From Akkermansiaceae bacterium (GTDB lineage: Bacteria; Verrucomicrobiota; Verrucomicrobiia; Verrucomicrobiales; Akkermansiaceae), in contig JAPKCM010000004.1 of the NCBI GenBank assembly GCA_028822935.1, positions 62,001 through 126,000 on the forward strand: DNA of 64,000 nucleotides, written 5' to 3'. Position 1 is the stretch's first letter, and each line of letters begins with the position of its first letter. The translations under genes and the position numbers were made by a program. A model generated the notes under the pieces. That model did not search any database. It worked only from the letters and a program-made list of their open reading frames with translations, and had not been told where the DNA came from. Positions 1 to 64,000 of this stretch are shown piece by piece.

Positions 1-195
1 CTCTTTCGCGACCGGATCCCCCCAAAGGTCACCTCCGGCAGCATCGTCTTCTCCATTAAGAAGATCGGCCATTTGCGCCGCCAAAGCCTCTTTCCCGCTG
101 CCCTTCGGGCCCGTGATGAGAAAGGCATGGGCCAGTCGCCCACGCTCATGCGCGGACTCAATCAACTCAAATGCTTTTTCGACGGAAAATGCCAC
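1..195 (-). CDS. holB: DNA polymerase III delta' subunit, N-terminal part (cut by window edge)
   Basis: This is the 5' part of the clamp-loader delta' subunit, which helps load the sliding clamp during replication. The minus-strand frame begins at a GTG (193-195) and reads AFSVEKAFELIESAHERG followed by RLAHAFLITGPKGSGKEALA. The latter is the AAA+ start typical of delta'/HolB, with a P-loop-like GPKGSGKE near residue 27. The frame is open to the window edge. No strong Shine-Dalgarno is seen before the GTG, so the start is the best available rather than proven. The gene is divergent from the SDR gene. It could be another AAA+ clamp-loader paralogue (DnaX), but the short N-terminus fits HolB better. 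Confidence 0.75.
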   Translation of the reverse strand, partial: MAFSVEKAFELIESAHERGRLAHAFLITGPKGSGKEALAAQMADLLNGEDDAAGGDLWGDPVAKE

Positions 196-301
196 GCCCC
201 GATGTATCCCGTAGACGCTTCTCGGGCAAGCTTGAGAAAGAAGATCCTTACTGCCGTCATTTGGACTGTGAGCCTAACCCTTCTCGCTCTAAAAGGCCAC
301 C

Positions 302-1000
302 ATGCTTATTGACAAAAAAGTCCTCATCACAGGAGCCTCTTCCGGGATTGGAAAGGCCATCGCCGAAGCCCTTCTTAAAGAAGGAGCAGAAGTCATCGGT
401 CTCTGTCGCTCAGTCGAAAACCTTCCTCCAGGCGTCGCTCCTCTTTCCTGCGATCTCAGCGAACCCGATCAAATAGCCACCGCTTTTTCTTCCCTCGACC
501 AGCTCGACATCCTCATCAACAACGCCGGCCTGGCCTACCTCTCACCCATCAGCACCGGTGATCCCGAAAAATGGCAGCGCATGTGGCAGATCAACGTCCA
601 CGCCCTCGGACTCTGCTCTCAGTATGCTCTCAAACTTTTCCCTCCATCCGGCGGCCACATCTTAAACATCTCGTCCCTTTCCGGCCACCGCGTCCCTCCC
701 ACTGGAGGATTCTACGCCGCCACCAAGTTCGCAGTCCGCGCCATGACCGAAGCCCTCCGCTCCGAGCTCAAACTCGTAAATTCAGCAACCCGGATTTCAT
801 CCATTTCCCCCGGCTTCGTCGATACACCTCTCCTCGACCACTACTTCGCAGGCCGCGAAGACCAACTCGCGCAAACCCGAGCCAAGGTCAACATGCTCAC
901 CCCACAAAACATCGCCGCCACCGCCCTCCACATTCTCAGCGCACCTCCCGGAGTCGAAATCAACGACGTCCTCCTCCGCTCCTCCGACCAAGCGGTCTAG
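302..1000 (+). CDS. SDR family NAD(P)-dependent oxidoreductase
   Basis: This is a classical short-chain dehydrogenase/reductase of 232 residues, cytoplasmic, with unknown substrate. The Rossmann cofactor motif TGASSGIG is at residues 10-17. NNAG is at 73-76, the catalytic serine lies in the ISS segment near 124, and YAATK gives Tyr138 and Lys142. A PGFVDTPL segment follows near residue 171. Length and motif order match the classical family. The gene is divergent from holB and is followed by a frameshifted secretin fragment on the same strand. Substrate cannot be read from sequence. Confidence 0.92.
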   Translation: MLIDKKVLITGASSGIGKAIAEALLKEGAEVIGLCRSVENLPPGVAPLSCDLSEPDQIATAFSSLDQLDILINNAGLAYLSPISTGDPEKWQRMWQINVHALGLCSQYALKLFPPSGGHILNISSLSGHRVPPTGGFYAATKFAVRAMTEALRSELKLVNSATRISSISPGFVDTPLLDHYFAGREDQLAQTRAKVNMLTPQNIAATALHILSAPPGVEINDVLLRSSDQAV

Positions 1001-1078
1001 CAAATTCGAAAGACTCGGAATGAGTCTAAGACATTAGTAGGTCATTCACTTTGTGACCTTCACACCGCCCCTTCGGTC

Positions 1079-1461
1079 ATGATCGTAGAAGGAACAGTTG
1101 GGAAAATAGAAGTTATCAAAGAGTTTATCTACCCGCTTCCCGGAAAGAAAAAAGAATTCAAAACCGAGAACCTCGGAGTCATCGAAACCTTCCGCATCCA
1201 CCCCCTCAACAGCGAAAAAAAATCACCTTCAACGCCCTCGTCCAAGTCAAAGAAAACCTCGGCTTCGAAACGGAAAAATTAAATCCCGCTCAGCCCATTT
1301 TCAAAGAGTGCCGCTTCGATGAAAAAGTTACCCTCACCAGCGGCCACTCCATCCTCTTCCGCGGCCTCATCTCCGATCAGCAACAGAAAACTGAAGACGC
1401 CACTCCCGTCCTCAGCGACCTCCTTCTCTTCGGCCCCCTCTTCACCAAAAAGCCCAATTAA
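1079..1461 (+). pseudogene. Frameshifted C-terminal fragment of a type II/III secretion-family secretin
   Basis: Two overlapping plus-strand frames join into one protein if one base is skipped in the run of eight A at 1215-1222. The first frame reads VGKIEVIKEFIYP and later FKTENLGVIETFRI. The second gives ITFNALVQVKENLGFE, then VTLTSGHSILFRGLI, then TPVLSDLLLFGPLF, and stops at 1459-1461. The blocks parallel the end of the secretin barrel, where homologues have a 'VxDGxTVVLGGLI' strand followed by 'VPVLGDIPLLGRLF'. Only about 125 residues are present, with no N0/N1 or main barrel, so this is a truncated piece. The joining base could be a real mutation, slippage on the A-run, or a sequencing error. 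Homology assignment is from pattern recognition. Confidence 0.6.
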
Positions 1462-1550
1462 CAACCTCCCTCTCTAGATCCAACACCCTCGACCAAGCCA
1501 TCCCATCAATCCCATCGATCCGTGGTTTTTCTTTCCACTTGCCCTGCCCT

Positions 1551-2825
1551 TCAAGCTTGAACCCGGAACGCCTTCTCCACCTCCTCCGCGATGATCTCAA
1601 TCGCTTCTTCCACCATCTTGGGGGGCATCGTGTAAGTCATCCGGATGCACTCGCGCGTGTGCCCCCAATCGATCCCCTCGGGAAGCCCGAAGAAGAAGTA
1701 TTCTCCGGGGACGATGAGAACGCAGCGCTCTTTCAGTCGTTGGTAGAGTTCCTTGGTCGTAATGGGCAGTCCTTCAAACCAAATCCAAAGAAAAAGAGCG
1801 CCCTCGCTCCGATGAACAAAGTAAGGAAATTTCTCGCCAAAATACTGCGAAATCCATTCCTGCGCCTGCTTCGACTTTTCCTCATAGAAAGGCTTCACCA
1901 CCTCCTGACTCAACCGCAGCACCTCGCCCGATGCGATCAGAGGACGCATGATCTCCTGGCCGACATTTCCATTCGCCAGCCCCACAATCGAGGTCATCGA
2001 TGAAACCGCACGACACACTTCTTTGCTGGCCACCACAATTCCCGTTCGGGTTCCCGGAAGGCCAATTTTGGAAAGGCTCAACGTGAGGATCATGTCCTCG
2101 TCCCAAACCGGAGCGACCTCGGAGAAGATGATATTCGGAAACGGTGCTCCATAGGCGTTGTCAATAATAAGAGGAATCCCCCGCTCCCGCGCAATGCCTC
2201 GAAGCCTCTCGATCTCGCCATCCGTCAAAACATTCCCCGAAGGATTCGTCGGCCGGGAAACGCAAATCGCGGTAATCTCATCGCCTGGATCGAGCGCATC
2301 AAAATCGACGCGATACTTAAAGCCATGATCTCCCTGCTTTTCGATCTTCGCTGGGATTGCTTCGAAGAAATCTTCACCCACCGCTTGATTCGCGTAGCCG
2401 ATATATTCTGGGAGCAGCGGAAGTAAAATCTTCTTCCTTCGACCATCCGGGAAACGGCCCGCCAAGGCGTTGAAGAGAAAAAAGAAGGCCGTCTGCCCGC
2501 CCATCGTCACCGCGAAATTTTCATAAGTAACGTCCCAGCCAAACTCCTTTTTAAAAAGCGATGCCAGCGCACAGCGAAAGGCCTCACTTCCTGCCGGGGC
2601 ATCGTAGTTTCCCAGCATCTTCTCCAAGCCACCTTCTTCGGCCACAATCTCCTCCATCCGCTTCCTCCAAACCGCATCCATTTCTGGAACATGCGCAGGC
2701 TGACCACCGCCAAGCATGCGCATATTTTCACCTCCAGCGAGGGCTTCCCCGAGGTCGTCCATCAGCTCGCCGATGCCACTTCCCTCACAGAGGTTTTTTC
2801 CAAATGTCGACAACTCCCACTTCAT
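1551..2825 (-). CDS. avtA: Valine--pyruvate aminotransferase (AvtA-type, PLP-dependent)
   Basis: This 424-residue fold-type I aminotransferase matches AvtA along its whole length. AvtA exchanges amino groups between alanine/pyruvate and valine/2-ketoisovalerate. The N-terminus has the MLGGGQPAHVPEM segment. RPTNPSGN is near 191-198, IDNAYGAPFP carries the cofactor-contacting Asp222, and SLSKIGLPGTR gives the predicted PLP-binding Lys253. The C-terminal GALFLWIWFEGLPITT and the ending with a CIRMTY core are also AvtA-like. It is monocistronic and divergent from the FAD oxidoreductase gene, with about 108 bases between the two starts. Confidence in the subfamily is high because similarity spans the whole protein rather than only the PLP motif. 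Confidence 0.9.
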   Translation of the reverse strand: MKWELSTFGKNLCEGSGIGELMDDLGEALAGGENMRMLGGGQPAHVPEMDAVWRKRMEEIVAEEGGLEKMLGNYDAPAGSEAFRCALASLFKKEFGWDVTYENFAVTMGGQTAFFFLFNALAGRFPDGRRKKILLPLLPEYIGYANQAVGEDFFEAIPAKIEKQGDHGFKYRVDFDALDPGDEITAICVSRPTNPSGNVLTDGEIERLRGIARERGIPLIIDNAYGAPFPNIIFSEVAPVWDEDMILTLSLSKIGLPGTRTGIVVASKEVCRAVSSMTSIVGLANGNVGQEIMRPLIASGEVLRLSQEVVKPFYEEKSKQAQEWISQYFGEKFPYFVHRSEGALFLWIWFEGLPITTKELYQRLKERCVLIVPGEYFFFGLPEGIDWGHTRECIRMTYTMPPKMVEEAIEIIAEEVEKAFRVQA

Positions 2826-2933
2826 ATGGCCAAAACATCGACAGCCTGATCCACTTTGTCACTCAAATCCCCCGGAACTTTCTCAAAAAAAATGTTACAA
2901 ATTTATGTGAATCGCACGTTTACTTATAAACCG

Positions 2934-5207
2934 ATGACCTTCCGACTCGCGACCACACTCCTAGCTGCTGCACTCACACTCCCATCGCAAGCTGCCGACT
3001 CCGTCTTCCTCGAAGCCGAAGCCTTCGAAAACCGCGGCGGCTGGTCCACCGACTCCCAGTTTGTTCTCAACATGGGCTCGGCCTACCTCATCGCCCATGG
3101 CATGGGCACTCCCGTGGCTGACGCCACCCAAAAAGTCACTTTTTCCTCCCCCGGCACCTACCATCTCCACGTCCGCACCAAGGACTGGGTCGCCGCCTGG
3201 GACGCGCCCGGCACTCCCGGCGAATTCGAGGTCCTCATCGATGGAAAAGCTCTCAAAACCTTCGGCAACGAAGGAGCCGAATGGCACTGGCAACAAGGCG
3301 GCTCTGTCGAAATCACCAAGCCCGAGGCCACCATCTCCCTCAAGGACCTCAAAGGTTTCAACGGCCGCTGCGATGCCCTTTTCTTCACCAAGGACGCCAA
3401 CTTCACCCCGCCCAACGACGACCAGGCCCTCTTCGACTTCCGCCGGACCCAACTCAAGCTCCCCGCTGAACCACCCACTAAGGACGGTTACGACCTCGTC
3501 GTCGTCGGTGGCGGCTACTCCGGCCTCGCCGCCGCCCTCTCCGGCTCACGCCAAGGCTTAAAAGTCGCCCTCATTCACGACCGAGCCGTCCTCGGAGGGA
3601 ACGGCTCCTCCGAAGTTCACGTCTGGGCCATGGGCGGAACCCAGCGCGGCAAATATCCCAATCTCGGCGAAATCGTCGATGAGTTCACCGACTTCTCCCG
3701 CGACTCCCCCGGCCTCAACGAAGAATTCACCGATAAGCTCAAGGAGCAAACTGCCCGCGCCGAAAAGAACCTCGACCTCTACCTCAACCACTTCGCCTTC
3801 AAGGTCGACGCTAAAGGTTCACGCATCCAATCCGTCACCGCAGTCGACACCACCACCGGTGGCTTCACCCGCTTCAAAGGAACCTTCTTCTGCGATGGCA
3901 CCGGCCACGGCACCATCGGCGCCCTCGCTGGAGCCAAGTTTATGATCCAAGAAAAGGGCCACATGGGCATGTCTAACATGTGGTCCTGGGCTCCCGCAAA
4001 CGACGCCGTTGCATGGCCCAAAACTCCATGGGCACTCCCCCTTAAAGTCGGCGATTTCCCAGCCCTCCACCCCTCCCGTGGCCCCTACGAGAAATTCTAC
4101 AAAGCTGAGTGGTTCTGGGAAGGCGGCTACGACAAACACCCCATCGAAGACCTCGAAGCCATCCGCGACTGGAACCTCCGAGCCAACTTTGGAGCATTTT
4201 CCGCCCTCAAGCACGGACCCGAAGCCGATAAACATAAAAATGCCAAACTTCAATGGATGGCCTTCATCGGCGGCAACCGCGAATCTCGCCGACTCGAGGG
4301 TGACGTCATCCTCACCGGAGACGACATCGTCGCACGCAAAGAATTTCCCGACGCCTCCGTCCCCACCACCTGGTCCATCGACCTCCACCACCCCAAAAAG
4401 CAATTCATGAAAGGCGTCGCCAAAGACAATCCTTTCATCGCTGTTGCGGTCCATGGCAGTGGAGTTGACCGCAAAAACGGCTACGGCATCCCCTACCGCA
4501 TCATGTACTCGAAGAATATCGAGAACCTCTTCATGGCCGGCCGCTGCGTCTCCGTCGACCGACGCGCCCTCGGCACCACCCGTGTCATGCGCACCTGTGG
4601 CATGATGGGAGAAGTCGTTGGTAAAGCAGCCTGGATCGCCACCATGCAGGAAACGACCCCACGCGGAGTCTACCAAAACTACCTCCCTCTTCTCATCGAT
4701 CTCATGCAGCAACCCGGTCGTGCCTTCCGTGCTACCAAAAACGGTAAACTCACCATCCCACCCATCCCCGAGGGCGGCCTTCGCACCAACCCCAAGGAAC
4801 AAAATATCAAGAACATGGCCGGGCTCGTCATCGATGACCGCAAAGCAAAACTCAAAGGCAACTGGAAAAGCAGCTCCAACCTCAAGCCCAACCTCAACGG
4901 CGGCTATCAATACGCCACCGGAGACGCCACCGCCACCTTCCCGCTCCGCGTCAAAGAAAGCGGCAACTATGAAGTCCGCTTCTACTGGCAGGCCCATGAG
5001 AACCGTGCCAAAGCCGCCCAAATCGAAATCGCCCACGCCGGAGGAAAAAAGACCTTCATCCTCAATCAAACCGTCGCTCCAAAAAACAAACTCTTCACCA
5101 GCCTCGGCACCTTCTCCTTCACGGACGTCCTCCCCGGAGCGGTCACCATCTCCGCAAACAACACCGGAACCCTCGGAATCGACGCCATCCAACTCCTTAA
5201 AAAATAA
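2934..5207 (+). CDS. Exported FAD-dependent oxidoreductase with C-terminal golvesin-like domain
   Basis: A predicted secreted flavoprotein of 757 residues. I chose the ATG at 2934 because it gives a clean signal peptide (MTFRLATTLLAAALTLPSQA); the open frame extends 26 codons upstream without one. An N-terminal beta-rich region of about 180 residues precedes a dinucleotide-binding start DLVVVGGGYSGLAAALSG near residue 187. LGGNGSSEVHVW follows, typical of the FAD_oxidored/'xanthan lyase' family. The last 110 residues (SNLKPNLNGGYQYATG to GIDAIQLLKK) resemble the golvesin/Xly carbohydrate-binding-like domain. The combination suggests oxidation of a glycan or other extracellular polymer, but substrate is inference. 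It is divergent from avtA and followed by a repeat-bearing spacer. Confidence 0.83.
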   Translation: MTFRLATTLLAAALTLPSQAADSVFLEAEAFENRGGWSTDSQFVLNMGSAYLIAHGMGTPVADATQKVTFSSPGTYHLHVRTKDWVAAWDAPGTPGEFEVLIDGKALKTFGNEGAEWHWQQGGSVEITKPEATISLKDLKGFNGRCDALFFTKDANFTPPNDDQALFDFRRTQLKLPAEPPTKDGYDLVVVGGGYSGLAAALSGSRQGLKVALIHDRAVLGGNGSSEVHVWAMGGTQRGKYPNLGEIVDEFTDFSRDSPGLNEEFTDKLKEQTARAEKNLDLYLNHFAFKVDAKGSRIQSVTAVDTTTGGFTRFKGTFFCDGTGHGTIGALAGAKFMIQEKGHMGMSNMWSWAPANDAVAWPKTPWALPLKVGDFPALHPSRGPYEKFYKAEWFWEGGYDKHPIEDLEAIRDWNLRANFGAFSALKHGPEADKHKNAKLQWMAFIGGNRESRRLEGDVILTGDDIVARKEFPDASVPTTWSIDLHHPKKQFMKGVAKDNPFIAVAVHGSGVDRKNGYGIPYRIMYSKNIENLFMAGRCVSVDRRALGTTRVMRTCGMMGEVVGKAAWIATMQETTPRGVYQNYLPLLIDLMQQPGRAFRATKNGKLTIPPIPEGGLRTNPKEQNIKNMAGLVIDDRKAKLKGNWKSSSNLKPNLNGGYQYATGDATATFPLRVKESGNYEVRFYWQAHENRAKAAQIEIAHAGGKKTFILNQTVAPKNKLFTSLGTFSFTDVLPGAVTISANNTGTLGIDAIQLLKK

Positions 5208-5263
5208 TAGCGAGGGTGGCTGAAATGCCCTCGGGTGCACTCCTCTCCTCCCCCGCAACCAAG

Positions 5264-5382
5264 TTTCGTGTATTTCGTGATTCCAAGCCCATCAACCAAG
5301 ATTAGCCCCATTCGCAAGATTCGCGTTCCTCTCCCCCTCCCAGCCGATCCCTCTTCGTGCTCAAATCTCAAATTTCAAATCT
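5264..5382. repeat. Short near-tandem repeats before and across the start of the NosR-like gene
   Basis: The spacer and first codons hold three small repeats. TTTCGTG occurs at 5264-5270 and 5273-5279. ATTCGC occurs at 5310-5315 and 5319-5324. A 7-base unit is repeated three times, as CAAATCT, CAAATTT, CAAATCT, at 5362-5382. The last lies inside the predicted N-terminus just after the GTG start. A weak hairpin (CGAGGG/CCCTCG, 5211-5216 with 5228-5233) follows the upstream gene. Function is unknown. Confidence 0.5.
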
Positions 5383-6964
5383 CGTCCGCCTCTACCGTCT
5401 TGCCGTTATCATCGGCATCGCTTGGTGCCTGACAGGGGCTCCGGCATCCACGAGCCAACCTGTTCCTCTCGAGGAATTTTTTCCCACAGCAAGCGAACAT
5501 TCTCCAGAAACTGGCGAAGTCCACAACGAGGAAGGCAAACTGATCGGCTACCTCCTCACCACTCTGCCGCAGACCGCTCATATCCGCGGCTACTCCGGCC
5601 CCAGTGATATTGCCATCGCCCTAGATGCAGGGGGTAGCGTCATCAACTTCAAAATTCTTCAATCCCCCGACACCGAAGATCATCTCGACTCCGTCGAAGA
5701 AGAAACGTCCTTCTGGCAAGCCCACCTTGGCCTCAAGCTCGGCGCTCCAGGCAGCCCAAAAGTCGACGCCGTCTCCGGTTCCACCCTCACCAGCGTTGCC
5801 ATTTCAAGAAGCATCATCGAACGACTGGGTGGCGAGACCACCTCGCGCCTCTTCCCCACCGAAATTCTCCTCGCGGAATTCGCCCTCCTTTTACCTGAGG
5901 CCCAGACGATGGACGAACATCCCGATTGGCCCGGCGTGGTCCGTCTTCATAACGCCTCCGCTACTCTCATCGCCCACGCGCTCCGCACCGCTCCATCGCT
6001 GGAATATCTCCACGGATTCCAAGGCCCCACCGACGTCCTCATCGTCCTCGACGCGAAGGCGGAAAAAATCAACGGACTCCGCTTCCGCAAGAGCTACGAC
6101 AACGAAGAATATTACGAACGCATCCTCGATAACAGCGACTACCTCGAGCTCTACAACGGAAAGTCCATTGACGAAATCATCGACCTCACTGAAGCACCCG
6201 AGGGCGTCTCCGGCGCGACCGACACTTCATGGGCCATCGCCGAAGGCGTCAAACGAAGGCTCGCTCAGTTCAAGAGCGACCAAAACCCTCCGCCCACCAA
6301 AATTCCTTGGCGAAACATCGGCCTCATTCTCCTGACCTCGGGGGCCTTTATCTTTTCCTTCACCAAGCTCCGTGGAAAACCACTCTTCCGCCTCGCTTGG
6401 CAAATCAGCGTAGTGGTAATCTACGGACTCCTTTTGGGAGACCTTCTTTCGCAGGCCCTCTTCATCGGCTGGGCCAAACACGGACTTCCTCTAACCGATT
6501 CATGGGGGCTCCTCTTCCTCGCAGGAGCGGCCTTGCTAATCCCTTGGTCAACCGGTCACCAACTCTACTGCCATCAACTCTGCCCCCATGGCTTCATTCA
6601 GCAGTGGCTCGGAAAACTCCCGATCAAAACTCTCACACTTCCAAAGAAACTCACCAAGCCGCTCTCCTTCCTCCCCTCGGTTCTTCTTGTCCTCATCGTG
6701 GCACTCGCCATCAGCACAACCTCGGTGAACTACGCCGACTTCGAAGCCTTCGACGCCTGGCTTTGGCGCAGCGCCGGAATCGCCACCATCGTAATTGCCC
6801 TCATCGGCTTACTCGCTTCCCTCTTCATCCCGCTCGCTTACTGCAAATACGGATGCCCCACCGGAGCCCTCTTTAAATTCCTGCGCAAGTCATCAGCCCA
6901 AGCCCGCTTTTCCCTCCGAGATGGAGTGGCCGGACTTCTGTTACTACTTGCCTTCATGAACTAG
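5357..6964 (+). CDS. NosR/RnfG-like membrane protein: two FMN-binding domains plus polyferredoxin-type membrane part
   Basis: A predicted membrane electron-transfer flavoprotein of 535 residues. Two FMN_bind domains come first. Each ends in a covalent-flavin motif: SGSTLT at 140-145 and SGATDT at 285-290, where the last Thr would carry FMN added by an ApbE-type transferase. A membrane part follows (helices near 320-336, 345-372, 383-398, 436-455 and 474-495). It has two Cys pairs, CHQLCP (405, 409) and CKYGCP (496, 500), as in NosR/NapH-type cluster-binding loops. Unlike NosR it lacks a C-terminal soluble ferredoxin domain, and no nos genes are nearby. The GTG start is the only plausible one before the first hydrophobic segment. 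It probably links the quinone pool to an extracytoplasmic acceptor; the partner is unknown. Confidence 0.8.
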   Translation: MLKSQISNLVRLYRLAVIIGIAWCLTGAPASTSQPVPLEEFFPTASEHSPETGEVHNEEGKLIGYLLTTLPQTAHIRGYSGPSDIAIALDAGGSVINFKILQSPDTEDHLDSVEEETSFWQAHLGLKLGAPGSPKVDAVSGSTLTSVAISRSIIERLGGETTSRLFPTEILLAEFALLLPEAQTMDEHPDWPGVVRLHNASATLIAHALRTAPSLEYLHGFQGPTDVLIVLDAKAEKINGLRFRKSYDNEEYYERILDNSDYLELYNGKSIDEIIDLTEAPEGVSGATDTSWAIAEGVKRRLAQFKSDQNPPPTKIPWRNIGLILLTSGAFIFSFTKLRGKPLFRLAWQISVVVIYGLLLGDLLSQALFIGWAKHGLPLTDSWGLLFLAGAALLIPWSTGHQLYCHQLCPHGFIQQWLGKLPIKTLTLPKKLTKPLSFLPSVLLVLIVALAISTTSVNYADFEAFDAWLWRSAGIATIVIALIGLLASLFIPLAYCKYGCPTGALFKFLRKSSAQARFSLRDGVAGLLLLLAFMN

Positions 6965-7004
6965 CCCTAAAAACCGACCATGGTCTTCCAAAGAGTGAAT
7001 AACG

Positions 7005-10000
7005 TTATTCGACCGGGGCATTCCCTGACACGATCCGAAAATACTGAGTGGGCGCCGGTGAGGAAATGACAATCTGCTGGCTCTCTGACTCCGCTAGGAA
7101 AGTGCCTTCAATACTTTGGAAAAAGTTGAAATCAGATCCTCCATTGCTCCGCTCCACATAATAAGGTTTACCTGTTACAAGACCACTGACATCCATGATC
7201 ATGTCTCCCCTCGTGAATTCGGCACGAGTAATCACGATCTCCAGGGGTGCAAGCTCCACCTCGAAGAATTGCTCACCCTCAAAGGTGCTAAAATCAACTC
7301 CACCGGGCCCCTCAAGGTTCCCAACCCCTGCGGGAAGTCCACCCAGAGATTGGTTCGAAAGATAATCGTGGCCTCCATTATTTTGAAGAAGCATCACCTT
7401 GATGAAACCAGCAGAGCTTCCAAGGTTCACCAGAGGAATGCAGAGTTCAATTCCAGTTTTCACATCTTGAGCAGCCGTCTGATCAGCCGGAGCACCTGTA
7501 GCTCCACCAATTCCTGCCGTATTTGACCCATCGTAAGCCAGCAACATTTCCTCAGGAAGAACAGCGAACGTGCTCTGGCTTGAAGTCCCTACATTCAGAA
7601 ACCCACTCCCCGCATCAGTGCCACCAAAGACATCGAGGTAGGAGCTGTATTTTTGACTCGCGAGATCAGAAAAATCCGCATCGAATTTGCTCGATCCCCT
7701 ACGAAGAATAAAATGATAGTCTGGAGTAAAATCGGTATCGAAGGTCATTCCATTCATGGAAGACGATCCGTCATTTCCCGCAGCAGCAAAGACGTTGCTC
7801 GTGACGCCATCTCCAGCATCGAGAAAGACTTCCAGTTTGTTAAAGTTGTCCTCCAAATTACCACTGAAGAAGAGGTAGAGCTTTCCGTTCTCCACATGGG
7901 CATAGGCGGCATTCCACTCGCTCTGGTTATCCCCAAATCCCGTCTCAATCGTTTGCACCGAAACTGCAGCTCCGTAGGAGAGTTCACGCGAGCCATCCAC
8001 GATGAAGGTTTCTCCGTCCGCAGGATCATTGGGATTAGTCATGTTTGCCAATTCGACATCATCAGCAGAGCCGTCTCCATCGCTGTCCGCAAAACAAGGA
8101 TTCGTTCCATGCGTCGCAACTTCCACGCCATCGCTAAGATTGTCCCCATCACTATCAGCCACCATCGGATTCGTTCCGAGCGCTTGCTCTTCCAGATTCG
8201 TCAATCCGTCGCTATCCGCATTTCCCTCAGCGTCCGTGACGGAAAAAGCGGTTTCCCACGAATCCCGAAGATTATCACCGTCCGCATCCATACCACTGTT
8301 TGCGAGCTCCTCCCACGAGGTCGTCACCGCCAAATCATCCCAAACTGATTCTCCCGTGCCACCGGAAGCGAGCCGAATCCCGGTCACCCCGTAAAGACCT
8401 ACTCCAGCGAAGGTAGCCGTCGTTTCCACCGTCGCCTGCCCTTCTGCTTGGGCCAGATCCGGATCGACAAAAAGCGAAATTTCACGAGTGCTCATATTGA
8501 GCTTGGCCACGATGATATTTCCTGCAGCAGCAGATGGAGCCGTGTCATTTTGAGAAAAGAAAATCACTCCACCGGAAGTCAGATCATTGATTCCAAAGGT
8601 GCGCACTCCTGCCGAAGGAGAAATCTCAGAAACCACCCCAACGCGAACCACTTCAACGCCATCATCCAAGAAACTCAGTCCGCTCCAACTCACTCCTCTT
8701 CTTCTCGTCAACTTCACCTTGGCGTAGACTACGTCGTTGGAAGCTTCATCACTGAAGGTTCCCGCAGTAACATCTGCCGCTCCTGGACCGTTCAAAGTCC
8801 GCGCTGCGCCACTGTTCGCAGTTCGCAAAGTCCCACAATCAACGATAGGCGCTCCGGAGGTTGCCGTCCAAGCTCCCGACGTCTGCGTATGCCCGACGAA
8901 ACCTCCATCGCTATTCGAGTAATCAAATCCTTCACCGCCATTCGCACCTGCAATCGGCGCATTAAGATAGTCAAAAAACTCTAGCCCCACCATCTCAGTA
9001 TTCCCACTTGTAGGAGTATCGCTGATATCGGTCGGATCGGATCCCGCAGCCAGCTCGTCGCCATCGGATGCTCCGTCACCATCGGTATCGAGCTTGTTCG
9101 GGTCCGTGCCGGGATCTGTATCGGAAAGATAGGTCCCGCGATTGTTCTCAAGACCATCCTTGATGCTGTCTCCATCGGAATCATCGTCCAAGGGATCGGT
9201 TCCGGTCGATGAAGCATCAGCGTAGATCTCAGTCATGTCTTCGACTCCGTCGAGAAGACCATCATCGTCGCTATCCGCAAGCTGAGGATTGGTCCCTGCC
9301 AGGAACTCCTCAAGATTGGTGAGTCCATCCGCACCTCCGGTGGCATCCGCGTCGTCGCCAGAATCATCAATCCCGACATTCAACCCATTGGCATTCTCCC
9401 AGGCATCTCGCATCCCATCGGAATCGGTATCGAAAGAATCACCCGTCGTCACATCAACCCACTCGGACCCCAGGCGAATCTCGTCAAAGGTGAGACCGTC
9501 ACTTCCAAACCGCGCCAAAGTTGCCCGATCAATCTGAAAATCAAATCCCGTCGCGCTAAAGTCAGACGCGCTCTTGGCCTCATCGGCAAGATCCGAGGGA
9601 TTCCGCCACACCGTGACCACATCCGCATTGACGGTGCTCGAGAAATCAATCCTGATCACAAAGAGATTCACATTGAGATCCCCGACACCAAGATCCCCAC
9701 CCAAAGATACCGTGTTTGAATTGAATAAACGGACTGCGAAATTCTCCGCCCCGGTGATAATGCCCGCATCAGAAAGCCCTGATTCACCCGTGGCAATTTG
9801 GAGTTTGCGATTGGCCCCGTCATCGAATCCCCCCTGATGAAGCTCAAAGGCACGATAAGAATTCGCCACCGAACCCAACTGCATCAGAACACTAAAGTAA
9901 ATACTCTCTCCATCGGTTGAGTCATCGTAGCTGCTGGCCAAAAGACGTCCTGCCCGACCATTTCCACCTCCAGGCAAGGAAACCGAACCTCCATTGCTGG

Positions 10001-10244
10001 AGACACCAGTAAAACTAAGTCCACTCGCCTCCACATTTGGAGATTGCGAACCAGAGTAGGCTTCCAGCCAAGGACCGGTGAAGCCATCGGCAAGTCCTTC
10101 TTGTCCAACAAGGTTTCCCGAACCTGCGAGATAGCCTGGACCGTCCAGCGGAAAGGATTCCGAACCCAGCGGAGTTGCGTGCAAGAGGGCCGGCAAAGAA
10201 GCCAAGAGAGAAAGGGAGCCAAGTGGAAATTGTTTCATTGTCAT
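7005..10244 (-). CDS. Large secreted thrombospondin type 3 (calcium-binding) repeat protein
   Basis: A predicted exported protein of 1079 residues. I chose the Met at 10244 because it begins a signal peptide (MKQFPLGSLSLLASLPALLHA from the next Met). The open frame extends 40 codons further upstream without a signal. Two LamG-like or beta-rich regions alternate with clusters of Asp-rich TSP3 repeats such as DTDSDGMRDAWE, DSDDDGLLDGVE, DTDGDGASDGDE and DSDGDNLSDGVE. Such repeats bind calcium and often act as stiff spacers in surface proteins. The last 70 residues resemble the verrucomicrobial C-terminal beta domain ending in QYFRIVSGN. No PEP-CTERM tail or anchor is seen. It is monocistronic and divergent from the DUF2238-like gene. 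Confidence 0.8.
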   Translation of the reverse strand: MTMKQFPLGSLSLLASLPALLHATPLGSESFPLDGPGYLAGSGNLVGQEGLADGFTGPWLEAYSGSQSPNVEASGLSFTGVSSNGGSVSLPGGGNGRAGRLLASSYDDSTDGESIYFSVLMQLGSVANSYRAFELHQGGFDDGANRKLQIATGESGLSDAGIITGAENFAVRLFNSNTVSLGGDLGVGDLNVNLFVIRIDFSSTVNADVVTVWRNPSDLADEAKSASDFSATGFDFQIDRATLARFGSDGLTFDEIRLGSEWVDVTTGDSFDTDSDGMRDAWENANGLNVGIDDSGDDADATGGADGLTNLEEFLAGTNPQLADSDDDGLLDGVEDMTEIYADASSTGTDPLDDDSDGDSIKDGLENNRGTYLSDTDPGTDPNKLDTDGDGASDGDELAAGSDPTDISDTPTSGNTEMVGLEFFDYLNAPIAGANGGEGFDYSNSDGGFVGHTQTSGAWTATSGAPIVDCGTLRTANSGAARTLNGPGAADVTAGTFSDEASNDVVYAKVKLTRRRGVSWSGLSFLDDGVEVVRVGVVSEISPSAGVRTFGINDLTSGGVIFFSQNDTAPSAAAGNIIVAKLNMSTREISLFVDPDLAQAEGQATVETTATFAGVGLYGVTGIRLASGGTGESVWDDLAVTTSWEELANSGMDADGDNLRDSWETAFSVTDAEGNADSDGLTNLEEQALGTNPMVADSDGDNLSDGVEVATHGTNPCFADSDGDGSADDVELANMTNPNDPADGETFIVDGSRELSYGAAVSVQTIETGFGDNQSEWNAAYAHVENGKLYLFFSGNLEDNFNKLEVFLDAGDGVTSNVFAAAGNDGSSSMNGMTFDTDFTPDYHFILRRGSSKFDADFSDLASQKYSSYLDVFGGTDAGSGFLNVGTSSQSTFAVLPEEMLLAYDGSNTAGIGGATGAPADQTAAQDVKTGIELCIPLVNLGSSAGFIKVMLLQNNGGHDYLSNQSLGGLPAGVGNLEGPGGVDFSTFEGEQFFEVELAPLEIVITRAEFTRGDMIMDVSGLVTGKPYYVERSNGGSDFNFFQSIEGTFLAESESQQIVISSPAPTQYFRIVSGNAPVE

Positions 10245-10381
10245 TTTCTGAGATGGGGGTGGTTTAGTATGAAATATTAAGAGCCTTGTTGGCAAATGCT
10301 GATTTCCAAAGAGCGGTTTACGACAAAGTGAGCAAAATTCGGTCTCGCTCTTCTGCAGCGCCATTTCTAGAATAGATTCTC

Positions 10382-10993
10382 ATGAGACGAGGAAATCCCA
10401 TTCCACGCAGCATTCTTCTAGTGACTGCCTTTTATCTGGTGGCGGCAATTAGCGCTGCGATCACGCAGAAGAATTTGGAGTTCATTAGCTTTTACCTCCC
10501 TTTCTTCACCCTTTTCGGGGTGATCATTGCCTTCATGCATAAGCGGGTGGGATTCCCAAAGGGCCTGCTTTGGTGCCTTTCCGTCTGGGGAGCCGCCCAT
10601 CTCGCGGGAGGTCTTGTGCAAGTTCCCGAGGGTTGGAGCTACGAAGGAGAGCAGTCCGTCCTCTATTCCTGGTGGCTCATCGAAGATCGCCTCAAGTACG
10701 ACAACATCATCCAGGCTTACGGCTTCGGACTCGCTACTTGGCTGTGCTGGGAAGCGCTCCGGGCCAATATCCACAATCGCTTCGGCAGAAAACTCTATCC
10801 CTCCTTTGGCCCCATCGCCCTTGCCGTCTTCGGTGGAATGGGTCTGGGAGCACTCAACGAAATCATTGAGTTCTTTGCCGTTCTAAATCTCGATAACACC
10901 AATGTCGGCGGTTACTACAACACCGGATGGGATCTCGTTTCCAATCTCGTTGGCTGCCTCCTCGCCAGCATCATTATTGCTGCCAGAGGCTAA
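10382..10993 (+). CDS. DUF2238 (YjdF)-like integral membrane protein
   Basis: A 203-residue inner-membrane protein with about six hydrophobic segments, starting at residues 11-28, 30-50 and 58-78. The signature near the C-terminus, NVGGYYNTGWDLVSNLVG, resembles the DUF2238/YjdF family, where a GY...T..D...N..G segment closes the protein. GALNEIIEFF before it carries acidic residues inside a helix, as in that family. Biochemical function is unknown. It ends 24 bases before a strong bidirectional hairpin shared with the ATP synthase operon on the other strand. Confidence 0.7.
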   Translation: MRRGNPIPRSILLVTAFYLVAAISAAITQKNLEFISFYLPFFTLFGVIIAFMHKRVGFPKGLLWCLSVWGAAHLAGGLVQVPEGWSYEGEQSVLYSWWLIEDRLKYDNIIQAYGFGLATWLCWEALRANIHNRFGRKLYPSFGPIALAVFGGMGLGALNEIIEFFAVLNLDNTNVGGYYNTGWDLVSNLVGCLLASIIIAARG

Positions 10994-11016
10994 ACTCTTT
11001 CAAGCGACCATAAAAA

Positions 11017-11044
11017 CGGCGACTGAAACCAGTCGCCGCTTTTG
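11017..11044. terminator. Bidirectional intrinsic terminator between DUF2238-like gene and atpC
   Basis: A perfect 9-base-pair stem (CGGCGACTG at 11017-11025, CAGTCGCCG at 11030-11038) with an AAAC loop is followed by CTTTT. On the other side it is preceded by AAAAA (11012-11016), which reads as a U-run on the minus strand. It can therefore terminate both the plus-strand DUF2238-like gene and the minus-strand ATP synthase operon. Confidence 0.85.
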
Positions 11045-11065
11045 AGAAAATTGGGGTTGATCCCA

Positions 11066-11470
11066 CTAGCGACCTTTGCGCTTGAGCCTGAGCATTGCCT
11101 CCGACTTCGCGAGGACCGCCTGAAGGGCCTCGAACTCACCATGATCCACATCCATCCCCTCAAGGGCATCGTTTGCGCGCTTCATTGCCTCTTCGACCTG
11201 GTTCTCGTCGATCGCGTCCTCGCCAATCGCGAGGTCGATCAGAACGGCAACCTTGTCGTTGGCAACTTCTACGAAGCCTTCGCCGACCGCCAGTTCCTCA
11301 ATCTTACCATCCTTGAGATAGCGCAGTGAGCCAGGTTGCAGCGGGGCCACGAGGGCCGCGTGCATCGTGAGAATACCCATCTCACCTTCGCTACCGGGAA
11401 GGTAGACGTCATCGACGGTGTCAGAAAAAATGGTCTTCTCGGGAGTTACGATATCGAGTTGGAAGGACAT
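11066..11470 (-). CDS. atpC: F0F1 ATP synthase subunit epsilon
   Basis: The 134-residue epsilon subunit is part of the central stalk, couples gamma rotation and can inhibit ATP hydrolysis. The N-terminal beta-sandwich reads FQLDIVTPEKTIFSDTVDDV and is followed by LPGSEGEMGILTMHAALVAPL, which is diagnostic. A C-terminal helical part (VEEAMKRANDALEG to SEAMLRLKRKGR) completes the usual length. It is the last gene of the operon. A 173-base spacer with a long inverted repeat separates it from atpD, and the bidirectional terminator follows. Confidence 0.97.
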   Translation of the reverse strand: MSFQLDIVTPEKTIFSDTVDDVYLPGSEGEMGILTMHAALVAPLQPGSLRYLKDGKIEELAVGEGFVEVANDKVAVLIDLAIGEDAIDENQVEEAMKRANDALEGMDVDHGEFEALQAVLAKSEAMLRLKRKGR

Positions 11471-11487
11471 GCTTATTGGGGAAATCT

Positions 11488-11614
11488 TAAACTCTAAACT
11501 TGGAAACTCTAAACAAACTCAAAATACGAATGATGAAATCCGAAACTGAGAATCGGCTGATCAGCCTCTGGTTTTGAGTTTCTTGTTTGGAGAATTCGGA
11601 TTTGTTTAGAGTTT
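11488..11614. repeat. Complex inverted repeat in the atpD-atpC spacer
   Basis: AAACTCTAAACAAA (11504-11517) pairs exactly with TTTGTTTAGAGTTT (11601-11614). Inside it AAACTCAAAA (11515-11524) can pair with TTTTGAGTTT (11572-11581), and AAATCCGAA (11536-11544) with TTCGGATTT (11595-11603). The centre is a perfect 12-base palindrome GGCTGATCAGCC (11555-11566). AAACTCTAAAC is also directly repeated at 11488-11498. The arms allow alternative pairings. It could be a mobile palindromic repeat or an mRNA element that sets epsilon expression relative to beta. Confidence 0.75.
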
Positions 11615-11643
11615 GGGAATCTAGATTTTAAGTGTTTCCCACC

Positions 11644-13122
<1,479 letters not shown>

Positions 13123-13146
13123 TTAGAAATTTAGAATGAAAAAATA

Positions 13147-13370
13147 TTAAAAAGATATCGGGATAATGATCATCGTGCTCTGAGGAGTGCGTTGGTAGCC
13201 GGAGGTGACGACAGGAGAAACCTTCTTCTCCATCTGCTGATCCTCACAATCCAAACCTGTAGTTTCGACCCTATCTGAGTCCCCTTGAGCTTATATGGAG
13301 TCGCACAAGAACTGGCTAACATACAAATAAATGTAGTTAGTAGTGTTTGTAGCGTCCCCTTAATAAACAT
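13147..13370 (-). pseudogene. Small lipoprotein gene inside the atp operon, apparently frameshifted
   Basis: The 280-base gap between atpG and atpD holds a minus-strand frame starting at ATG 13370. It opens with a lipoprotein signal, MFIKGTLQTLLTTFICMLAS followed by SCATPYK, with lipobox LASSC. Read straight, it continues with low-complexity residues to a stop at 13170. If one base is dropped or added near the GCTCAAGGGG stretch, the continuation becomes QGDSDRVETTGLDCEDQQME, then KKVSPVVTSGYQRTPQS, then MIIIPISF, stopping at 13147-13149. That is much more protein-like and leaves a normal 36-base gap to atpD. A frameshifted or slippage-dependent lipoprotein is therefore the best reading. Its family is not recognised, and I know of no standard atp gene at this position. 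Confidence 0.5.
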
Positions 13371-13390
13371 TTTGATTCGATATAAAAAAA

Positions 13391-14287
13391 TCACTCCATC
13401 GCCTTCATGGCAGTGGTAATCTCAAGAAGCTCGGCTGTAATCGCAGCCTGGCGGGCTTTGTTATACTCCAGAGTGAGATCCTTGATCATGCCCTTCGCAT
13501 TATCGGTGGCGGCCTTCATGGAAACCATCCGTGCGGAGTGCTCCGAGGCACGGGCCTCTACCAACATCTGGTAAATCTGGAAATTAATATAGAGAGGGAG
13601 AAGCTTATCGAGGACCCCATCGGCATTAGGCTCGAATTCATAATCTGAATTCATGGCCGCTGCCTTGTCGGTCTCTCCAATCTCATCTTTACCAACACCT
13701 TCATAGTCCTGCTTCTCAGCAAGGCCACTTGCCGAGATTGGCAGAAGCTGGACGACCGTAGGAGTCTGAGTCAGGGTGCTGACGAAATTATTGAAGGCAA
13801 CAGAGATTTTGTCGTATTCCCCGCTGAGAAACTTCTCGGTGAGGAACTTGGCAATCGGCTTCGCATCATTGAAGGGCACCGGATCAGCGACTTCCCAATC
13901 AGCCACGATCTTCTTTCCGGTCTTACCAATGGTCTGACGCAGTTTCTTACCAACGGTGACATACTCAGCGTCATCCGACGCATTTCTGCGAACCGCCTTG
14001 TAAAGGTTCGTGTTGAGACCGCCGCAAAGTCCACGACCGGTGGAAATCACGAGCATCAGCTCCTTGCTCCCGTCGCGCTTTGCCAGAAGAGGATGAGATT
14101 CCTCTTCCGTGTTTTCCTTCAGATTGACGAGAACGTTGTTGAGCTTGTCGGCGTAGTCACGACCCGCAAGAGCCTGGTTCTGCGCCTTCTTCATCTTGGC
14201 AGCCGAGACGAGCTCCATCGCTTTGGTGATCTGCGCGGTGCTTTTGACCGACTTAATACGTCGGCGGATGTCACGAAGGTTGGCCAT
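13391..14287 (-). CDS. atpG: F0F1 ATP synthase subunit gamma
   Basis: The gamma subunit is the rotating central shaft, 298 residues. The N-terminal helix reads MANLRDIRRRIKSVKSTAQI and then TKAMELVSAAKMKKAQ, the hallmark of the family. The C-terminal helix ends with ARQAAITAELLEITTAMKA. STGRGLCGGLNTNLYK in the Rossmann-like part is also canonical. It follows atpA by 49 bases that contain a tandem repeat. The small lipoprotein frame begins near its end. Confidence 0.97.
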   Translation of the reverse strand: MANLRDIRRRIKSVKSTAQITKAMELVSAAKMKKAQNQALAGRDYADKLNNVLVNLKENTEEESHPLLAKRDGSKELMLVISTGRGLCGGLNTNLYKAVRRNASDDAEYVTVGKKLRQTIGKTGKKIVADWEVADPVPFNDAKPIAKFLTEKFLSGEYDKISVAFNNFVSTLTQTPTVVQLLPISASGLAEKQDYEGVGKDEIGETDKAAAMNSDYEFEPNADGVLDKLLPLYINFQIYQMLVEARASEHSARMVSMKAATDNAKGMIKDLTLEYNKARQAAITAELLEITTAMKAME

Positions 14288-14297
14288 GAGTTTCGGA

Positions 14298-14324
14298 GGT
14301 CAGAAATCGGGGGTCAGAGATCGG
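14298..14324. repeat. Tandem 13-mer between atpA and atpG
   Basis: GGTCAGAAATCGG (14298-14310) and GGTCAGAGATCGG (14312-14324) are near-identical direct repeats separated by one base. They lie immediately upstream of atpG, where a ribosome-binding site would be expected on the minus strand. A small GCGC-TTT-GCGC hairpin (14326-14336) abuts them and the atpA stop codon. Confidence 0.7.
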
Positions 14325-14336
14325 TGCGCTTTGCGC

Positions 14337-15869
14337 TTATTTCCAAGAACCCTTGAAGTCCTCAAGGGCGGTTTTAAGACCGTCCTTGATCTCGTCGGAG
14401 AGTGCTTTTTCGTCGGCGATCTTCTGGAGAAGATCGGCCTTGCGAGTGGAAAGGAATTCCTCAAGGGCTCCCTGACACTCCTTGATGCGTTCAACTTCAA
14501 CATCGTCGAAGTGACCGTTCTGCATCGACCAGAGCACAGCGACCTCCATCTCCATGGAAAGGGGTGAATACTGGTTCTGCTTAAAGAGTTCCACAATGCG
14601 CTCACCACGATTGATTTTACCCTTGGTGGCTTCGTCGAGATCGGAACCGAACTGAGCGAAAGCCTGAAGTTCGCGGAACTGGGCCAAGTCGAGCTTGGTT
14701 GTTCCGGCCACTTTCTTGATCGCCTTGGTCTGTGCCGCGGATCCCACACGGGAAACGGAAAGACCAACGGAGATCGCGGGCCGAATGCCTTGGTAGAACA
14801 GGTCGGTCTCGAGGAAAATCTGACCGTCGGTGATGGAAATCACGTTGGTTGGGATGTAAGCGGAAACGTCGCCAGCCTGAGTCTCGATGATTGGAAGCGC
14901 TGTAAGCGATCCACCACCCTCTTTATCGGAGAGACGAGCGGAACGCTCAAGAAGACGGGAGTGAAGGTAGAAAACATCACCAGGGTATGCTTCACGACCG
15001 GAAGGACGACGAAGAATGAGGGAAACCTGACGATAGGCAACAGCCTGCTTGGAAAGGTCATCAAAGACGATGAGGACATCCTTACCTTGGTCCATGAGAT
15101 ACTCGGCAAGAGCACATCCAGAGTAGGGAGCGAGGAACTGGTTGGTCGCGGAGTCTGAAGCGGAAGCGGAAACGATAATGGTGTTATCGAGAGCGCCGGC
15201 TTCTTCGAGAATGGAAACGGTCCGGGCAATGTTCGACTGCTTCTGTCCAATACCAACGTAGACACAGTAAACGGGCTTGTGATCCTTCAGACGACCTTCG
15301 GCGGCGGCCTTGTTTTGGTTGGACTGGGAAATGATGGTATCGATCGCGATGGTGGTCTTACCGGTGGAACGGTCACCAATGATAAGTTCACGCTGACCAC
15401 GGCCAATCGGAATCATGGCATCGATTGCCGCAATTCCGGTCTGGAGAGGGACGGAAACCGATTTACGCTTGATGATTCCGGGAGCGATCTGCTCAACAGG
15501 ATACTGAGCGGCAGATTCGACATCACCTTTGCCATCAATCGGCTGAGCCAGTGTATTCACAACACGGCCGAGGAAATTTTCACCAACCGGAATTGAAAGA
15601 AGCTTGCCGGTAGTCTTGCACTCCATCCCTTCGGTGATGTGCTTTCCGTCACCTAGGAACACAACACCAACTTCACCTTCCTCAAGGTTCAGTGCGAGAC
15701 CGGTAAGTCCGCCGGGGAACTCGATCATCTCGTTCAGCTGGGCGTCACTAAGACCTTCAACTTTCGCGACACCGTCACCGGTTTCACGGACGATACCAAT
15801 GTTGGTTTTCTCAACGGAGGTGTTGACGTTGTTAATTTGGGCTTCCAGTTCCTGGAGAATGCTGCTCAT
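14337..15869 (-). CDS. atpA: F0F1 ATP synthase subunit alpha
   Basis: The regulatory, nucleotide-binding alpha subunit, 510 residues. GDRSTGKT (165-172) is the P-loop. [36 protein letters not shown] and [17 protein letters not shown] follow in the usual order. The C-terminal VQ-free helical domain ends with [12 protein letters not shown]. Length and sequence are ordinary. It lies between atpH (27-base gap) and atpG. Confidence 0.98.
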
Positions 15870-15896
15870 GACAATAGTAGGGAAAAATTAGGACGA

Positions 15897-16289
15897 TTAA
15901 AAAGCGTTGGCGAGACGGTCGAGGCGAGCCTTAACCGAGCCATCAAAGACGTCGTTGCCGACGCGGATGCGGAGACCGCCGAGAAGATCGGGGTTGGTCT
16001 TAAAATCAAAGGAAAGATCCTGGCCGTATTGCGAGCGCAGGGAAGTAGCGAGGGACTCAGCCGTATTGGCATCGAGTGAAGCGGCGCTTTCCACCGTCAC
16101 CTGCTTGGAAGCAACCTCGGCTTGAACCAGACGACGAAGAACATGAAGAATACCGCGATAGTCCCGGGGCTTCTCAGTAGCAATCTTAGTGACCGCAAGA
16201 TGCAGATGCCCGTCGTTCATCTGCCCGTCCGGAGAACAGAGGCGGAAGATACTGCGAGCAGTGCTGGTGGCGACCTTGGAAGCTTTCAT
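15897..16289 (-). CDS. atpH: F0F1 ATP synthase subunit delta (short form)
   Basis: Assigned to delta (OSCP homologue), which clamps the b stalk to the top of F1. The C-terminal half is typical: VTVESAASLDANTAESLATS, then LSFDFKTNPDLLGGLRIRVG, then VFDGSVKARLDRLANAF. At 130 residues it is about 45-50 shorter than most bacterial delta subunits. The missing part lies in the N-terminal helical domain. No longer start is available in frame close to atpF. Position between atpF and atpA confirms identity. Confidence 0.9.
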   Translation of the reverse strand: MKASKVATSTARSIFRLCSPDGQMNDGHLHLAVTKIATEKPRDYRGILHVLRRLVQAEVASKQVTVESAASLDANTAESLATSLRSQYGQDLSFDFKTNPDLLGGLRIRVGNDVFDGSVKARLDRLANAF

Positions 16290-16310
16290 CGTCGGATTAG
16301 TAAAAGAAAA

Positions 16311-16850
16311 TTAGTTTTGGACACTCAAAAGAGCTTCCTGATTGATGCGGTCCTGATCGTCCTGTGTGAGGACCTTACCGGAAACCTGTGTCGTTGTTGC
16401 AACAACAAGACGACCAAACTCCTTCTTGAGGTCGGCGGCCATCTGGACGCGCTCGGCTTTGGCAGCTTCTTGAGCCTTGGCGATGATGCCCTTGGCCTTA
16501 CTGTCTGCTTCCTGAGTTTTTTGCTCACCAAGCGTGACGGCACTATCCTTGGCCTCGGTGATCATGCGCTTGGCATCAGCATTGGCCTTTTCAAGGAGAA
16601 GGGCGGTGGTCTGCTCGCTCTCGGCGAGTTTCTTGGCGATCTCTTCGAGATTAGCCTCGCCGGCAGCGATGCGCTGGCGGCGCTCTTCGAGAATTCCCTG
16701 AATAGGACCGAAGGCGAACTTCTTGAGCACAAAGAGCACTAAGACAAAATTGATGAGCTGAGCGATGAAGAACGGCCAGTTCACACCAAAAGTCTCTAAG
16801 AACCCTTGTTGGGCTGCTTCAGTTCCGGCTACTGCGAGAATCGGGATCAT
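16311..16850 (-). CDS. atpF: F0F1 ATP synthase subunit b
   Basis: The peripheral-stalk b subunit, 179 residues. One membrane helix near residues 27-50 (WPFFIAQLINFVLVLFVLKK) is followed by a long charged helix rich in Ala, Glu, Lys and Gln that forms the b dimer. The FGPIQGILEERRQRIAAGEA segment just after the helix is characteristic. Only one b gene is present, so the stalk should be a homodimer. It is 21 bases upstream of atpH, and a hairpin-containing 90-base spacer separates it from atpE. Confidence 0.95.
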   Translation of the reverse strand: MIPILAVAGTEAAQQGFLETFGVNWPFFIAQLINFVLVLFVLKKFAFGPIQGILEERRQRIAAGEANLEEIAKKLAESEQTTALLLEKANADAKRMITEAKDSAVTLGEQKTQEADSKAKGIIAKAQEAAKAERVQMAADLKKEFGRLVVATTTQVSGKVLTQDDQDRINQEALLSVQN

Positions 16851-16874
16851 TGTGAAAGAAAAGTGAGAGTAGAG

Positions 16875-16913
16875 TGATCAGGTGCCGTCTTTTGTGTCGA
16901 ACGACACCTGATC
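16875..16913. promoter_or_regulatory. Intercistronic hairpin between atpE and atpF
   Basis: TGATCAGGTGCCGT (16875-16888) can pair with ACGACACCTGATC (16901-16913), leaving a 12-base loop. The stem is about 12-13 pairs, including one wobble or mismatch. There is no long U-run on the minus-strand transcript, so a terminator is less likely than an RNA-stability or partial-attenuation element. Such an element would favour excess subunit c, which is needed in many copies. Confidence 0.65.
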
Positions 16914-16940
16914 GAAGTGAAATAAACTTCCGCTAGCTAC

Positions 16941-17150
<210 letters not shown>

Positions 17151-17209
17151 TTATTGTTTTTTTTCGAAAGCCCCCACGGTTTGCCTATGGTCAGACTCCA
17201 AAAGTGTTT

Positions 17210-18073
17210 TTAGTGCTCTTCTTCTCCGTGGTCACACATGAGTTTAACGAAGACTGCGCAGAGCAGCGTGAAGACCAACGCCTGAACAAGTCCGACGAGG
17301 AGTTCCATGAAGTAGAAAGGAAAAGCAGGAAGGAAGGCCAGCCACTTTGGGACAAGCCCCATGAGACCTTCGAGAGTCTGCTCACCGCCGTATATATTTC
17401 CAAAAAGACGAAAGCTAAGTGCTATTGGACGGATTAAAATTGAGAGGACTTCCAGAAAACCAACAACGAAGAACATCACAATCATTCCCACCTTCATGAA
17501 ACCGCTGAATTCGCCCTTAGGAGCGAAGATGTGAGCAAAGAAATTCTTTACGCCAATCTCAGTAAAGGACCAGTAAAGCCAGAGGCCGAAGAAAGTCAGC
17601 GACATTGCCGCGGTCATGTTCAGGTCGGCGTTTCCTCCACGAAGAAGGCCTTTAAAGTGGCCGCTCACCGGATCCGTATTGCCGATCGTGCCCACTCCAG
17701 GAATGAGACCGAGGTAGTTGACAGTTAGAATGAGAAGGAAAGTCGCTCCGAAGAACCAGAAAGTGCGCTTCACGAGATGCGTGCCCAAGATGTTTTCAAA
17801 GAAATTGTAGAGGCTTTCCACAAGCCACTCGGCGAAGTTTTGAACACCAGTGGGAACGAGCGACAATTTCTTAGTCGCAGCGCGGCAGAATAAAATAATG
17901 ATCACCGCAGCTAACCAAACCATGATCATGGAATTCGAAATCCATGAGAACATCGTCCCCTCGAAAGGAGATTCAGGATAAAGCGGCAGCTGGTGCCCAC
18001 CTGCTGCTGCTGCTGGCATAGCCGTAGCAAGAAGGAGAGCTAAGAGAGGTATAAATCTGGAAATGAAAGCCAT
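17210..18073 (-). CDS. atpB: F0F1 ATP synthase subunit a
   Basis: The membrane stator of the proton channel, 287 residues. The essential arginine is Arg222 in IALSFRLFGNIYGGE. Other family segments are LVPTGVQNFAEWLVESLYNF and the conserved helix around TVNYLGLIPGVGT. The N-terminus (MAFISRFIPLLALLLATAMP then AAAAGGHQLP) looks like a cleavable signal, which some a subunits have. It is the first gene of the operon. About 68 bases upstream lies a CRP/FNR-like palindrome. No atpI or atpZ precedes it. Confidence 0.96.
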   Translation of the reverse strand: MAFISRFIPLLALLLATAMPAAAAGGHQLPLYPESPFEGTMFSWISNSMIMVWLAAVIIILFCRAATKKLSLVPTGVQNFAEWLVESLYNFFENILGTHLVKRTFWFFGATFLLILTVNYLGLIPGVGTIGNTDPVSGHFKGLLRGGNADLNMTAAMSLTFFGLWLYWSFTEIGVKNFFAHIFAPKGEFSGFMKVGMIVMFFVVGFLEVLSILIRPIALSFRLFGNIYGGEQTLEGLMGLVPKWLAFLPAFPFYFMELLVGLVQALVFTLLCAVFVKLMCDHGEEEH

Positions 18074-18515
18074 GTTGGTCTTGCGTTCCGCAGGAGCGAC
18101 TTGCGGGATTTAGCGAGAGGCGCGAGTTCAAGCAAGTATTCTTTGTGAAAAAAATCACAAAGTCCCTTTTTTCCCGTAGTTGTCGCATAAAACGCAATAC
18201 GCGCACGTCCTGACATCCCCCCACATTTTTCATAAATCGAGTCAACACCCCAAGGGATTGGGCAGCCACCCAATTCGCCCTAGCTTCTTTATACGAATAG
18301 GTTCTTTTCCTTCAGTCTGCTCCTCAATGGGTTCGCAATAGCGGAGCCCTTTCTGGGAAGGATCGGCGAGACTCACCACCGAAACGATCGAGATCAAATT
18401 CTTCGCTCCCGCGTCATCTCTGTCCGGGAAGCCAGAGGGCTCCCTGGGACCTGCTCTCCCGAAAGCGGTGGTAAAGTGACAGTTTCCCCTTCCCTCTCTC
18501 CCCGCCTTTTCCATA
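18074..18515. other. Divergent intergenic region upstream of the atp operon
   Basis: About 440 bases separate atpB from the ThuA-like gene. The atp promoter should lie here, with the palindrome at 18141-18162. A minus-strand frame over 18242-18420 is coding-like (LISIVSVVSLADPSQKGLRY, then CEPIEEQTEGKEPIRIKK) but has no convincing start. It may be a gene remnant. I see no RNA gene. Confidence 0.5.
18141..18162 (-). promoter_or_regulatory. CRP/FNR-family-like palindrome upstream of the atp operon
   Basis: The site is a perfect inverted repeat with 8-base arms, CTTTGTGA and TCACAAAG, around six A. It contains the exact pattern TGTGA-N6-TCACA, the consensus of CRP-family operators. It lies 68 bases before the atpB start, where an activator or repressor could act. 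As RNA it would also form a hairpin, so a 5'-UTR structure is the alternative. Confidence 0.5.
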
Positions 18516-18524
18516 ATGCGCGGG

Positions 18525-19577
18525 ATGAAACGTCTCCTTACCTTCGCACTCGCTGCCATTTTCGGCAATCTCTCCGCTCAGGAAAAAACGCTCCACTTCG
18601 AGGGCAAGATCGGCCCAGGCAAGGGCAAGCACATCGTTCTCGTCTCGGGAGATGAAGAATACCGCTCCGAAGAAACGATGCCGATGCTGGCCAAAATCCT
18701 CGCTACCAAGCACGGCTTCGATTGCACCGTCCTCTTCTCCTGGAGCAAGGACGGAAAATACATCGACCCCAACAACTCCGCCGGAGTCATCGGCTGGGAC
18801 AAGCTCGATTCAGCCGACCTCATCATCGTGGGCACCCGGATGCGCAAGATCGCTGATGAAGCGGACCGCGCGCACATGACCAAATATCTCAACGCTGGAA
18901 AACCCGTCATTGGCTACCGCACTTCCACCCACGCCTTCATTGGCAATGAAAAGTTTGGCACCATCAGCCTCAATGACTGGGGCCTCAAGATTGTCGGCGA
19001 ACGGTGGGTGAATCACCACGGACAACACAAAGGAGAAGGAGCCCGCGGGGTCATCGAAAAAGGCCAGGAAAAGCACCCTATTTTGAATTCCGTGAGCGAC
19101 ATCTTCGCGCCCTCCGACGTCTACGGCGTGAAGAACCTCACTGAAAAAGACACCGTTCTTCTCCGCGGCCAAGTCACCAAGACTCTCGCCCCCGATTCCC
19201 CTCCAACTGAAGGGAAGAAAAATGACCCCACAATGGCGCTTGCGTGGCTCCACACTTACACCGCTCCCAATGGAGAAGCCACAGGCACCTCCCTCTGCAC
19301 CACCGCAGGTGCCTCGGTCGATTTCCTCAGCGAAGATCTCCGACGTCTCGTCGTGAACGGCACCTACCACCTGCTCGGACTCGAAGTCCCCGCAGAAGCG
19401 GACGTCAATTACATCGACCCCTTCTACCCCAGCTTCTACGGATTCTGGAGTGGCGGAAATGCTAAGATCTGGCAAAAGCGGGCCTTGGTCGCCGAAGACT
19501 TTGGCTTGGGTAAAGTGACCGAGACGCACGATCCAAAAGGAACTCCCGAGTGGCCTCATCGCCCTGAGAGAAAGTAA
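18525..19577 (+). CDS. Exported ThuA-like domain protein
   Basis: A predicted secreted protein of 350 residues with a signal peptide (MKRLLTFALAAIFGNLSAQ). I chose the second Met (18525) over 18516 because it begins the signal directly. The mature part starts like ThuA/glutamine-amidotransferase-fold proteins: GKHIVLVSGDEEYRSEETMP, then DLIIVGTRMRKI and GKPVIGYRTSTHAF. Class I amidotransferase catalytic residues are not evident. ThuA-type proteins are linked to sugar use, and in this phylum exported versions are common, but activity is unknown. Its stop TAA overlaps the ATG of the next gene by one base, implying translational coupling. Confidence 0.78.
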   Translation: MKRLLTFALAAIFGNLSAQEKTLHFEGKIGPGKGKHIVLVSGDEEYRSEETMPMLAKILATKHGFDCTVLFSWSKDGKYIDPNNSAGVIGWDKLDSADLIIVGTRMRKIADEADRAHMTKYLNAGKPVIGYRTSTHAFIGNEKFGTISLNDWGLKIVGERWVNHHGQHKGEGARGVIEKGQEKHPILNSVSDIFAPSDVYGVKNLTEKDTVLLRGQVTKTLAPDSPPTEGKKNDPTMALAWLHTYTAPNGEATGTSLCTTAGASVDFLSEDLRRLVVNGTYHLLGLEVPAEADVNYIDPFYPSFYGFWSGGNAKIWQKRALVAEDFGLGKVTETHDPKGTPEWPHRPERK

Positions 19578-20308
19578 TGAATTGGCACCATTTCCTTGCC
19601 GAATGGCAAAACGAAGCCAACGCGCAGGGATTCCAAGTCAACTTACTTTTAGAAAAAGAGGGCTACCCCATCTTGGCCTGCACCAAGGGCTCCCAGGACC
19701 TGCCTTCAATCTACCTTTCCTCGGGCGTCCATGGCGATGAACCCTCGGGACCCTGGGCGCTTCTTGGGCTTTTAAAAGAGGGCTTCTTCGACAAGCGCGC
19801 CCGCTGGATGATCTGCCCGATCCTAAATCCCTTCGGACTGGAACACGGCACGCGGGAAAACTCCGAAGGCATCGACCTCAACCGCGACTACCTCATGTGC
19901 CAGGCGCCCGAGGTCTGCGCCCACATTAAGTGGCTGGAAGCTCAACCAACACCCGTGCTCTTTCTTTCCCTGCACGAAGATTGGGAAAGCAGCGGATTCT
20001 ATTACTACGAAATCAACACCGGCGCGACAGCGCCCTCCTACGAAGAGATGCTCACCGCTGCAGGTCCCTTTTTCCCACCGGAACCCGAAAAGGAGATTGA
20101 CGACCACCCTGTAACAAAGCCCGGCTGGATTTTCCATCCTGATTCTCCTGATATCCCCGAGGGTTGGCCCGAGGCCATCTACCTTTCACGACAAGGTTGC
20201 CCACTCTCCCTGACCTTCGAAACCCCCAGCAGCATGGCGCTCAACGACCGAATCTCCTGCCACCAAGCCGTAGTGCGCTGCTCAGTAAGAAAACAGCTGA
20301 AGTTATAA
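19577..20308 (+). CDS. M14-family zinc carboxypeptidase-like protein
   Basis: A compact 243-residue M14 metallopeptidase. The zinc ligands are all visible: His52 and Glu55 in SSGVHGDEPSG, and His133 in FLSLHEDWES. Arg103 in IDLNRDY is the substrate-binding arginine and Glu215 in SLTFETPSS is the catalytic base. The small size and cytoplasmic look (no signal peptide) resemble MpaA-type murein peptide amidases or aspartoacylase-like deacylases rather than digestive carboxypeptidases. It is coupled to the ThuA-like gene (TAATG). Murein-peptide or acyl-amino-acid hydrolysis is plausible; the substrate is not known. Confidence 0.85.
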   Translation: MNWHHFLAEWQNEANAQGFQVNLLLEKEGYPILACTKGSQDLPSIYLSSGVHGDEPSGPWALLGLLKEGFFDKRARWMICPILNPFGLEHGTRENSEGIDLNRDYLMCQAPEVCAHIKWLEAQPTPVLFLSLHEDWESSGFYYYEINTGATAPSYEEMLTAAGPFFPPEPEKEIDDHPVTKPGWIFHPDSPDIPEGWPEAIYLSRQGCPLSLTFETPSSMALNDRISCHQAVVRCSVRKQLKL

Positions 20309-20362
20309 TATCCCCACGGTTCTATACTTGCGCAAAAGGGTCTTTGAGGAGATTCTTGGACC

Positions 20363-20884
20363 ATGGAAACCGAAGAAAATCTTGTTTGGAAAGGTCGCTC
20401 GAGTCAGATCATCAACTTCGTGCCTTTTGTCATTTCGCTACTGATTACGGCAATCTTCATTGTCCTAGCGTTCTTCTTCTCCCCTTTCATTGCGATCGGA
20501 GCCCTTATTCCGCTCGCTTATGCCGGTTGGATCTGGCTGAACACTAGAGTGAAAATCTTCGAATTTACCACGGAAAGACTACGTATCTACAAGGGCGTTT
20601 TTAATCAGGAAATTAACGAAGTGGAACTTTACCGGGTCAAGGACACCACGACCCAGAAGCCCTTCTGGATCCGCTTGTTCGGCCTCTCCACTCTGATCAT
20701 CGACACCTCTGACCGCTCCAGCCCCACCGTGAAAATCGCCGCAGTAAGAAATGGCAGCGATATCCGTGAAAAACTACGTGCGCAGGTTGAGATCCTTCGT
20801 GATCGCAAGCGCGTCCGTGAAGTCGACTTCGAGGGCAGCGGTGCCGACGACATGGGGGATATTGATGATTTTGACATGGCCTAA
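20363..20884 (+). CDS. bPH2-type PH domain membrane protein
   Basis: A 173-residue inner-membrane protein with two adjacent hydrophobic helices (about residues 16-38 and 42-60). A bacterial PH domain (bPH_2, former DUF304) follows: FEFTTERLRIYKGVFNQEIN, then VELYRVKDTTTQKPFWIRLF. The C-terminus is strongly acidic (FEGSGADDMGDIDDFDMA). Function of the family is unclear. A purine-rich GAGGAG precedes the ATG. It is 55 bases after the M14 gene and 28 bases before the next small membrane protein, so the three may be cotranscribed. Confidence 0.85.
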   Translation: METEENLVWKGRSSQIINFVPFVISLLITAIFIVLAFFFSPFIAIGALIPLAYAGWIWLNTRVKIFEFTTERLRIYKGVFNQEINEVELYRVKDTTTQKPFWIRLFGLSTLIIDTSDRSSPTVKIAAVRNGSDIREKLRAQVEILRDRKRVREVDFEGSGADDMGDIDDFDMA

Positions 20885-20911
20885 ACGCCCAAGCTGTCCT
20901 AGTGTCTCGCC

Positions 20912-21475
20912 ATGCAAAAATGGCTCCCCCTGATCCTCTTCGTCATCATTCTCGGGGCGACCCGTATCTTGGGCGCGATTACTCCTGATGACCTTCCGAA
21001 CTTGCAGCCTTTCGGCGCGCTCTTTTTCTGCGGGATGGCATTTTTTGGAGTGAAGTGGCTCTGGGCTCCTGCGCTTGCTTGGTTCCTGACTTATCCGCTG
21101 ACAAGTGCGCTGAATGGCTCCGACTGGAGCGCGCAACTCCTGGTGCCGGTAGTGGGATTTATCGCCATCGTCGCGTTCGCAAAATTCTTTAAAGGAAAGT
21201 CGTTAGGAAAGATCTTCTTCGGCTCGCTCGGTGCAGCGCTTGTCTTTTACCTGCTGACAAACACCCTAAGCTGGGTTCTCGATCCTGGCTACGCGAAGTC
21301 GCTTGGAGGCTGGAGCCAGGCACTCTTCACCGGACTTCCCGGCTTCCCACCGACTTGGACCTTTTTGCGCAACTCGCTGATCTCGCAAGCCGTCTTCACG
21401 GGCGCGTTCATGCTGGCCCACGCCAACCTGCCCGCTCTCTTGCCCCAAAAATTGGAGCAGGCCAGCGGAGCTTAG
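20912..21475 (+). CDS. DUF6580-like membrane protein
   Basis: A 187-residue integral membrane protein with about five hydrophobic segments. The pattern fits DUF6580 as I know it: RILGAITPDDLPNLQPFGAL (early 'N..PFGAL' motif), a KSLGKIFFGSLGAALVFYLL helix, TNTLSWVL, and a final FLRNSLISQAVFTGAF. Family function is unknown, although small vitamin-transporter S-components have a similar shape. It is the last gene before the spacer that leads into the compositionally distinct block. Confidence 0.7.
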   Translation: MQKWLPLILFVIILGATRILGAITPDDLPNLQPFGALFFCGMAFFGVKWLWAPALAWFLTYPLTSALNGSDWSAQLLVPVVGFIAIVAFAKFFKGKSLGKIFFGSLGAALVFYLLTNTLSWVLDPGYAKSLGGWSQALFTGLPGFPPTWTFLRNSLISQAVFTGAFMLAHANLPALLPQKLEQASGA

Positions 21476-22000
21476 CGCTTAAGGACTCGACGCTCTGCTT
21501 GTTCCTCCTTCAGTGGTCACCGAAACCGTCGAAGCCTTTTAAGGGCTTGGTTCTCGAAGACTCCTGACTCCACTCGATGAGACCCCAAATAGCCGCGACC
21601 AAGACAATCCTTGGCATGGCGGGAAGGAGGGCTGCGATCTCGGGTGATTAATCTCCCTCTTGAAACGCCTTGTTAACGTCAGCGGATCGCGACGGCCTTT
21701 CCGGCAGAAGAAGGGTCGTATTTCTCGTCGGAGAACGAACTGATCAACAGCTATTCCCACACCAAGAAGGACACGTGGTTCAGTGCCTGCTGAGGCAAGA
21801 TGGTGTGCTCGACTCTCGCAATGGCGATTGCTCAGCGTTTGCCATTTCTCCATGACATTTTCCTCAGGCGCCTCACCGCTCTAGGTGACTAGCCCGGAAT
21901 TGAATCACTACATCTTGGGTCTCCCTTGTGTAGGGACCCTGACCCTGGAAGTCCGAGAAACTCCTCGCCACTGCCCGGTAAATATGGGACGGTTTTTGCC
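21476..22000. other. Gene-poor spacer at the left edge of the candidate island
   Basis: About 525 bases without an intact gene. It contains a decayed minus-strand coding fragment (21679-21831, listed separately) and otherwise nothing I can assign. No terminal inverted repeats, integrase or tRNA end was seen. Confidence 0.6.
21679..21831 (-). pseudogene. Decayed 3' fragment of an unidentified gene
   Basis: One minus-strand frame reads like a protein C-terminus on both sides of a single TAG (21751-21753): AIARVEHTILPQQALNHVSF, then LVWE, the stop, then LLISSFSDEKYDPSSAGKAV ending AIR and a TGA at 21679-21681. A TGA closes it upstream and there is no start. The parent family is not recognised. 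It points to gene loss or rearrangement at the border of the next block. Confidence 0.4.
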
Positions 22001-24484
22001 ATGAATAACTGTTGGTTTATCGTGATTATTCTATTGTCCACCCACGCTCCCGCCGAGGCGCAGCTGGTGTTCGATTTTGAGGATGGCACAACTCAGGGTT
22101 GGACGACCGTATTATCTGATCCGGACATCCCACATGCCTTTACGCCCACGAACGAATCGACTGAGAATGGGACCGCGTTTCCGGTTCCATCCGGTGGAGA
22201 CTATCAGGTATTGGGACTGGAGTTTGAGAATCTTGATGGAGGGAATACCCGAGATGGCGATCACAAGACGATGCTGGCGCGATCTCCCGAGTTCATTCTT
22301 GAGGCTGGAGACCTTTCTATTGCGATTGTCGGCGGAGATGCCCACGGCGCGCTGCCCGCTAAACCTTCTGACCTCGCGGAGTCGACCGATGCCGCGGAAG
22401 GTGTCAAGGCGATGGGATTCGGGCTGCGCCGAGTAAGTGACGATAGTTACGTGGTGACGGGCGCACGGAGTAGCAATGATGATCTTTATCAGGCGATCGT
22501 GGTCACTGCAGCAGAACTGGCAGGCTTTGTGAGCGATTCTGAGACGTATACGGTCGATGTCTTCGATTCGTCGTCTGGCGGATGGGGTTGGATCGGTTTT
22601 GATAGTGTGACGGTTCCCGGTTCCTTAGTGCAATCGACCGAACTGGTGTTTGATTTTGAAGATGGCACCACGCAGGGCTGGACGACGGTGCTTTCGGATC
22701 CTCTTCTTCCGCATGAGTTCAAGCCGACCAATGAATCGTCTGAGAATGGCTCGGCGTTTCCAGTGCCTGCCAGCGGTGACTACCAGGTGCTTGGCCTTGA
22801 ATTCGAGAATGCCGATGGGGGCAATACCCGAGATGGTGCACACAAGAGTCTCTTGATGCGATCGCCGGAATTCTTCCTCGCGGATGGTGACTTTGCCATC
22901 TCCATCGTCGGAGGGGATGCGCATGGCGCATTGCCAACCAGTTCTGCGGAAGTCGCAGAGACAACGGATGCGGCTGAAGGTGTGAAGGCGATGGGCTTTG
23001 GGGTGCGCCGGGTCAGTGATGACAGCTATGTTGTCACGGGAGCACGCAGCACGAATGACGACATTTATCAAGAGATCGTCGTGGCGGCAGCCGATCTGGC
23101 AGAGCACATCAGTGCCACTGAAAAATACACGGTGGATGTCTTTGATTCGGTGTCCGGTGGTTGGGGCTGGATTGGCTTCGATAATGTGAAGTTGTCAGGG
23201 ACGCTGGTGGATCCGATTGTGGTTGTGGGTCCTGACTTCGTAGACACTGATAATGATCAGATGGACGATGCTTGGGAAACCACCCACACGCTCAACGTAG
23301 GGGAAGATGATTCCGCCGAAGATCACGACAATGACGGATTGACCAATCTTCAAGAATTTGAACTGCGGACATTCCCACGTGAGTCGGATACCGATCAGGA
23401 TGGTTTGAAGGACGGGGTTGAGACCAAGACGGGTATCTATGTGAGCCAGTCCGATACCGGCTCCCATCCTCTCCGTCCTGACACGGACTTCGACGGACTG
23501 ACGGATGGTGTCGAAAATCCAGATATTGCCTACGATCCTGGCAGTCCGAGAGCACGACCAGGAACGTCGCCCGTAAATCCTGACACCGATAGCGATGGTG
23601 GTTTAGACGGATTGGAAGTAGGCGGTGGAACCAACCCCACCGTCGCCGGGCCATTGCCTTCCGCCGTGGAAGCAGGAGGAGTGTTCCAAACCACTCATAT
23701 CTGGACCAACGATGCTCTTGAAATTGCAGGTTTATTCACTGTCGAGGAAGTGCTGAGTAATCCTGATCAGGCTGGGTTTGTGAGCATCGAGGCTGAGACG
23801 CCCTTCATCCATTTTCACGATAACGCGGTGCCACCCGTGTTTGCCGCCTCTTCACGGCCGTACCCGCTCTGGGATAACGACACCGATGGTTTTGGGAATC
23901 GTGACAATTTCCTCATCCGATCCGTCGGTCAGATCAACATTCGCAACGCCGGTTTAACGACATTTGTGTGCAACAGCGACGATGGCTTCCAGATATCGAT
24001 CGATGGAGATCTTGTTGGCGAGGCTGAGAATCGTGGCCGGAATTCAAGCAGCATCATCGATGTATCGTTGTCTGCAGGTGTTCATGATTTTGAGTTCCTG
24101 CATTGGGAGCATACCGGGGATGCCGGAGTTTCCCTATTGATCTATCGTGGAATTGGCGAGGCACCTGACTACGCATTCACGGCGAGGCGGGAGCCGGAAA
24201 CGAATCCGATCGAGGCCTACTGGGAAGTGCTGGGTGCCTTCCGCGGCAAGTCGGTGCCACTCGTGATTACCGACATCATTTACAATACTGGCGCTACCCC
24301 ATCGGTTGATGTGACGTGGTTGTCTCAGGCTGGTGACTCATTCATTATCGAGACCAGCGCCGACTTGGAAGAATGGGAAGAAGTGACGGACGCGTATCCG
24401 AGCGGTGGGGATTCGACTTCGTTTAACCTTCCGCTCAATAATCCTGTGCCAGCGAAACGCTATATTCGTGTGCTTAAGGAATGA
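22001..24484 (+). CDS. Secreted protein with internal tandem duplication, TSP3 repeats and PA14-like domain
   Basis: A predicted exported protein of 827 residues, starting at ATG 22001 with signal MNNCWFIVIILLSTHAPAEA; the open frame upstream of it lacks a signal. Two highly similar beta-rich units of 193 residues follow (starting 22064 and 22643), sharing LVFDFEDGTTQGWTTVLSDP, GDYQVLGLEFEN, VGGDAHGALP and SGGWGWIGFD. Calcium-binding TSP3 repeats come next (DTDNDQMDDAWE, DTDQDGLKDGVE, DTDFDGLTDGVE), then a PA14-like region around TTFVCNSDDGFQISIDGDLV and DFEFLHWEHTGDAGVSLLI. A short C-terminal domain ends IRVLKE. Its stop overlaps the next start by four bases (ATGA). Codon choice differs from neighbours. 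Confidence 0.8.
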   Translation: MNNCWFIVIILLSTHAPAEAQLVFDFEDGTTQGWTTVLSDPDIPHAFTPTNESTENGTAFPVPSGGDYQVLGLEFENLDGGNTRDGDHKTMLARSPEFILEAGDLSIAIVGGDAHGALPAKPSDLAESTDAAEGVKAMGFGLRRVSDDSYVVTGARSSNDDLYQAIVVTAAELAGFVSDSETYTVDVFDSSSGGWGWIGFDSVTVPGSLVQSTELVFDFEDGTTQGWTTVLSDPLLPHEFKPTNESSENGSAFPVPASGDYQVLGLEFENADGGNTRDGAHKSLLMRSPEFFLADGDFAISIVGGDAHGALPTSSAEVAETTDAAEGVKAMGFGVRRVSDDSYVVTGARSTNDDIYQEIVVAAADLAEHISATEKYTVDVFDSVSGGWGWIGFDNVKLSGTLVDPIVVVGPDFVDTDNDQMDDAWETTHTLNVGEDDSAEDHDNDGLTNLQEFELRTFPRESDTDQDGLKDGVETKTGIYVSQSDTGSHPLRPDTDFDGLTDGVENPDIAYDPGSPRARPGTSPVNPDTDSDGGLDGLEVGGGTNPTVAGPLPSAVEAGGVFQTTHIWTNDALEIAGLFTVEEVLSNPDQAGFVSIEAETPFIHFHDNAVPPVFAASSRPYPLWDNDTDGFGNRDNFLIRSVGQINIRNAGLTTFVCNSDDGFQISIDGDLVGEAENRGRNSSSIIDVSLSAGVHDFEFLHWEHTGDAGVSLLIYRGIGEAPDYAFTARREPETNPIEAYWEVLGAFRGKSVPLVITDIIYNTGATPSVDVTWLSQAGDSFIIETSADLEEWEEVTDAYPSGGDSTSFNLPLNNPVPAKRYIRVLKE

Positions 24485-26757
24485 GCGCTGATCGCTGGCG
24501 ATTGATTGCTATTTCAGCCCTGATCAGTGTGCTCGGGCTGTCGGTGGATGCTCAGGAGTTGCCTCCAGCATCGGCTCGGCTGCAGCTCGAACGCGACAGA
24601 CTGAATCAGACCGTCTGGGCACCCGAGCAGCTGGCCCAGCGCTACGAGGCATCGATCACCGGTCTCTGGGATCGCCTGCGCGGTGCAGCGTCGGCGGTGG
24701 ATGTGCTGCACTCAATTCAATGCGAGAAGTGGATTCTCCCAAAGGAAGAGGCTTCGACAATGCTTGGGATGGGGATTGGAAAGAAAGCTTTCAACTTCGC
24801 GCGTCCGCAGACGCTCAATCGAGCCAGCTTTGTGAGCTTTGTCTCTGGTTTTGCCGACAGAGGATATCGACTCGTGGCTTCGGAATTTCATCACACCTCG
24901 TTTACGCCTGACTCGAAGGAGGAGGCCGCATCGTCAACGGTTGGTTTTATGCTTCATCTGCAGAGTAGTGACCGGCGACTGGCAGTGGATGGCGTGGCAC
25001 GAGTAACGTGGAGCGGTGGGCCTGGCGGCAAAGAAATCCGCGCGAGTGAGATTGCGGTAGAACAACTTAACGTGTTGGAAACTCCGTTGCGAAATGGCTT
25101 TCTTAAGGCTGCGACCTTCGAGAGGCGAGAGAACGAGTTCCAGTCCGCCCATCCGATCCTCGTCAATGATCTCGATCACGATGGTGATGCCGAGATCATC
25201 ATCCCGCGCTGGAATCGACGCTATGACAATCAGCTCGCGACCGAAAAACCCCAGCTTGTCGACTCGGCTTTTCTGGATCACTGGAAGCCGCAGGAAGAAT
25301 GTGGACTGCTGGCGGATCTCAATCTGGATGGACAAATCGACTACATCACGATGGTCAAGAATGAAGGATTGACCGTCTACGATGGTGCAGCGCTCGGTCG
25401 ATTTCCAACACCTGGACGTGTCATTTTTACGCATCAGGACCTACTTGCCCCGATGGCGCTGACGGCTGGCGACATCGATGCTGATGGCGATCTTGATTTG
25501 TTTCTTTCGCAGTACAAGCCATCCTATGTCGGGGGTCAGATGCCGACGCCTTTTTACGACGCGAACGATGGTTTCCCGTCGTTCATGTTACGAAATGACG
25601 GAGGGCGATTTGTCGATGTGACAACAGAGTGTGGTCTCGGCAAGAAGCGCAATCGCCGCACCTATAGCGCGTCTCTGGTAGATCTCGACAGGGACGGTGA
25701 TCTCGATCTGTCGGTGGTCAGCGACTACGCAGGAGTTGACGTCTATTCCAATGATGGCAGTGGTCGCTTTGTTGACACCTCTGCGGCATTGAACTCGAAT
25801 CGCCTTTTTGGCATGGCGCAGAGTGTTGCTGACTACAACGGAGACGGTTGGTTGGATCTGCTCGCGATCGGCATGAGCAGCAGCACCGCGCGCCGGTTGG
25901 ACAATCTGAGATTGGGCCCTGAGAGTCGCAAAGACTATCAGGAGAACCGCGCTGCCATGGGTTATGGAAACCGCCTTTATCTGGGTGGGGAAAAGGGTCT
26001 CCGGCAGAGTCCTTTCAATGAGCAAATCGCTCGAACGGGCTGGTCTTGGGGTGTCAGCTCGTTCGATTTTGATAACGATGGACGGCGCGACCTTTATATC
26101 TCCAATGGTTTTCGCAGTGGCAGATCAGCGAAAGATTATTGCTCGCACTACTGGACTCAGGATATCTATGCGGGTGACTCGAAGGAGAACGCGGCGCTTG
26201 TTCCAGTGTTTGCCAAGTCAATGTTGGCGTTGAACCTCGGGCAGATCTCGTGGAATGGCTTTGAACACAATCATCTCAAGTGGAATCTGGGTGGTGGTAG
26301 TTTCGCGGACGTGGCATTCTTGTTCGGAGCGAGCTTCGAATACGACGCGAGGGTCGCCATCACGGAAGATTTTGATGGCGATGGACGGGAGGATCTTCTC
26401 GTGAGCGAATACCTGTTCGTAGGTCGCGGATTTCAATCGAAACTGCATCTCTACTTGAACCGGAGTAATCTGGCTGCCGAACCAAACGACTGGATCGCAT
26501 TCAAATTATTGCCATCTGCAGGACAGGCGATTTTGGGTGCAGTGGTGACGATCGAAACGTCGAACGGAACGCAGACGCATCCGCTCATTGCCGGGGACGG
26601 ATTTCTCAGTCAGGATGCATTCACCGCTCATTTTGGACTGGGAAAACGAGCCAAGGTAGCGAAGGCGACAATCCGCTGGCCCGGCGGTCGCACCCTTGAT
26701 TTGAAAGTGCCACAAAAGAATCGTGTCCACTCGATCCGTGCTGAGGCGGCAGAATGA
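24481..26757 (+). CDS. Secreted FG-GAP/VCBS and ASPIC/UnbV (CRTAC1-like) repeat protein
   Basis: A predicted exported protein of 758 residues; the N-terminal hydrophobic stretch RLIAISALISVLGLSVDAQ is a likely signal. After an alpha/beta N-terminal region of about 220 residues come beta-propeller repeats with calcium-binding loops: DLDHDGDAEI, DINLDGQIDY-like, DIDADGDLDL, DLDRDGDLDL, DYNGDGWLDL and DFDNDGRRDL. The last 90 residues fit the ASPIC/UnbV domain, with AHFGLGKRAKVAKATIRWPG. Such proteins are probably adhesive or polymer-binding. It is translationally coupled to the preceding TSP3/PA14 protein, and both share G/T-ending codon choice, so they likely travel and work together. Confidence 0.85.
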   Translation: MSADRWRLIAISALISVLGLSVDAQELPPASARLQLERDRLNQTVWAPEQLAQRYEASITGLWDRLRGAASAVDVLHSIQCEKWILPKEEASTMLGMGIGKKAFNFARPQTLNRASFVSFVSGFADRGYRLVASEFHHTSFTPDSKEEAASSTVGFMLHLQSSDRRLAVDGVARVTWSGGPGGKEIRASEIAVEQLNVLETPLRNGFLKAATFERRENEFQSAHPILVNDLDHDGDAEIIIPRWNRRYDNQLATEKPQLVDSAFLDHWKPQEECGLLADLNLDGQIDYITMVKNEGLTVYDGAALGRFPTPGRVIFTHQDLLAPMALTAGDIDADGDLDLFLSQYKPSYVGGQMPTPFYDANDGFPSFMLRNDGGRFVDVTTECGLGKKRNRRTYSASLVDLDRDGDLDLSVVSDYAGVDVYSNDGSGRFVDTSAALNSNRLFGMAQSVADYNGDGWLDLLAIGMSSSTARRLDNLRLGPESRKDYQENRAAMGYGNRLYLGGEKGLRQSPFNEQIARTGWSWGVSSFDFDNDGRRDLYISNGFRSGRSAKDYCSHYWTQDIYAGDSKENAALVPVFAKSMLALNLGQISWNGFEHNHLKWNLGGGSFADVAFLFGASFEYDARVAITEDFDGDGREDLLVSEYLFVGRGFQSKLHLYLNRSNLAAEPNDWIAFKLLPSAGQAILGAVVTIETSNGTQTHPLIAGDGFLSQDAFTAHFGLGKRAKVAKATIRWPGGRTLDLKVPQKNRVHSIRAEAAE

Positions 26758-26780
26758 GAACTATGGCCCCAGTCACCCGA

Positions 26781-26921
26781 TCACTCTCCGGTCCCTGACT
26801 CCGTCATATTCTCAAATACTTCCTCCAACGCCAACCCGAATACCACCGAAATCCGGAACGCCACCTCCATCGAAGGAAAATATTTCCAGCCCTCAAGTGG
26901 TCCACCTAAAAAGAAAAATCC
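26781..26921 (-). other. Coding-like fragment between the island and putA
   Basis: In the 189-base tail-to-tail gap a minus-strand frame is open and protein-like: GPLEGWKYFPSMEVAFRISV, then VFGLALEEVFENMTESGTGE and a stop at 26781-26783. No start is convincing upstream. It may be the remnant of a gene disrupted at the right border of the preceding block. No terminator hairpin is obvious in the gap. Confidence 0.3.
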
Positions 26922-26946
26922 TAACAGTCAGCCTCACGGAGTGCGC

Positions 26947-29900
26947 TTAGTTTTTAGAAATGCGACCGTGCCGATGTTTTGTTTCCGAAATCGACTGCTC
27001 GAAAAGATAAGGAAGAAGCTCGAAACGTGCATGAGCCGTGACCGGAGCATGATCGTTTCGAGAATGGAGATGGACCGAGGGAACCCCCGGCGTGCGCAAA
27101 ATCGTCAGCGAATTCTGATCCAGACGTGACTCAAGATCCTCATCACTTTCAATGAGAGCTGTCACCCCAAGATTCATCGCCATTTTTTGCAAGTCCGGGG
27201 GAATCGAATCCGCTGACGAAAGCGTTAGAGAAATTCCTGCGGTCGTCGCCATGATCAAAGAGATTAGAAAATCTGAATTCTGAAAACCGGGCGTCAATCT
27301 CAAAGTCGCAGCTGGCCCCGGAAGGTAGCGAAAGACATTCGACTCAGGCTCTAACGCCGAAAGATCGTGATCCTTCGAGAACTCATTCCTCCACCAGAAA
27401 GCAGCGTTTTCAGCAGCAGACTGAAGTCGGATGAGATCTTCAGGTGGAGCTCCAGTGAGGATCTTCAACATCAATGCTTCAACATCTGAAGAAAGCGCCG
27501 CAGTGAGCCGTGGATTCCCCACCTCCTCGATCGCCACGAACTGACTCACATAGTTCGGCCCCCCTGCTTTCGCTCCCGGTCCAAGCGAAGAGTTTTTCCA
27601 TCCCCCAAAAGGTTGGCGTTGCACGATCGCTCCGGTGATCGAACGATTGATATAAGCGTTTCCCACTTCGACATTTGCGCGCCAGTAATCGAGTTCCACG
27701 GGATCGAGAGAATGGATTCCTCCCGTGAGCCCAAAATCGCTCGAGTTCTGAATGGCCACCGCCTCCTCGAGAGAATCGAAGGCAATGACAGAAAGAACGG
27801 GGCCAAAAAGCTCGGTGCGATGAATCCAAGAGCCCGCTTTCACTCCCACCCGGATTCCCGGTGTCCACAGGCAAGGATCCTCCGGGTCGGGCTGCGATGG
27901 CTCCAGCAACCAGCGTTCATCATCGTCCAGCTGCGTCAATCCACGAAGGAGTTCATCAGATGGCAGCTGCACCAATGGCGTCACCACGGACGAAGGCGAA
28001 GTCGCCGGACCCACAACCAACGAGGCAGCGGCTTCTCGCAAACGATCAAGAAAGCTTGTCTTTTCTATGAGCGAGCGCTCCACCAGCGCCACCGAAGCCG
28101 CCGAACATTTCTGCCCGGAATGCCCGAAGGCCGACTTCACGAGATCTTTAATCGCGAGATCAGGGTCTGCCGCAGAAGTGATCACGAGCGCATTTTTCCC
28201 TGAAGTCTCGGCATGAATTCGAAGATCCGGGCGCCACTCCAGAAACATCTCAGCGGTCAATGACGAACCAGTCAGGATGAGCGCCGAGATCCGGGGATCG
28301 GTGACAAGCGACTGACCAATCTTATTGTCCGGGACAGGGAGAAATTGCAGCGCGTCTCGCGGAATGCCAGCTCTCCAGAGAGCTTCCACCATCACCCTTG
28401 CTGTCGCGATCACTTCGGGGGCAGGTTTGATGATGACAGGGTTTCCCGCGATGAGCGCCGCCAAAATCCCACCACAGGGAATGGCGCAGGGAAAGTTCCA
28501 CGGGGGCGTGATAAAGACGGGACCAATGGGCTTGAGCGAAACGCCATCCTGCCACGCAGCATCGAGAAAACTGGTCGCATAGTAATTAGCAAAGTCGATC
28601 GCTTCCGAAACTTCAACATCGCCCTCCGCAGGTGCTTTTTTGGCTTCACGATTCATCACGGCAATGAGATCCCCGCGGGACCGGGCAAGCTCAGCTCCTG
28701 CCATCCGAATGAGCCGTGCCCGCTCTAACAAAGGAGTTTCACCCCAAGCCGATTCGGTCGCCCTTTTTAGGGAAGCTTCGATCACGACAGGATCATCGAT
28801 GAGGCTCGTATCCATTTGAGGAAGAGGTTCTCCGAGTAACTGGGACAACCATTCCTGATTCGCAGGGAGAGAGAAATCAGTATCCGCTGCATTGGCAAAA
28901 CCTTCTTCCTGGCAACGCGAATCCTCAGTCAATCTGTTCTGGCAACGCCAGGGGCCGACAGAGATCAAATCTTGTGAAGCACAGGCCTCAAGGAAGGCCT
29001 CGCGTTGACGAGTCCAAGCAAGGTTTCCAGGAGAGATTTCAAAGAGATCGCGCAGGAAGTTTCCCTCCGTGGTATTTTCGTCAAGTCGGCGAATCAAGTA
29101 AGCGATAGCCGCTTCTAAATCGTCTTCACCCACCACCGGGGCATAGAACAAAACCTTTTCGGCCTTCTCCAAAACGGCCCGCGCTTGCGGAGAAGCCATC
29201 CCCTCAAGCATCTCGATCTCCACAAAACCCTCTACTCCCTGTTCTTCTCTTACGACAAGCGCATAGGAGAGATCGAAGAGGTTATGCGAAGCCACCCCGA
29301 GGTTCACATGGGGAGCATTTTCAGGAAGACACGCGAAGTTGAGCATGCGCTTAAAATTGGCATCCACTTCTGTCTTCGTTCCATAAGGGGCCTGCTCCCA
29401 GTGATGAAGAACGGCATCGACCCGCTCCATCGCGAGGTTCGCGCCCTTGACCAAGCGAATCTTAATCGGGGCTCCCCGCTCCTTCGCCCACTCTGTCAAT
29501 TCTTGCTGTATGGGAAAGGCATCCGGAAGGTAGGACTGAAGAACGACCCCTGCGCGCAAAGAGACAAATTCAGGTTCCGACAGCACCATTTTGAAGACAT
29601 CAATCGTCAGTTGAAGATCGCGATATTCTTCCATATCAAGATTCACAAAAGCGGAAGGCGTCTGTGCTTGCGCAGCGCGGTAGAGCAAGCGAAGTCGCTC
29701 GGCCAGAACGTCGCGAGTTTCGTCGTAGGCCGTAAGATTGATCTGTGAAAAAATGGCGGAAAGTTTCACAGAGATGTACGTCGCTTGCCCCGAGGAAAGC
29801 GCGTCCATATTTTGCTGCAGGCGATGCTGCGCTTCCTTTTCACTGAGAACAGCTTCACCTAAAACATTCAGGTTAATCTCCGCGTGTTGCCTCTGACGGA

Positions 29901-30321
29901 ATGCCGTGTGAGCGGCCAGCGACTTTGGGTCGGCAGGCAAGATGACGTCTTTAGATTCCTTCCTGAGTCGTCGGCTGATCGCGGGCATCACCACCGATGG
30001 AAGATAGCTGGAAGCAGCGGCTCCCAGTTTCATTAAGAAACGATCAAAGGGCTTCAAATACGCAGGAGCACCATAGGTCTTCAGCAGGTCTCGAAAGAGC
30101 TTAGCAGCCCGCTTCGACACCGGGATCCGAAGAATGCGATCGGTGAGATGAAAGGTGAGTTCCTTCCCTTGCGGATCATCCATCAGCGCCGCGAGCTTTT
30201 CGCCTTCACTTCTTTCGCTCGCAGTCTCAAGCGACTTCGAGCGCACAAGAAGTTCTTCGGCCAGCTCGACAGCTTCGGCTGTCAGATTTTTGGAGGCAAT
30301 CATGCGGTCAGGAAGAAACAT
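26947..30321 (-). CDS. putA: Bifunctional proline dehydrogenase / L-glutamate gamma-semialdehyde dehydrogenase
   Basis: A 1124-residue PutA that oxidises proline to glutamate in two steps, using FAD and then NAD. The proline dehydrogenase domain covers roughly residues 110-430, with YISVKLSAIFSQINLTAYDE and IKIRLVKGANLAMERVDAVL. The aldehyde dehydrogenase domain covers about 500-990, with PWNFPCAIPCGG, HAETSGKNALVI and catalytic Cys739 in FGHSGQKCSAAS. There is no N-terminal ribbon-helix-helix domain, so it is not self-regulating as in enteric PutA. An extra C-terminal region of about 130 residues follows. It is divergent from a PAS-AraC regulator that is the obvious candidate controller. Confidence 0.95.
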   Translation of the reverse strand: MFLPDRMIASKNLTAEAVELAEELLVRSKSLETASERSEGEKLAALMDDPQGKELTFHLTDRILRIPVSKRAAKLFRDLLKTYGAPAYLKPFDRFLMKLGAAASSYLPSVVMPAISRRLRKESKDVILPADPKSLAAHTAFRQRQHAEINLNVLGEAVLSEKEAQHRLQQNMDALSSGQATYISVKLSAIFSQINLTAYDETRDVLAERLRLLYRAAQAQTPSAFVNLDMEEYRDLQLTIDVFKMVLSEPEFVSLRAGVVLQSYLPDAFPIQQELTEWAKERGAPIKIRLVKGANLAMERVDAVLHHWEQAPYGTKTEVDANFKRMLNFACLPENAPHVNLGVASHNLFDLSYALVVREEQGVEGFVEIEMLEGMASPQARAVLEKAEKVLFYAPVVGEDDLEAAIAYLIRRLDENTTEGNFLRDLFEISPGNLAWTRQREAFLEACASQDLISVGPWRCQNRLTEDSRCQEEGFANAADTDFSLPANQEWLSQLLGEPLPQMDTSLIDDPVVIEASLKRATESAWGETPLLERARLIRMAGAELARSRGDLIAVMNREAKKAPAEGDVEVSEAIDFANYYATSFLDAAWQDGVSLKPIGPVFITPPWNFPCAIPCGGILAALIAGNPVIIKPAPEVIATARVMVEALWRAGIPRDALQFLPVPDNKIGQSLVTDPRISALILTGSSLTAEMFLEWRPDLRIHAETSGKNALVITSAADPDLAIKDLVKSAFGHSGQKCSAASVALVERSLIEKTSFLDRLREAAASLVVGPATSPSSVVTPLVQLPSDELLRGLTQLDDDERWLLEPSQPDPEDPCLWTPGIRVGVKAGSWIHRTELFGPVLSVIAFDSLEEAVAIQNSSDFGLTGGIHSLDPVELDYWRANVEVGNAYINRSITGAIVQRQPFGGWKNSSLGPGAKAGGPNYVSQFVAIEEVGNPRLTAALSSDVEALMLKILTGAPPEDLIRLQSAAENAAFWWRNEFSKDHDLSALEPESNVFRYLPGPAATLRLTPGFQNSDFLISLIMATTAGISLTLSSADSIPPDLQKMAMNLGVTALIESDEDLESRLDQNSLTILRTPGVPSVHLHSRNDHAPVTAHARFELLPYLFEQSISETKHRHGRISKN

Positions 30322-30406
30322 ACCCTAAAGGTAGCACAGCCCGTCTTGACCGATCCGGCTGCAAAGACAGTTTTTATTGTCAACGAAAAGAAGTAGACTT
30401 TTGAAA

Positions 30407-31156
30407 ATGACGGCTCGAGAACTCAGGGATCAATTCTTATCCAAGGTAGAGGATGGAACGCTAACGGAGCGCCTATTCAGCGAAATCCCGGATGTCGTTT
30501 TTTGTCTCAAGAACCTCGAGAGGGTTTATGTTTCGGCCAACGATGCCTTTGCCGAACGCGTCGGCCTTGGATCCCGTTGGGAAGTGGTGGGAAAGACAGC
30601 CGAAGATCTCTTCCCCAAGGTGCTGGCCGACCACTATCAAGAGCAGGATAACGAAGTCATCGAAAGCCAAGAGGGATTTCGCGAACGCCTGGAACTAGTG
30701 CCCCTCCGCGATGGCAGCCTCGGGTGGTTCCTTGCCAGCAAGGTCCCCATTTATGGGGAAGGGCATCACGTCATCGGACTCGCTTCCATTTCCCGCGACC
30801 TCAAAATCCCCTCCGGAAAAGAACAGGGATTTGCGCAACTCGTCGGAGTTGTTAGAGAGATCGAAAATCATTTTCGCGATGATCTCTGCCGTCGTCATTT
30901 GGCGACTCAAGCAGACATGAGCGAAGCGCAGCTCGAACGGCGAATGAAGCGCGTCTTTGGCATGAGCCTAAGTGGTCTCATTCGGAAGACCCGGGTTGAG
31001 CATGGCTCACGGCTCCTTGTCGAAACAAAGAAGAGCCTCTCTGAAATCGCGCAGGATTGCGGCTACAGCGAGCAGTCCGCTTTCACGCGCCAGTTCAAAT
31101 CCACCGTGGGAATTCCGCCCGGGAAATATCGCGGCGAATTTGGCGGATGGTGGTGA
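30407..31156 (+). CDS. PAS domain-containing AraC-family transcriptional regulator
   Basis: A one-component regulator of 249 residues. I prefer ATG 30407 over the upstream TTG at 30377. The N-terminal half is a PAS sensor (FSEIPDVVFCLKNLERVYVS, then NDAFAERVG and LVPLRDGSLGWFLASKVPIY). The C-terminal half is an AraC double helix-turn-helix (MSEAQLERRMKRVFGMSLSG, then SLSEIAQDCGYSEQSAFTRQ FKSTVGIPPGKYR). It is divergent from putA with 85 bases between starts, so control of proline catabolism is likely but unproven. It ends 3 bases from the convergent rsgA. Confidence 0.88.
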   Translation: MTARELRDQFLSKVEDGTLTERLFSEIPDVVFCLKNLERVYVSANDAFAERVGLGSRWEVVGKTAEDLFPKVLADHYQEQDNEVIESQEGFRERLELVPLRDGSLGWFLASKVPIYGEGHHVIGLASISRDLKIPSGKEQGFAQLVGVVREIENHFRDDLCRRHLATQADMSEAQLERRMKRVFGMSLSGLIRKTRVEHGSRLLVETKKSLSEIAQDCGYSEQSAFTRQFKSTVGIPPGKYRGEFGGWW

Positions 31157-31159
31157 GCG

Positions 31160-32263
31160 CTAAAGCTCTCCCCGGTCCTGCTTGCCCTCATCGACACGAT
31201 CTTCGTGATTTCGCGCCTTCACGGCATTTCGCTTAGTCCAGCGCTCGACGATCATCTGGCGTTTTTTCTTTCTGAAAGAAAGCTCCTCGATCTCTTCATC
31301 AAGACGAAGAAATCCTTCGTAGCGCGCGGAGTTGAGTTCCCCCGCTTTCACGGCCGCCGCGATAGCACAGCCCTTGTCGCCCTGGTGCTTACAGTCACGA
31401 AATTTGCATTGATTCGTGAGATCTTCGACATCAGCAAAACTCTCCCGAAGAGTCTCTTCATCGGTCCACATTTGAACCTCTCGAATCCCCGGGTTATCGA
31501 CCAACATTCCGCCATCAGGTAAGACGACGAGTTCGCGTGCCACCGTGGTGTGGCGCCCTTTCCCGGTCACCTCGTTCACTTCTCCGGTCCAAAGCCATTC
31601 CTCACCCAAGAGCTGGTTCACCAAAGTCGATTTGCCGACACCACTCGATCCCACCATCGTGAGCGTCGTCCCGGGCGTGAGATAGGATTGGATCACTTCG
31701 AGTCCTTCCTTGCGGGTCGCGCTGGTGACGTGGACTTCTGCATCACTCCAGAGAGCCTGAATTTCCTCACGGGCTTGCGCGTTTGTTTCCTCATCAAAGA
31801 GATCCGACTTGTTAACCAAGACGACACATTTGGCACCGCTTCGCGAAACGATCGCAAAGTAACGCTCCATCCGACGGACATTAAAATCAGCCCCTGCATC
31901 GGTCACCACCACGACTACATCGACGTTGGCAGCCATGACCTGTTCCTGGCTACTTTTCCCCGGAGCCTTTCTCGAAAAACAAGTTTTGCGTGGAAGGCGG
32001 GCGCGAATGAGATGTTCATCATCCTCTCCCCCACCAAGTTCGAGCGCAACCCAATCGCCCACCGCTGGCAGATCAGCATCGCAAGTGGCCTCATGCCAGA
32101 CCTTGCCGCCCACGACACAATCGATCTCTTCGCCGCCGTCCAGAAGAGCCGAAAAATTGATCTTCGTCTCCGTTGTCAGCCGGGCCGGAACCCACTCTTT
32201 TTTAGACACCTTTTCAAAGGCATCTTCGAAAAAGCCGTCCCATCCCAGATCACTTAATTCCAC
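31160..32263 (-). CDS. rsgA: Ribosome small subunit-dependent GTPase A
   Basis: RsgA (YjeQ) checks late 30S assembly; this one is 367 residues. It has the circularly permuted GTPase order: NKSDL (G4), then VTSATRKEGL (G5), then the P-loop GSSGVGKSTLVNQLLG, then DNPGIRE (G3). The N-terminal OB-fold region is present (VGDWVALELGGGEDDEHLIR). The C-terminal zinc motif reads CKFRDCKHQGDKGC, with Cys, Cys, His and Cys ligands. It follows ribF on the same strand with a 115-base gap. Confidence 0.95.
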   Translation of the reverse strand: MELSDLGWDGFFEDAFEKVSKKEWVPARLTTETKINFSALLDGGEEIDCVVGGKVWHEATCDADLPAVGDWVALELGGGEDDEHLIRARLPRKTCFSRKAPGKSSQEQVMAANVDVVVVVTDAGADFNVRRMERYFAIVSRSGAKCVVLVNKSDLFDEETNAQAREEIQALWSDAEVHVTSATRKEGLEVIQSYLTPGTTLTMVGSSGVGKSTLVNQLLGEEWLWTGEVNEVTGKGRHTTVARELVVLPDGGMLVDNPGIREVQMWTDEETLRESFADVEDLTNQCKFRDCKHQGDKGCAIAAAVKAGELNSARYEGFLRLDEEIEELSFRKKKRQMIVERWTKRNAVKARNHEDRVDEGKQDRGEL

Positions 32264-32378
32264 GCCGTAGATTTCTACCCGAGGAGCTCAGAAAAAAAAG
32301 TTTCATTTTTTTGCACGAACATGATTCCAACGGTCATTCGATCGAAAAGGAAGACCGGAGCTTTCACCTCTTCTGCAT

Positions 32379-33290
32379 TTAGAAAAGGTCTCGCTCTTTT
32401 GATCCCAGGATATCGCGGGCAATCTGCTCTTTCAGCGCCTCGATTCCCGAGAATTTCATTTCGTCACGGATCTTCTCGCAAAAACCCACTTCCAAAAACC
32501 AGCCGTAAGCATCTGGGACCTCTTCGCTGAAAAGATGCACTTCGAGCGAGCGCCGGCTTGAGTCATCCACCGTAGGTCGAACGCCGACATTGGCCACGCC
32601 TTTGACCCACTCCCCCTTCCATCGCGCCTGAACGAGGTAAACTCCATTGGGCGGGAGTTGTTCGTGCGGGACGGATACGTTGGCCGTCGGAAATCCGAGC
32701 TGGCGGCCCAACTGACGTCCCTGCTTCACTTCGCCGTAGACCGAATAGTATCGTCCCAGCAAGGATGCCGCAGTCGCCAGATCTTGGCTTTTAAGCGCTC
32801 CGCGAATTTTGGTGCTACTGATCCGCTCCCCTTCGAGTAACACAGGTTCTACCCCTACCACCGGCACGGAGCCCGCCCACGCTGTGAGTTTTTCAAGATT
32901 TCCTGCTCTCCCTTTTCCAAAAGCCCAATCGCTTCCCGCGGCCAAACGTTGCACTCCGGTAGCAAAAAGTTCGTCAGCAAAGCTCTGGGCCGGAAGAGCA
33001 GCAAAGTTTTTCGTGAACTCAACCACGCACAGAAAATCAACTCCCAAGGATTCTAAAATAAGCTCCTGATGGGCCAAGGAAGTCAGGATCCGACGGGGAG
33101 CATGGTCCGGCGCAAGCACTTGGACCGGATGAGGATCGAAGGTAAGAACACCCACTCGCTCACATCCACGAGCAGCATCAATGACCGCCTGATGACCAAG
33201 GTGCAATCCATCAAAGACACCAAGAGCCAGACCGAAATCACTCTCCGTCGTCGAAAGTTCCTGGAGTCCATGAAAGCACTGCATACCCAA
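32379..33290 (-). CDS. ribF: Bifunctional riboflavin kinase / FAD synthetase
   Basis: RibF makes FMN and then FAD from riboflavin; 303 residues. The N-terminal nucleotidyltransferase domain has GVFDGLHLGHQAVIDAA (the HxGH-type site) and ISSTKIRGALKS. The C-terminal flavokinase domain has GRQLGFPTANVSVP, PPNGVYLVQARW and NVGVRPTVDD. It is 35 bases downstream of ftsZ on the same strand and likely cotranscribed. The product also feeds the FAD/FMN enzymes seen elsewhere in the window, although that is general supply rather than a specific link. Confidence 0.96.
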   Translation of the reverse strand: MGMQCFHGLQELSTTESDFGLALGVFDGLHLGHQAVIDAARGCERVGVLTFDPHPVQVLAPDHAPRRILTSLAHQELILESLGVDFLCVVEFTKNFAALPAQSFADELFATGVQRLAAGSDWAFGKGRAGNLEKLTAWAGSVPVVGVEPVLLEGERISSTKIRGALKSQDLATAASLLGRYYSVYGEVKQGRQLGRQLGFPTANVSVPHEQLPPNGVYLVQARWKGEWVKGVANVGVRPTVDDSSRRSLEVHLFSEEVPDAYGWFLEVGFCEKIRDEMKFSGIEALKEQIARDILGSKERDLF

Positions 33291-33325
33291 ATTCTAGGCA
33301 GAAAAAGCGCCTCCTAAAAGCCCTC

Positions 33326-34843
33326 TTACTTCAGGCGACCTTTCCGGCGAAGATAAGGCGGAATATCGAGATCTTCCCCTTTTTCAACATTGGGATCTCC
33401 ACCGGCAAAACGACCTTTCGGCCCGCCTTCGAGTGCCAGCTCTCCTTGACCCGCTGACTTCTTTCCCACCGGCGCTTCGTGAAGTTCTTCTTCCGGGGAT
33501 TCCGATTCGACCACTGGTTCAAGCTGAACCACTTCTTCGTCGATATCGGGAATTTCATCATCCTCCACAACCCGGAGTTCTGGGACGGCAAAATCTTCTT
33601 CAGGCTCAATCCTGGCCTCCTGCACCTCAAGCTCTTCCTCGGTCTCCACGGCATCTTCTTCGACCTCATCCACCGTTTCAAAAACAGCCCCCATCTCTTC
33701 TTCCTCAACAGATTCGATATCACCCTCTAAGCCGCTCTCTTCCTCAATTTCCACTTCTACGACGAACTCTTCCGCCTCTTCCATTTTCGGCTCAGAGGCT
33801 ACTTCTTCGACTTCCTCAGCGAGGACAGGCTCCTCCACTTCGGGAAGGTCGGTAATTGAAACCATCTTGAGCCGATCTTCCGGCAAGGCGCTGATAATCG
33901 TCACACTCAACGAGTCTTTCATCGCCTTATCCGTGGCCGCGCCAAAGAGAACGTGGGCGTCTTCCGGAAGATGTTTCATGAGGCCTTCCATCAGAAGTTC
34001 GATTTCGAAAAGCGTCATGTCATCGCCTCCGCAAATATGCACCAAGACAGTGGTGGCATCTGCCAAAAGGGATCCGCGATCCAGCAGCGGACTATTCAAA
34101 GCCGACTTGAGCGCGCCTTGAGCCCGATTTTCGCCGCGTGCGAGGCCCGAACCAAAGAGACAACGCGAACGAGTCGTCTTCAGCGCCGACATCAGCTCAT
34201 CAAGGCCCACATTGATCAGTCCGGGACGAAGAACGAGGCGAGAAACTGCCGTAATGCTGTCAGAAATCATGCGATCCGCAGCTGAAAAGGCTTCATGAAC
34301 TCCCTGCTTGGGAAGGACCAGCTCGCCCATGCGCCCATTGTCAAAAGTCACTAAAGCGTTCGCCAGCACCGCAAGCTGATTGAGCGATTCTTCCGCTTGT
34401 TCGCGCCGACGGCGCCCCTCAAATCCAAAGGGCATGGTTGCAAATACCACCACAAAAGCACCAGCCTCGCGCGCCAAGCGGACCACAATCGGAGCAGCTC
34501 CCGAACCTGTTCCGCCACCGAGTCCTACGCAGATAAAGACGATTTGACGGTCACGAAAAGATTCACGGATCTCCGTTTCAGCCTCAAGAATAGAATTTTG
34601 GCCCAACTCAGGATCACCTCCAGCCCCAAGACCCTTCGTCAAATCGCGCCCTAATTGAATCTTCTCGCCCGCCACTGAACTGGCCAGCGTCCGCACATCA
34701 GTATTCAGCGCCAGAAGCTCTGCACCCTCAATTCCATCAAGGGCTACGCGATCCAACATATTGGCTCCGGCTCCTCCCAGGCCCACTATTTTGACAGCAC
34801 TCTCAGGGATAGTCTGCTGGCGGTCGCGTTCGAATTTGATCAT
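33326..34843 (-). CDS. ftsZ: Cell division protein FtsZ with long acidic linker and altered synergy loop
   Basis: The tubulin-like division GTPase, 505 residues. The GTP-binding signature is GLGGGTGSGAAP (GGGTGSGA at 109-116), and MPFGFEGRRRREQAEESL follows. The T7 synergy loop reads PGLINVGLDELMSALK. The usual NxDxxD (two catalytic aspartates) is here Asn210-Val-Gly-Leu-Asp-Glu215. After residue 330 comes a linker of about 150 residues dominated by Glu, Val and Asp. The end DLDIPPYLRRKGRLK is a classical C-terminal peptide for ZipA/FtsA-type partners. ftsA and murein genes are not adjacent. It is followed by ribF. Confidence 0.95.
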   Translation of the reverse strand: MIKFERDRQQTIPESAVKIVGLGGAGANMLDRVALDGIEGAELLALNTDVRTLASSVAGEKIQLGRDLTKGLGAGGDPELGQNSILEAETEIRESFRDRQIVFICVGLGGGTGSGAAPIVVRLAREAGAFVVVFATMPFGFEGRRRREQAEESLNQLAVLANALVTFDNGRMGELVLPKQGVHEAFSAADRMISDSITAVSRLVLRPGLINVGLDELMSALKTTRSRCLFGSGLARGENRAQGALKSALNSPLLDRGSLLADATTVLVHICGGDDMTLFEIELLMEGLMKHLPEDAHVLFGAATDKAMKDSLSVTIISALPEDRLKMVSITDLPEVEEPVLAEEVEEVASEPKMEEAEEFVVEVEIEEESGLEGDIESVEEEEMGAVFETVDEVEEDAVETEEELEVQEARIEPEEDFAVPELRVVEDDEIPDIDEEVVQLEPVVESESPEEELHEAPVGKKSAGQGELALEGGPKGRFAGGDPNVEKGEDLDIPPYLRRKGRLK

Positions 34844-35029
34844 AATAAGTTGAAATTTAAGATCGGTTTACCAATGGAAATTCTAAGATGCGAGAGAAAA
34901 AGACAACAAAAAAACCTTAGAGCATCGTTAAATAGGAGTGACTCTTCCTAAATTCTCGCTGGTCCCAGCACGTTTCACCTGCAAGAGTCCCACAAAGGAC
35001 ATTGTGTTTCCAGAGAACACCTCATCGCC

Positions 35030-37753
35030 ATGCCTGATTCTGATCCATCACCGCAACTGACTCCCATTCCTAAGGAGCTCAAGAAACAGCTCGCTGAGTT
35101 CCAACGCCAGTTGTGGCGCACTAAGATAGTCGAAGCAATACTCGCAGGGTTCTTCGGCTTGATTATTTCCTTCTTGGTCGTCTTTGTCCTCGACCGCTTC
35201 ATCGCCACCCCACCGCTTGCCCGTCTCGGCATTCTTATCGCGGGAACTTCGCTTTTCGCGATCTTCGCGCCGCTCATGATGCGCCGCTGGATCTATGGCC
35301 ATCGCAAAGAAGGCCAGCTTGCCCACCTCATTTCTAAAAAGTTCCCCAAACTCGGTGACCGGCTCCTCGGAGTCGTCGAACTTCAGGACCAAAAGGAATC
35401 CCACAAAACCCTCTCTCCCGAACTCCGGGCCGCTGCGATGGCACACGTCGCCCGCCAAGCCGGGAAAAAAGACATGGGTGAGGCCCTCCCGATTTCCCAC
35501 TACAAGAAGCTCGGTCTGGGAGTGGCTCTGGGAGCTCTCTGCGTCATCCTGGGTTTCTCCTTCGCTCCCAAGGCCGGATCCAACGCGCTCAAGCGCTGGC
35601 TTCTTCCGCTCTCGGACACCGAGCGCTACACATTCACCCAGCTGGACCTCTCAGGACTACCTGATCCCTACACCGTCCCCTATGACGAGCCTTTTGTCAT
35701 CATCGTCCCTCTCAAGGAAGAAACCGATGATCGCCCCGAGATCGCCGAAGCGCGCTACGGCTTGCAGGACTGGCTCGAAACCGATTTGGGTGAAAAGGGC
35801 TACCGTTTCGAATTCCAAGGTCAGCAGAGTCGCGACGTTCTCACTCTTCGCGTCGGCGATGCTCTCCACCGCATCCGCATCGAACCCGAGATTCGTCCAG
35901 AACTCACCGCCCTCGACGCAAAGGTCACTCTTCCCGCCTACCTTCAGCTCGAACCCAAGACCATCGACATCCGCTCCGGCACCCTGAGCGCGCTTGCCGG
36001 AAGCACGATTAAACTCGAAGGAACCTTTTCACGTGACCTCAAAAGCGCCACCGGAACCGTCACCGCTCTTCCTTCCGATGACGAAGTCGTCAGCACCTTT
36101 GAGGAAGCTTCAGAAACAGAAACGGAACAGCCCGCTCCCCTTCCCGATCCGACCCCCCTGAAACTCACCATTTCCGAAGACCGAATCACCTCGTCTCCGA
36201 TCGAGTTGGGCGAATTTCGTGTCGAAATTCCCCTTCAATGGACCGACGTCAAGGGCCTCGAATCTTCCACAAGCTTCAACCTCAAAATCCAGACCGCCCA
36301 CGATCAAGCGCCTCTTGTTTACACCCAAGGCATCGAGCGCCAGATCGTCATCCTCGCCGGAGAAACCCTCGAATTCGAGGTGATGACCGAGGACGATTAC
36401 GGCATCCAAGAGATCGGACTGATGTGGCAAGGTGAATTCACCAAGCCTACCGACGAGTCCCCCGCCTCCGGGGAACTCCTTCTGAAGCAGGGTTCTCCCA
36501 GCAACTCGCGTCTTTCCGAGCTCGCCATCTTTTCTCCCAAGACCCACGGAATCGTCCCGCAAAAATTGACCCTCGTTGGCTATGCGCAGGATTTCAAACC
36601 AGAGCGGGAACGGAGCCTTTCCGAGCCCATCATCATCTACATCCTCACCGAAGACGAACACGCCCAGCTCCTCAAGCAACGATTCGACCGCCTCATCGGT
36701 GAACTCGAGGACGCCGCCCGCCGTGAGCAAAACAACCTCGACACAAACGAGCGTCTCGACCAGCTGAACAAGCCCGAAGATCTCCAAAATGAGGAGAATA
36801 AAGAAAAGCTCGCCCAGCAGGAAGACGCCGAGGATCAGAATGCCGAGAAGATGGAAGAGATCGCCAAGAAGATGGAAGAACTCTTCAAGGACGCCGCCCG
36901 TAACAAATCGATCGAAAAGGAGACCATGAAAAAAATGGCCGACTCGCTCCAAAATATGAAGGAGCTGGCCAAGCAGGATCTCCCTGAGATCGAGAAGAAG
37001 CTCAACGAATCCCAAGACAACAAGTCCACCCCTGAAAAAGCCAAGAAGGATCTCCAGGAAGCGATCGAGAAACAAAAGGAAGCGCTTAAAAAGATGCAGG
37101 AGACCATCAAGAAGGCCAACGAAGCCAACAACAACTTCGAGGCCTCCACCTTCATCAATCGACTCAAGCGCGCCGCCTCCGACGAAGACGGAATTTCCAA
37201 CAAACTCGTCTCCTCAATGACGGGTCAGAATTCCGAGAGCAAGAAGGCCGCCACGCCCCTCCTCGGAGCCGCTGCCGAATCAGACACTTTCGATCCAGTT
37301 TTCCGACGCATGATTGAAATGCTAGGCACCCAGCAACGCCGCACCGGAAGCGACGTGAACTGGATTCAAGAAGACCTCGCCAATTTCTACGCGCGCACTC
37401 AAAAAGAAATTCATAAGGAAATCGTGGACGACATGAAGAGGTCCGAGATCAGCCTGAAGCTTGAAGGTCTCCAAACCCGGATTAGCAAGAATCGGAGTTT
37501 TACCGCCGCTCTTGAAGCCAAGAAGTGGGGAGCTCAACTCCGCGAATGGGCTAAGAAACTCGAAGGCACCCCACCCGATGCCGCTGGTGGTGATGGCGGC
37601 GGTGAAGGAGGGGCCAGCCCCGAGGAGAAAGATTTCGAATTCATGCTCAAAGTGATGCGCATGGTGCAAGCGGAGCAAGATATCCGCTCCCGCACCCGTT
37701 CTCTAGAACAGCTCATGCGCTCCGTCGAACTTCGCAAAGCCGGACAAAATTAA
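35030..37753 (+). CDS. DUF4175-like membrane protein with long C-terminal coiled coil
   Basis: A 907-residue membrane-anchored protein. Three hydrophobic helices lie near residues 33-57, 63-83 and 159-178. They are followed by a large periplasmic beta-rich region (SGLPDPYTVPYDEPFVIIVP, LDAKVTLPAYLQLEPKTIDI). A Lys/Glu/Gln-rich segment at about 540-720 is predicted coiled coil (KMEEIAKKMEELFKDAARNK, KKDLQEAIEKQKEALKKMQE). The layout matches DUF4175-like proteins of Planctomycetes and Verrucomicrobia, often found near MoxR/Bat-type genes, though none is present here. It heads the plus-strand run to 43912, with gaps of only 2-36 bases between later genes. Role unknown; scaffold or stress-envelope function is inference. 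Confidence 0.75.
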   Translation: MPDSDPSPQLTPIPKELKKQLAEFQRQLWRTKIVEAILAGFFGLIISFLVVFVLDRFIATPPLARLGILIAGTSLFAIFAPLMMRRWIYGHRKEGQLAHLISKKFPKLGDRLLGVVELQDQKESHKTLSPELRAAAMAHVARQAGKKDMGEALPISHYKKLGLGVALGALCVILGFSFAPKAGSNALKRWLLPLSDTERYTFTQLDLSGLPDPYTVPYDEPFVIIVPLKEETDDRPEIAEARYGLQDWLETDLGEKGYRFEFQGQQSRDVLTLRVGDALHRIRIEPEIRPELTALDAKVTLPAYLQLEPKTIDIRSGTLSALAGSTIKLEGTFSRDLKSATGTVTALPSDDEVVSTFEEASETETEQPAPLPDPTPLKLTISEDRITSSPIELGEFRVEIPLQWTDVKGLESSTSFNLKIQTAHDQAPLVYTQGIERQIVILAGETLEFEVMTEDDYGIQEIGLMWQGEFTKPTDESPASGELLLKQGSPSNSRLSELAIFSPKTHGIVPQKLTLVGYAQDFKPERERSLSEPIIIYILTEDEHAQLLKQRFDRLIGELEDAARREQNNLDTNERLDQLNKPEDLQNEENKEKLAQQEDAEDQNAEKMEEIAKKMEELFKDAARNKSIEKETMKKMADSLQNMKELAKQDLPEIEKKLNESQDNKSTPEKAKKDLQEAIEKQKEALKKMQETIKKANEANNNFEASTFINRLKRAASDEDGISNKLVSSMTGQNSESKKAATPLLGAAAESDTFDPVFRRMIEMLGTQQRRTGSDVNWIQEDLANFYARTQKEIHKEIVDDMKRSEISLKLEGLQTRISKNRSFTAALEAKKWGAQLREWAKKLEGTPPDAAGGDGGGEGGASPEEKDFEFMLKVMRMVQAEQDIRSRTRSLEQLMRSVELRKAGQN

Positions 37754-37777
37754 AAAACCTCAAACCAAGAACAGTAG

Positions 37778-38125
37778 ATGAAAAAAACGATACTTACCTC
37801 CCTGCTCGGACTCGGCCTTATGGCCCCCTCCGGAGCTGAGGAGAGCAAAAAGCCAACCGAAGCAGCAAAGGCGGAGGCCACCGTCAAACACGATAAAGGC
37901 ACCCAGAAGCTCGCCGATGACCAGGACACTGTTTCCGCAGACGTTCAGGAACTCATCGACGAGCAGACCAATGCCAAAGTCATCGATCTTCTCTCCCAAG
38001 TAGAGTCGCTCATGGCGGAGACCACAGACCGTCTCGACGAGAAAAACACCGGCGGCGAGACCATCGCCATCCAGACCGAGATCATCGAGAGAATCTACGA
38101 AGCAGCCAAAGAAAAGAGCCAATGA
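37778..38125 (+). CDS. Small exported protein, N-terminal part of a gene split by in-frame TGA codons
   Basis: A 115-residue product with signal peptide MKKTILTSLLGLGLMAPSGA and a mostly helical mature part (VQELIDEQTNAKVIDLLSQV, then GETIAIQTEIIERIYEAAKE). It ends KSQ at TGA 38123-38125. The same frame continues as QSSGS, a second TGA (38141-38143), then PNSQQS and the Met of the next open frame. The two halves look like one protein with a Gln/Ser-rich linker in which two codons became TGA (TCA to TGA would restore Ser). It may be a recently broken gene or a leaky readthrough. The family is not named. Confidence 0.7.
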   Translation: MKKTILTSLLGLGLMAPSGAEESKKPTEAAKAEATVKHDKGTQKLADDQDTVSADVQELIDEQTNAKVIDLLSQVESLMAETTDRLDEKNTGGETIAIQTEIIERIYEAAKEKSQ

Positions 38126-38161
38126 CAAAGCAGCGGTAGTTGACCGAATAGTCAACAGAGC

Positions 38162-38425
38162 ATGGGTGCCATGCTCCAAATGATGCAAGAAATGATGGGT
38201 AAAGGCGATAAGCCCGGAGATAAGCCAGGTCAAAAACCTGGCGACAAGCCAGGCCAAGGCCAAACGGCGGAATCCGACGCAGCCAACACCGCCAATGTTG
38301 GGCCATCGAAGGGAATCACTGCCGAACGCCGCGTCCCCAAGGCCGCAGGTCGCTCTGGTGCCGGACTCCCCCCCGAATTCCAAAAAGCGCTCGACGCCTA
38401 CAACAAATCCACTCCTAAAAAGTAA
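38162..38425 (+). CDS. C-terminal part of the split small exported protein
   Basis: An 87-residue frame in the same phase as the preceding gene. It starts MGAMLQMMQEMMGKGDKPGD and continues with KPG repeats (KPGQKPGDKPGQGQ). It ends PPEFQKALDAYNKSTPKK. It has no signal peptide of its own, so as a separate protein it would stay cytoplasmic, unlike its neighbours. That supports the view that it is the tail of the 37778 gene. If expressed alone it could start at 38162 by reinitiation, since the upstream stop is only 36 bases away. Confidence 0.55.
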   Translation: MGAMLQMMQEMMGKGDKPGDKPGQKPGDKPGQGQTAESDAANTANVGPSKGITAERRVPKAAGRSGAGLPPEFQKALDAYNKSTPKK

Positions 38426-38436
38426 GTCCTCCTCCC

Positions 38437-39420
38437 ATGCGCTTCCTCCCATCCGCACTCCTCTTTACTTTAGCGTTGCCCCTCTTCGGGCAATCGGTTC
38501 CTCGTCGTGAAGAGGACCCGATCCCAGCTAAAGTGGAGAACATCTACACCCGCGGATTACGCTACCTCTCACAGTCTCAGAATACCGAGGGAGCGTGGGA
38601 TGACAGTCAGGGAAAAGAACCCGGAGTCGTGGGCCTCTGCATCATGGCCTTCCTGGCCCATGGAGAGGACCCGAATCACGGACCTTACGCCGAGAATATC
38701 CAAAAAGGAATCTCCTTCATTCTCGAGCAACAAAGCAAAACCAACGGCTACATTGGCACTAGCATGTATAGCCACGGCTTTGCCACTCTCGCTCTCGCCG
38801 AGAGCTATGGCATGTTCCGAGACGATCGCATCGCTCCTGCTCTGAAGCAGGCCGTCGATCTGATCCTCTCGTCGCAAAAACGAAACTCACGAGGAGCCTG
38901 GCGCTACTCACCCGAGAGCACCGACGCCGACTCAACCGTTTCCGGCTGCCAAATCGTCGCCCTCTATGCCGCCCGCAATGCCGGAATCCCGGTCCCTGAA
39001 GAAGCCTTTACCCAAGGCCTCAAATACATGGCCAAATGTCGCGGGGGCGATGGTGGATACGGCTACACTTCCGGCATGGGAGACAAGCCCACCCTCACCG
39101 CCATTGGCCTTCTCACCCAAGCTCTCGCCAAGCAACACGACACCCGCAGCTTTAAGGCCAGCACCAAGTATCTCAGTAAAAAGCTCAACTACCGCGAGAA
39201 GTATTACCCTTACTACTTCGAGTATTACATGTCCCAAGCCCTCTTCCACGCCGATGAAAAATCTTGGAACGATTGGAACGCCAAGAACATCGCTTACATG
39301 TCCGTTCTCCAGGGGCCCGACGGCTCCTTCCCGGGCAACAAAGGAAAAGCATTCTCGACCTCCGGCGCTCTCCTCTCTCTCGCTCTCAACTACCGCTTCC
39401 TCCCGATCTACGAAAAATGA
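38437..39420 (+). CDS. Secreted prenyltransferase/squalene-oxidase-fold (alpha/alpha toroid) protein
   Basis: A 327-residue exported protein (signal MRFLPSALLFTLALPLFGQS). It is built of repeats of the terpenoid cyclase/protein prenyltransferase alpha-alpha toroid type: GLRYLSQSQNTEGAWDDSQG, GISFILEQQSKTNGYIGTSM, AVDLILSSQKRNSRGAWRYS, GLKYMAKCRGGDGGYGYTSG and SVLQGPDGSFPGN. The DxDD or DxxxD catalytic motifs of true cyclases are not evident, so binding rather than catalysis is likely. It overlaps the next gene by four bases (ATGA). Similar proteins sit near DUF4175/MoxR clusters in Planctomycetes (established association as I recall it). Confidence 0.8.
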   Translation: MRFLPSALLFTLALPLFGQSVPRREEDPIPAKVENIYTRGLRYLSQSQNTEGAWDDSQGKEPGVVGLCIMAFLAHGEDPNHGPYAENIQKGISFILEQQSKTNGYIGTSMYSHGFATLALAESYGMFRDDRIAPALKQAVDLILSSQKRNSRGAWRYSPESTDADSTVSGCQIVALYAARNAGIPVPEEAFTQGLKYMAKCRGGDGGYGYTSGMGDKPTLTAIGLLTQALAKQHDTRSFKASTKYLSKKLNYREKYYPYYFEYYMSQALFHADEKSWNDWNAKNIAYMSVLQGPDGSFPGNKGKAFSTSGALLSLALNYRFLPIYEK

Positions 39421-41123
39421 ATCTGCGCCTCCTCACCCTTACCGCGCTTCTCGGAGGCTTGTCTTTGCAGTCCGTATACTCCCAGCGCCCCTTACAATTC
39501 CAAAACGTCAATAACTTTCGGATACCAAACCAAGCAGGCAACGACGAGATCCTCGACCTCCCCGAGTCCGACCCCTCAGGCACTGACCTCCTTCGCTTTA
39601 CCAACGGCGACATCATGCACGGCAATTTCGCCGGCTTAAAAGACGGCATCCTTTGGAACCGGCCCGACATCGACGAGCCCATACGCTTTGAGCTCAAGAA
39701 CCTCCGCCAAGTCGTCTTCGATGGCGGAAATAACTCTCCCGCCCAGCCAAAATCTCCCTTCGTCTCGCTCGTCAATGGCGACGAGATCCCAGGAAAAATC
39801 ATCTCCCTCGATGACAAAGCGCTTGTGATCGACAGCCCCCTCACGGGTCAAATCAGCATCCCGCGCGACCAACTCAAGACTCTCAATCCCAATCCCTTCG
39901 GCGGTCAACTCCACTATGCCGGCCCCTTCAGCAGTGACGAATGGGTCATGATCGATACCGAGAAAGAAGAAGTCAAAGAACCCGAGGAAAAGGAGGCTGA
40001 AGAAAAGAAAGAAGAGGACGAAGAGAAACCCAAACCGAATCCTTCATGGCTCTATTCAGGAGCCTCCCTCTACTCCACCAACACCCACGCGGTCGCCCTC
40101 GATGGGAAGCTCCCTGATGTGGGCCGCCTTCGATTTAAAATCGCATGGCGCAAGGGCTTTTCCTCCACTGTCGCCTTCCACGCAGATTTCAAGCGCCCCC
40201 TTCCCAGGGAAGAAGTAGCTCTTGAGCCCGAAATCGACGCCGATGCCGGGAAAGCCGAGGACCAGCCCATCGTTCCTGAGGAAGCAAAGGAACCCGAACC
40301 ACTCAAATACCAGCACCTTTTTGACCTCAAAAATGGCAAGGCCTTCCAGTCATTAGGGTGGCTTCCGGTCAATACTAGCTCCAGCCATCCCCAAACCTAC
40401 GGCAGCTCCTACGTCTTCAACTTTTCCTCTTCCTACGTCAACCTCTGGCGCTGCAGCTTTGACGAAGATGGGAAACCCTCCACTAAAAGCCTTCGAAACC
40501 AACGTCTTCCCGTCAATCTGGGACAAAGCGGAGAAGCGGAATTCGATCTTCGTTTTGACCGGACCAAGAACGTCATTTATCTCTACGTGAATGGCCTGTA
40601 TGCCTCCCAGTGGAATGACCTCGATGGCTATGTTGCCCCCGGTGATGGCCTCGCCTTTGCCGGAAATGGAAATTCTCGCATCAAGGTATCAGATATCCTC
40701 ATCACTTCCTGGAGCGGCACTCCTGACGGAGCCCGCTCTCTAGAGCACGAAGATCGCGACATCGTCCTCCTCACCAATGGAACTGATCGGTTCTCCGGCC
40801 AGATCACCAGCATCGCCGATGGCAAGGTTACCCTCAAAGGGCCCTACGCAGACCTCACGCTCCCTCTTGAGGAACTCTCGGAAATTCACTTCCAACGCTC
40901 CGGACTTGCTGATCTTCAAAAAATTAAATGGCCGGACGACACCGGAATCCTCCTCTTCAATCCCATCGGCCGCATCTCGCTCGTTCCCACTTCTTCTGAC
41001 GAAAACCATCTCTCCGGAAAGTCCCCCATTCTGGGCGACCTCAAGGTGAAACTCGACTCTGCGGCGCTCCTTCAATTCGCCGAGACCCCCGATACCCTTA
41101 GCGATTGGGTCACCGATTTTTAA
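39417..41123 (+). CDS. Exported NGD-repeat / jelly-roll protein, paralogue A
   Basis: A 568-residue predicted secreted protein starting at ATG 39417 (signal MNLRLLTLTALLGGLSLQSV). It opens with two short beta modules built on an 'NGD' turn: LLRFTNGDIMHGNFAGLKDG and VSLVNGDEIPGKIISLDDKA, each ending in a hydrophobic strand (LRQVVF, QLKTL). A Glu/Lys-rich linker near residues 180-205 follows, then a LamG/concanavalin-like region (YVNLWRCSFDEDG, VIYLYVNGLYASQWND). A third module comes near the end (IVLLTNGTDRFSGQITSIAD). It shares this layout with the next two genes. Family not named; a surface or matrix-binding role is inference. Confidence 0.72.
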   Translation: MNLRLLTLTALLGGLSLQSVYSQRPLQFQNVNNFRIPNQAGNDEILDLPESDPSGTDLLRFTNGDIMHGNFAGLKDGILWNRPDIDEPIRFELKNLRQVVFDGGNNSPAQPKSPFVSLVNGDEIPGKIISLDDKALVIDSPLTGQISIPRDQLKTLNPNPFGGQLHYAGPFSSDEWVMIDTEKEEVKEPEEKEAEEKKEEDEEKPKPNPSWLYSGASLYSTNTHAVALDGKLPDVGRLRFKIAWRKGFSSTVAFHADFKRPLPREEVALEPEIDADAGKAEDQPIVPEEAKEPEPLKYQHLFDLKNGKAFQSLGWLPVNTSSSHPQTYGSSYVFNFSSSYVNLWRCSFDEDGKPSTKSLRNQRLPVNLGQSGEAEFDLRFDRTKNVIYLYVNGLYASQWNDLDGYVAPGDGLAFAGNGNSRIKVSDILITSWSGTPDGARSLEHEDRDIVLLTNGTDRFSGQITSIADGKVTLKGPYADLTLPLEELSEIHFQRSGLADLQKIKWPDDTGILLFNPIGRISLVPTSSDENHLSGKSPILGDLKVKLDSAALLQFAETPDTLSDWVTDF

Positions 41124-41126
41124 GCC

Positions 41127-42527
41127 ATGCGTGCTCCCTTCCTTCTTTCCGCTCTCGCCTGCTTCGCCTTCCAAAGCGCATTTGCAAACGATCTCGTCGT
41201 TCTCAAAAATGGAGACCGTTTTTCGGGAACCATCGTCGGGCTCTCCGGCGGCCTTGTTCAAATCCAGAGTCCTCACAGTGATCAACCGCTGAGCATCGTC
41301 AGCGACGAGCTTGAAAACTTGAGTTTCGAAGAGGTCGAGATAATCGAGCCCCCCGCTCACTCCCACCAGGTCAATCTTCGCAATGGCAATGTCATTCCCG
41401 GAGAAGTCACTGGCCTTGATGCTCAAAATCTTCAGTTCAAAACTTGGTTCGCAGGACCACTCAGTATTCCCCGTAGCCAGATTAAATCGGTATTCTACGG
41501 AGTCACCCCTCAGCGCCTCCTCTACCAAGGACCCGACAACCTGGAAGAATGGGATCCCGATGAGGCCTGGGAATTTCGAGATGGGTCCCTCACATCCAAC
41601 AGCCAAAGTAGCATCGCACAGAACCTCGATCTCCCTGACCGCTTCATTCTCCGCTTCCACCTCAGCTGGCCGAACTCACCCAGTGTCCGCATTCATTTCT
41701 GCACCGATGCCGACGAAGGAAAAGAGAATCACGATGGCTACTCCCTCTACTTTTCCAGCCGTGGCGCCACTCTTCAACGCGCCATTCCTCCGGGCACCGA
41801 TGAGGACAAACCCCAGGTCCAAATTCTGGGAGGATCGTCCAAACGCACCAGCGACTTCATAGGACGCCAAACCACCGTCGAACTCCGTGTTGATCGTATC
41901 ACCCGGCGCATCATGCTCTATCTCGATGGCGAACTGCAGGGCAGTTTCCTTGATCCTAATCCCGCTCCCGCAGGAAAGAAGGTAATCTTCGAAAGCCAGT
42001 CTTCGGTACGAGGACAGATCACCCTAAGCGAGATCAAACTTCATGAGTGGGATGCCGTGACGCAGCGACTCCGCGTAGAACCACGCCAGGACGAAGAGAG
42101 CGACACTCTCACCACAGACGAAGGCGACCGCTACTCCGGCCAGATCCTGGAACGCATCGAATCTGGAGAGAACAGCTCCTTCAAAGTAAAGAGTCCCCTC
42201 CTCGCGCAAATCGTGACCATCCCAGAAAAGCGCTCGGCCATCCTCTACTTTGCCGAAGGAACTCTCCCCAAGGATTCCAAGTCATCCTACAAGCTCTCAC
42301 TCGCTTCCGGAGGTGAAATCGACCTTTCCGAAATCCAACTCACCAAAAAATCGCTCACCGGAAAACACCCCTGGCTCGGGAAGCTCACGATTGACAGGCA
42401 GGTCGTGAGCAAAATCAGTCGCCTCAGCGAAGAAAAGAAAACCGTAAACAAAGAAGCGCCCAAAGCCGATGATCCGAAAGCGCTCAAAGGCGCCCAACAA
42501 CTCCGCATCGAGATCGAAGCGAACTAA
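41127..42527 (+). CDS. Exported NGD-repeat / jelly-roll protein, paralogue B
   Basis: A 466-residue predicted secreted protein (signal MRAPFLLSALACFAFQSAFA), three bases after paralogue A. Modules: LVVLKNGDRFSGTIVGLSGG and VNLRNGNVIPGEVTGLDAQN, then IPRSQIKSVFYGV. The middle is LamG-like: LEEWDPDEAWEFRDGSLTSN, SSIAQNLDLPDRFILRFHLS, and TVELRVDRITRRIMLYLDGE. A C-terminal module DTLTTDEGDRYSGQILERIE follows. The linker of paralogue A is absent. All three paralogues keep the 'YxGPxxLxxW' segment at the jelly-roll entry. Function unknown. Confidence 0.72.
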   Translation: MRAPFLLSALACFAFQSAFANDLVVLKNGDRFSGTIVGLSGGLVQIQSPHSDQPLSIVSDELENLSFEEVEIIEPPAHSHQVNLRNGNVIPGEVTGLDAQNLQFKTWFAGPLSIPRSQIKSVFYGVTPQRLLYQGPDNLEEWDPDEAWEFRDGSLTSNSQSSIAQNLDLPDRFILRFHLSWPNSPSVRIHFCTDADEGKENHDGYSLYFSSRGATLQRAIPPGTDEDKPQVQILGGSSKRTSDFIGRQTTVELRVDRITRRIMLYLDGELQGSFLDPNPAPAGKKVIFESQSSVRGQITLSEIKLHEWDAVTQRLRVEPRQDEESDTLTTDEGDRYSGQILERIESGENSSFKVKSPLLAQIVTIPEKRSAILYFAEGTLPKDSKSSYKLSLASGGEIDLSEIQLTKKSLTGKHPWLGKLTIDRQVVSKISRLSEEKKTVNKEAPKADDPKALKGAQQLRIEIEAN

Positions 42528-42538
42528 CTTTGCATCCC

Positions 42539-43912
42539 ATGAGATCACTTTTCCTCTTCCTCACTCTTCCTCTTGCACTCGCGGCCGACGAGACCCTTTC
42601 CCGTCTCACCTTTCTCGACCAGACCATCATCTCGGGAACCGTCACCCACATCGACCCCGAGAAAAAGATCCTCAAGATGACCTCCCCCTTCCTCAAAGGT
42701 GAAGCGGTTCTCAAGATGGACGAGCTTCTCGATATTCAGCTCAACAAGGATGCCGATATACCCGAATCCGATCATCACGCACTCGCCACCGTCGAGCACC
42801 ATTATGACAATCCCTTTGAAGACACCATTCGGGGATCACTCATCGGCGTCGATGACCAATCAGTCACTCTCGACACCTGGTATGCCGGCAAATTGAAGCT
42901 CAACCGCTTCATGGTAAAGGCACTCGATATCTATGCCAACTCTCCCAGCCTCTACCACGGCCCAAATGGCCTGGATGGCTGGGTCTCAAGCGGCAACCAG
43001 CTGGAGAATGATTGGTCCTTCAGAAAAAGAGCACTCGTTTCCCAAACAAATAACTCGATCGCCCGGGAGGTTGAAATGTCGGAACGAAGCAAATTCTCCT
43101 TCCGGGCCCACTGGCAGGACGATGCTTACTTCCGCGCCACCTTCCTCTCGACCAGTGGAAAAAGCCGCAACCCCAGCTCCGGCTACTCCCTCCAGGTCAA
43201 TCGCACCTACTTGAACCTGAGCCGGAACGGGCAGAACAACCTGATGCATCAAAGTGCGCCTCAACTCAAGGAACAGACGAATGCCCTCTTTGAATTCTAT
43301 ATCGACCGGCGCCCTGAAGGAAAAAACGCAATCTACATTGACGGAAAAAAGTTCCACGAATGGGACGGAGTCGATGACACCGAAATGAAGGGAAAATGGA
43401 TTCTCTTTAGCCCCCAGACCTCCAACAAAGCAATCAAGATCTCGGACATCATCGTCAGCCTTTGGGATGGCCGCCTTCCGACCATCACCGATGCAGAGAA
43501 CCCCGATGCCACCGGACTCTTTGAAGGAATGGAGGGACAGCGCATCGACCTCGCAAATGGCGACTCTCTCTTGGGGGAAATCATGGGCGTCAATGAAGGC
43601 GCGACTAAAGTGAAGACCAGCCTTGGTGACGTCATCATTCCCGTCAACCGCCTCCGTTCGTTCCAACTCCACGAATCGGAGGAGACCCTCGAAGAACCCC
43701 GAATGTACGGAGAAGATGTGCGCGCTTGGTTCACCGACGGCGGCTTTGTCACTCTCAAACTCGCCCGCCTTAACGATAAAAAAATCGCCGGCTATTCTCA
43801 GGTCTTCGGTGATGCCGAATTCGACCTTGCTGCCTTCTCCCGGATCGAGTTCAACATCTGGGAGAACGACCTAAACGAAGAGCGCGACGGCGGAGGAGAC
43901 GACGATTGGTAG
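42539..43912 (+). CDS. Exported NGD-repeat / jelly-roll protein, paralogue C
   Basis: A 457-residue predicted secreted protein. I chose ATG 42539 (signal MRSLFLFLTLPLALAADE) over the upstream in-frame TTG. The first module is degenerate (LSRLTFLDQTIISGTVTHID) and is followed by TIRGSLIGVDDQSVTLDTWY. The jelly-roll region begins SLYHGPNGLDGWVSSGNQLE and contains NSIAREVEMSERSKFSFRAH and AIYIDGKKFHEWDGV. The closing module is RIDLANGDSLLGEIMGVNEG, ending LRSFQLHE. The C-terminus is acidic (EERDGGGDDDW). It is the last gene of the run and is followed by a bidirectional terminator. Confidence 0.72.
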   Translation: MRSLFLFLTLPLALAADETLSRLTFLDQTIISGTVTHIDPEKKILKMTSPFLKGEAVLKMDELLDIQLNKDADIPESDHHALATVEHHYDNPFEDTIRGSLIGVDDQSVTLDTWYAGKLKLNRFMVKALDIYANSPSLYHGPNGLDGWVSSGNQLENDWSFRKRALVSQTNNSIAREVEMSERSKFSFRAHWQDDAYFRATFLSTSGKSRNPSSGYSLQVNRTYLNLSRNGQNNLMHQSAPQLKEQTNALFEFYIDRRPEGKNAIYIDGKKFHEWDGVDDTEMKGKWILFSPQTSNKAIKISDIIVSLWDGRLPTITDAENPDATGLFEGMEGQRIDLANGDSLLGEIMGVNEGATKVKTSLGDVIIPVNRLRSFQLHESEETLEEPRMYGEDVRAWFTDGGFVTLKLARLNDKKIAGYSQVFGDAEFDLAAFSRIEFNIWENDLNEERDGGGDDDW

Positions 43913-43961
43913 GAAAGCCGGATGAACTTTCTTTCCTCGTCCTTCTCCTACCAAACATAAA

Positions 43962-43990
43962 AGCGAGGCCCCACGGGACCTCGCTCTAAA
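43962..43990. terminator. Bidirectional terminator after the NGD operon
   Basis: AGCGAGG (43962-43968) pairs with CCTCGCT (43979-43985), with an inner CCC/GGG pairing around ACG. CTAAAAATTTT follows on the plus side, and ATAAAA precedes it, giving U-rich ends in both directions. It can end the plus-strand operon and the minus-strand PEP-CTERM gene. Confidence 0.75.
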
Positions 43991-44009
43991 AATTTTGTTG
44001 CTTGCTAAA

Positions 44010-44750
44010 TTAAACTCTCCGACGACGCGACGCACCGAACATCAGCGCTGTTCCCAACAAGAGAGCCGAACTTGGCTCAGGCACCAGTGCCCAACTCGAA
44101 GGAGCGGGCAACTGCGCAGGAGATTGATCAATTTCCGTGTATAAGGTTCCAGCGAGAGAATCCGCACCCAAGGCATTGACTCCCCCATTAAAGTAAGACG
44201 CATTTTGAAACTGAGCCATGTCAGGTGACCCCGGCTCGATCGATTCGTCGAGACCGGCAAGATCCGCTGCCACAACGCCGAATCCAGTATCGTTTCCTCC
44301 CGCAATCGCAGCGGCATTAGCGGCCAACGTGAAATTGTTGGTGAGAGTGACCGCACCGTCGGTCGCAGTCAAAGTGATCACATCAGTGGCCGTCGAAATA
44401 TCAGCATCCAGACGGATGGAGATCACCGAGTTCGCGAAACCCGAAATATCCAAAGTCATGATTCCATCACCAGTCGGTGAAGAAGCAACGTAGCCACCTT
44501 GGTCGTAGTAGTAGACGAGACTGTTGCCGACCAGAGCCAGAGCGCTACCAAGGCCATCGCCACCCGCTTCGAAAATGATGCGATTCGGATTGGAAGGAAG
44601 AGCTCCCACGACCAAACCGACGTCGAGAGTCCAGTCATTGACTCCGGTCACCGGATCATCGGTCCGTGGTCCAGGAGTGAGCGTGATGACCGCAGCCGAG
44701 GCTGGCACGAGAGCCAGAGCCGAAAGGGTTAAAATATTGGGAATGTACAT
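44010..44750 (-). CDS. PEP-CTERM sorting-domain protein
   Basis: A 246-residue exported protein with signal (MYIPNILTLSALALVPASAA) and a beta-rich Gly/Asp/Thr-rich body. The tail is a textbook PEP-CTERM: VPEPSSALLLGTALMFGA followed by SRRRRV, that is a Pro-Glu-Pro, a short hydrophobic helix and an Arg cluster. In the known exosortase system the tail is cut by EpsH-type exosortase and the protein is delivered to the surface or matrix. Exosortase is not in this window. The body is not assigned to a family. Confidence 0.88.
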   Translation of the reverse strand: MYIPNILTLSALALVPASAAVITLTPGPRTDDPVTGVNDWTLDVGLVVGALPSNPNRIIFEAGGDGLGSALALVGNSLVYYYDQGGYVASSPTGDGIMTLDISGFANSVISIRLDADISTATDVITLTATDGAVTLTNNFTLAANAAAIAGGNDTGFGVVAADLAGLDESIEPGSPDMAQFQNASYFNGGVNALGADSLAGTLYTEIDQSPAQLPAPSSWALVPEPSSALLLGTALMFGASRRRRV

Positions 44751-44809
44751 GTAAAGCCCTAGTAATTAGACATTTCCTCTCATCGTGTCAACCACCCATC
44801 TCCCCCTCC

Positions 44810-47284
44810 TTAGCGAGACTGAAAGATTTCACTCACGAGAGCCTCGACTACCAGAGTCCGAAGCCCTCCGCCTCCTGACTCGACCTTCGCTTGGATGTCT
44901 CGAATGGCAAACTGATCCACGGCTTCCATGTGCCGGCCGGTGGCGTGAGCCAGCAGCGTCGAAATCAAATGTCGCTGGAAAACCTCCGCTCTCGTCGACA
45001 CCAAAATCTCCTTCAAGCCCTCGAAGCCATCGAATTTCTCGCCCGATGGCATCTCCCCCGTCGCATCGACCTTGAGAGCTTTCGCCTTCTTGTTCGCCTT
45101 GGGATAACGATCCCGCCACTTGCCCAGTTCATCAAACATCTCCAACCCAAATCCGGGCGGATCGATCTTCCGATGACACTCCGCGCACGTTTTTGAGGCC
45201 AAATGCTTTGCCAAGCGCTCCCGCAAAGTCTTCGCACCCCTTACATCGGGCTCAATCTCCGGCACCTCATCAGGCGGCGGAGGCGGGACGACTCCCAAGA
45301 TATTCTCGGAAACAAAAACCCCGCGCGTCACCGGCGACGTCTCCACCCCATTCGAACTCACCGTCAGTACCGCCGCCATTCCCAAAACTCCCCCTCTACC
45401 ACTCCCATCCGGCAGCTTCACCCTCCGAAACCCATCCTTCAACCGAAGAGTCTTCCCTTCCGCCAAGCCATAGTGCTTCGCCAAGTATTTATCCACGAAG
45501 GTGTAATCTGCATCGAGCAACTCCAGCACCGGCCCATTCTCTTTCAGCAAGTACTCAAAGAAATGCCGCACCTCCTCCTTCATCGAAGCCGGCCAATTTT
45601 CCGCATAATAGCGCCGCGCCCGCTCCCTCGGTGGAGGCATCCCTCCCAAGTCCCGCAGATTCAGCCAGCCATCTAAAAAGCTCTCCACAAACCCTGCCAC
45701 CCGCTCATCTCTCAACATCCGCTCCACCTGCCCACGCAGTATCTTCGGCTCATTCAAACGTCCCTCTTCCGCCAACTTCAACAACTCCTCATCCGGCGGC
45801 CCCGCCCAAAGCGCATAAGAAAGCCGCGCCGCCAAATCGTAGGGCTTCAGCTCCGGCTTCTCCTCTGGCGTGATCTCACTCAGGTAAAAAAACGAGGGCG
45901 AACAAAGCACCATCTTCACCACATCAAGCGCCGCCTGCCGTGCCTTCGCGCCCTCCTTCAATCTCTTCCCGTAAAAACTCTCCAACCGCTTCCGATCCTC
46001 ATCATCAAGCGGCCTCCGAAAAGCCCGCTCCGCAAATCGACCCAACTGCTCCAGCGCCTTCTTCTCCTCAAATCCACCCTCTCCAAAAACCGCCTTCTCT
46101 TCCAAACTTCCACCGTCTTCAGCCAGTGGACCAAGCACCTTAATCTCAGAAATCCGAAGATGCGGAAGCTTCCCCTCCCGTAAAAGCGTCGCACGACTGA
46201 CATCCTTGCTGGGATTCTTGAACTCATGCTTATAGCGCTTGTTCACCTCAATCACCGATCGCCTCGACTCAAAGGGACCATTCGGAAAAATGAAGCGCGG
46301 TGTCTGTCCCTTTTCCAACCACACCCTAAACTTCACCCACTCCGGCTTCTCATCCGACACCACCGATTTCGCCAGCACCGGCTCAATCCGCTGTGGATAA
46401 TGAATGTGACCCTTCGTGGCATCCCCCGGCACCACCCCCAAAATAAAAGGCTCGCTAAAATCGATTCCGAAAATTTTAGGGTCGTAGTGCGTGTCCCGAT
46501 GCATCGCCTGCACCAGCACCTCTAAATCATAGAGTCCCGACACCGGAACTCCCTCCAAAAAGTCCTCGATATGCCCATAGCTCCCCTGCCGCGTGTCCGT
46601 ATCCGGCTGCTCGTAGATACAGAGAAATTTGTATTTAAAAACAGCCTGATGACTCCCCGCCAGTTCCTCATACTGCTTAAAGTTATCGCTAAAATGCCAG
46701 CTCTTCACTTCCATCTCCGGCTTCCCGAGTCGATTCTCCACGAGCCGCTGCGCCGACTGGAAATACTGATCTAAAAGAAAGCCCGAAGTCACGAGACTCT
46801 CCCCCACCGTATCGAGATGGTGGCTCGTCTTCTCCTTCGGAAAATCAAGCGTCAGTCCAAGCGTGTCCACCCGACGACCAAACAAAACCGCCATGGTATT
46901 CTCATACTCCCGATCCGAGAGCCGCCGCATCACCGTCTTACCGCCGTTACTTTTAAAACGACTCCGCGCAGCCGCCACCTCCCCCTGCAACGCCCGAATG
47001 ACCGCCAATCTCTCTTCGTCCTTAGGCTGTTCCTCTTTCTTCGGCGGCATTTCCTTGAGCGTTATCTGATCGATGATCTCCTGCGCCATGATCAAGTCAT
47101 GCAGACTCGTCAGCGGAAGATTAAGACTTTCAAACTCCCGCTCCCCCTTCTCCGTGGCCGAATCGTGACACTCGTAACAATGGTAGTCCAAGAAATCGAC
47201 AATCACCTCATGGGAACCCGGCTCTTTCGCCTGCCCAAATCCGCAGCCCAGAGTCACCCCCAACAAAAAAGAGGTGATCCTCAT
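44810..47284 (-). CDS. DUF1592-type planctomycete cytochrome protein (DUF1587/1595/1592/1588/1585)
   Basis: A predicted exported protein of 824 residues, starting at ATG 47284 (signal MRITSFLLGVTLGCGFGQAK); the longer open frame upstream overlaps the DUF1552 gene and lacks a signal. An N-terminal haem-like motif CYECH near residue 35 marks the planctomycete cytochrome domain. The usual series follows: DREYENTMAVLFG (DUF1587), FAERAFRRPLDDEDRKRLES (DUF1595), YDLAARLSYALWAGPPDEEL (DUF1592), FVSENILGVVPPPPPDEVPE and KTCAECHRKIDPPGFGLE (DUF1588), and LLAHATGRHMEAVDQ (DUF1585). It is seven bases after the DUF1552 gene, its regular partner. Function is unestablished; oxidative polymer breakdown has been proposed. 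Confidence 0.92.
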   Translation of the reverse strand: MRITSFLLGVTLGCGFGQAKEPGSHEVIVDFLDYHCYECHDSATEKGEREFESLNLPLTSLHDLIMAQEIIDQITLKEMPPKKEEQPKDEERLAVIRALQGEVAAARSRFKSNGGKTVMRRLSDREYENTMAVLFGRRVDTLGLTLDFPKEKTSHHLDTVGESLVTSGFLLDQYFQSAQRLVENRLGKPEMEVKSWHFSDNFKQYEELAGSHQAVFKYKFLCIYEQPDTDTRQGSYGHIEDFLEGVPVSGLYDLEVLVQAMHRDTHYDPKIFGIDFSEPFILGVVPGDATKGHIHYPQRIEPVLAKSVVSDEKPEWVKFRVWLEKGQTPRFIFPNGPFESRRSVIEVNKRYKHEFKNPSKDVSRATLLREGKLPHLRISEIKVLGPLAEDGGSLEEKAVFGEGGFEEKKALEQLGRFAERAFRRPLDDEDRKRLESFYGKRLKEGAKARQAALDVVKMVLCSPSFFYLSEITPEEKPELKPYDLAARLSYALWAGPPDEELLKLAEEGRLNEPKILRGQVERMLRDERVAGFVESFLDGWLNLRDLGGMPPPRERARRYYAENWPASMKEEVRHFFEYLLKENGPVLELLDADYTFVDKYLAKHYGLAEGKTLRLKDGFRRVKLPDGSGRGGVLGMAAVLTVSSNGVETSPVTRGVFVSENILGVVPPPPPDEVPEIEPDVRGAKTLRERLAKHLASKTCAECHRKIDPPGFGLEMFDELGKWRDRYPKANKKAKALKVDATGEMPSGEKFDGFEGLKEILVSTRAEVFQRHLISTLLAHATGRHMEAVDQFAIRDIQAKVESGGGGLRTLVVEALVSEIFQSR

Positions 47285-47291
47285 ATTCCGC

Positions 47292-48575
47292 TTAGGAAAA
47301 GTTTCCCGTGCTATTTCCAAAGGACTCAGTCTCCACCCCCATGCGCTGGGCGAGATCGACGAATAAATTACAAAGCGGCACCTTTTTAATCCCCTGCCAC
47401 TCCACCTTCTTAAACTCGCCATGCCGATACCCACCGCCCGCAAGTAAGACCGGAAGATCCGAGTTCTTGTGCGAGTTCGCATCGCCAATCCCGCTTCCAA
47501 AAAGAACGGAAGTCGAATCCAGCAAAGTCCCCTCCCCATCCTGCACCGAGGAAAGCTTGTTCAGAAATTTCTCAAAGTGCTCGATCTGATAAGCCTCCAG
47601 CGCCAGCAAATGGCCCACCGCTTCCGCATCATTCCCGTGATGAGACAAACCGTGATACGATTTCTCAATCCCAAGATGCTGCGGCAAAAAGGAGCCGCCA
47701 ATCTCGAGCGTCGCAACCCGCGTCGAGTCCGTCTGCAGCGCCAGCGCGATCAGCTCATAAAGCATCGGTAAATCTTCCACCGTATTGGCATTCGCTGGCT
47801 TTGCAAAAGGAGCATCAGGCTTCGGCTGATCGGTCCACTGGCGTCGCAGCTCAAGCCGCTTTTCAACGTCACGAATCGAAGTGAAATATTCGTCTAACTT
47901 CTCCTGATCCTCGCGATTCACCTTCTTCGCTAGACCCTTCGCCTCCTCATTGATGGTATCCAAAATCGATCCTTGAAGTCCGTTCTCCTCCACCATCTCA
48001 CGGCGCCGCTTCGGCGTCTCACTTGCGAACAAGCGATCAAAAAGCTCCGCCGGATTCGTGATCGGCGGCACCCTCACTCCGGACCGCGTCCACGAGAGCT
48101 GACATCCGCCATGAATCCCCCCTTCCGAGCCCACCGTGAGCGAGGAAAAGCGCGTCTGGCTCCCAATCTCCTCCGCGAGATATTGATCGATCGTGACATT
48201 ACCATCCTCCCGATCCTTCGCTTCCGAGTTCAGCACCCCTGACAAAAATGAATGCACGGCAAAGTGCCCCCCCTTAATCCCGTGATCCAAGCCCCGGTAA
48301 ACCGTCATCTGGTCACGCATCGCCTCAAGCGGCTTGAGCAACCTCGTCGATTCATACCCTTTCCCCACCGTTTCCGGAAAAAGACTCTTCGTCTGAAAAC
48401 CCAACAAATTCCCCACCCCCACAAAGCGCTTCGCCCCAATCCCTGCTCCCCGCGTCGCCTGCACCGCCGCCAACGACCCAGCCGTCTTCGCCATCAGAGA
48501 AGTAAGCCCAGGAAGCGCCAAGGTCGCACCAGCCGCCCTCAGCAAAAAGCGACGGCGATTGAGTTCAGATTTCAT
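47292..48575 (-). CDS. DUF1552 protein with Tat signal
   Basis: A 427-residue protein exported by the Tat route, with the twin-arginine start MKSELNRRRFLLRAAGATLA. The body is DUF1552: RFVGVGNLLGFQTKSLFPET, VYRGLDHGIKGGHFAVHSFL, NVTIDQYLAEEIG, and the C-terminal SSVLFGSGIGDANSHKNSDL. The fold is alkaline-phosphatase-like in related DUF1501 proteins, but metal ligands are not certain here. It is directly upstream of the DUF1592 gene and probably cotranscribed. Confidence 0.92.
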   Translation of the reverse strand: MKSELNRRRFLLRAAGATLALPGLTSLMAKTAGSLAAVQATRGAGIGAKRFVGVGNLLGFQTKSLFPETVGKGYESTRLLKPLEAMRDQMTVYRGLDHGIKGGHFAVHSFLSGVLNSEAKDREDGNVTIDQYLAEEIGSQTRFSSLTVGSEGGIHGGCQLSWTRSGVRVPPITNPAELFDRLFASETPKRRREMVEENGLQGSILDTINEEAKGLAKKVNREDQEKLDEYFTSIRDVEKRLELRRQWTDQPKPDAPFAKPANANTVEDLPMLYELIALALQTDSTRVATLEIGGSFLPQHLGIEKSYHGLSHHGNDAEAVGHLLALEAYQIEHFEKFLNKLSSVQDGEGTLLDSTSVLFGSGIGDANSHKNSDLPVLLAGGGYRHGEFKKVEWQGIKKVPLCNLFVDLAQRMGVETESFGNSTGNFS

Positions 48576-48793
48576 CAGGGAAGAATTAAGTTTCGGCCCA
48601 TAGGGTCAAACTGCAAGCCGCAGTATAAGTGACGCACTCCAGCCGCCAAGTCTTTCATTTGGCTGGGCACCGTCATTAAATTAGAGGCCTTCAATATGGT
48701 GCTCAAAGAGCGCCCGCCAGCTGAGTCCAATAAATGAACCTTCCCCTAGCTTCGTCATCTGTCTCACCATTCCCCTTCTCGGAGATCAGGTTC

Positions 48794-48826
48794 CCAGCCC
48801 CAATGGGGGCTGCGCAACTCAGCCCA
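48794..48826 (-). repeat. GGCTGAGTT palindromic element, copy 1
   Basis: Read on the minus strand it is GGGCTGAGTTGCGCAGCCCC followed by CATTGGGGCTGG. CAGCCCC and GGGGCTG form a stem around CATT. It is the inverted counterpart of the element at 49037-49070. Confidence 0.6.
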
Positions 48827-49036
48827 TCGGTAAACGAGGGACAAGAGCAGCCCAGGAATTTCATCGCTAGAAAGGAATAGCGCGAGCCTTTGATCTCGAT
48901 TCGGAAACGGAGGGCCCGAAGCGTGCCTCTCCAGTATCGCAGCAGAAGAAGAAGCGGGCTGCGGGAATACGGCACTCGTTTCAACATCAAAGGCTTGCCC
49001 CCGACCTTTACGAAACCAATACCCAGGCCTTCGACC

Positions 49037-49070
49037 TAGGCTGAGTTATGCCGACCCTTTGGGCCTTTGA
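49037..49070 (+). repeat. GGCTGAGTT palindromic element, copy 2
   Basis: It reads AGGCTGAGTTATGCCGACCC followed by TTTGGGCCTTT. Copy 2 shares GGCTGAGTT, then a CC-rich and GG-rich stem, with copy 1 on the other strand about 210 bases away. Similar elements are, to my recollection, widespread in Verrucomicrobia and Planctomycetes intergenic DNA. Confidence 0.6.
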
Positions 49071-49374
49071 GGGTTGCTCTGAGAAAAAATTTGGAACCAC
49101 GCAGAATCACTCTTGCTCAGCCAATGTAACCTCTCTCGAAATGGTGAGATCTTGAGTTTCACAATCAGGCCTTATGGCCTCATCTCCAATTTAAGAATTT
49201 CATCCCATTCGAATGAATTGCACCGCCAACCGCCCCGAAAGACCGTAACTCCATCCGACCCAACCAGCGTCGATCCTGTTCATCTGTGGTTCAAAATTCC
49301 CTAGTGTAGGAACCCTTCCCATCGTAGACCAAATATAATTTTGGCGAGAAAAACTAGCCGGCATCTCGATAAGC

Positions 49375-50787
49375 CTAAATAATCCCCTTCACCAATTTGC
49401 CATGAACATCCGTAAGGCGGAAATCGCGGCCCTGGAAGCGGTAGGTGAGCTTCTTGTGATCGATGCCCAGTTGATGGAGAATGGTGGCGTGAAGGTCGTG
49501 GACGTGGACGATATCTTTCACGGCGTGGTAGCCGAAGTCGTCGGTTTCGCCATAGCTGATTCCCGGTTTGATCCCGCCTCCGGCGAGCCAGCCTGAGAAG
49601 CCCTTGATATGGTGGTCGCGGCCCGAACCTTGGGCCATGGGGGTGCGTCCGAACTCACCGGCCCAGATGACCATGGTGTCTTCGAGCATGCCCCGCTGTT
49701 TGAGATCTTTCACCAGTGCGGCCGATCCTTGGTCCACGAATTTGGCAGTCTGCTCCATTCCTTTTTTCAATCCGCCGTGGTGATCCCAGCCGCGATGGTA
49801 GCACTGGATAAAACGAACTCCCCGCTCCGCCATGCGGCGGGCCATGAGGCAGTTTGCCGCGAAAGAACCATCGGCGCCCTCCGTGCCATACATGTCGAGG
49901 ATGTGCTTGGGCTCATCGGAAAAATCGACCAACTCGGGCACGCTTGTCTGCATGCGGAAGGCCATTTCATATTGATTGATCTTGGTGGCGATCTCCGGGT
50001 CATCGAGCGCTTCATCCCCAAGGGCATTCATGCGCTGGGAGGCCCGAATGACATCTTCTTGTCCTGCGTCGGAGAGGCCCTTAGGACGACTGATATAATG
50101 CACCGGATCTCCCGACGACTGAAACTCAACCCCTTGAAAACGGCCGGGAAGAAAACCATTATTCCACTGACGCGCCGCGATCGGTTGCCCCTGACCTCCG
50201 CCCGCGGACGTGAGGACGACAAAGCCGGGGAGATTCTCCGTTTCACTACCCAAGCCGTAGGTGAGCCATGAACCCATGCTGGGGCGACCAGGAATGATCG
50301 ACCCGGTATTCATGAAGGTGTGCGCCGGGTCGTGGTTGATTTGCTCAGTATTGAGGGATTTGACGACGCAGATGTCATCGGCGATCTCTCCGATCTGCGG
50401 AAAGACATCGCTGATCATCTGCCCGCTTTTTCCATGACGGGAAAAGTTGTGCTGGGGACCGAAGCATTTCAGCTGGTTCGCTTGGCTCTGAAGCTGGGCA
50501 ATTTGCTGTCCCTCGGTGATCGACTTCGGCATCGGCTTGCCGTTCATCTCAGCAAGCTTCGGTTTGTAGTCGAACGATTCGAGATGCGAGGGACCTCCGG
50601 CCATGTAGAGCCAAATCACGCGCTTGCATTTCGCCGGGATATGAATGGGCAAGGCATTGCTGGCCCCTTCAGAGCCGAGGGAATTTTGATTCAGAAGTGA
50701 AGCCAGCGCCAGTGTGCCAATCCCCTTGGTGTTTCGCTTGAGGAAATGGCGGCGTGTTTGGTCGAGAAGAAATCGTTGGTAGTCCAT
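49375..50787 (-). CDS. DUF1501 protein
   Basis: A 470-residue DUF1501 (alkaline-phosphatase-fold) protein. The N-terminus has a twin-arginine-like segment (DQTRRHFLKRNTKGIGTLAL). Core family segments are VIWLYMAGGPSHLESFDYKP, HGKSGQMISDVFPQIGEIAD, QINHDPAHTFMNTGSIIPGR, HRGWDHHGGLKKGMEQTAKF and VIWAGEFGRTPMAQGSGRDH. In Verrucomicrobia it is nearly always paired with a PSD1/DUF1549-DUF1553 protein, as here, four bases upstream. The pair is predicted to act outside the cytoplasm on a complex polymer; the substrate is unknown. Confidence 0.94.
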   Translation of the reverse strand: MDYQRFLLDQTRRHFLKRNTKGIGTLALASLLNQNSLGSEGASNALPIHIPAKCKRVIWLYMAGGPSHLESFDYKPKLAEMNGKPMPKSITEGQQIAQLQSQANQLKCFGPQHNFSRHGKSGQMISDVFPQIGEIADDICVVKSLNTEQINHDPAHTFMNTGSIIPGRPSMGSWLTYGLGSETENLPGFVVLTSAGGGQGQPIAARQWNNGFLPGRFQGVEFQSSGDPVHYISRPKGLSDAGQEDVIRASQRMNALGDEALDDPEIATKINQYEMAFRMQTSVPELVDFSDEPKHILDMYGTEGADGSFAANCLMARRMAERGVRFIQCYHRGWDHHGGLKKGMEQTAKFVDQGSAALVKDLKQRGMLEDTMVIWAGEFGRTPMAQGSGRDHHIKGFSGWLAGGGIKPGISYGETDDFGYHAVKDIVHVHDLHATILHQLGIDHKKLTYRFQGRDFRLTDVHGKLVKGII

Positions 50788-50791
50788 GGCT

Positions 50792-53116
50792 CTAGTAGCG
50801 GGCGATCATTTCGTGGAGATTAAAGAGGACGCGGGAGAGCGACATCCAGGTGGCGGATTCAATGGGATCTTTCGCGCTCACGGGAGAGTCGCCATTCTTG
50901 AGATATTCGGCGGCCGCCACGGGATCCTTTTCGAAACGGGCCCGCTGTTTCTCGTAAAGTATCTTCATCTCGCTGGATTCGTTCTCGTTCGGCTTACGGG
51001 ACACCGTTTCTTGAAAGGCCCACGTGAGACGGCTTTGGAAATCCTCTCCTCCTTCAGAAAGGATACGCTCGGAAAAGACGCGGGCAGCTTCCAAGAAAGT
51101 GGGATCATTGAGCAGAACAAGCGCTTGCAGCGGCGTGTTCGAGCTAGGTCGGTCCGCCGCGCATTCCTCACGCGAGGGAGCATCGAATGACTTCATCATG
51201 GGATGCAGGAAAGTGCGCTGCCAGTGGGTGTAGACGCCCCGGCGATACTGATCGTTTCCTTTCGATGCCTGATAATTCCGGCGCGGGAAATTGAGATGCT
51301 GATAGTATTTCGCTGGCTGATAAGGGCGCACGCTTTTGCCTCCGACGTCACGAACCAAAAGATCGCTGATCGAAAGCGCCGAGTCGCGGACGAGTTCGGC
51401 ATCGAGTCGGAAACGGGCCTGTCGTGCGAAAAGCTGATTGTAAGGATCCACTTCGCGAAGCTCGGAACGCGGGTACGAGCTCTGTTTGTAAGTCTCCGAG
51501 TTCACCATCGTCCGCACGAGTTGCTTGATGTCCCATCCGCTCTCGACGAACTCCAACGCAAGCCAGTCGAGGAGTTCGGGATGCATCGGCCAGTCGCCTT
51601 GGCTGCCCAAGTCGTCAAGATTTCCCGAGATTCCAGAGCCGTAAAATTGCTTCCACAAGCGATTGGTAAAGGTGCGCGCCGTGAGCGGGTTCTCCGGGGA
51701 GGTAATCCAGTTCGCCAAGTCGAGCCGGGTCAGGCGTTCTTTTCCCTCTGGCAGATTAATCTTCCCCAGAAATTCGGGAATCGCAGGGAGCACGATCTCG
51801 CCAGAATCGTCCATCCAGTTGCCACGAGCAAGAACCCGAACGGTGCGCGGCTTGACCGCTTTGGAAATGACCATGCTAAGTGCTGCCCCGTGGACCTTCT
51901 TCTTTTCATCTTCGAGCTTCTTAAGAACGGCACGTTCGGGATGTTCTTTGGGAGCATCCTTGGGAATGCGGGCCTTGCTTTCGGGAATCGCTTTGTCCAA
52001 CTCCGCGAAGCGCGCCTTTTCTTCATCGGTGTAGAGAAAAATCTGAGGAGGTCGGGTGCGCGCGCTGTAGACCCCCTTTTCTTCGAGATCCGCAAAGAAG
52101 GCCGCCATGGTGTAAAAATCCTTCGTCAAATAGGGATCAAATTTATGATCGTGGCACTCCGCACAGCCGAGGGTCGCCCCAAGCCAGACGGAGGACGTGG
52201 TGCGGACCCGGTCGCCGGCGTACTTCGCGAGGTATTCCTTGGCCTGCGCTCCGCCCTCTTCCGAGGTCATGTTGAGCCGGTTGTATCCCGATGCGATGAG
52301 CTGCTCCTCCGTGGGGTTGGGGAGAAGATCTCCTGCGATCTGCTCGCGCGTGAATTCCTCGAAGGACTTGTTCGCGTTGAAGGAATTAATGACGTAGTCG
52401 CGGTAGGGTGAAACTGTCACCAGTTGGTCGCCGTGGTAGCCCACCGAGTCGGCATAGCGGACAAGGTCGAGCCAAGGGATGGCCATCTTTTCTCCATAAT
52501 GGGGCGACGCCAGGAGGTGATCAACGAGCTGAGCATGCCCCATTTCCAATCCCTCTTCCATCTCCTGAGTCGTTGGAGGAAGACCGATGAGATCCTGATA
52601 GAGACGACGCACCAAGCGCCACTTCTTTGCAGGGGGCGAGGCCTTGAGATCTTGTTCCTTGAGTTCCTTCGTGATGAAATGATCAATGGCATTCTTATCG
52701 GAAGAATGGCGCACGGGTTTCAGGTAGGCCCAGTGACTTTCATACTCCGCTCCTTGCTCGATCCATTTGCGAATGAGGTTGCGGTCGGCATCCGTGAGTT
52801 TCTTGATCGTTTCTGGTGGAGGCATGATCTCATCGGGATCATGTGCCGTGATGTGCTGGAAGAGTTCGCTCTTGTCAGGATCGCCGGGCTTGATGACGCT
52901 AGCGGCACCTTCTGCGGTATCGAGTCGTAGTTCGGCTTCCCGGGTGTTCTTGTCGAATCCATGGCAGGCGAAGCATTTATCCGACAAGATAGGCCGAATA
53001 TCTTTATTAAAGGTCACTTTTTCCGGCACCGCGTGAGCCAGAGAAATCGCGAAGAGGGCAGGGATAAATCGACAGAGCACGGGAAGGATACTGGGCTTAA
53101 TTGAGAGGTGTTTCAT
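50792..53116 (-). CDS. PSD1 / planctomycete cytochrome C protein (DUF1549, DUF1553)
   Basis: A 774-residue exported protein (hydrophobic N-terminus SILPVLCRFIPALFAISLAHA). A cytochrome-like domain has CFACH near residue 49 in DIRPILSDKCFACHGFDKNT. DUF1549 includes RRLYQDLIGLPPTTQEMEEG, WLDLVRYADSVGYHGD and the second haem-like motif in GCAECHDHKFDPYLTKDFY. DUF1553 closes the protein, with NPLTARTFTNRLWKQFYGSG, DWPMHPELLDWLALEFVESG and RPSSNTPLQALVLLNDPTFL. It is the first gene of a two-gene operon with DUF1501. It is divergent from the cytidylyltransferase-kinase gene. Confidence 0.95.
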   Translation of the reverse strand: MKHLSIKPSILPVLCRFIPALFAISLAHAVPEKVTFNKDIRPILSDKCFACHGFDKNTREAELRLDTAEGAASVIKPGDPDKSELFQHITAHDPDEIMPPPETIKKLTDADRNLIRKWIEQGAEYESHWAYLKPVRHSSDKNAIDHFITKELKEQDLKASPPAKKWRLVRRLYQDLIGLPPTTQEMEEGLEMGHAQLVDHLLASPHYGEKMAIPWLDLVRYADSVGYHGDQLVTVSPYRDYVINSFNANKSFEEFTREQIAGDLLPNPTEEQLIASGYNRLNMTSEEGGAQAKEYLAKYAGDRVRTTSSVWLGATLGCAECHDHKFDPYLTKDFYTMAAFFADLEEKGVYSARTRPPQIFLYTDEEKARFAELDKAIPESKARIPKDAPKEHPERAVLKKLEDEKKKVHGAALSMVISKAVKPRTVRVLARGNWMDDSGEIVLPAIPEFLGKINLPEGKERLTRLDLANWITSPENPLTARTFTNRLWKQFYGSGISGNLDDLGSQGDWPMHPELLDWLALEFVESGWDIKQLVRTMVNSETYKQSSYPRSELREVDPYNQLFARQARFRLDAELVRDSALSISDLLVRDVGGKSVRPYQPAKYYQHLNFPRRNYQASKGNDQYRRGVYTHWQRTFLHPMMKSFDAPSREECAADRPSSNTPLQALVLLNDPTFLEAARVFSERILSEGGEDFQSRLTWAFQETVSRKPNENESSEMKILYEKQRARFEKDPVAAAEYLKNGDSPVSAKDPIESATWMSLSRVLFNLHEMIARY

Positions 53117-53224
53117 GCATGCCGGATGAATGCATAACTTTCTATCGCTGCATCCTTTCTACTTTTGGCAAAATGAGCGAGAAAACACTGTCGGATTTTG
53201 TCGAAAATGAGCACGATTTGCCTG

Positions 53225-54325
53225 ATGATACGTGTGTTCGTTTCCGGTTGCTACGATTTACTCCATGCAGGCCACTTACAGTTCTTTGAAGAAGCCCGTG
53301 CCCTTGGCGACCACCTTACGGTGTGCTTTGCCGACGAAAAAATTCTCTGGCAGCACAAAAATCGCCGACCTTCCCTCCCAGACGATCACAAAATGGCTCT
53401 TCTCAGTGCCTTTCCCATGGTCGATCAGGTGGTCACCGGTGATGGCCAAACGACTGGCTTGGACTTTGAGCCCATCTTTCGAGAGCTCCGACCCGACATT
53501 CTTGCGGTGACCGAAGACGATCAGTATGCCGATCTCAAAATCGCGCTCTGTCAGGAACTCGGAAGCCGTTACGTGAGGCTTCCTAAATCTCCCCCTCGCT
53601 TTGAGCCGATTTCCACTAGTGGAATTCTGGCCGGTTTAAAAGCGCCCTCGGAAGCTCCTCTCCGCGTCGATTTCGCAGGCGGGTGGCTCGACGTCCCGAA
53701 GCATTCGCGCCCCGGCGGCTTCATCGTCAACTGCGCCATCACGCCTCAAGTCAGCCTCGCTGATTGGCCCTACGAACAAAATGCAGGTCTGGGAGGCAGC
53801 GGAGCTTGGGCTCTTCTCAACGGCCGCGATCCGGTAGCCGCCGAACTCGATCTCGGCGTTGGCTGGCAGGACCCTGCCGTCATTCGTGAAAGCGGGCTCT
53901 GCGTCTGGCAAAGCGGTGCAAGACCCCGACTCGACCTGAAGCGCGACCCTTCTTTCCTCAAAGGCCACATGGCTCTCCTCTGGACCGGCAGTCAACACGA
54001 CACTCCGGGATCGGTCGATTTCAACCGCGACTACGACCTCATTGAAAAGGCCGGAGCCTGCGCGCGTGAAGGCGTCATTTCAGAATCACTCGAGACCATC
54101 GCCAAAGCGGTGGGGCTTTCCTACCAGGTCCAGCTTGCCGAAAAAATGGACCCACTGCCTGAAATTGAGGGCAACATCGCCCGGAAATACTGCGGCGGCG
54201 GACATGGCGGCTACGCTCTTTATCTTTTCGCGAAAAAGGAAGACCGCGAGCTAATACTCAAAGTCGATTCCGAAATTGCGAAGAACTTGCGACCGATCGA
54301 ACCCCACGATCAATGGGCGGACTAG
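53225..54325 (+). CDS. Fusion of cytidylyltransferase-like domain and GHMP sugar kinase
   Basis: A cytoplasmic protein of 366 residues; in-frame ATGs at 53198 and 53207 are alternatives, but MIRVFVSGCYDLLHAGH begins the domain directly. The N-terminal 150 residues are a nucleotidyltransferase of the TagD/RfaE2 type, with HAGH at the active site and ISTSGI near the end of the domain. The C-terminal 210 residues look like a GHMP kinase of the heptose/fucose-1-kinase group: LRVDFAGGWLDVPKHSRPGG, GLGGSGAWALLNG (phosphate loop) and KYCGGGHGGYALYLF. The fusion suggests stepwise sugar phosphorylation and activation to an NDP-sugar, by analogy with HldE, which uses a different kinase fold. The substrate is unknown. 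It is monocistronic and convergent with the next gene. Confidence 0.78.
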   Translation: MIRVFVSGCYDLLHAGHLQFFEEARALGDHLTVCFADEKILWQHKNRRPSLPDDHKMALLSAFPMVDQVVTGDGQTTGLDFEPIFRELRPDILAVTEDDQYADLKIALCQELGSRYVRLPKSPPRFEPISTSGILAGLKAPSEAPLRVDFAGGWLDVPKHSRPGGFIVNCAITPQVSLADWPYEQNAGLGGSGAWALLNGRDPVAAELDLGVGWQDPAVIRESGLCVWQSGARPRLDLKRDPSFLKGHMALLWTGSQHDTPGSVDFNRDYDLIEKAGACAREGVISESLETIAKAVGLSYQVQLAEKMDPLPEIEGNIARKYCGGGHGGYALYLFAKKEDRELILKVDSEIAKNLRPIEPHDQWAD

Positions 54326-54328
54326 CGC

Positions 54329-55528
54329 TTAGCGTCCCCGTCCACGATCCATAACCCTTTTCTGGGCCTCTGCCGAAAGTCCACTACTTGCGAGCCACAG
54401 CTGTGCCGCTTCCTGATCTCTCCGGTAAAAGGCCCGGCCCGCTTCGACAGTCGTACGTTCCCGGGCTTTCGGATCATTGACTGATCCCGCCCATTCTAAG
54501 GCTGCTTGAGGATCTTCCCAAGCCAGTCGGGAAACATAGCCATTGATGGCCGAGTCTCGCGCAGGCGATGGAGTCATTGTATTAAGCTCGGTGGCCGCAG
54601 CAACGGGATCTTCCCGCGCCCATTCAGAAAAGGCACGGTCCAAACCACGCTCCTGCGCCTTTCCATCAGGAAGAGTTTTGAGCCACGAAACGGCACCAGG
54701 TGCATCTTCCTCGGCATACTCTTCCGCGACTCGGCGCACGGCCGCTTCTTGAATTTCTCCTTCAGGAAGTCCCTGGGTCCATTGGGCGGCTTCAGCGGGA
54801 TCGCCGGCGCGGAACACATTGCGCGCGATTACATCCATCATCCTACCGGCATCCTTGTCGCCTCCTTCCAGACGTGACACCGCAAAATTCGTCGCGGCAT
54901 TAGGATCCGCATCGGCGAGTCCAAAGACCGCGCCCCACTTTAAATCGTTTCCATTTCCCCTCTCCTCGGCTGACAAGGAATCGAACCAAGCAAGCGCAGC
55001 TGCCGGATCAGAGCTGGCCCATCCCGCGAAAGTCGAGGCCATATCGCGCTCTTTGGTCTCTTTTCCGTTCAACACGGCGACATCTCCAGCGAGGGCTCCC
55101 CAAGCATAGTGGAACTCGCGCCACTCGTCGCTTCGCTCAGAAAGGTGCAGGAGTTGCTCCCGAACGGTCTTGGCATTTTCAGCTGTGAGATTTTCAAGCA
55201 GCTTGGAAAAGGCCAGACGCCTCTCAATCGGCCCCTTTCCTTTCTTAAATTCTTCCGCAAGGGCGAGAAGGCCTGCATCACTCAGCTTGGTCGTTCCGCC
55301 CGTTGCCGTCCGGATTTCAGATCGCGCGCCAGCGCCTCCTTCACTTGTCCCAGATCCGACATCCTGTCGCGACGACACCCGGACCGATTGCCCCGAGGCC
55401 CCTGATCCGACTTTAGGGTCAGGCGCCCGAGAGCTCGTATCATCGTCCGTAAAGAACTGCGATCCAATCGCAAACGAGGCCACGCAAGCGGCGCCCCAAA
55501 AGCCATGAACAAAATGTGATGATTTCAT
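54329..55528 (-). CDS. Exported/anchored alpha-repeat protein with DPxAA motifs
   Basis: About 399 residues from Met 55528, with an N-terminal hydrophobic segment HFVHGFWGAACVASFAIGSQ that could be a signal or anchor. A Ser/Gly-rich low-complexity stretch follows. The C-terminal half consists of helical repeats of 30-40 residues, each with a D-P-x-A-A-x-x-W core: SDPAAALAWFDSL, ADPNAATNFAVSRL, GDPAEAAQWTQGLPEG, DAPGAVSWLKTLPDG, EDPVAAATELNTM and EDPQAALEWAGSV. Comparable repeats are common in Verrucomicrobia and have, to my knowledge, no assigned function. A protein-protein scaffold is likely. Confidence 0.7.
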   Translation of the reverse strand: MKSSHFVHGFWGAACVASFAIGSQFFTDDDTSSRAPDPKVGSGASGQSVRVSSRQDVGSGTSEGGAGARSEIRTATGGTTKLSDAGLLALAEEFKKGKGPIERRLAFSKLLENLTAENAKTVREQLLHLSERSDEWREFHYAWGALAGDVAVLNGKETKERDMASTFAGWASSDPAAALAWFDSLSAEERGNGNDLKWGAVFGLADADPNAATNFAVSRLEGGDKDAGRMMDVIARNVFRAGDPAEAAQWTQGLPEGEIQEAAVRRVAEEYAEEDAPGAVSWLKTLPDGKAQERGLDRAFSEWAREDPVAAATELNTMTPSPARDSAINGYVSRLAWEDPQAALEWAGSVNDPKARERTTVEAGRAFYRRDQEAAQLWLASSGLSAEAQKRVMDRGRGR

Positions 55529-55695
55529 TTGAAGTCCTTTACCGATAATGGACGAAAATCCTTTCATAGGAGCTTTCAGCCAATTTTCTCTTTCGGGAAA
55601 GGTGTGAGATTTTTCGGTAAACTACCAGCCACCGCATTTCCCAAATTTTCATCCTCCAAAGATATCGCATTGAAAAGAGATGCCCACTTTTCAGA

Positions 55696-56748
55696 TCAAT
55701 TCGCAAGGAGCGCGTCCACCGCGATATTCATGAACGAATCGGGGGCACCGACGTGCTTGATCTTCCCATCGACATCCAAAACAAAAACCTTAGGCCAGTC
55801 CTTGATATGATATTTTTTGGCAATCGAGCGGTTTGAATCTGAAAAATTACGCCATGGAGTCGCCCCGTCGGCCGTCATTTTACGAAGCGTCAAGGGGTGG
55901 TCCTGATTGACCCCGATCACGACCGCATTCTTTCCCTGAACTTCCTTATGAAGATTGCGGAGTAACACAATCGAACGATCGGCTTCCGGCATCCAGGTGT
56001 GCCAAAAGGCGAGAACGACCACCTTCCCGCGATAGTCGGAAAGAGAAAACGGTTTCATCGTGATATCGACTCCTTTAAAATCGAGTGCCTCTGATCCCAC
56101 ATTGAGATGGTTCATGATAAAGATCTCCACCTCGGCGAGGCCGATCACAGTATTCTTTCCTACCGGGAGATCATTTCCCTGAATGATGGCCTTCTTCAGC
56201 TTTTCCTGACGCTTCCGGATCACTTTCCAGTCGCCCCCCAACATTCTCAGACTAATCGCCTGACCAAGAGCAGCCGCACCCTGCACCCTGGGATCGGGGT
56301 TCTGAGCCTCGATCTTTTCGAGAACCGCCAAATTCTTGTGGTTGGGAATATTCGAAAGACTCACCGCGAGATAGGCAACGCGAGGACTCCCGACATGAAA
56401 CCGATCGACCGCCTTTAAGATTTTCATCGCTGGCGCAACTTCACCGGCCCGGCGTTGAGCCAAGCTCGCAGGAGCATTTTCGTAGAGCCATGCGGCATAA
56501 TCGAGGGACCACGATTCGTTGAGATTGTTCCGAATCTCGCTCCAAAGCCTCCGCCCCGTCTCATCGGGGTTGGGACGGGCCGCCCAAGCGGCTCCTTGTG
56601 CGTCGCCCCCCTCGGCACCCTGGACCTGCGTCACCCAGTTCTGGAAGGATTGTTCGTAAGCACGAGTTAAGTTTCGGGCCTGGGTGGCAGTTCCCGCGAA
56701 AAGCGGAACCGTCAATGAAAGTGAGAGGGAAGCAATGAGTGTGCGCAT
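55696..56748 (-). CDS. Exported TlpA/AhpC-fold protein lacking the CxxC motif
   Basis: A 350-residue predicted exported protein starting at Met 56748 (signal MRTLIASLSLSLTVPLFAGT). A helical N-terminal half (about residues 20-215) precedes a thioredoxin-like domain: KPFSLSDYRGKVVVLAFWHT, then WMPEADRSIVLLRNLH, GVNQDHPLTLRKMTADG and KDWPKVFVLDVDGKIKHVG. In redox-active TlpA proteins the strand is followed by WCxxC. Here the stretch is AFWHTWMPEAD with no cysteine, so it cannot do thiol exchange. A binding or structural role is likely. It follows the SET gene by 51 bases on the same strand. Confidence 0.75.
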   Translation of the reverse strand: MRTLIASLSLSLTVPLFAGTATQARNLTRAYEQSFQNWVTQVQGAEGGDAQGAAWAARPNPDETGRRLWSEIRNNLNESWSLDYAAWLYENAPASLAQRRAGEVAPAMKILKAVDRFHVGSPRVAYLAVSLSNIPNHKNLAVLEKIEAQNPDPRVQGAAALGQAISLRMLGGDWKVIRKRQEKLKKAIIQGNDLPVGKNTVIGLAEVEIFIMNHLNVGSEALDFKGVDITMKPFSLSDYRGKVVVLAFWHTWMPEADRSIVLLRNLHKEVQGKNAVVIGVNQDHPLTLRKMTADGATPWRNFSDSNRSIAKKYHIKDWPKVFVLDVDGKIKHVGAPDSFMNIAVDALLAN

Positions 56749-56799
56749 GCGAATGGGTAGATGTGTCATGCCTAGAGCGACAGGAGATTCAATCATTGT

Positions 56800-57396
56800 T
56801 TATCCTTCAAGCGCTTCTGCAGCGGCCTTCTTTGCCTTTTTCTGAAGTTTGCGGAACTTCTTTAGGTAATCCTTTCCGACAATGTAGCCGAGGCACTTCG
56901 GAGATCCACACAGGCAGGGATGATCAGCGTAGGAATCGGCAGGAAAGCCGTAATCGAAGGTGATTTCCTCGTCCTTCTTAATCGGACGGGTCGCGCTGAT
57001 ATAGATCCGCTTTTTCACCTGGGTCGCCTCGCAGTTTGGATCGCAAGAGTGATTGATCAGCCGAGCGGGATTCCACTCCACATCGCCATCGAGATCCCAC
57101 TTCTTGGAAACGTTAAAAATATAAACGGCGGCACCTCCCGATTTCTCCGATTCTGCAAAAAGAGCCCACGCTCGCCGCTCGGATTCTTCCTTATCAATAA
57201 AGTTGCCGACATACTCGATGACGTGCTCTTCCGGCTCGGTATCACGAGTGGCGTAAACCCCACGTCCGTGAATCACGGAGCCGCGAACTTCGACGCATTC
57301 GCTCTGCCCCCGCTTGGTCAGCTTCGCAATGCGCTTCGCATCTTCCTCCGGAGTGAGGGCCTTCTTCTTTGGCGTCTTCTTGTTCTTTTTACCCAC
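56800..57396 (-). CDS. SET-domain lysine methyltransferase
   Basis: A 198-residue protein with all SET landmarks: GSVIHGRGVYAT (40-51), NHSCDPNCE (115-123), EEITFDYGF (143-151) and a post-SET cysteine cluster CLCGSPKCLGYI (Cys161, 163, 168, with Cys118/122 region contributing). AdoMet-dependent methylation of protein lysine is the family reaction. The N-terminus (KKNKKTPKKK) and C-terminus (LKKFRKLQKKAKKAA) are very lysine-rich, so DNA or nucleoid association or self-methylation is possible. The substrate is unknown. Confidence 0.88.
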   Translation of the reverse strand: MGKKNKKTPKKKALTPEEDAKRIAKLTKRGQSECVEVRGSVIHGRGVYATRDTEPEEHVIEYVGNFIDKEESERRAWALFAESEKSGGAAVYIFNVSKKWDLDGDVEWNPARLINHSCDPNCEATQVKKRIYISATRPIKKDEEITFDYGFPADSYADHPCLCGSPKCLGYIVGKDYLKKFRKLQKKAKKAAAEALEG

Positions 57397-57466
57397 AGGA
57401 AAAAAATGTTTAGCAACCCTTCTTCTTGCTGACCTTCGGGGTGAAACCTCTCATACCGCGTCCTTT

Positions 57467-58111
57467 CTATTTTTCGAGGAGTCTCCCTCCCCTGTTGGGA
57501 AAATGAAGATCTTCGTCCTTCTTCGGGAGAAAGGGAAAAAGTTGGCGTAATTGCGCTGCCGTAATGTGCGCTCCATCGATGAACGTCCAGTCATTGGTTT
57601 CTTTTTTACAAAGAGCAATTTGAAAGCCGTTTAGAAGAACATTGTGCATCTCGGGCGGGCGCACATTGCGATCTACTGCGGTGGCGTGGCTCACAGTCGG
57701 GACCATAACCATCCATTGCTTATACTCCTGCCCCACCGCTTGAAGCTCCCCATTGACCCTCTTCTTGATATGACCGTAATCGACCTCGAAGGCGATGTTT
57801 GGATGCTTTGTTTTCGCCGCGGTCAGGGTAATTCCCTTGGCCTGCAGCTCGGCGAAGCCTTGCTTGATTTTCCTCTCCAGTTTCACCACTCCGCCATTCT
57901 TGCGCGCCTCGATTTTTTTCCACTCGGGATTCATGTGCTTGAAGGCCGCATCGGTGTCACCTCTGACCACTTGATTGATGAGAGCTTGGGTCGCCTTTTG
58001 AGCCTCAATGAGAATCACTTCCGGAGCGGGTTGTCGGGGCGGCATGACCGCTCCGCCCTGCTGGGAAAAGCCCAAGGAGCAAGAAAAAAGGAGAAAAAGT
58101 GCCACTTTCAT
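57467..58111 (-). CDS. Hypothetical exported protein
   Basis: A 214-residue predicted exported protein starting at Met 58111 (signal MKVALFLLFSCSLGFSQ); the 30 extra codons upstream lack a signal and overlap the parB promoter region. A Pro-rich start (AVMPPRQPAPEVILIEAQKA) is followed by a mixed alpha/beta body: NQVVRGDTDAAFKHMNPEWK, HPNIAFEVDYGHIKKRVNGE and KKETNDWTFIDGAHITAAQL. The pattern 'GD...A......P.......G' and the late 'W.FIDG' resemble NTF2-like/SnoaL folds that sense or bind small ligands; this is a guess. It is divergent from parB. Confidence 0.6.
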   Translation of the reverse strand: MKVALFLLFSCSLGFSQQGGAVMPPRQPAPEVILIEAQKATQALINQVVRGDTDAAFKHMNPEWKKIEARKNGGVVKLERKIKQGFAELQAKGITLTAAKTKHPNIAFEVDYGHIKKRVNGELQAVGQEYKQWMVMVPTVSHATAVDRNVRPPEMHNVLLNGFQIALCKKETNDWTFIDGAHITAAQLRQLFPFLPKKDEDLHFPNRGGRLLEK

Positions 58112-58234
58112 GCCCTTTCTATGGCCCTTGCAGGCCTTTCCGTCAAGCTCACCGAGCTCTTGATCATTTCGAATGATTAATGACGCAATCGGGCTTTGCA
58201 TTTTCCCAGTCCTTTGATTACCAAATTAAGATCT

Positions 58235-59134
58235 ATGGCGAAACAGGCATTGGGAAAAGGATTAGGAGCCCTCATTAAAGGGACAGGATCCACATCGGAT
58301 TCCGGTAACAAAGTGGACCTCCGGCCCGGCGAGCGGGTGCAGAAGGTCGATCTCGACGAGGTCACCCCCTCTCCCCTGCAGCCTCGGAAACGATTTGCAG
58401 AAGGTCAACTCGACGAGCTGATGCAGTCAATCAGGGAGCTCGGCATCATCCAACCGCTCATCACCCGTCGCGTTAACGGCAAGCTCGAACTGATTGCGGG
58501 CGAACGACGTTGGCGTGCCTCCCAAGCTCTCGGACTAAAAACCGTTCCCGTTATCGAGCGGGAAGCGACCGATAAAGAAGTCCTCGAGATGGCTCTCATC
58601 GAGAACCTGCAGCGCCAGGACCTCAATGCCATCGAAGAAGCTGCCGGCTATGTCAAGTTGGCGAAAGATTTTTCAATGAAACAGGATGAGATCGCCAAGC
58701 GAGTTGGTAAATCACGCGCCAGTGTCGCGAATGCCATGCGCCTTCTCGATCTTCAAGATCCTATCCAACGTCATGTCGCCGACGGCCTCCTCACGGTGGG
58801 CCATGCCAAAGCCATCCTGGGAATCAAGGATGGGAAAGAGCAGATCGCTGCCGCCGAGCATATTCTGAAGAAGTCCATGACGGTGCGGGCCACCGAGAAG
58901 TTTGTTCAGGAATTCAATGCTCCGGAAAAGAAGTCCTCCAATAAGAAAAAGATGGGACCGGAAGAACTCCGCGACCCTCATCTCATCGCTCTTCAGAACA
59001 GATTACGTGCGCGTTTCTCAACCCACGTCCACATTCAGCACGGGGAGAAGAAGGGAAAGATCGAGCTCGAATATTATGGAGACGATGACCTCCATCGGGT
59101 CTTGCTTCTTCTTGGTCTTCAAGATGAAGTCTAG
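58235..59134 (+). CDS. parB: Chromosome partitioning protein ParB
   Basis: A 299-residue ParB, starting at ATG 58235 (MAKQALGKGLGALIKG, the classic opening). The CTP-binding/nuclease-like domain has PLQPRKRF (48-55), IRELGIIQPL and GERRWRAS (89-96), with ENLQR at 123-127. The central HTH covers about 148-170 (SMKQDEIAKRVGKSRASVAN). A linker rich in Lys precedes the C-terminal dimerisation part (LIALQNRLRARFSTHVHIQH, ending LLLLGLQDEV). ParB binds parS and organises the origin region. parA is not adjacent, and I found no parS palindrome in the window. It is followed two bases later by the M28 gene. Confidence 0.95.
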   Translation: MAKQALGKGLGALIKGTGSTSDSGNKVDLRPGERVQKVDLDEVTPSPLQPRKRFAEGQLDELMQSIRELGIIQPLITRRVNGKLELIAGERRWRASQALGLKTVPVIEREATDKEVLEMALIENLQRQDLNAIEEAAGYVKLAKDFSMKQDEIAKRVGKSRASVANAMRLLDLQDPIQRHVADGLLTVGHAKAILGIKDGKEQIAAAEHILKKSMTVRATEKFVQEFNAPEKKSSNKKKMGPEELRDPHLIALQNRLRARFSTHVHIQHGEKKGKIELEYYGDDDLHRVLLLLGLQDEV

Positions 59135-59136
59135 GA

Positions 59137-60108
59137 ATGAAATCCCCCCTTTTATTCATCGCCGTGGCCTTGGTGGGCTGCGGAAAGCTCGAAGAAGCAC
59201 CTGAGGATTCCAAGAACAGGATCGTTGTCCAAACAGTTTCGATTCCTCAAAATCTGATTGACGAATTTTCGGGCGAAAAATCCCTCGAGGAAATCAAAAC
59301 CCTCACCAGCTTTGGCCCCCGCCCCCCTGAGTCAGAAGGATACCGAAAGAGTCTCGTGCATCTCGAAAAAACACTGGGAGCCCTCGGCTGGAAAACTCAC
59401 CAACAAAAATTCTCAGCCGTCACCCCGGTGGGTCAGGTGAAATTCACCAATCTCATCGCCCGCTTTTCTCCAGAAAAGGAAGTCGATTGGAATTCATCAG
59501 TCCCCTTTGTTCTTGGATCCCACTTGGACACCAAACGCTTCCATTCGATCACTTTCTTAGGCGTCAACGATAGTGGTTCCTCAACCGGAGTTCTCGTCGA
59601 AATGGCCCGGGCTCTCTCGCAAGCACCGGAAGCAGCAGGACAGATCGAACTTGTCTTCTTCGATGGTGAAGAAGCCTTTCTGACCAACATCGACCCCAAG
59701 CGTGATGGCCTCTACGGCAGTCGCTACTACGCAGCTGAGCTCAATCGAAGAACAAGCCAACCAGAAGCCGGTATTGTTCTCGATCTGGTGGGAGACATGA
59801 GCGTTCCCCTCTTGATTGGACTCGATTCAACCAAGTCTCTTCGCACCCAGGCAATTAATGCCGCCAACAAACTAAAGTTTACGCCCAAAGACATCCAGAT
59901 GGCTCCCAGTCCCATCATCGATGACCACCTTCCGCTTCTCACCCGGGGAAATCTGGCCACGCTCCACCTCATCGGTGACTTCAACAAAATGCCCTACTGG
60001 CATACCAAAGACGACACATTGGAGCAGATTTCCGCCGAAGCACTTGCGCAGGCGGGAAGGCTGACGATGCAGATCCTCGTCCAGTTGACCTCCGAAAGCG
60101 GACGCTGA
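59137..60108 (+). CDS. M28-family lipoprotein, glutaminyl-peptide cyclotransferase-like
   Basis: A 323-residue lipoprotein: signal MKSPLLFIAVALVGCG with lipobox LVGC (Cys15). The zinc-dependent M28 fold shows GSHLDTKRF, VNDSGSSTGVLVEMARALS (Asp), FFDGEEAFL (Glu-Glu), IVLDLVGDMSVPL and PYWHTKDDTLEQIS (His). The last segment, preceded by LHLIGDFNKM, is very like glutaminyl cyclases, so conversion of N-terminal Gln to pyroglutamate on exported proteins is likely. Aminopeptidase is the alternative. It sits two bases after parB, probably cotranscribed without functional meaning. Confidence 0.83.
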   Translation: MKSPLLFIAVALVGCGKLEEAPEDSKNRIVVQTVSIPQNLIDEFSGEKSLEEIKTLTSFGPRPPESEGYRKSLVHLEKTLGALGWKTHQQKFSAVTPVGQVKFTNLIARFSPEKEVDWNSSVPFVLGSHLDTKRFHSITFLGVNDSGSSTGVLVEMARALSQAPEAAGQIELVFFDGEEAFLTNIDPKRDGLYGSRYYAAELNRRTSQPEAGIVLDLVGDMSVPLLIGLDSTKSLRTQAINAANKLKFTPKDIQMAPSPIIDDHLPLLTRGNLATLHLIGDFNKMPYWHTKDDTLEQISAEALAQAGRLTMQILVQLTSESGR

Positions 60109-60118
60109 AATCGGGCTC

Positions 60119-60427
60119 TTATCGTCGAGCCCCCTGGCGGGCTCTTACCTTTTCCCGCTGAATGAAGAGAGGGAGGAGCAGGGACTCGATGTGATCGAAT
60201 CCCGCTTGTAAACCGTCTTTGGCATAAACCTGCCCGATCTCAGCTTCAACTGCAGTTGGGTTACCTACGATCCGAAGAAAATCGTTGGCGGTGAAGCGAA
60301 TGAAAGCTTCGCCATCGATCTTCCCCTTTTCCCGAAGGAGCCACTCGCGCACAAAAAGAGCCAGCACAGCATCACCAACCCAGGCCTCTTCGCGTTCACG
60401 ATCTATTTCCTCAGGACTTCGTTTCAT
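60119..60427 (-). CDS. Mini-ribonuclease III-like protein
   Basis: A 102-residue protein with one RNase III-like domain and no dsRNA-binding domain. The signature helix reads EEAWVGDAVLALFVREWLL, comparable to 'AYIGDAVYELYVR' in Mini-III, and the second acidic region reads TAVEAEIGQVYAKDG. Thr replaces the first Asp of the second region in ordinary RNase III, as it does in Mini-III. 23S rRNA maturation is the known role of Mini-III; here it is inference. It overlaps the upstream lipoprotein gene by one base (TAATG). Confidence 0.68.
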   Translation of the reverse strand: MKRSPEEIDREREEAWVGDAVLALFVREWLLREKGKIDGEAFIRFTANDFLRIVGNPTAVEAEIGQVYAKDGLQAGFDHIESLLLPLFIQREKVRARQGARR

Positions 60428-60999
60428 TACGGGGTATCAATTGGGTTCATCTCCGCTTTCTTGCGCATCGCAGCTCGCAGCGCATCTTCGGACTCGTGAT
60501 CCCAGTAGCCGGTGTCGAGTTCGATGAAAACATTTGAGTAAGGCAGCGCAGTCTTCGTCTTGATCACCAAAATGGCGAACTTTTTGGAACTGCTCTGGGC
60601 AAGAAGAGTCAGAGATCGATTTTCCATCTCGTGGACTTGATGCCCGTGAAGAGAGGTTTTGAGCCTCTTTCGGAAGAAATCGATTCCAGGCGCACGGTCG
60701 TTCTGCACAAATGGCAGCTCGCGCGCGGTGCTAAAAGTGGGCGTGACATTTTCGGCGTTGTCGTAGCTATCAACGATATAATCCACGACTTCAGGGATCT
60801 CCGCATCAAGGCTCACCGTCCGCACTCCGCGCCCCGAGTGCACCGGAAAGGACGCCTCCGCCACCACGATCCAATTCCCAAATCCCAAGGCATTCAATTC
60901 TTGAGTCACAGCGGGCCCCCATCTCGGTGGGATCGGTTCCAAGTTCTCGGCACCACAGCCCACCAAAAGGAGGGAGCAAGCAAGAGTGGCGATTTTCAT
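60427..60999 (-). CDS. RbsD/FucU-like domain lipoprotein
   Basis: A 190-residue predicted lipoprotein (MKIATLACSLLLVGCG, lipobox LVGC at Cys15). The mature part resembles the RbsD/FucU pyranose-mutarotase family: AVTQELNALGFGNWIVVAEA followed by SFPVHSGRGVRTVSLDAEIP, compared with 'HGDEIVIADANFPA' in the family. Near the end PYSNVFIELDTGYW matches the 'Y.N..L..G' closing motif. Normal RbsD/FucU proteins are cytoplasmic and shorter, so an exported version is unusual. It is coupled to the mini-RNase III-like gene. Confidence 0.6.
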   Translation of the reverse strand: MKIATLACSLLLVGCGAENLEPIPPRWGPAVTQELNALGFGNWIVVAEASFPVHSGRGVRTVSLDAEIPEVVDYIVDSYDNAENVTPTFSTARELPFVQNDRAPGIDFFRKRLKTSLHGHQVHEMENRSLTLLAQSSSKKFAILVIKTKTALPYSNVFIELDTGYWDHESEDALRAAMRKKAEMNPIDTP

Positions 61000-61030
61000 A
61001 ATAAGAATGACGTTGATAGCGGAGAAAACC

Positions 61031-62518
61031 TTACATCAGGTGGGCTCCCGCTTCGGCGAGTTCACTGCGTTCACCCCGCGAGAGTGTGACATGAGCCGCA
61101 AAGGCTTGGCCACGCATTTTTTGCCGCGTGAAGACCAATCCGTTGCTTCGGCTATCGACATAAGGGTGATCAATCTGGGCGGGATCCCCCACCATTACGA
61201 GCTTGGACCCCTTCGACATGCGGGTCACCACCGTTTTGGCCTCACGCGGAGTGAGCTGCTGTGCTTCATCCAAAATAAAGAAACGCTTAGGAATGGAGCG
61301 GCCTCTAATATAAGCAAGAGCCTCCACTTCAATCACTCCTTGGGCAACGAGATCATCATAGGGCTTCTTGTTCTCCTGCTCCTCCGTCTTGTTGGCGCGC
61401 TTACGTCGCGGTCCCTGTGAGGTTTCGGGAACCATCAAAAATTCGAGGGCGTCATAAATCGGCTGAAGCCAGGGACGCATTTTTTCCTCAAGAGATCCGG
61501 GAAGGAAACCAAGTTGCTCTCCCATCGCGACCACCGGACGCGAAACAGTGAGACCATTGTAGTCTCGCTGGAACGTACCATGAAGGCCTGCCGCAAGCGC
61601 TACCAAGGTCTTTCCGGTTCCCGCTTGGCCATAGCAGGTCACGATAGAAATGTCGGGATTGAGCAACGCATCGATGAGACATTTCTGTCCCAAATTCAGC
61701 GGCTTGAGATGATTCCCATCCGGAATGCGCAGGACCTCGGGAATGACGAGGCGAACAAACTTTCCTGAAGGAGCAAGCCGCGCCGGCATCGTCTGTTTTT
61801 CACCTACCTGAAGCAGAACATACTGATTCGTGTGAAACTCGCTCCGACGCTCGGTCTCCACTTCCAGTTCCCCGGAACTTGCGAAGCGCTGGAGATCGTT
61901 CGCGTCAACTTCAAGCCGCGCCATCTCCTTCTTAGCGGCTTCCTGAGGATCGACTTTGTCATTGAGATAATCTTCGCAGGAAATCCCAACCGCTCGGGCT
62001 TTGAGCTGCATATTGAGATCCTTCGTGACCAGCACCACGGGAGGGTCAATATAGTCTCCAAGTAATAAAGTGCAGGCGAGAATACGATGATCCACGCGAT
62101 CACGATCTGGAAAAATCCGATGAAATTGACGCAAGTCCGCCGAGTTTTCCACGCACATATTCGGGTCATAAATGACGAGCCGAATGGTCCCTCCGCCCGC
62201 AGTGGGAACTCCCTCGGTCACTTTGTGATCGCTATCGAAAATCGCAGTCAGCTCGCGATGGACCGCTCTCGCATTGGCTCCGCGATCCGACTGCTCTGTC
62301 TTGAAGCGATCCATTTCAGAAAGGACATCTACCGGAATGCAGATGTGGTTATCTTGGAAACGATTTAAACAAGCCGGATCGTGAAGCAAAACGTTGGTAT
62401 CCAAAACGTAGTGCTTTCCGGTTGCCCGAGGAGTTTTCAACCCAAAGCGCTCCAGTTGTTCAGAGGTGAGGCGCATCTCTGTTTTAGAATCTTGGATAGG
62501 ATCAGCGGATTTACTCAT
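61031..62518 (-). CDS. PhoH family protein with N-terminal PIN domain (PhoH2/YlaK-type)
   Basis: A 495-residue cytoplasmic ATPase. The PIN nuclease-like domain begins KHYVLDTNVLLHDPACL (Asp at about 40) and has later acidic residues in DRVDHRILACTLLLGD and VVLVTKDLNMQLKARAVG. The PhoH domain has Walker A GQAGTGKTLVALAAG, a TVSRPVVAMGEQLGFLPGSL segment and Walker B KRFFILDEAQQLTPREAKTV. PIN-PhoH proteins act as RNA helicase/nucleases in characterised actinobacterial cases. Monocistronic with 90 bases to the menE end. Confidence 0.92.
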   Translation of the reverse strand: MSKSADPIQDSKTEMRLTSEQLERFGLKTPRATGKHYVLDTNVLLHDPACLNRFQDNHICIPVDVLSEMDRFKTEQSDRGANARAVHRELTAIFDSDHKVTEGVPTAGGGTIRLVIYDPNMCVENSADLRQFHRIFPDRDRVDHRILACTLLLGDYIDPPVVLVTKDLNMQLKARAVGISCEDYLNDKVDPQEAAKKEMARLEVDANDLQRFASSGELEVETERRSEFHTNQYVLLQVGEKQTMPARLAPSGKFVRLVIPEVLRIPDGNHLKPLNLGQKCLIDALLNPDISIVTCYGQAGTGKTLVALAAGLHGTFQRDYNGLTVSRPVVAMGEQLGFLPGSLEEKMRPWLQPIYDALEFLMVPETSQGPRRKRANKTEEQENKKPYDDLVAQGVIEVEALAYIRGRSIPKRFFILDEAQQLTPREAKTVVTRMSKGSKLVMVGDPAQIDHPYVDSRSNGLVFTRQKMRGQAFAAHVTLSRGERSELAEAGAHLM

Positions 62519-62608
62519 GGGGAGGGAGGTAGGATATTCTCTTTAACAGAAAAAAATTCTAATGGTTTAGCTTAATTGAAAATGTAGGTTTGCAAGGGAA
62601 AAGCAACC

Positions 62609-63685
62609 CTAATCACGGCTGAACTCGCTCAGCATTAAGCGATTGATTTTTCCAAGTTTTGTATACGGAAGCTGTGCCAACAAAGTCCAATCACGGAGTC
62701 GCTCCGGACCCGGAAAGCTTGAATTCCAAGCCTCAACTTCAGAATCATCACCTTCGTAAAACAAATGAAGGGTTTTCCCCCGACGCTCATCCGCCCGAGC
62801 AATAATGGCGACCTCCCCGCCCGTCTTCTGAGACCAAAATTTCTCCAACGCGGCAAGGTCCACGAGTTCACCTAAGATCTTCACCTTGCGATCGGCCCGG
62901 CCCAAGACCTTCAGCGAACGGCCCTGAAGATCGACCAAATCCGACGTCAGAAACCATCCCTCCACCTTGGGGTCGTGAATTTGAAAGCCATCCTTTCCCA
63001 CGGTCACGATGGCACTCAAAAGCCCTTCCCCTTTCACGGCAAGCTGATCACCCTCCATCCGAGCCTCCCAGCCATCGATAAGAGGAAGGCCTGATTCACC
63101 CGGGGCACATTGGGTCGCGATCTGAGAGGCGGCTTCCGTCATTCCATAACTCGCTAAAACCGGCCAACCCAAAGAAATCGCCTTTTCAGCCAACTCGGAT
63201 TCGAGCGCCCCTCCCCCGACAACCAGGGCGCGCAATGAGGGCGGCGAGGGAACTTCAGCATCTACCAGATCTCGAACTTGGGTTGGGACAAGCGAAGCAA
63301 TCGTCACTTCCTCCTGATGACAAAAATCTGCAAACGCCTTCGGCTCCCATCTCTCGCAAAATTCCAAAAAGCAACAAGTGGCAATCTGTGCTCGGGCCAC
63401 AATCCCGAATCCCCCGACGTGATACACCGGAAGCGCAAGAACGAGAACGTCATCGCTCGTGATCTTCAGATGCTCAACAACCCGCTCAGCCGACCACCAA
63501 AGAGCCGATTTAGAAAGAGCGATCCATTTGAGCGTCCCGGAACTTCCCGAGGTTCGGAAAAGAAGATGGGATCGTAGTTCCTCCTGCGTCTCCGACCAAG
63601 CCTCCAGCTCAGGATGTCCATCCATCACGAGCGGTTCTTCATCCTCCCAAAAATCGGGATCCAAGACATCATCCAAGTGAATCAC
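62609..63685 (-). CDS. menE: o-Succinylbenzoate--CoA ligase-like AMP-binding protein
   Basis: An acyl-adenylate-forming enzyme of about 358 residues, short like MenE. I place the start at GTG 63685, ten bases after a GGGGAGG ribosome-binding site (63696-63702); an in-frame TTG at 63694 is too close to that site. The P-loop-like motif is HLLFRTSGSSGTLKWIALSK. LVVGGGALESELAEKAISLG, LASYGMTEAASQIATQ and GWFLTSDLVDLQGRSLKVLG with RADRKVKILGELVDL follow. MenE makes o-succinylbenzoyl-CoA for menaquinone. Position just downstream of menC, with a 39-base gap, supports this. Confidence 0.85.
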   Translation of the reverse strand: MIHLDDVLDPDFWEDEEPLVMDGHPELEAWSETQEELRSHLLFRTSGSSGTLKWIALSKSALWWSAERVVEHLKITSDDVLVLALPVYHVGGFGIVARAQIATCCFLEFCERWEPKAFADFCHQEEVTIASLVPTQVRDLVDAEVPSPPSLRALVVGGGALESELAEKAISLGWPVLASYGMTEAASQIATQCAPGESGLPLIDGWEARMEGDQLAVKGEGLLSAIVTVGKDGFQIHDPKVEGWFLTSDLVDLQGRSLKVLGRADRKVKILGELVDLAALEKFWSQKTGGEVAIIARADERRGKTLHLFYEGDDSEVEAWNSSFPGPERLRDWTLLAQLPYTKLGKINRLMLSEFSRD

Positions 63686-63724
63686 TCCCAACAATCCTCC
63701 CCGATGAGGATTTGTGCAAGCGCT

Positions 63725-64000
63725 TTAGAGCTTCTTCCAGGGAAGTTTTTCCAGCAGGGAATCAAAGCCGAGGCCCGTGCCCGGCGGAGGCGAAAAGGAG
63801 GGCGCGACCGGTCCGAGAGCCTCAGTGAACGCATTCTTTTCAAAGAGCCCATGCGTCTGAAGCCCGCAACACTCTGAGATTCTAAAACGAGCTGCTTCGA
63901 AAGCGGCAAAAGTCTGCCCCAAGGGATGATCCATATAGCTGGTCACGACAATCCGCGCGGAACGATTCATGAACATCGAGAGATCATCCACCGCTGGCTT
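63725..64000 (-). CDS. menC: o-Succinylbenzoate synthase, C-terminal part (cut by window edge)
   Basis: The C-terminal 91 residues of an enolase-superfamily protein (frame open to the window edge, first codons KPAVDDLSM). MNRSARIVVTSYMDHPLGQT followed by FAAFEAARF matches the 'IVVSSSFES..G......LA' end of the MenC barrel. CGLQTHGLFEKNAF corresponds to the usual 'GLDTG' tail. It precedes menE in transcription order. Because only the end is visible, identification rests on this segment plus the neighbour. Confidence 0.7.
   Translation of the reverse strand, partial: KPAVDDLSMFMNRSARIVVTSYMDHPLGQTFAAFEAARFRISECCGLQTHGLFEKNAFTEALGPVAPSFSPPPGTGLGFDSLLEKLPWKKL

What the first reader, a model, noticed from the sequence alone, without database searches (positions are those of the whole stretch)
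35030..43912. Tandem NGD/jelly-roll operon: a candidate undescribed envelope assembly
Six or seven plus-strand genes are packed with tiny gaps: a DUF4175-like coiled-coil membrane protein, a small exported helical protein, a secreted alpha/alpha-toroid protein (prenyltransferase/squalene-oxidase fold without catalytic Asp motifs), and three consecutive exported paralogues. Each paralogue has beta modules with an 'NGD-x(3)-G' turn, a LamG-like region introduced by 'GP..L..W', then another module. Signal peptides, coupling (ATGA overlap, 2-11-base gaps) and a shared terminator argue for one extracytoplasmic machine. The three paralogues differ in linker and acidic tail, suggesting specialised partners. 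No named function is known to me.
Basis: partly seen in the sequence, partly recalled or inferred. Interest (0 to 1): 0.68.

Follow-up and report, generated by a model that had tools for sequence, protein, structure and literature searches.

The report
Selenoprotein in a bacterial envelope operon
A conserved set of exported proteins in Akkermansia-family bacteria contains a small protein whose gene is crossed by two UGA 'stop' codons that almost certainly encode selenocysteine, making it a selenoprotein family absent from the current catalogues, inside a MoxR/Bat-type envelope system.

Summary
The operon is real and its order is kept across the family: A (coiled-coil membrane protein), B (small exported protein), TOR (alpha-toroid), P1-P2-P3 (NGD/jelly-roll paralogues). 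In other families of the order the same genes follow MoxR-DUF58-BatA-VWA and the P proteins are one ~1000-1250-aa protein, usually ending in a TlpA-like thioredoxin domain. So this is the distal half of a MoxR/Bat-type envelope system.

Gene B (37778-38425) does not end at 38125: two in-frame UGAs (38123, 38141) interrupt it. In 40 distinct B linkers from four genera every in-frame stop is UGA (51/51). The frame is kept, and the last UGA lies 22 nt before the loop of a 7-9 bp hairpin in 35 of 40, which meets the published bacterial SECIS rules. This genome has SelA, SelB, tRNA-Sec(UCA) and a UGA-containing SelD. UGA-bearing B genes occur only in Sec-decoding genera (40 genomes; 0 of 97 in SelB-negative genera). 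B is absent from a 119-family selenoprotein catalogue (2026), NCBIfam and Pfam.

Caveats: UGA-free homologues carry Ser, Gly or Gln rather than Cys, the Sec lies in a Gln/Ser/Gly-rich linker, and no selenium has been measured. The role of the Sec is inference.

The parts
35030..37753 (+). gene A: 907-aa membrane protein; hydrophobic N-terminal helices, three Ig/FnIII-like beta domains (about 202-540), long C-terminal helices
37778..38425 (+). gene B: exported 215-residue protein when the two UGAs are read as residues; candidate selenoprotein; true stop 38423-38425
38123..38125 (+). UGA 1, candidate Sec codon (site 1); a 6-bp hairpin 38139-38156 (loop CGAAUA) starts 13 nt downstream, -6.9 kcal/mol
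38141..38143 (+). UGA 2, candidate Sec codon (site 2), 22 nt before the apical loop of the SECIS-like hairpin
38158..38176 (+). SECIS-like hairpin GAGCAUGG-GUG-CCAUGCUC, 8-bp stem, -12.1 kcal/mol with two flanking bases on each side
38437..39420 (+). TOR: exported alpha-alpha toroid protein (SQHop_cyclase_C-like), DADST in place of DXDD
39417..41123 (+). P1: exported NGD/jelly-roll paralogue, ATG overlaps the TOR stop (ATGA)
41127..42527 (+). P2: exported NGD/jelly-roll paralogue; NCBIfam NF047433 (Leptospira LA_0442/LA_0875 N-terminal domain) E 4.4e-8, below cut-off
42530..43912 (+). P3: exported NGD/jelly-roll paralogue (TTG 42530, or ATG 42539)
43960..43987 (.). terminator-like hairpin between the operon and the convergent minus-strand gene

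Best explanation
The operon encodes the extracytoplasmic half of a MoxR-DUF58-BatA-VWA type envelope system, and gene B is a selenoprotein. Shown by sequence: B is one protein whose frame is kept across one or two UGAs; a SECIS-like hairpin follows at a fixed distance; the genome encodes SelA, SelB, tRNA-Sec and a UGA-containing SelD. Inferred: SelB with Sec-tRNA binds the hairpin and inserts selenocysteine at UGA 38141, probably also at UGA 38123, so a 215-residue exported B is made when selenium is available and a 115-residue fragment otherwise. Inferred with less confidence: A anchors the complex in the inner membrane, P1-P3 bind cell-wall or outer-surface glycans or proteins through lectin-like domains, TOR is a binding scaffold, and the selenol(s) of B serve periplasmic thiol redox chemistry, sensing or cross-linking. 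Sister families carry a thioredoxin domain on the P-type protein instead.
For: UGA only: 51 of 51 in-frame stops in 40 distinct B linkers; no TAA or TAG reported inside any listed B homologue in a scan of 260 family genomes, 180 with B. Frame kept although the linker changes length in codon multiples. Hairpin: 7-9 bp stem, G-first loop (GUG/GUU/GUC), -8.2 to -13.5 kcal/mol, last UGA 22 nt from the loop in 35 of 40, as the published bSECIS rules require (PMC13188914). RNAalifold finds the same stem with G-C/A-U compensation at the outer pair. A 15-base core of the hairpin occurs in 28 of 116 genomes, in B in all but a few. Own genome: SelA 485.6 bits, SelB 278 bits, tRNA-Sec anticodon UCA, SelD with one UGA. 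UGA-bearing B in 40 listed genomes of SelB-positive genera, 0 of 97 of SelB-negative genera. System: order A-B-TOR-P; MoxR, DUF58, BatA and VWA/GATase upstream in other families; orthologues of these at another locus of this genome; redoxin-type thioredoxin domain at the end of the fused P protein.
Against: UGA-free B homologues carry Ser, Gly, Gln or other residues in the linker, almost never Cys, which is unusual for selenoproteins. The site is a low-complexity linker. Two UGA-free genomes keep the hairpin (G057, G048). Part of the hairpin follows from the peptide: 23% of synonymous codings of QSMGAML already give a stem of 7 bp or more. UGA 1 is 40 nt from the main loop, outside 16-37; its own hairpin is -6.9, just short of -7.5 kcal/mol. 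Three distinct UGA-positive linkers have only the 40-nt site. Sequences are related, and the genus-level test alone is weak (p 0.07). Selenium was not measured, and the redox role is inference.
Confidence: 0.88

Rival explanations
1. Gene B has split into two genes. The UGAs are real stops; the first ORF makes a 115-aa exported protein and ribosomes restart at the ATG of MGAML to make an 87-aa cytoplasmic protein.
For: Both halves are open reading frames and an ATG follows the stop. The 5' half alone carries the signal peptide.
Against: The frame is kept in every UGA-positive case despite length changes. All 51 stops are UGA. The second half would lack a signal peptide though homologues are one exported protein. 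UGA-bearing genes are confined to Sec-decoding genera.
Confidence: 0.05
2. Programmed or leaky UGA readthrough by an ordinary tRNA, with the hairpin only stimulating it; no selenium is involved.
For: UGA followed by C in 41 of 51 cases, a context that from general knowledge tends to be leaky. Homologues without UGA have no Cys in the linker in nearly all cases.
Against: Restriction to SelB/tRNA-Sec genera, SECIS-like geometry with fixed 22-nt spacing, and a full Sec pathway in this genome.
Confidence: 0.06
3. The UGAs are sequencing or assembly errors, or the gene is decaying.
For: Most of the genomes are draft metagenome assemblies.
Against: Same position in 40 distinct linkers from four genera, never TAA or TAG, second half conserved.
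Confidence: 0.01

Closest known systems
Bacterial selenoproteins with bSECIS (119 families/subfamilies, Table 1 of PMC13188914)
   Same: In-frame UGA, hairpin with 7-9 bp stem, G-first loop, 16-37 nt spacing, SelA/SelB/SelC/SelD in the genome.
   Different: No listed family matches B. Sec sits in a Gln/Ser/Gly-rich linker, and UGA-free homologues have Ser, Gly or Gln rather than Cys. Two-Sec forms are UxxxxxU and, in one genome, UGGU.
MoxR-DUF58-Bat operons (Bacteroides aerotolerance, Leptospira, Borrelia BB0170-0176, Rhizobium RL3499-3502; as summarised in PMC5700661)
   Same: In sister families A-B-TOR-P directly follow MoxR, DUF58, BatA and a VWA/GATase protein. Proposed roles for such operons, periplasmic reducing power or envelope integrity, fit a selenoprotein or thioredoxin partner.
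   Different: The window operon holds none of the MoxR/DUF58/BatA/VWA genes; in this genome they are on another contig. A, TOR and NGD/jelly-roll proteins are not among the Bat genes listed in PMC5700661.
Squalene-hopene cyclase / prenyltransferase alpha-toroid (PF13243, PF00432)
   Same: TOR matches the toroid repeats (E 3.5e-7).
   Different: Single 327-aa exported toroid, DADST instead of DXDD, part of an envelope operon.
ConA-like lectin/LamG jelly rolls (e.g. galactocerebrosidase lectin domain, ERGIC-53, CBM66)
   Same: Fold of P3 136-315, Z 15-16.
   Different: 6-16% identity; framed by four NGD-type beta modules.
NCBIfam NF047433, Leptospira LA_0442/LA_0875 N-terminal domain
   Same: NGD module of P2 (E 4.4e-8).
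   Different: Below the curated cut-off; different architecture.
DUF4175 (PF13779)
   Same: A paralogue of A in this genome matches weakly (E 0.0015).
   Different: A itself has no Pfam match.

Membership tests
bacterial selenoprotein | in-frame UGA with coding sequence conserved on both sides | tested here: met
bacterial selenoprotein | SECIS-like hairpin after UGA 2 meeting published constraints (loop 3-9 nt, stem 4-16 bp, G in the first two loop positions, 16-37 nt, MFE at most -7.5) | tested here: met
   spacing 22 nt, loop GUG, stem 8 bp, -12.1 kcal/mol (rules)
bacterial selenoprotein | SECIS-like hairpin after UGA 1 | tested here: inconclusive
   own hairpin 19 nt to loop, 6 bp, -6.9 kcal/mol, just short of the energy rule
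bacterial selenoprotein | Sec pathway in the genome (selA, selB, selC, selD) | tested here: met
bacterial selenoprotein | Cys-containing homologues at the Sec position (customary, not obligatory) | tested here: not met
   UGA-free homologues carry Ser, Gly, Gln or others; among them a linker Cys is seen in L064 only
bacterial selenoprotein | selenium in the protein | not testable with these tools
   needs 75Se labelling or mass spectrometry
MoxR/DUF58/Bat system | MoxR, DUF58, BatA and VWA genes in the same operon | tested here: not met
   absent from the window operon; orthologues at G000:C57; present in the same operon in other families of the order
squalene-hopene cyclase | catalytic DXDD | tested here: not met
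   DADST/DADTT
ConA-like/LamG jelly-roll domain (P3) | fold | tested here: met
   Z 15-16, about 3 A over about 160 residues
DUF4175 (gene A) | PF13779 match | tested here: not met
   no family at E up to 1

The most novel reading that the evidence does not exclude
B uses selenocysteine not as a catalytic substitute for cysteine but as one or two reactive or cross-linking residues in a flexible linker of an envelope-machine subunit (UxxxxxU could form a diselenide), so that selenium supply decides between a full-length and a truncated periplasmic subunit of a MoxR/Bat system.
Probability: 0.35. Interest if true: 0.85.

Novelty: new variant of a known kind. Interest (0 to 1): 0.74.

Why it matters
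Selenoprotein families are normally recognised by Sec/Cys pairs in conserved redox sites. This one has no Cys counterpart and lies in a linker, so searches based on Sec/Cys pairs would miss it, and standard gene callers would cut the gene in two. It also ties selenium to MoxR/Bat-type envelope operons, whose role in oxygen tolerance and envelope integrity is unresolved. The same operon carries a thioredoxin domain in families where B is not a selenoprotein of this kind. That makes a redox role for these operons directly testable.

Tried and rejected
Split-gene, plain readthrough and assembly-error readings of B (see rivals). The idea that the window operon is a free-standing new machine: rejected because it follows MoxR-DUF58-BatA-VWA in other families of the order. 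The hairpin as a stand-alone proof: weakened by the synonymous-coding control (23% reach 7 bp by chance), so the argument rests on UGA-only, frame, fixed spacing and the Sec-genus restriction together. Literature searches for DUF4175 or squalene-oxidase repeats in Verrucomicrobia, for MoxR+DUF58 in Planctomycetes, and for an Akkermansia mucin-utilisation operon with ExbD found nothing useful. Whole-model Foldseek hits of P3 to large lectin-bearing proteins, clostridial neurotoxin binding domains among them, reflect the common jelly roll only (low TM-scores) and say nothing about function. Profile searches of A and P3 against PDB sequences found nothing credible. Whether B and the 500-800-aa B' of other families are homologous was not settled.
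Full report
Observation. P3 used as a query finds only P2 and P1 elsewhere in the genome. Pfam and NCBIfam give little for the operon: TOR matches squalene-cyclase toroid repeats, the P2 NGD module matches a Leptospira domain model below its cut-off, and A has no Pfam match. AlphaFold2 models give P3 four NGD modules around a ConA/LamG-like jelly roll. They give A an N-terminal membrane region, Ig/FnIII-like domains and long helices.

Conservation. TOR is found in 111 of 116 genomes of the order and the P family in 71 of 116. Record titles place the family as Akkermansiaceae, including Roseibacillus, Luteolibacter and Haloferula. The order A-B-TOR-P1-P2-P3 is kept in most family loci examined. 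Variations: one genus (g3) has two P genes or fewer; in genus g10 the B gene, and apparently A with it, lies on another contig than TOR-P1-P2-P3; some loci have extra P copies. In other families of the order the run is MoxR, DUF58, BatA, VWA/GATase-like, A, B' (500-800 aa), TOR and one large P protein, as in L163. The large P proteins tested carry a redoxin/TlpA-type thioredoxin domain at the C-terminus, and one also a PPIase domain. In the window's own genome the MoxR-DUF58-BatA-VWA set lies at G000:C57, and a paralogous BatA-VWA-A-TOR set at G000:C134. DUF58 has 5-12 matches per genome, so such systems are many here. The window operon is best read as the distal half of a MoxR/Bat-type system that has become separated from its proximal half in this family.

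Gene B. The ORF from 37778 stops at a UGA (38123-38125), but the same frame continues past a second UGA (38141-38143) to 38425, and relatives have the two parts as one protein. Across the fetched loci there are 40 distinct linker sequences with in-frame stops: all 51 stops are UGA, the last UGA lies exactly six codons before the anchor codon in 35 of 40, and two UGAs are six codons apart in 10 of 11. In a scan of 260 family genomes, 180 have B, and stops inside the listed B genes are only ever UGA. UGA-positive genera are g1, g16, g12 and g9.

SECIS. The hairpin GAGCAUGG-GUG-CCAUGCUC (window 38158-38176) has its loop 22 nt after UGA 2 and folds to -12.1 kcal/mol. Published rules ask for a 3-9 nt loop, a 4-16 bp stem, G in the first two loop positions, 16-37 nt and at most -7.5 kcal/mol (PMC13188914). 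Over 40 distinct contexts the stem is 7-9 bp and the loop GUG, GUU or GUC; the outer pair is G-C in 23, A-U in 9, G-U in 3 and unpaired in 5. RNAalifold picks the same stem with compensatory change at the outer pair. In genus g12 Ala becomes Ser (GCC to TCC), which changes only the loop. A 15-base core of the hairpin is found in 28 of 116 genomes, nearly always once and in B. Control: 23% of synonymous codings of the peptide would give 7 bp or more, so the hairpin alone is moderate evidence. UGA 1 has a weaker hairpin of its own, -6.9 kcal/mol.

Sec pathway. The genome has SelA, SelB, a tRNA-Sec with anticodon UCA and a SelD that itself contains one UGA. Among listed B genes, 40 UGA-positive genomes are all in genera where SelB was found and 0 of 97 are in genera whose sampled members lack SelB (genus SelB status from the sample). 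In the per-genome table one UGA-positive genome, G007, lacked SelB and tRNA-Sec, but its SelD carries a UGA, so incompleteness is likely. UGA-free B also occurs in Sec-decoding genomes (G010, G011 and others), so Sec in B is optional over evolution.

Novelty. B read through the UGAs has no convincing match in NCBIfam or Pfam. No row of the 119-family selenoprotein table of PMC13188914 describes it. A literature search for selenocysteine with Roseibacillus found nothing. Open-access papers only were searched.

Mechanism. Shown: sequence anatomy, conservation and pathway. Inferred: Sec insertion at UGA 2 and probably UGA 1. Speculative: what the selenols do. B of the window has no Cys, so any redox partner is the second Sec or another protein. 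Earlier proposals for Bat operons, periplasmic reducing power or envelope integrity (PMC5700661), fit a selenoprotein here and a thioredoxin domain in sister families, but this link is untested.

Noticed in passing
window 44010-44750 (-): Convergent gene for a secreted protein ending in a PEP-CTERM-like sorting signal (VPEPSSALLLGTALMFGASRRRRV); shares the hairpin terminator with the operon.
   Followed up: no
G000:C134:1-16036 (locus L165): A paralogous set in the same genome: VWA protein, a 1527-aa relative of A, and a second TOR, followed by large unknown proteins and a sialic-acid-esterase-like gene.
   Followed up: partly
L076:10183-13956 (+): Fused P protein of another family carries a parvulin-type PPIase and a thioredoxin domain, pointing to extracytoplasmic protein folding.
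   Followed up: no
L256 (G057) and L089 (G048, Roseibacillus persicicus contig as in L135): B genes without UGA that still keep the SECIS-like hairpin; looks like loss of Sec with Ser or other codons at the sites.
   Followed up: partly
L251 (G294): Two UGAs only three codons apart (UGGU), a possible UxxU motif, unlike the usual six-codon spacing.
   Followed up: no
G000:C53:6429-7358: SelD of this genome is itself interrupted by one UGA, as in known selenoprotein SelD.
   Followed up: yes
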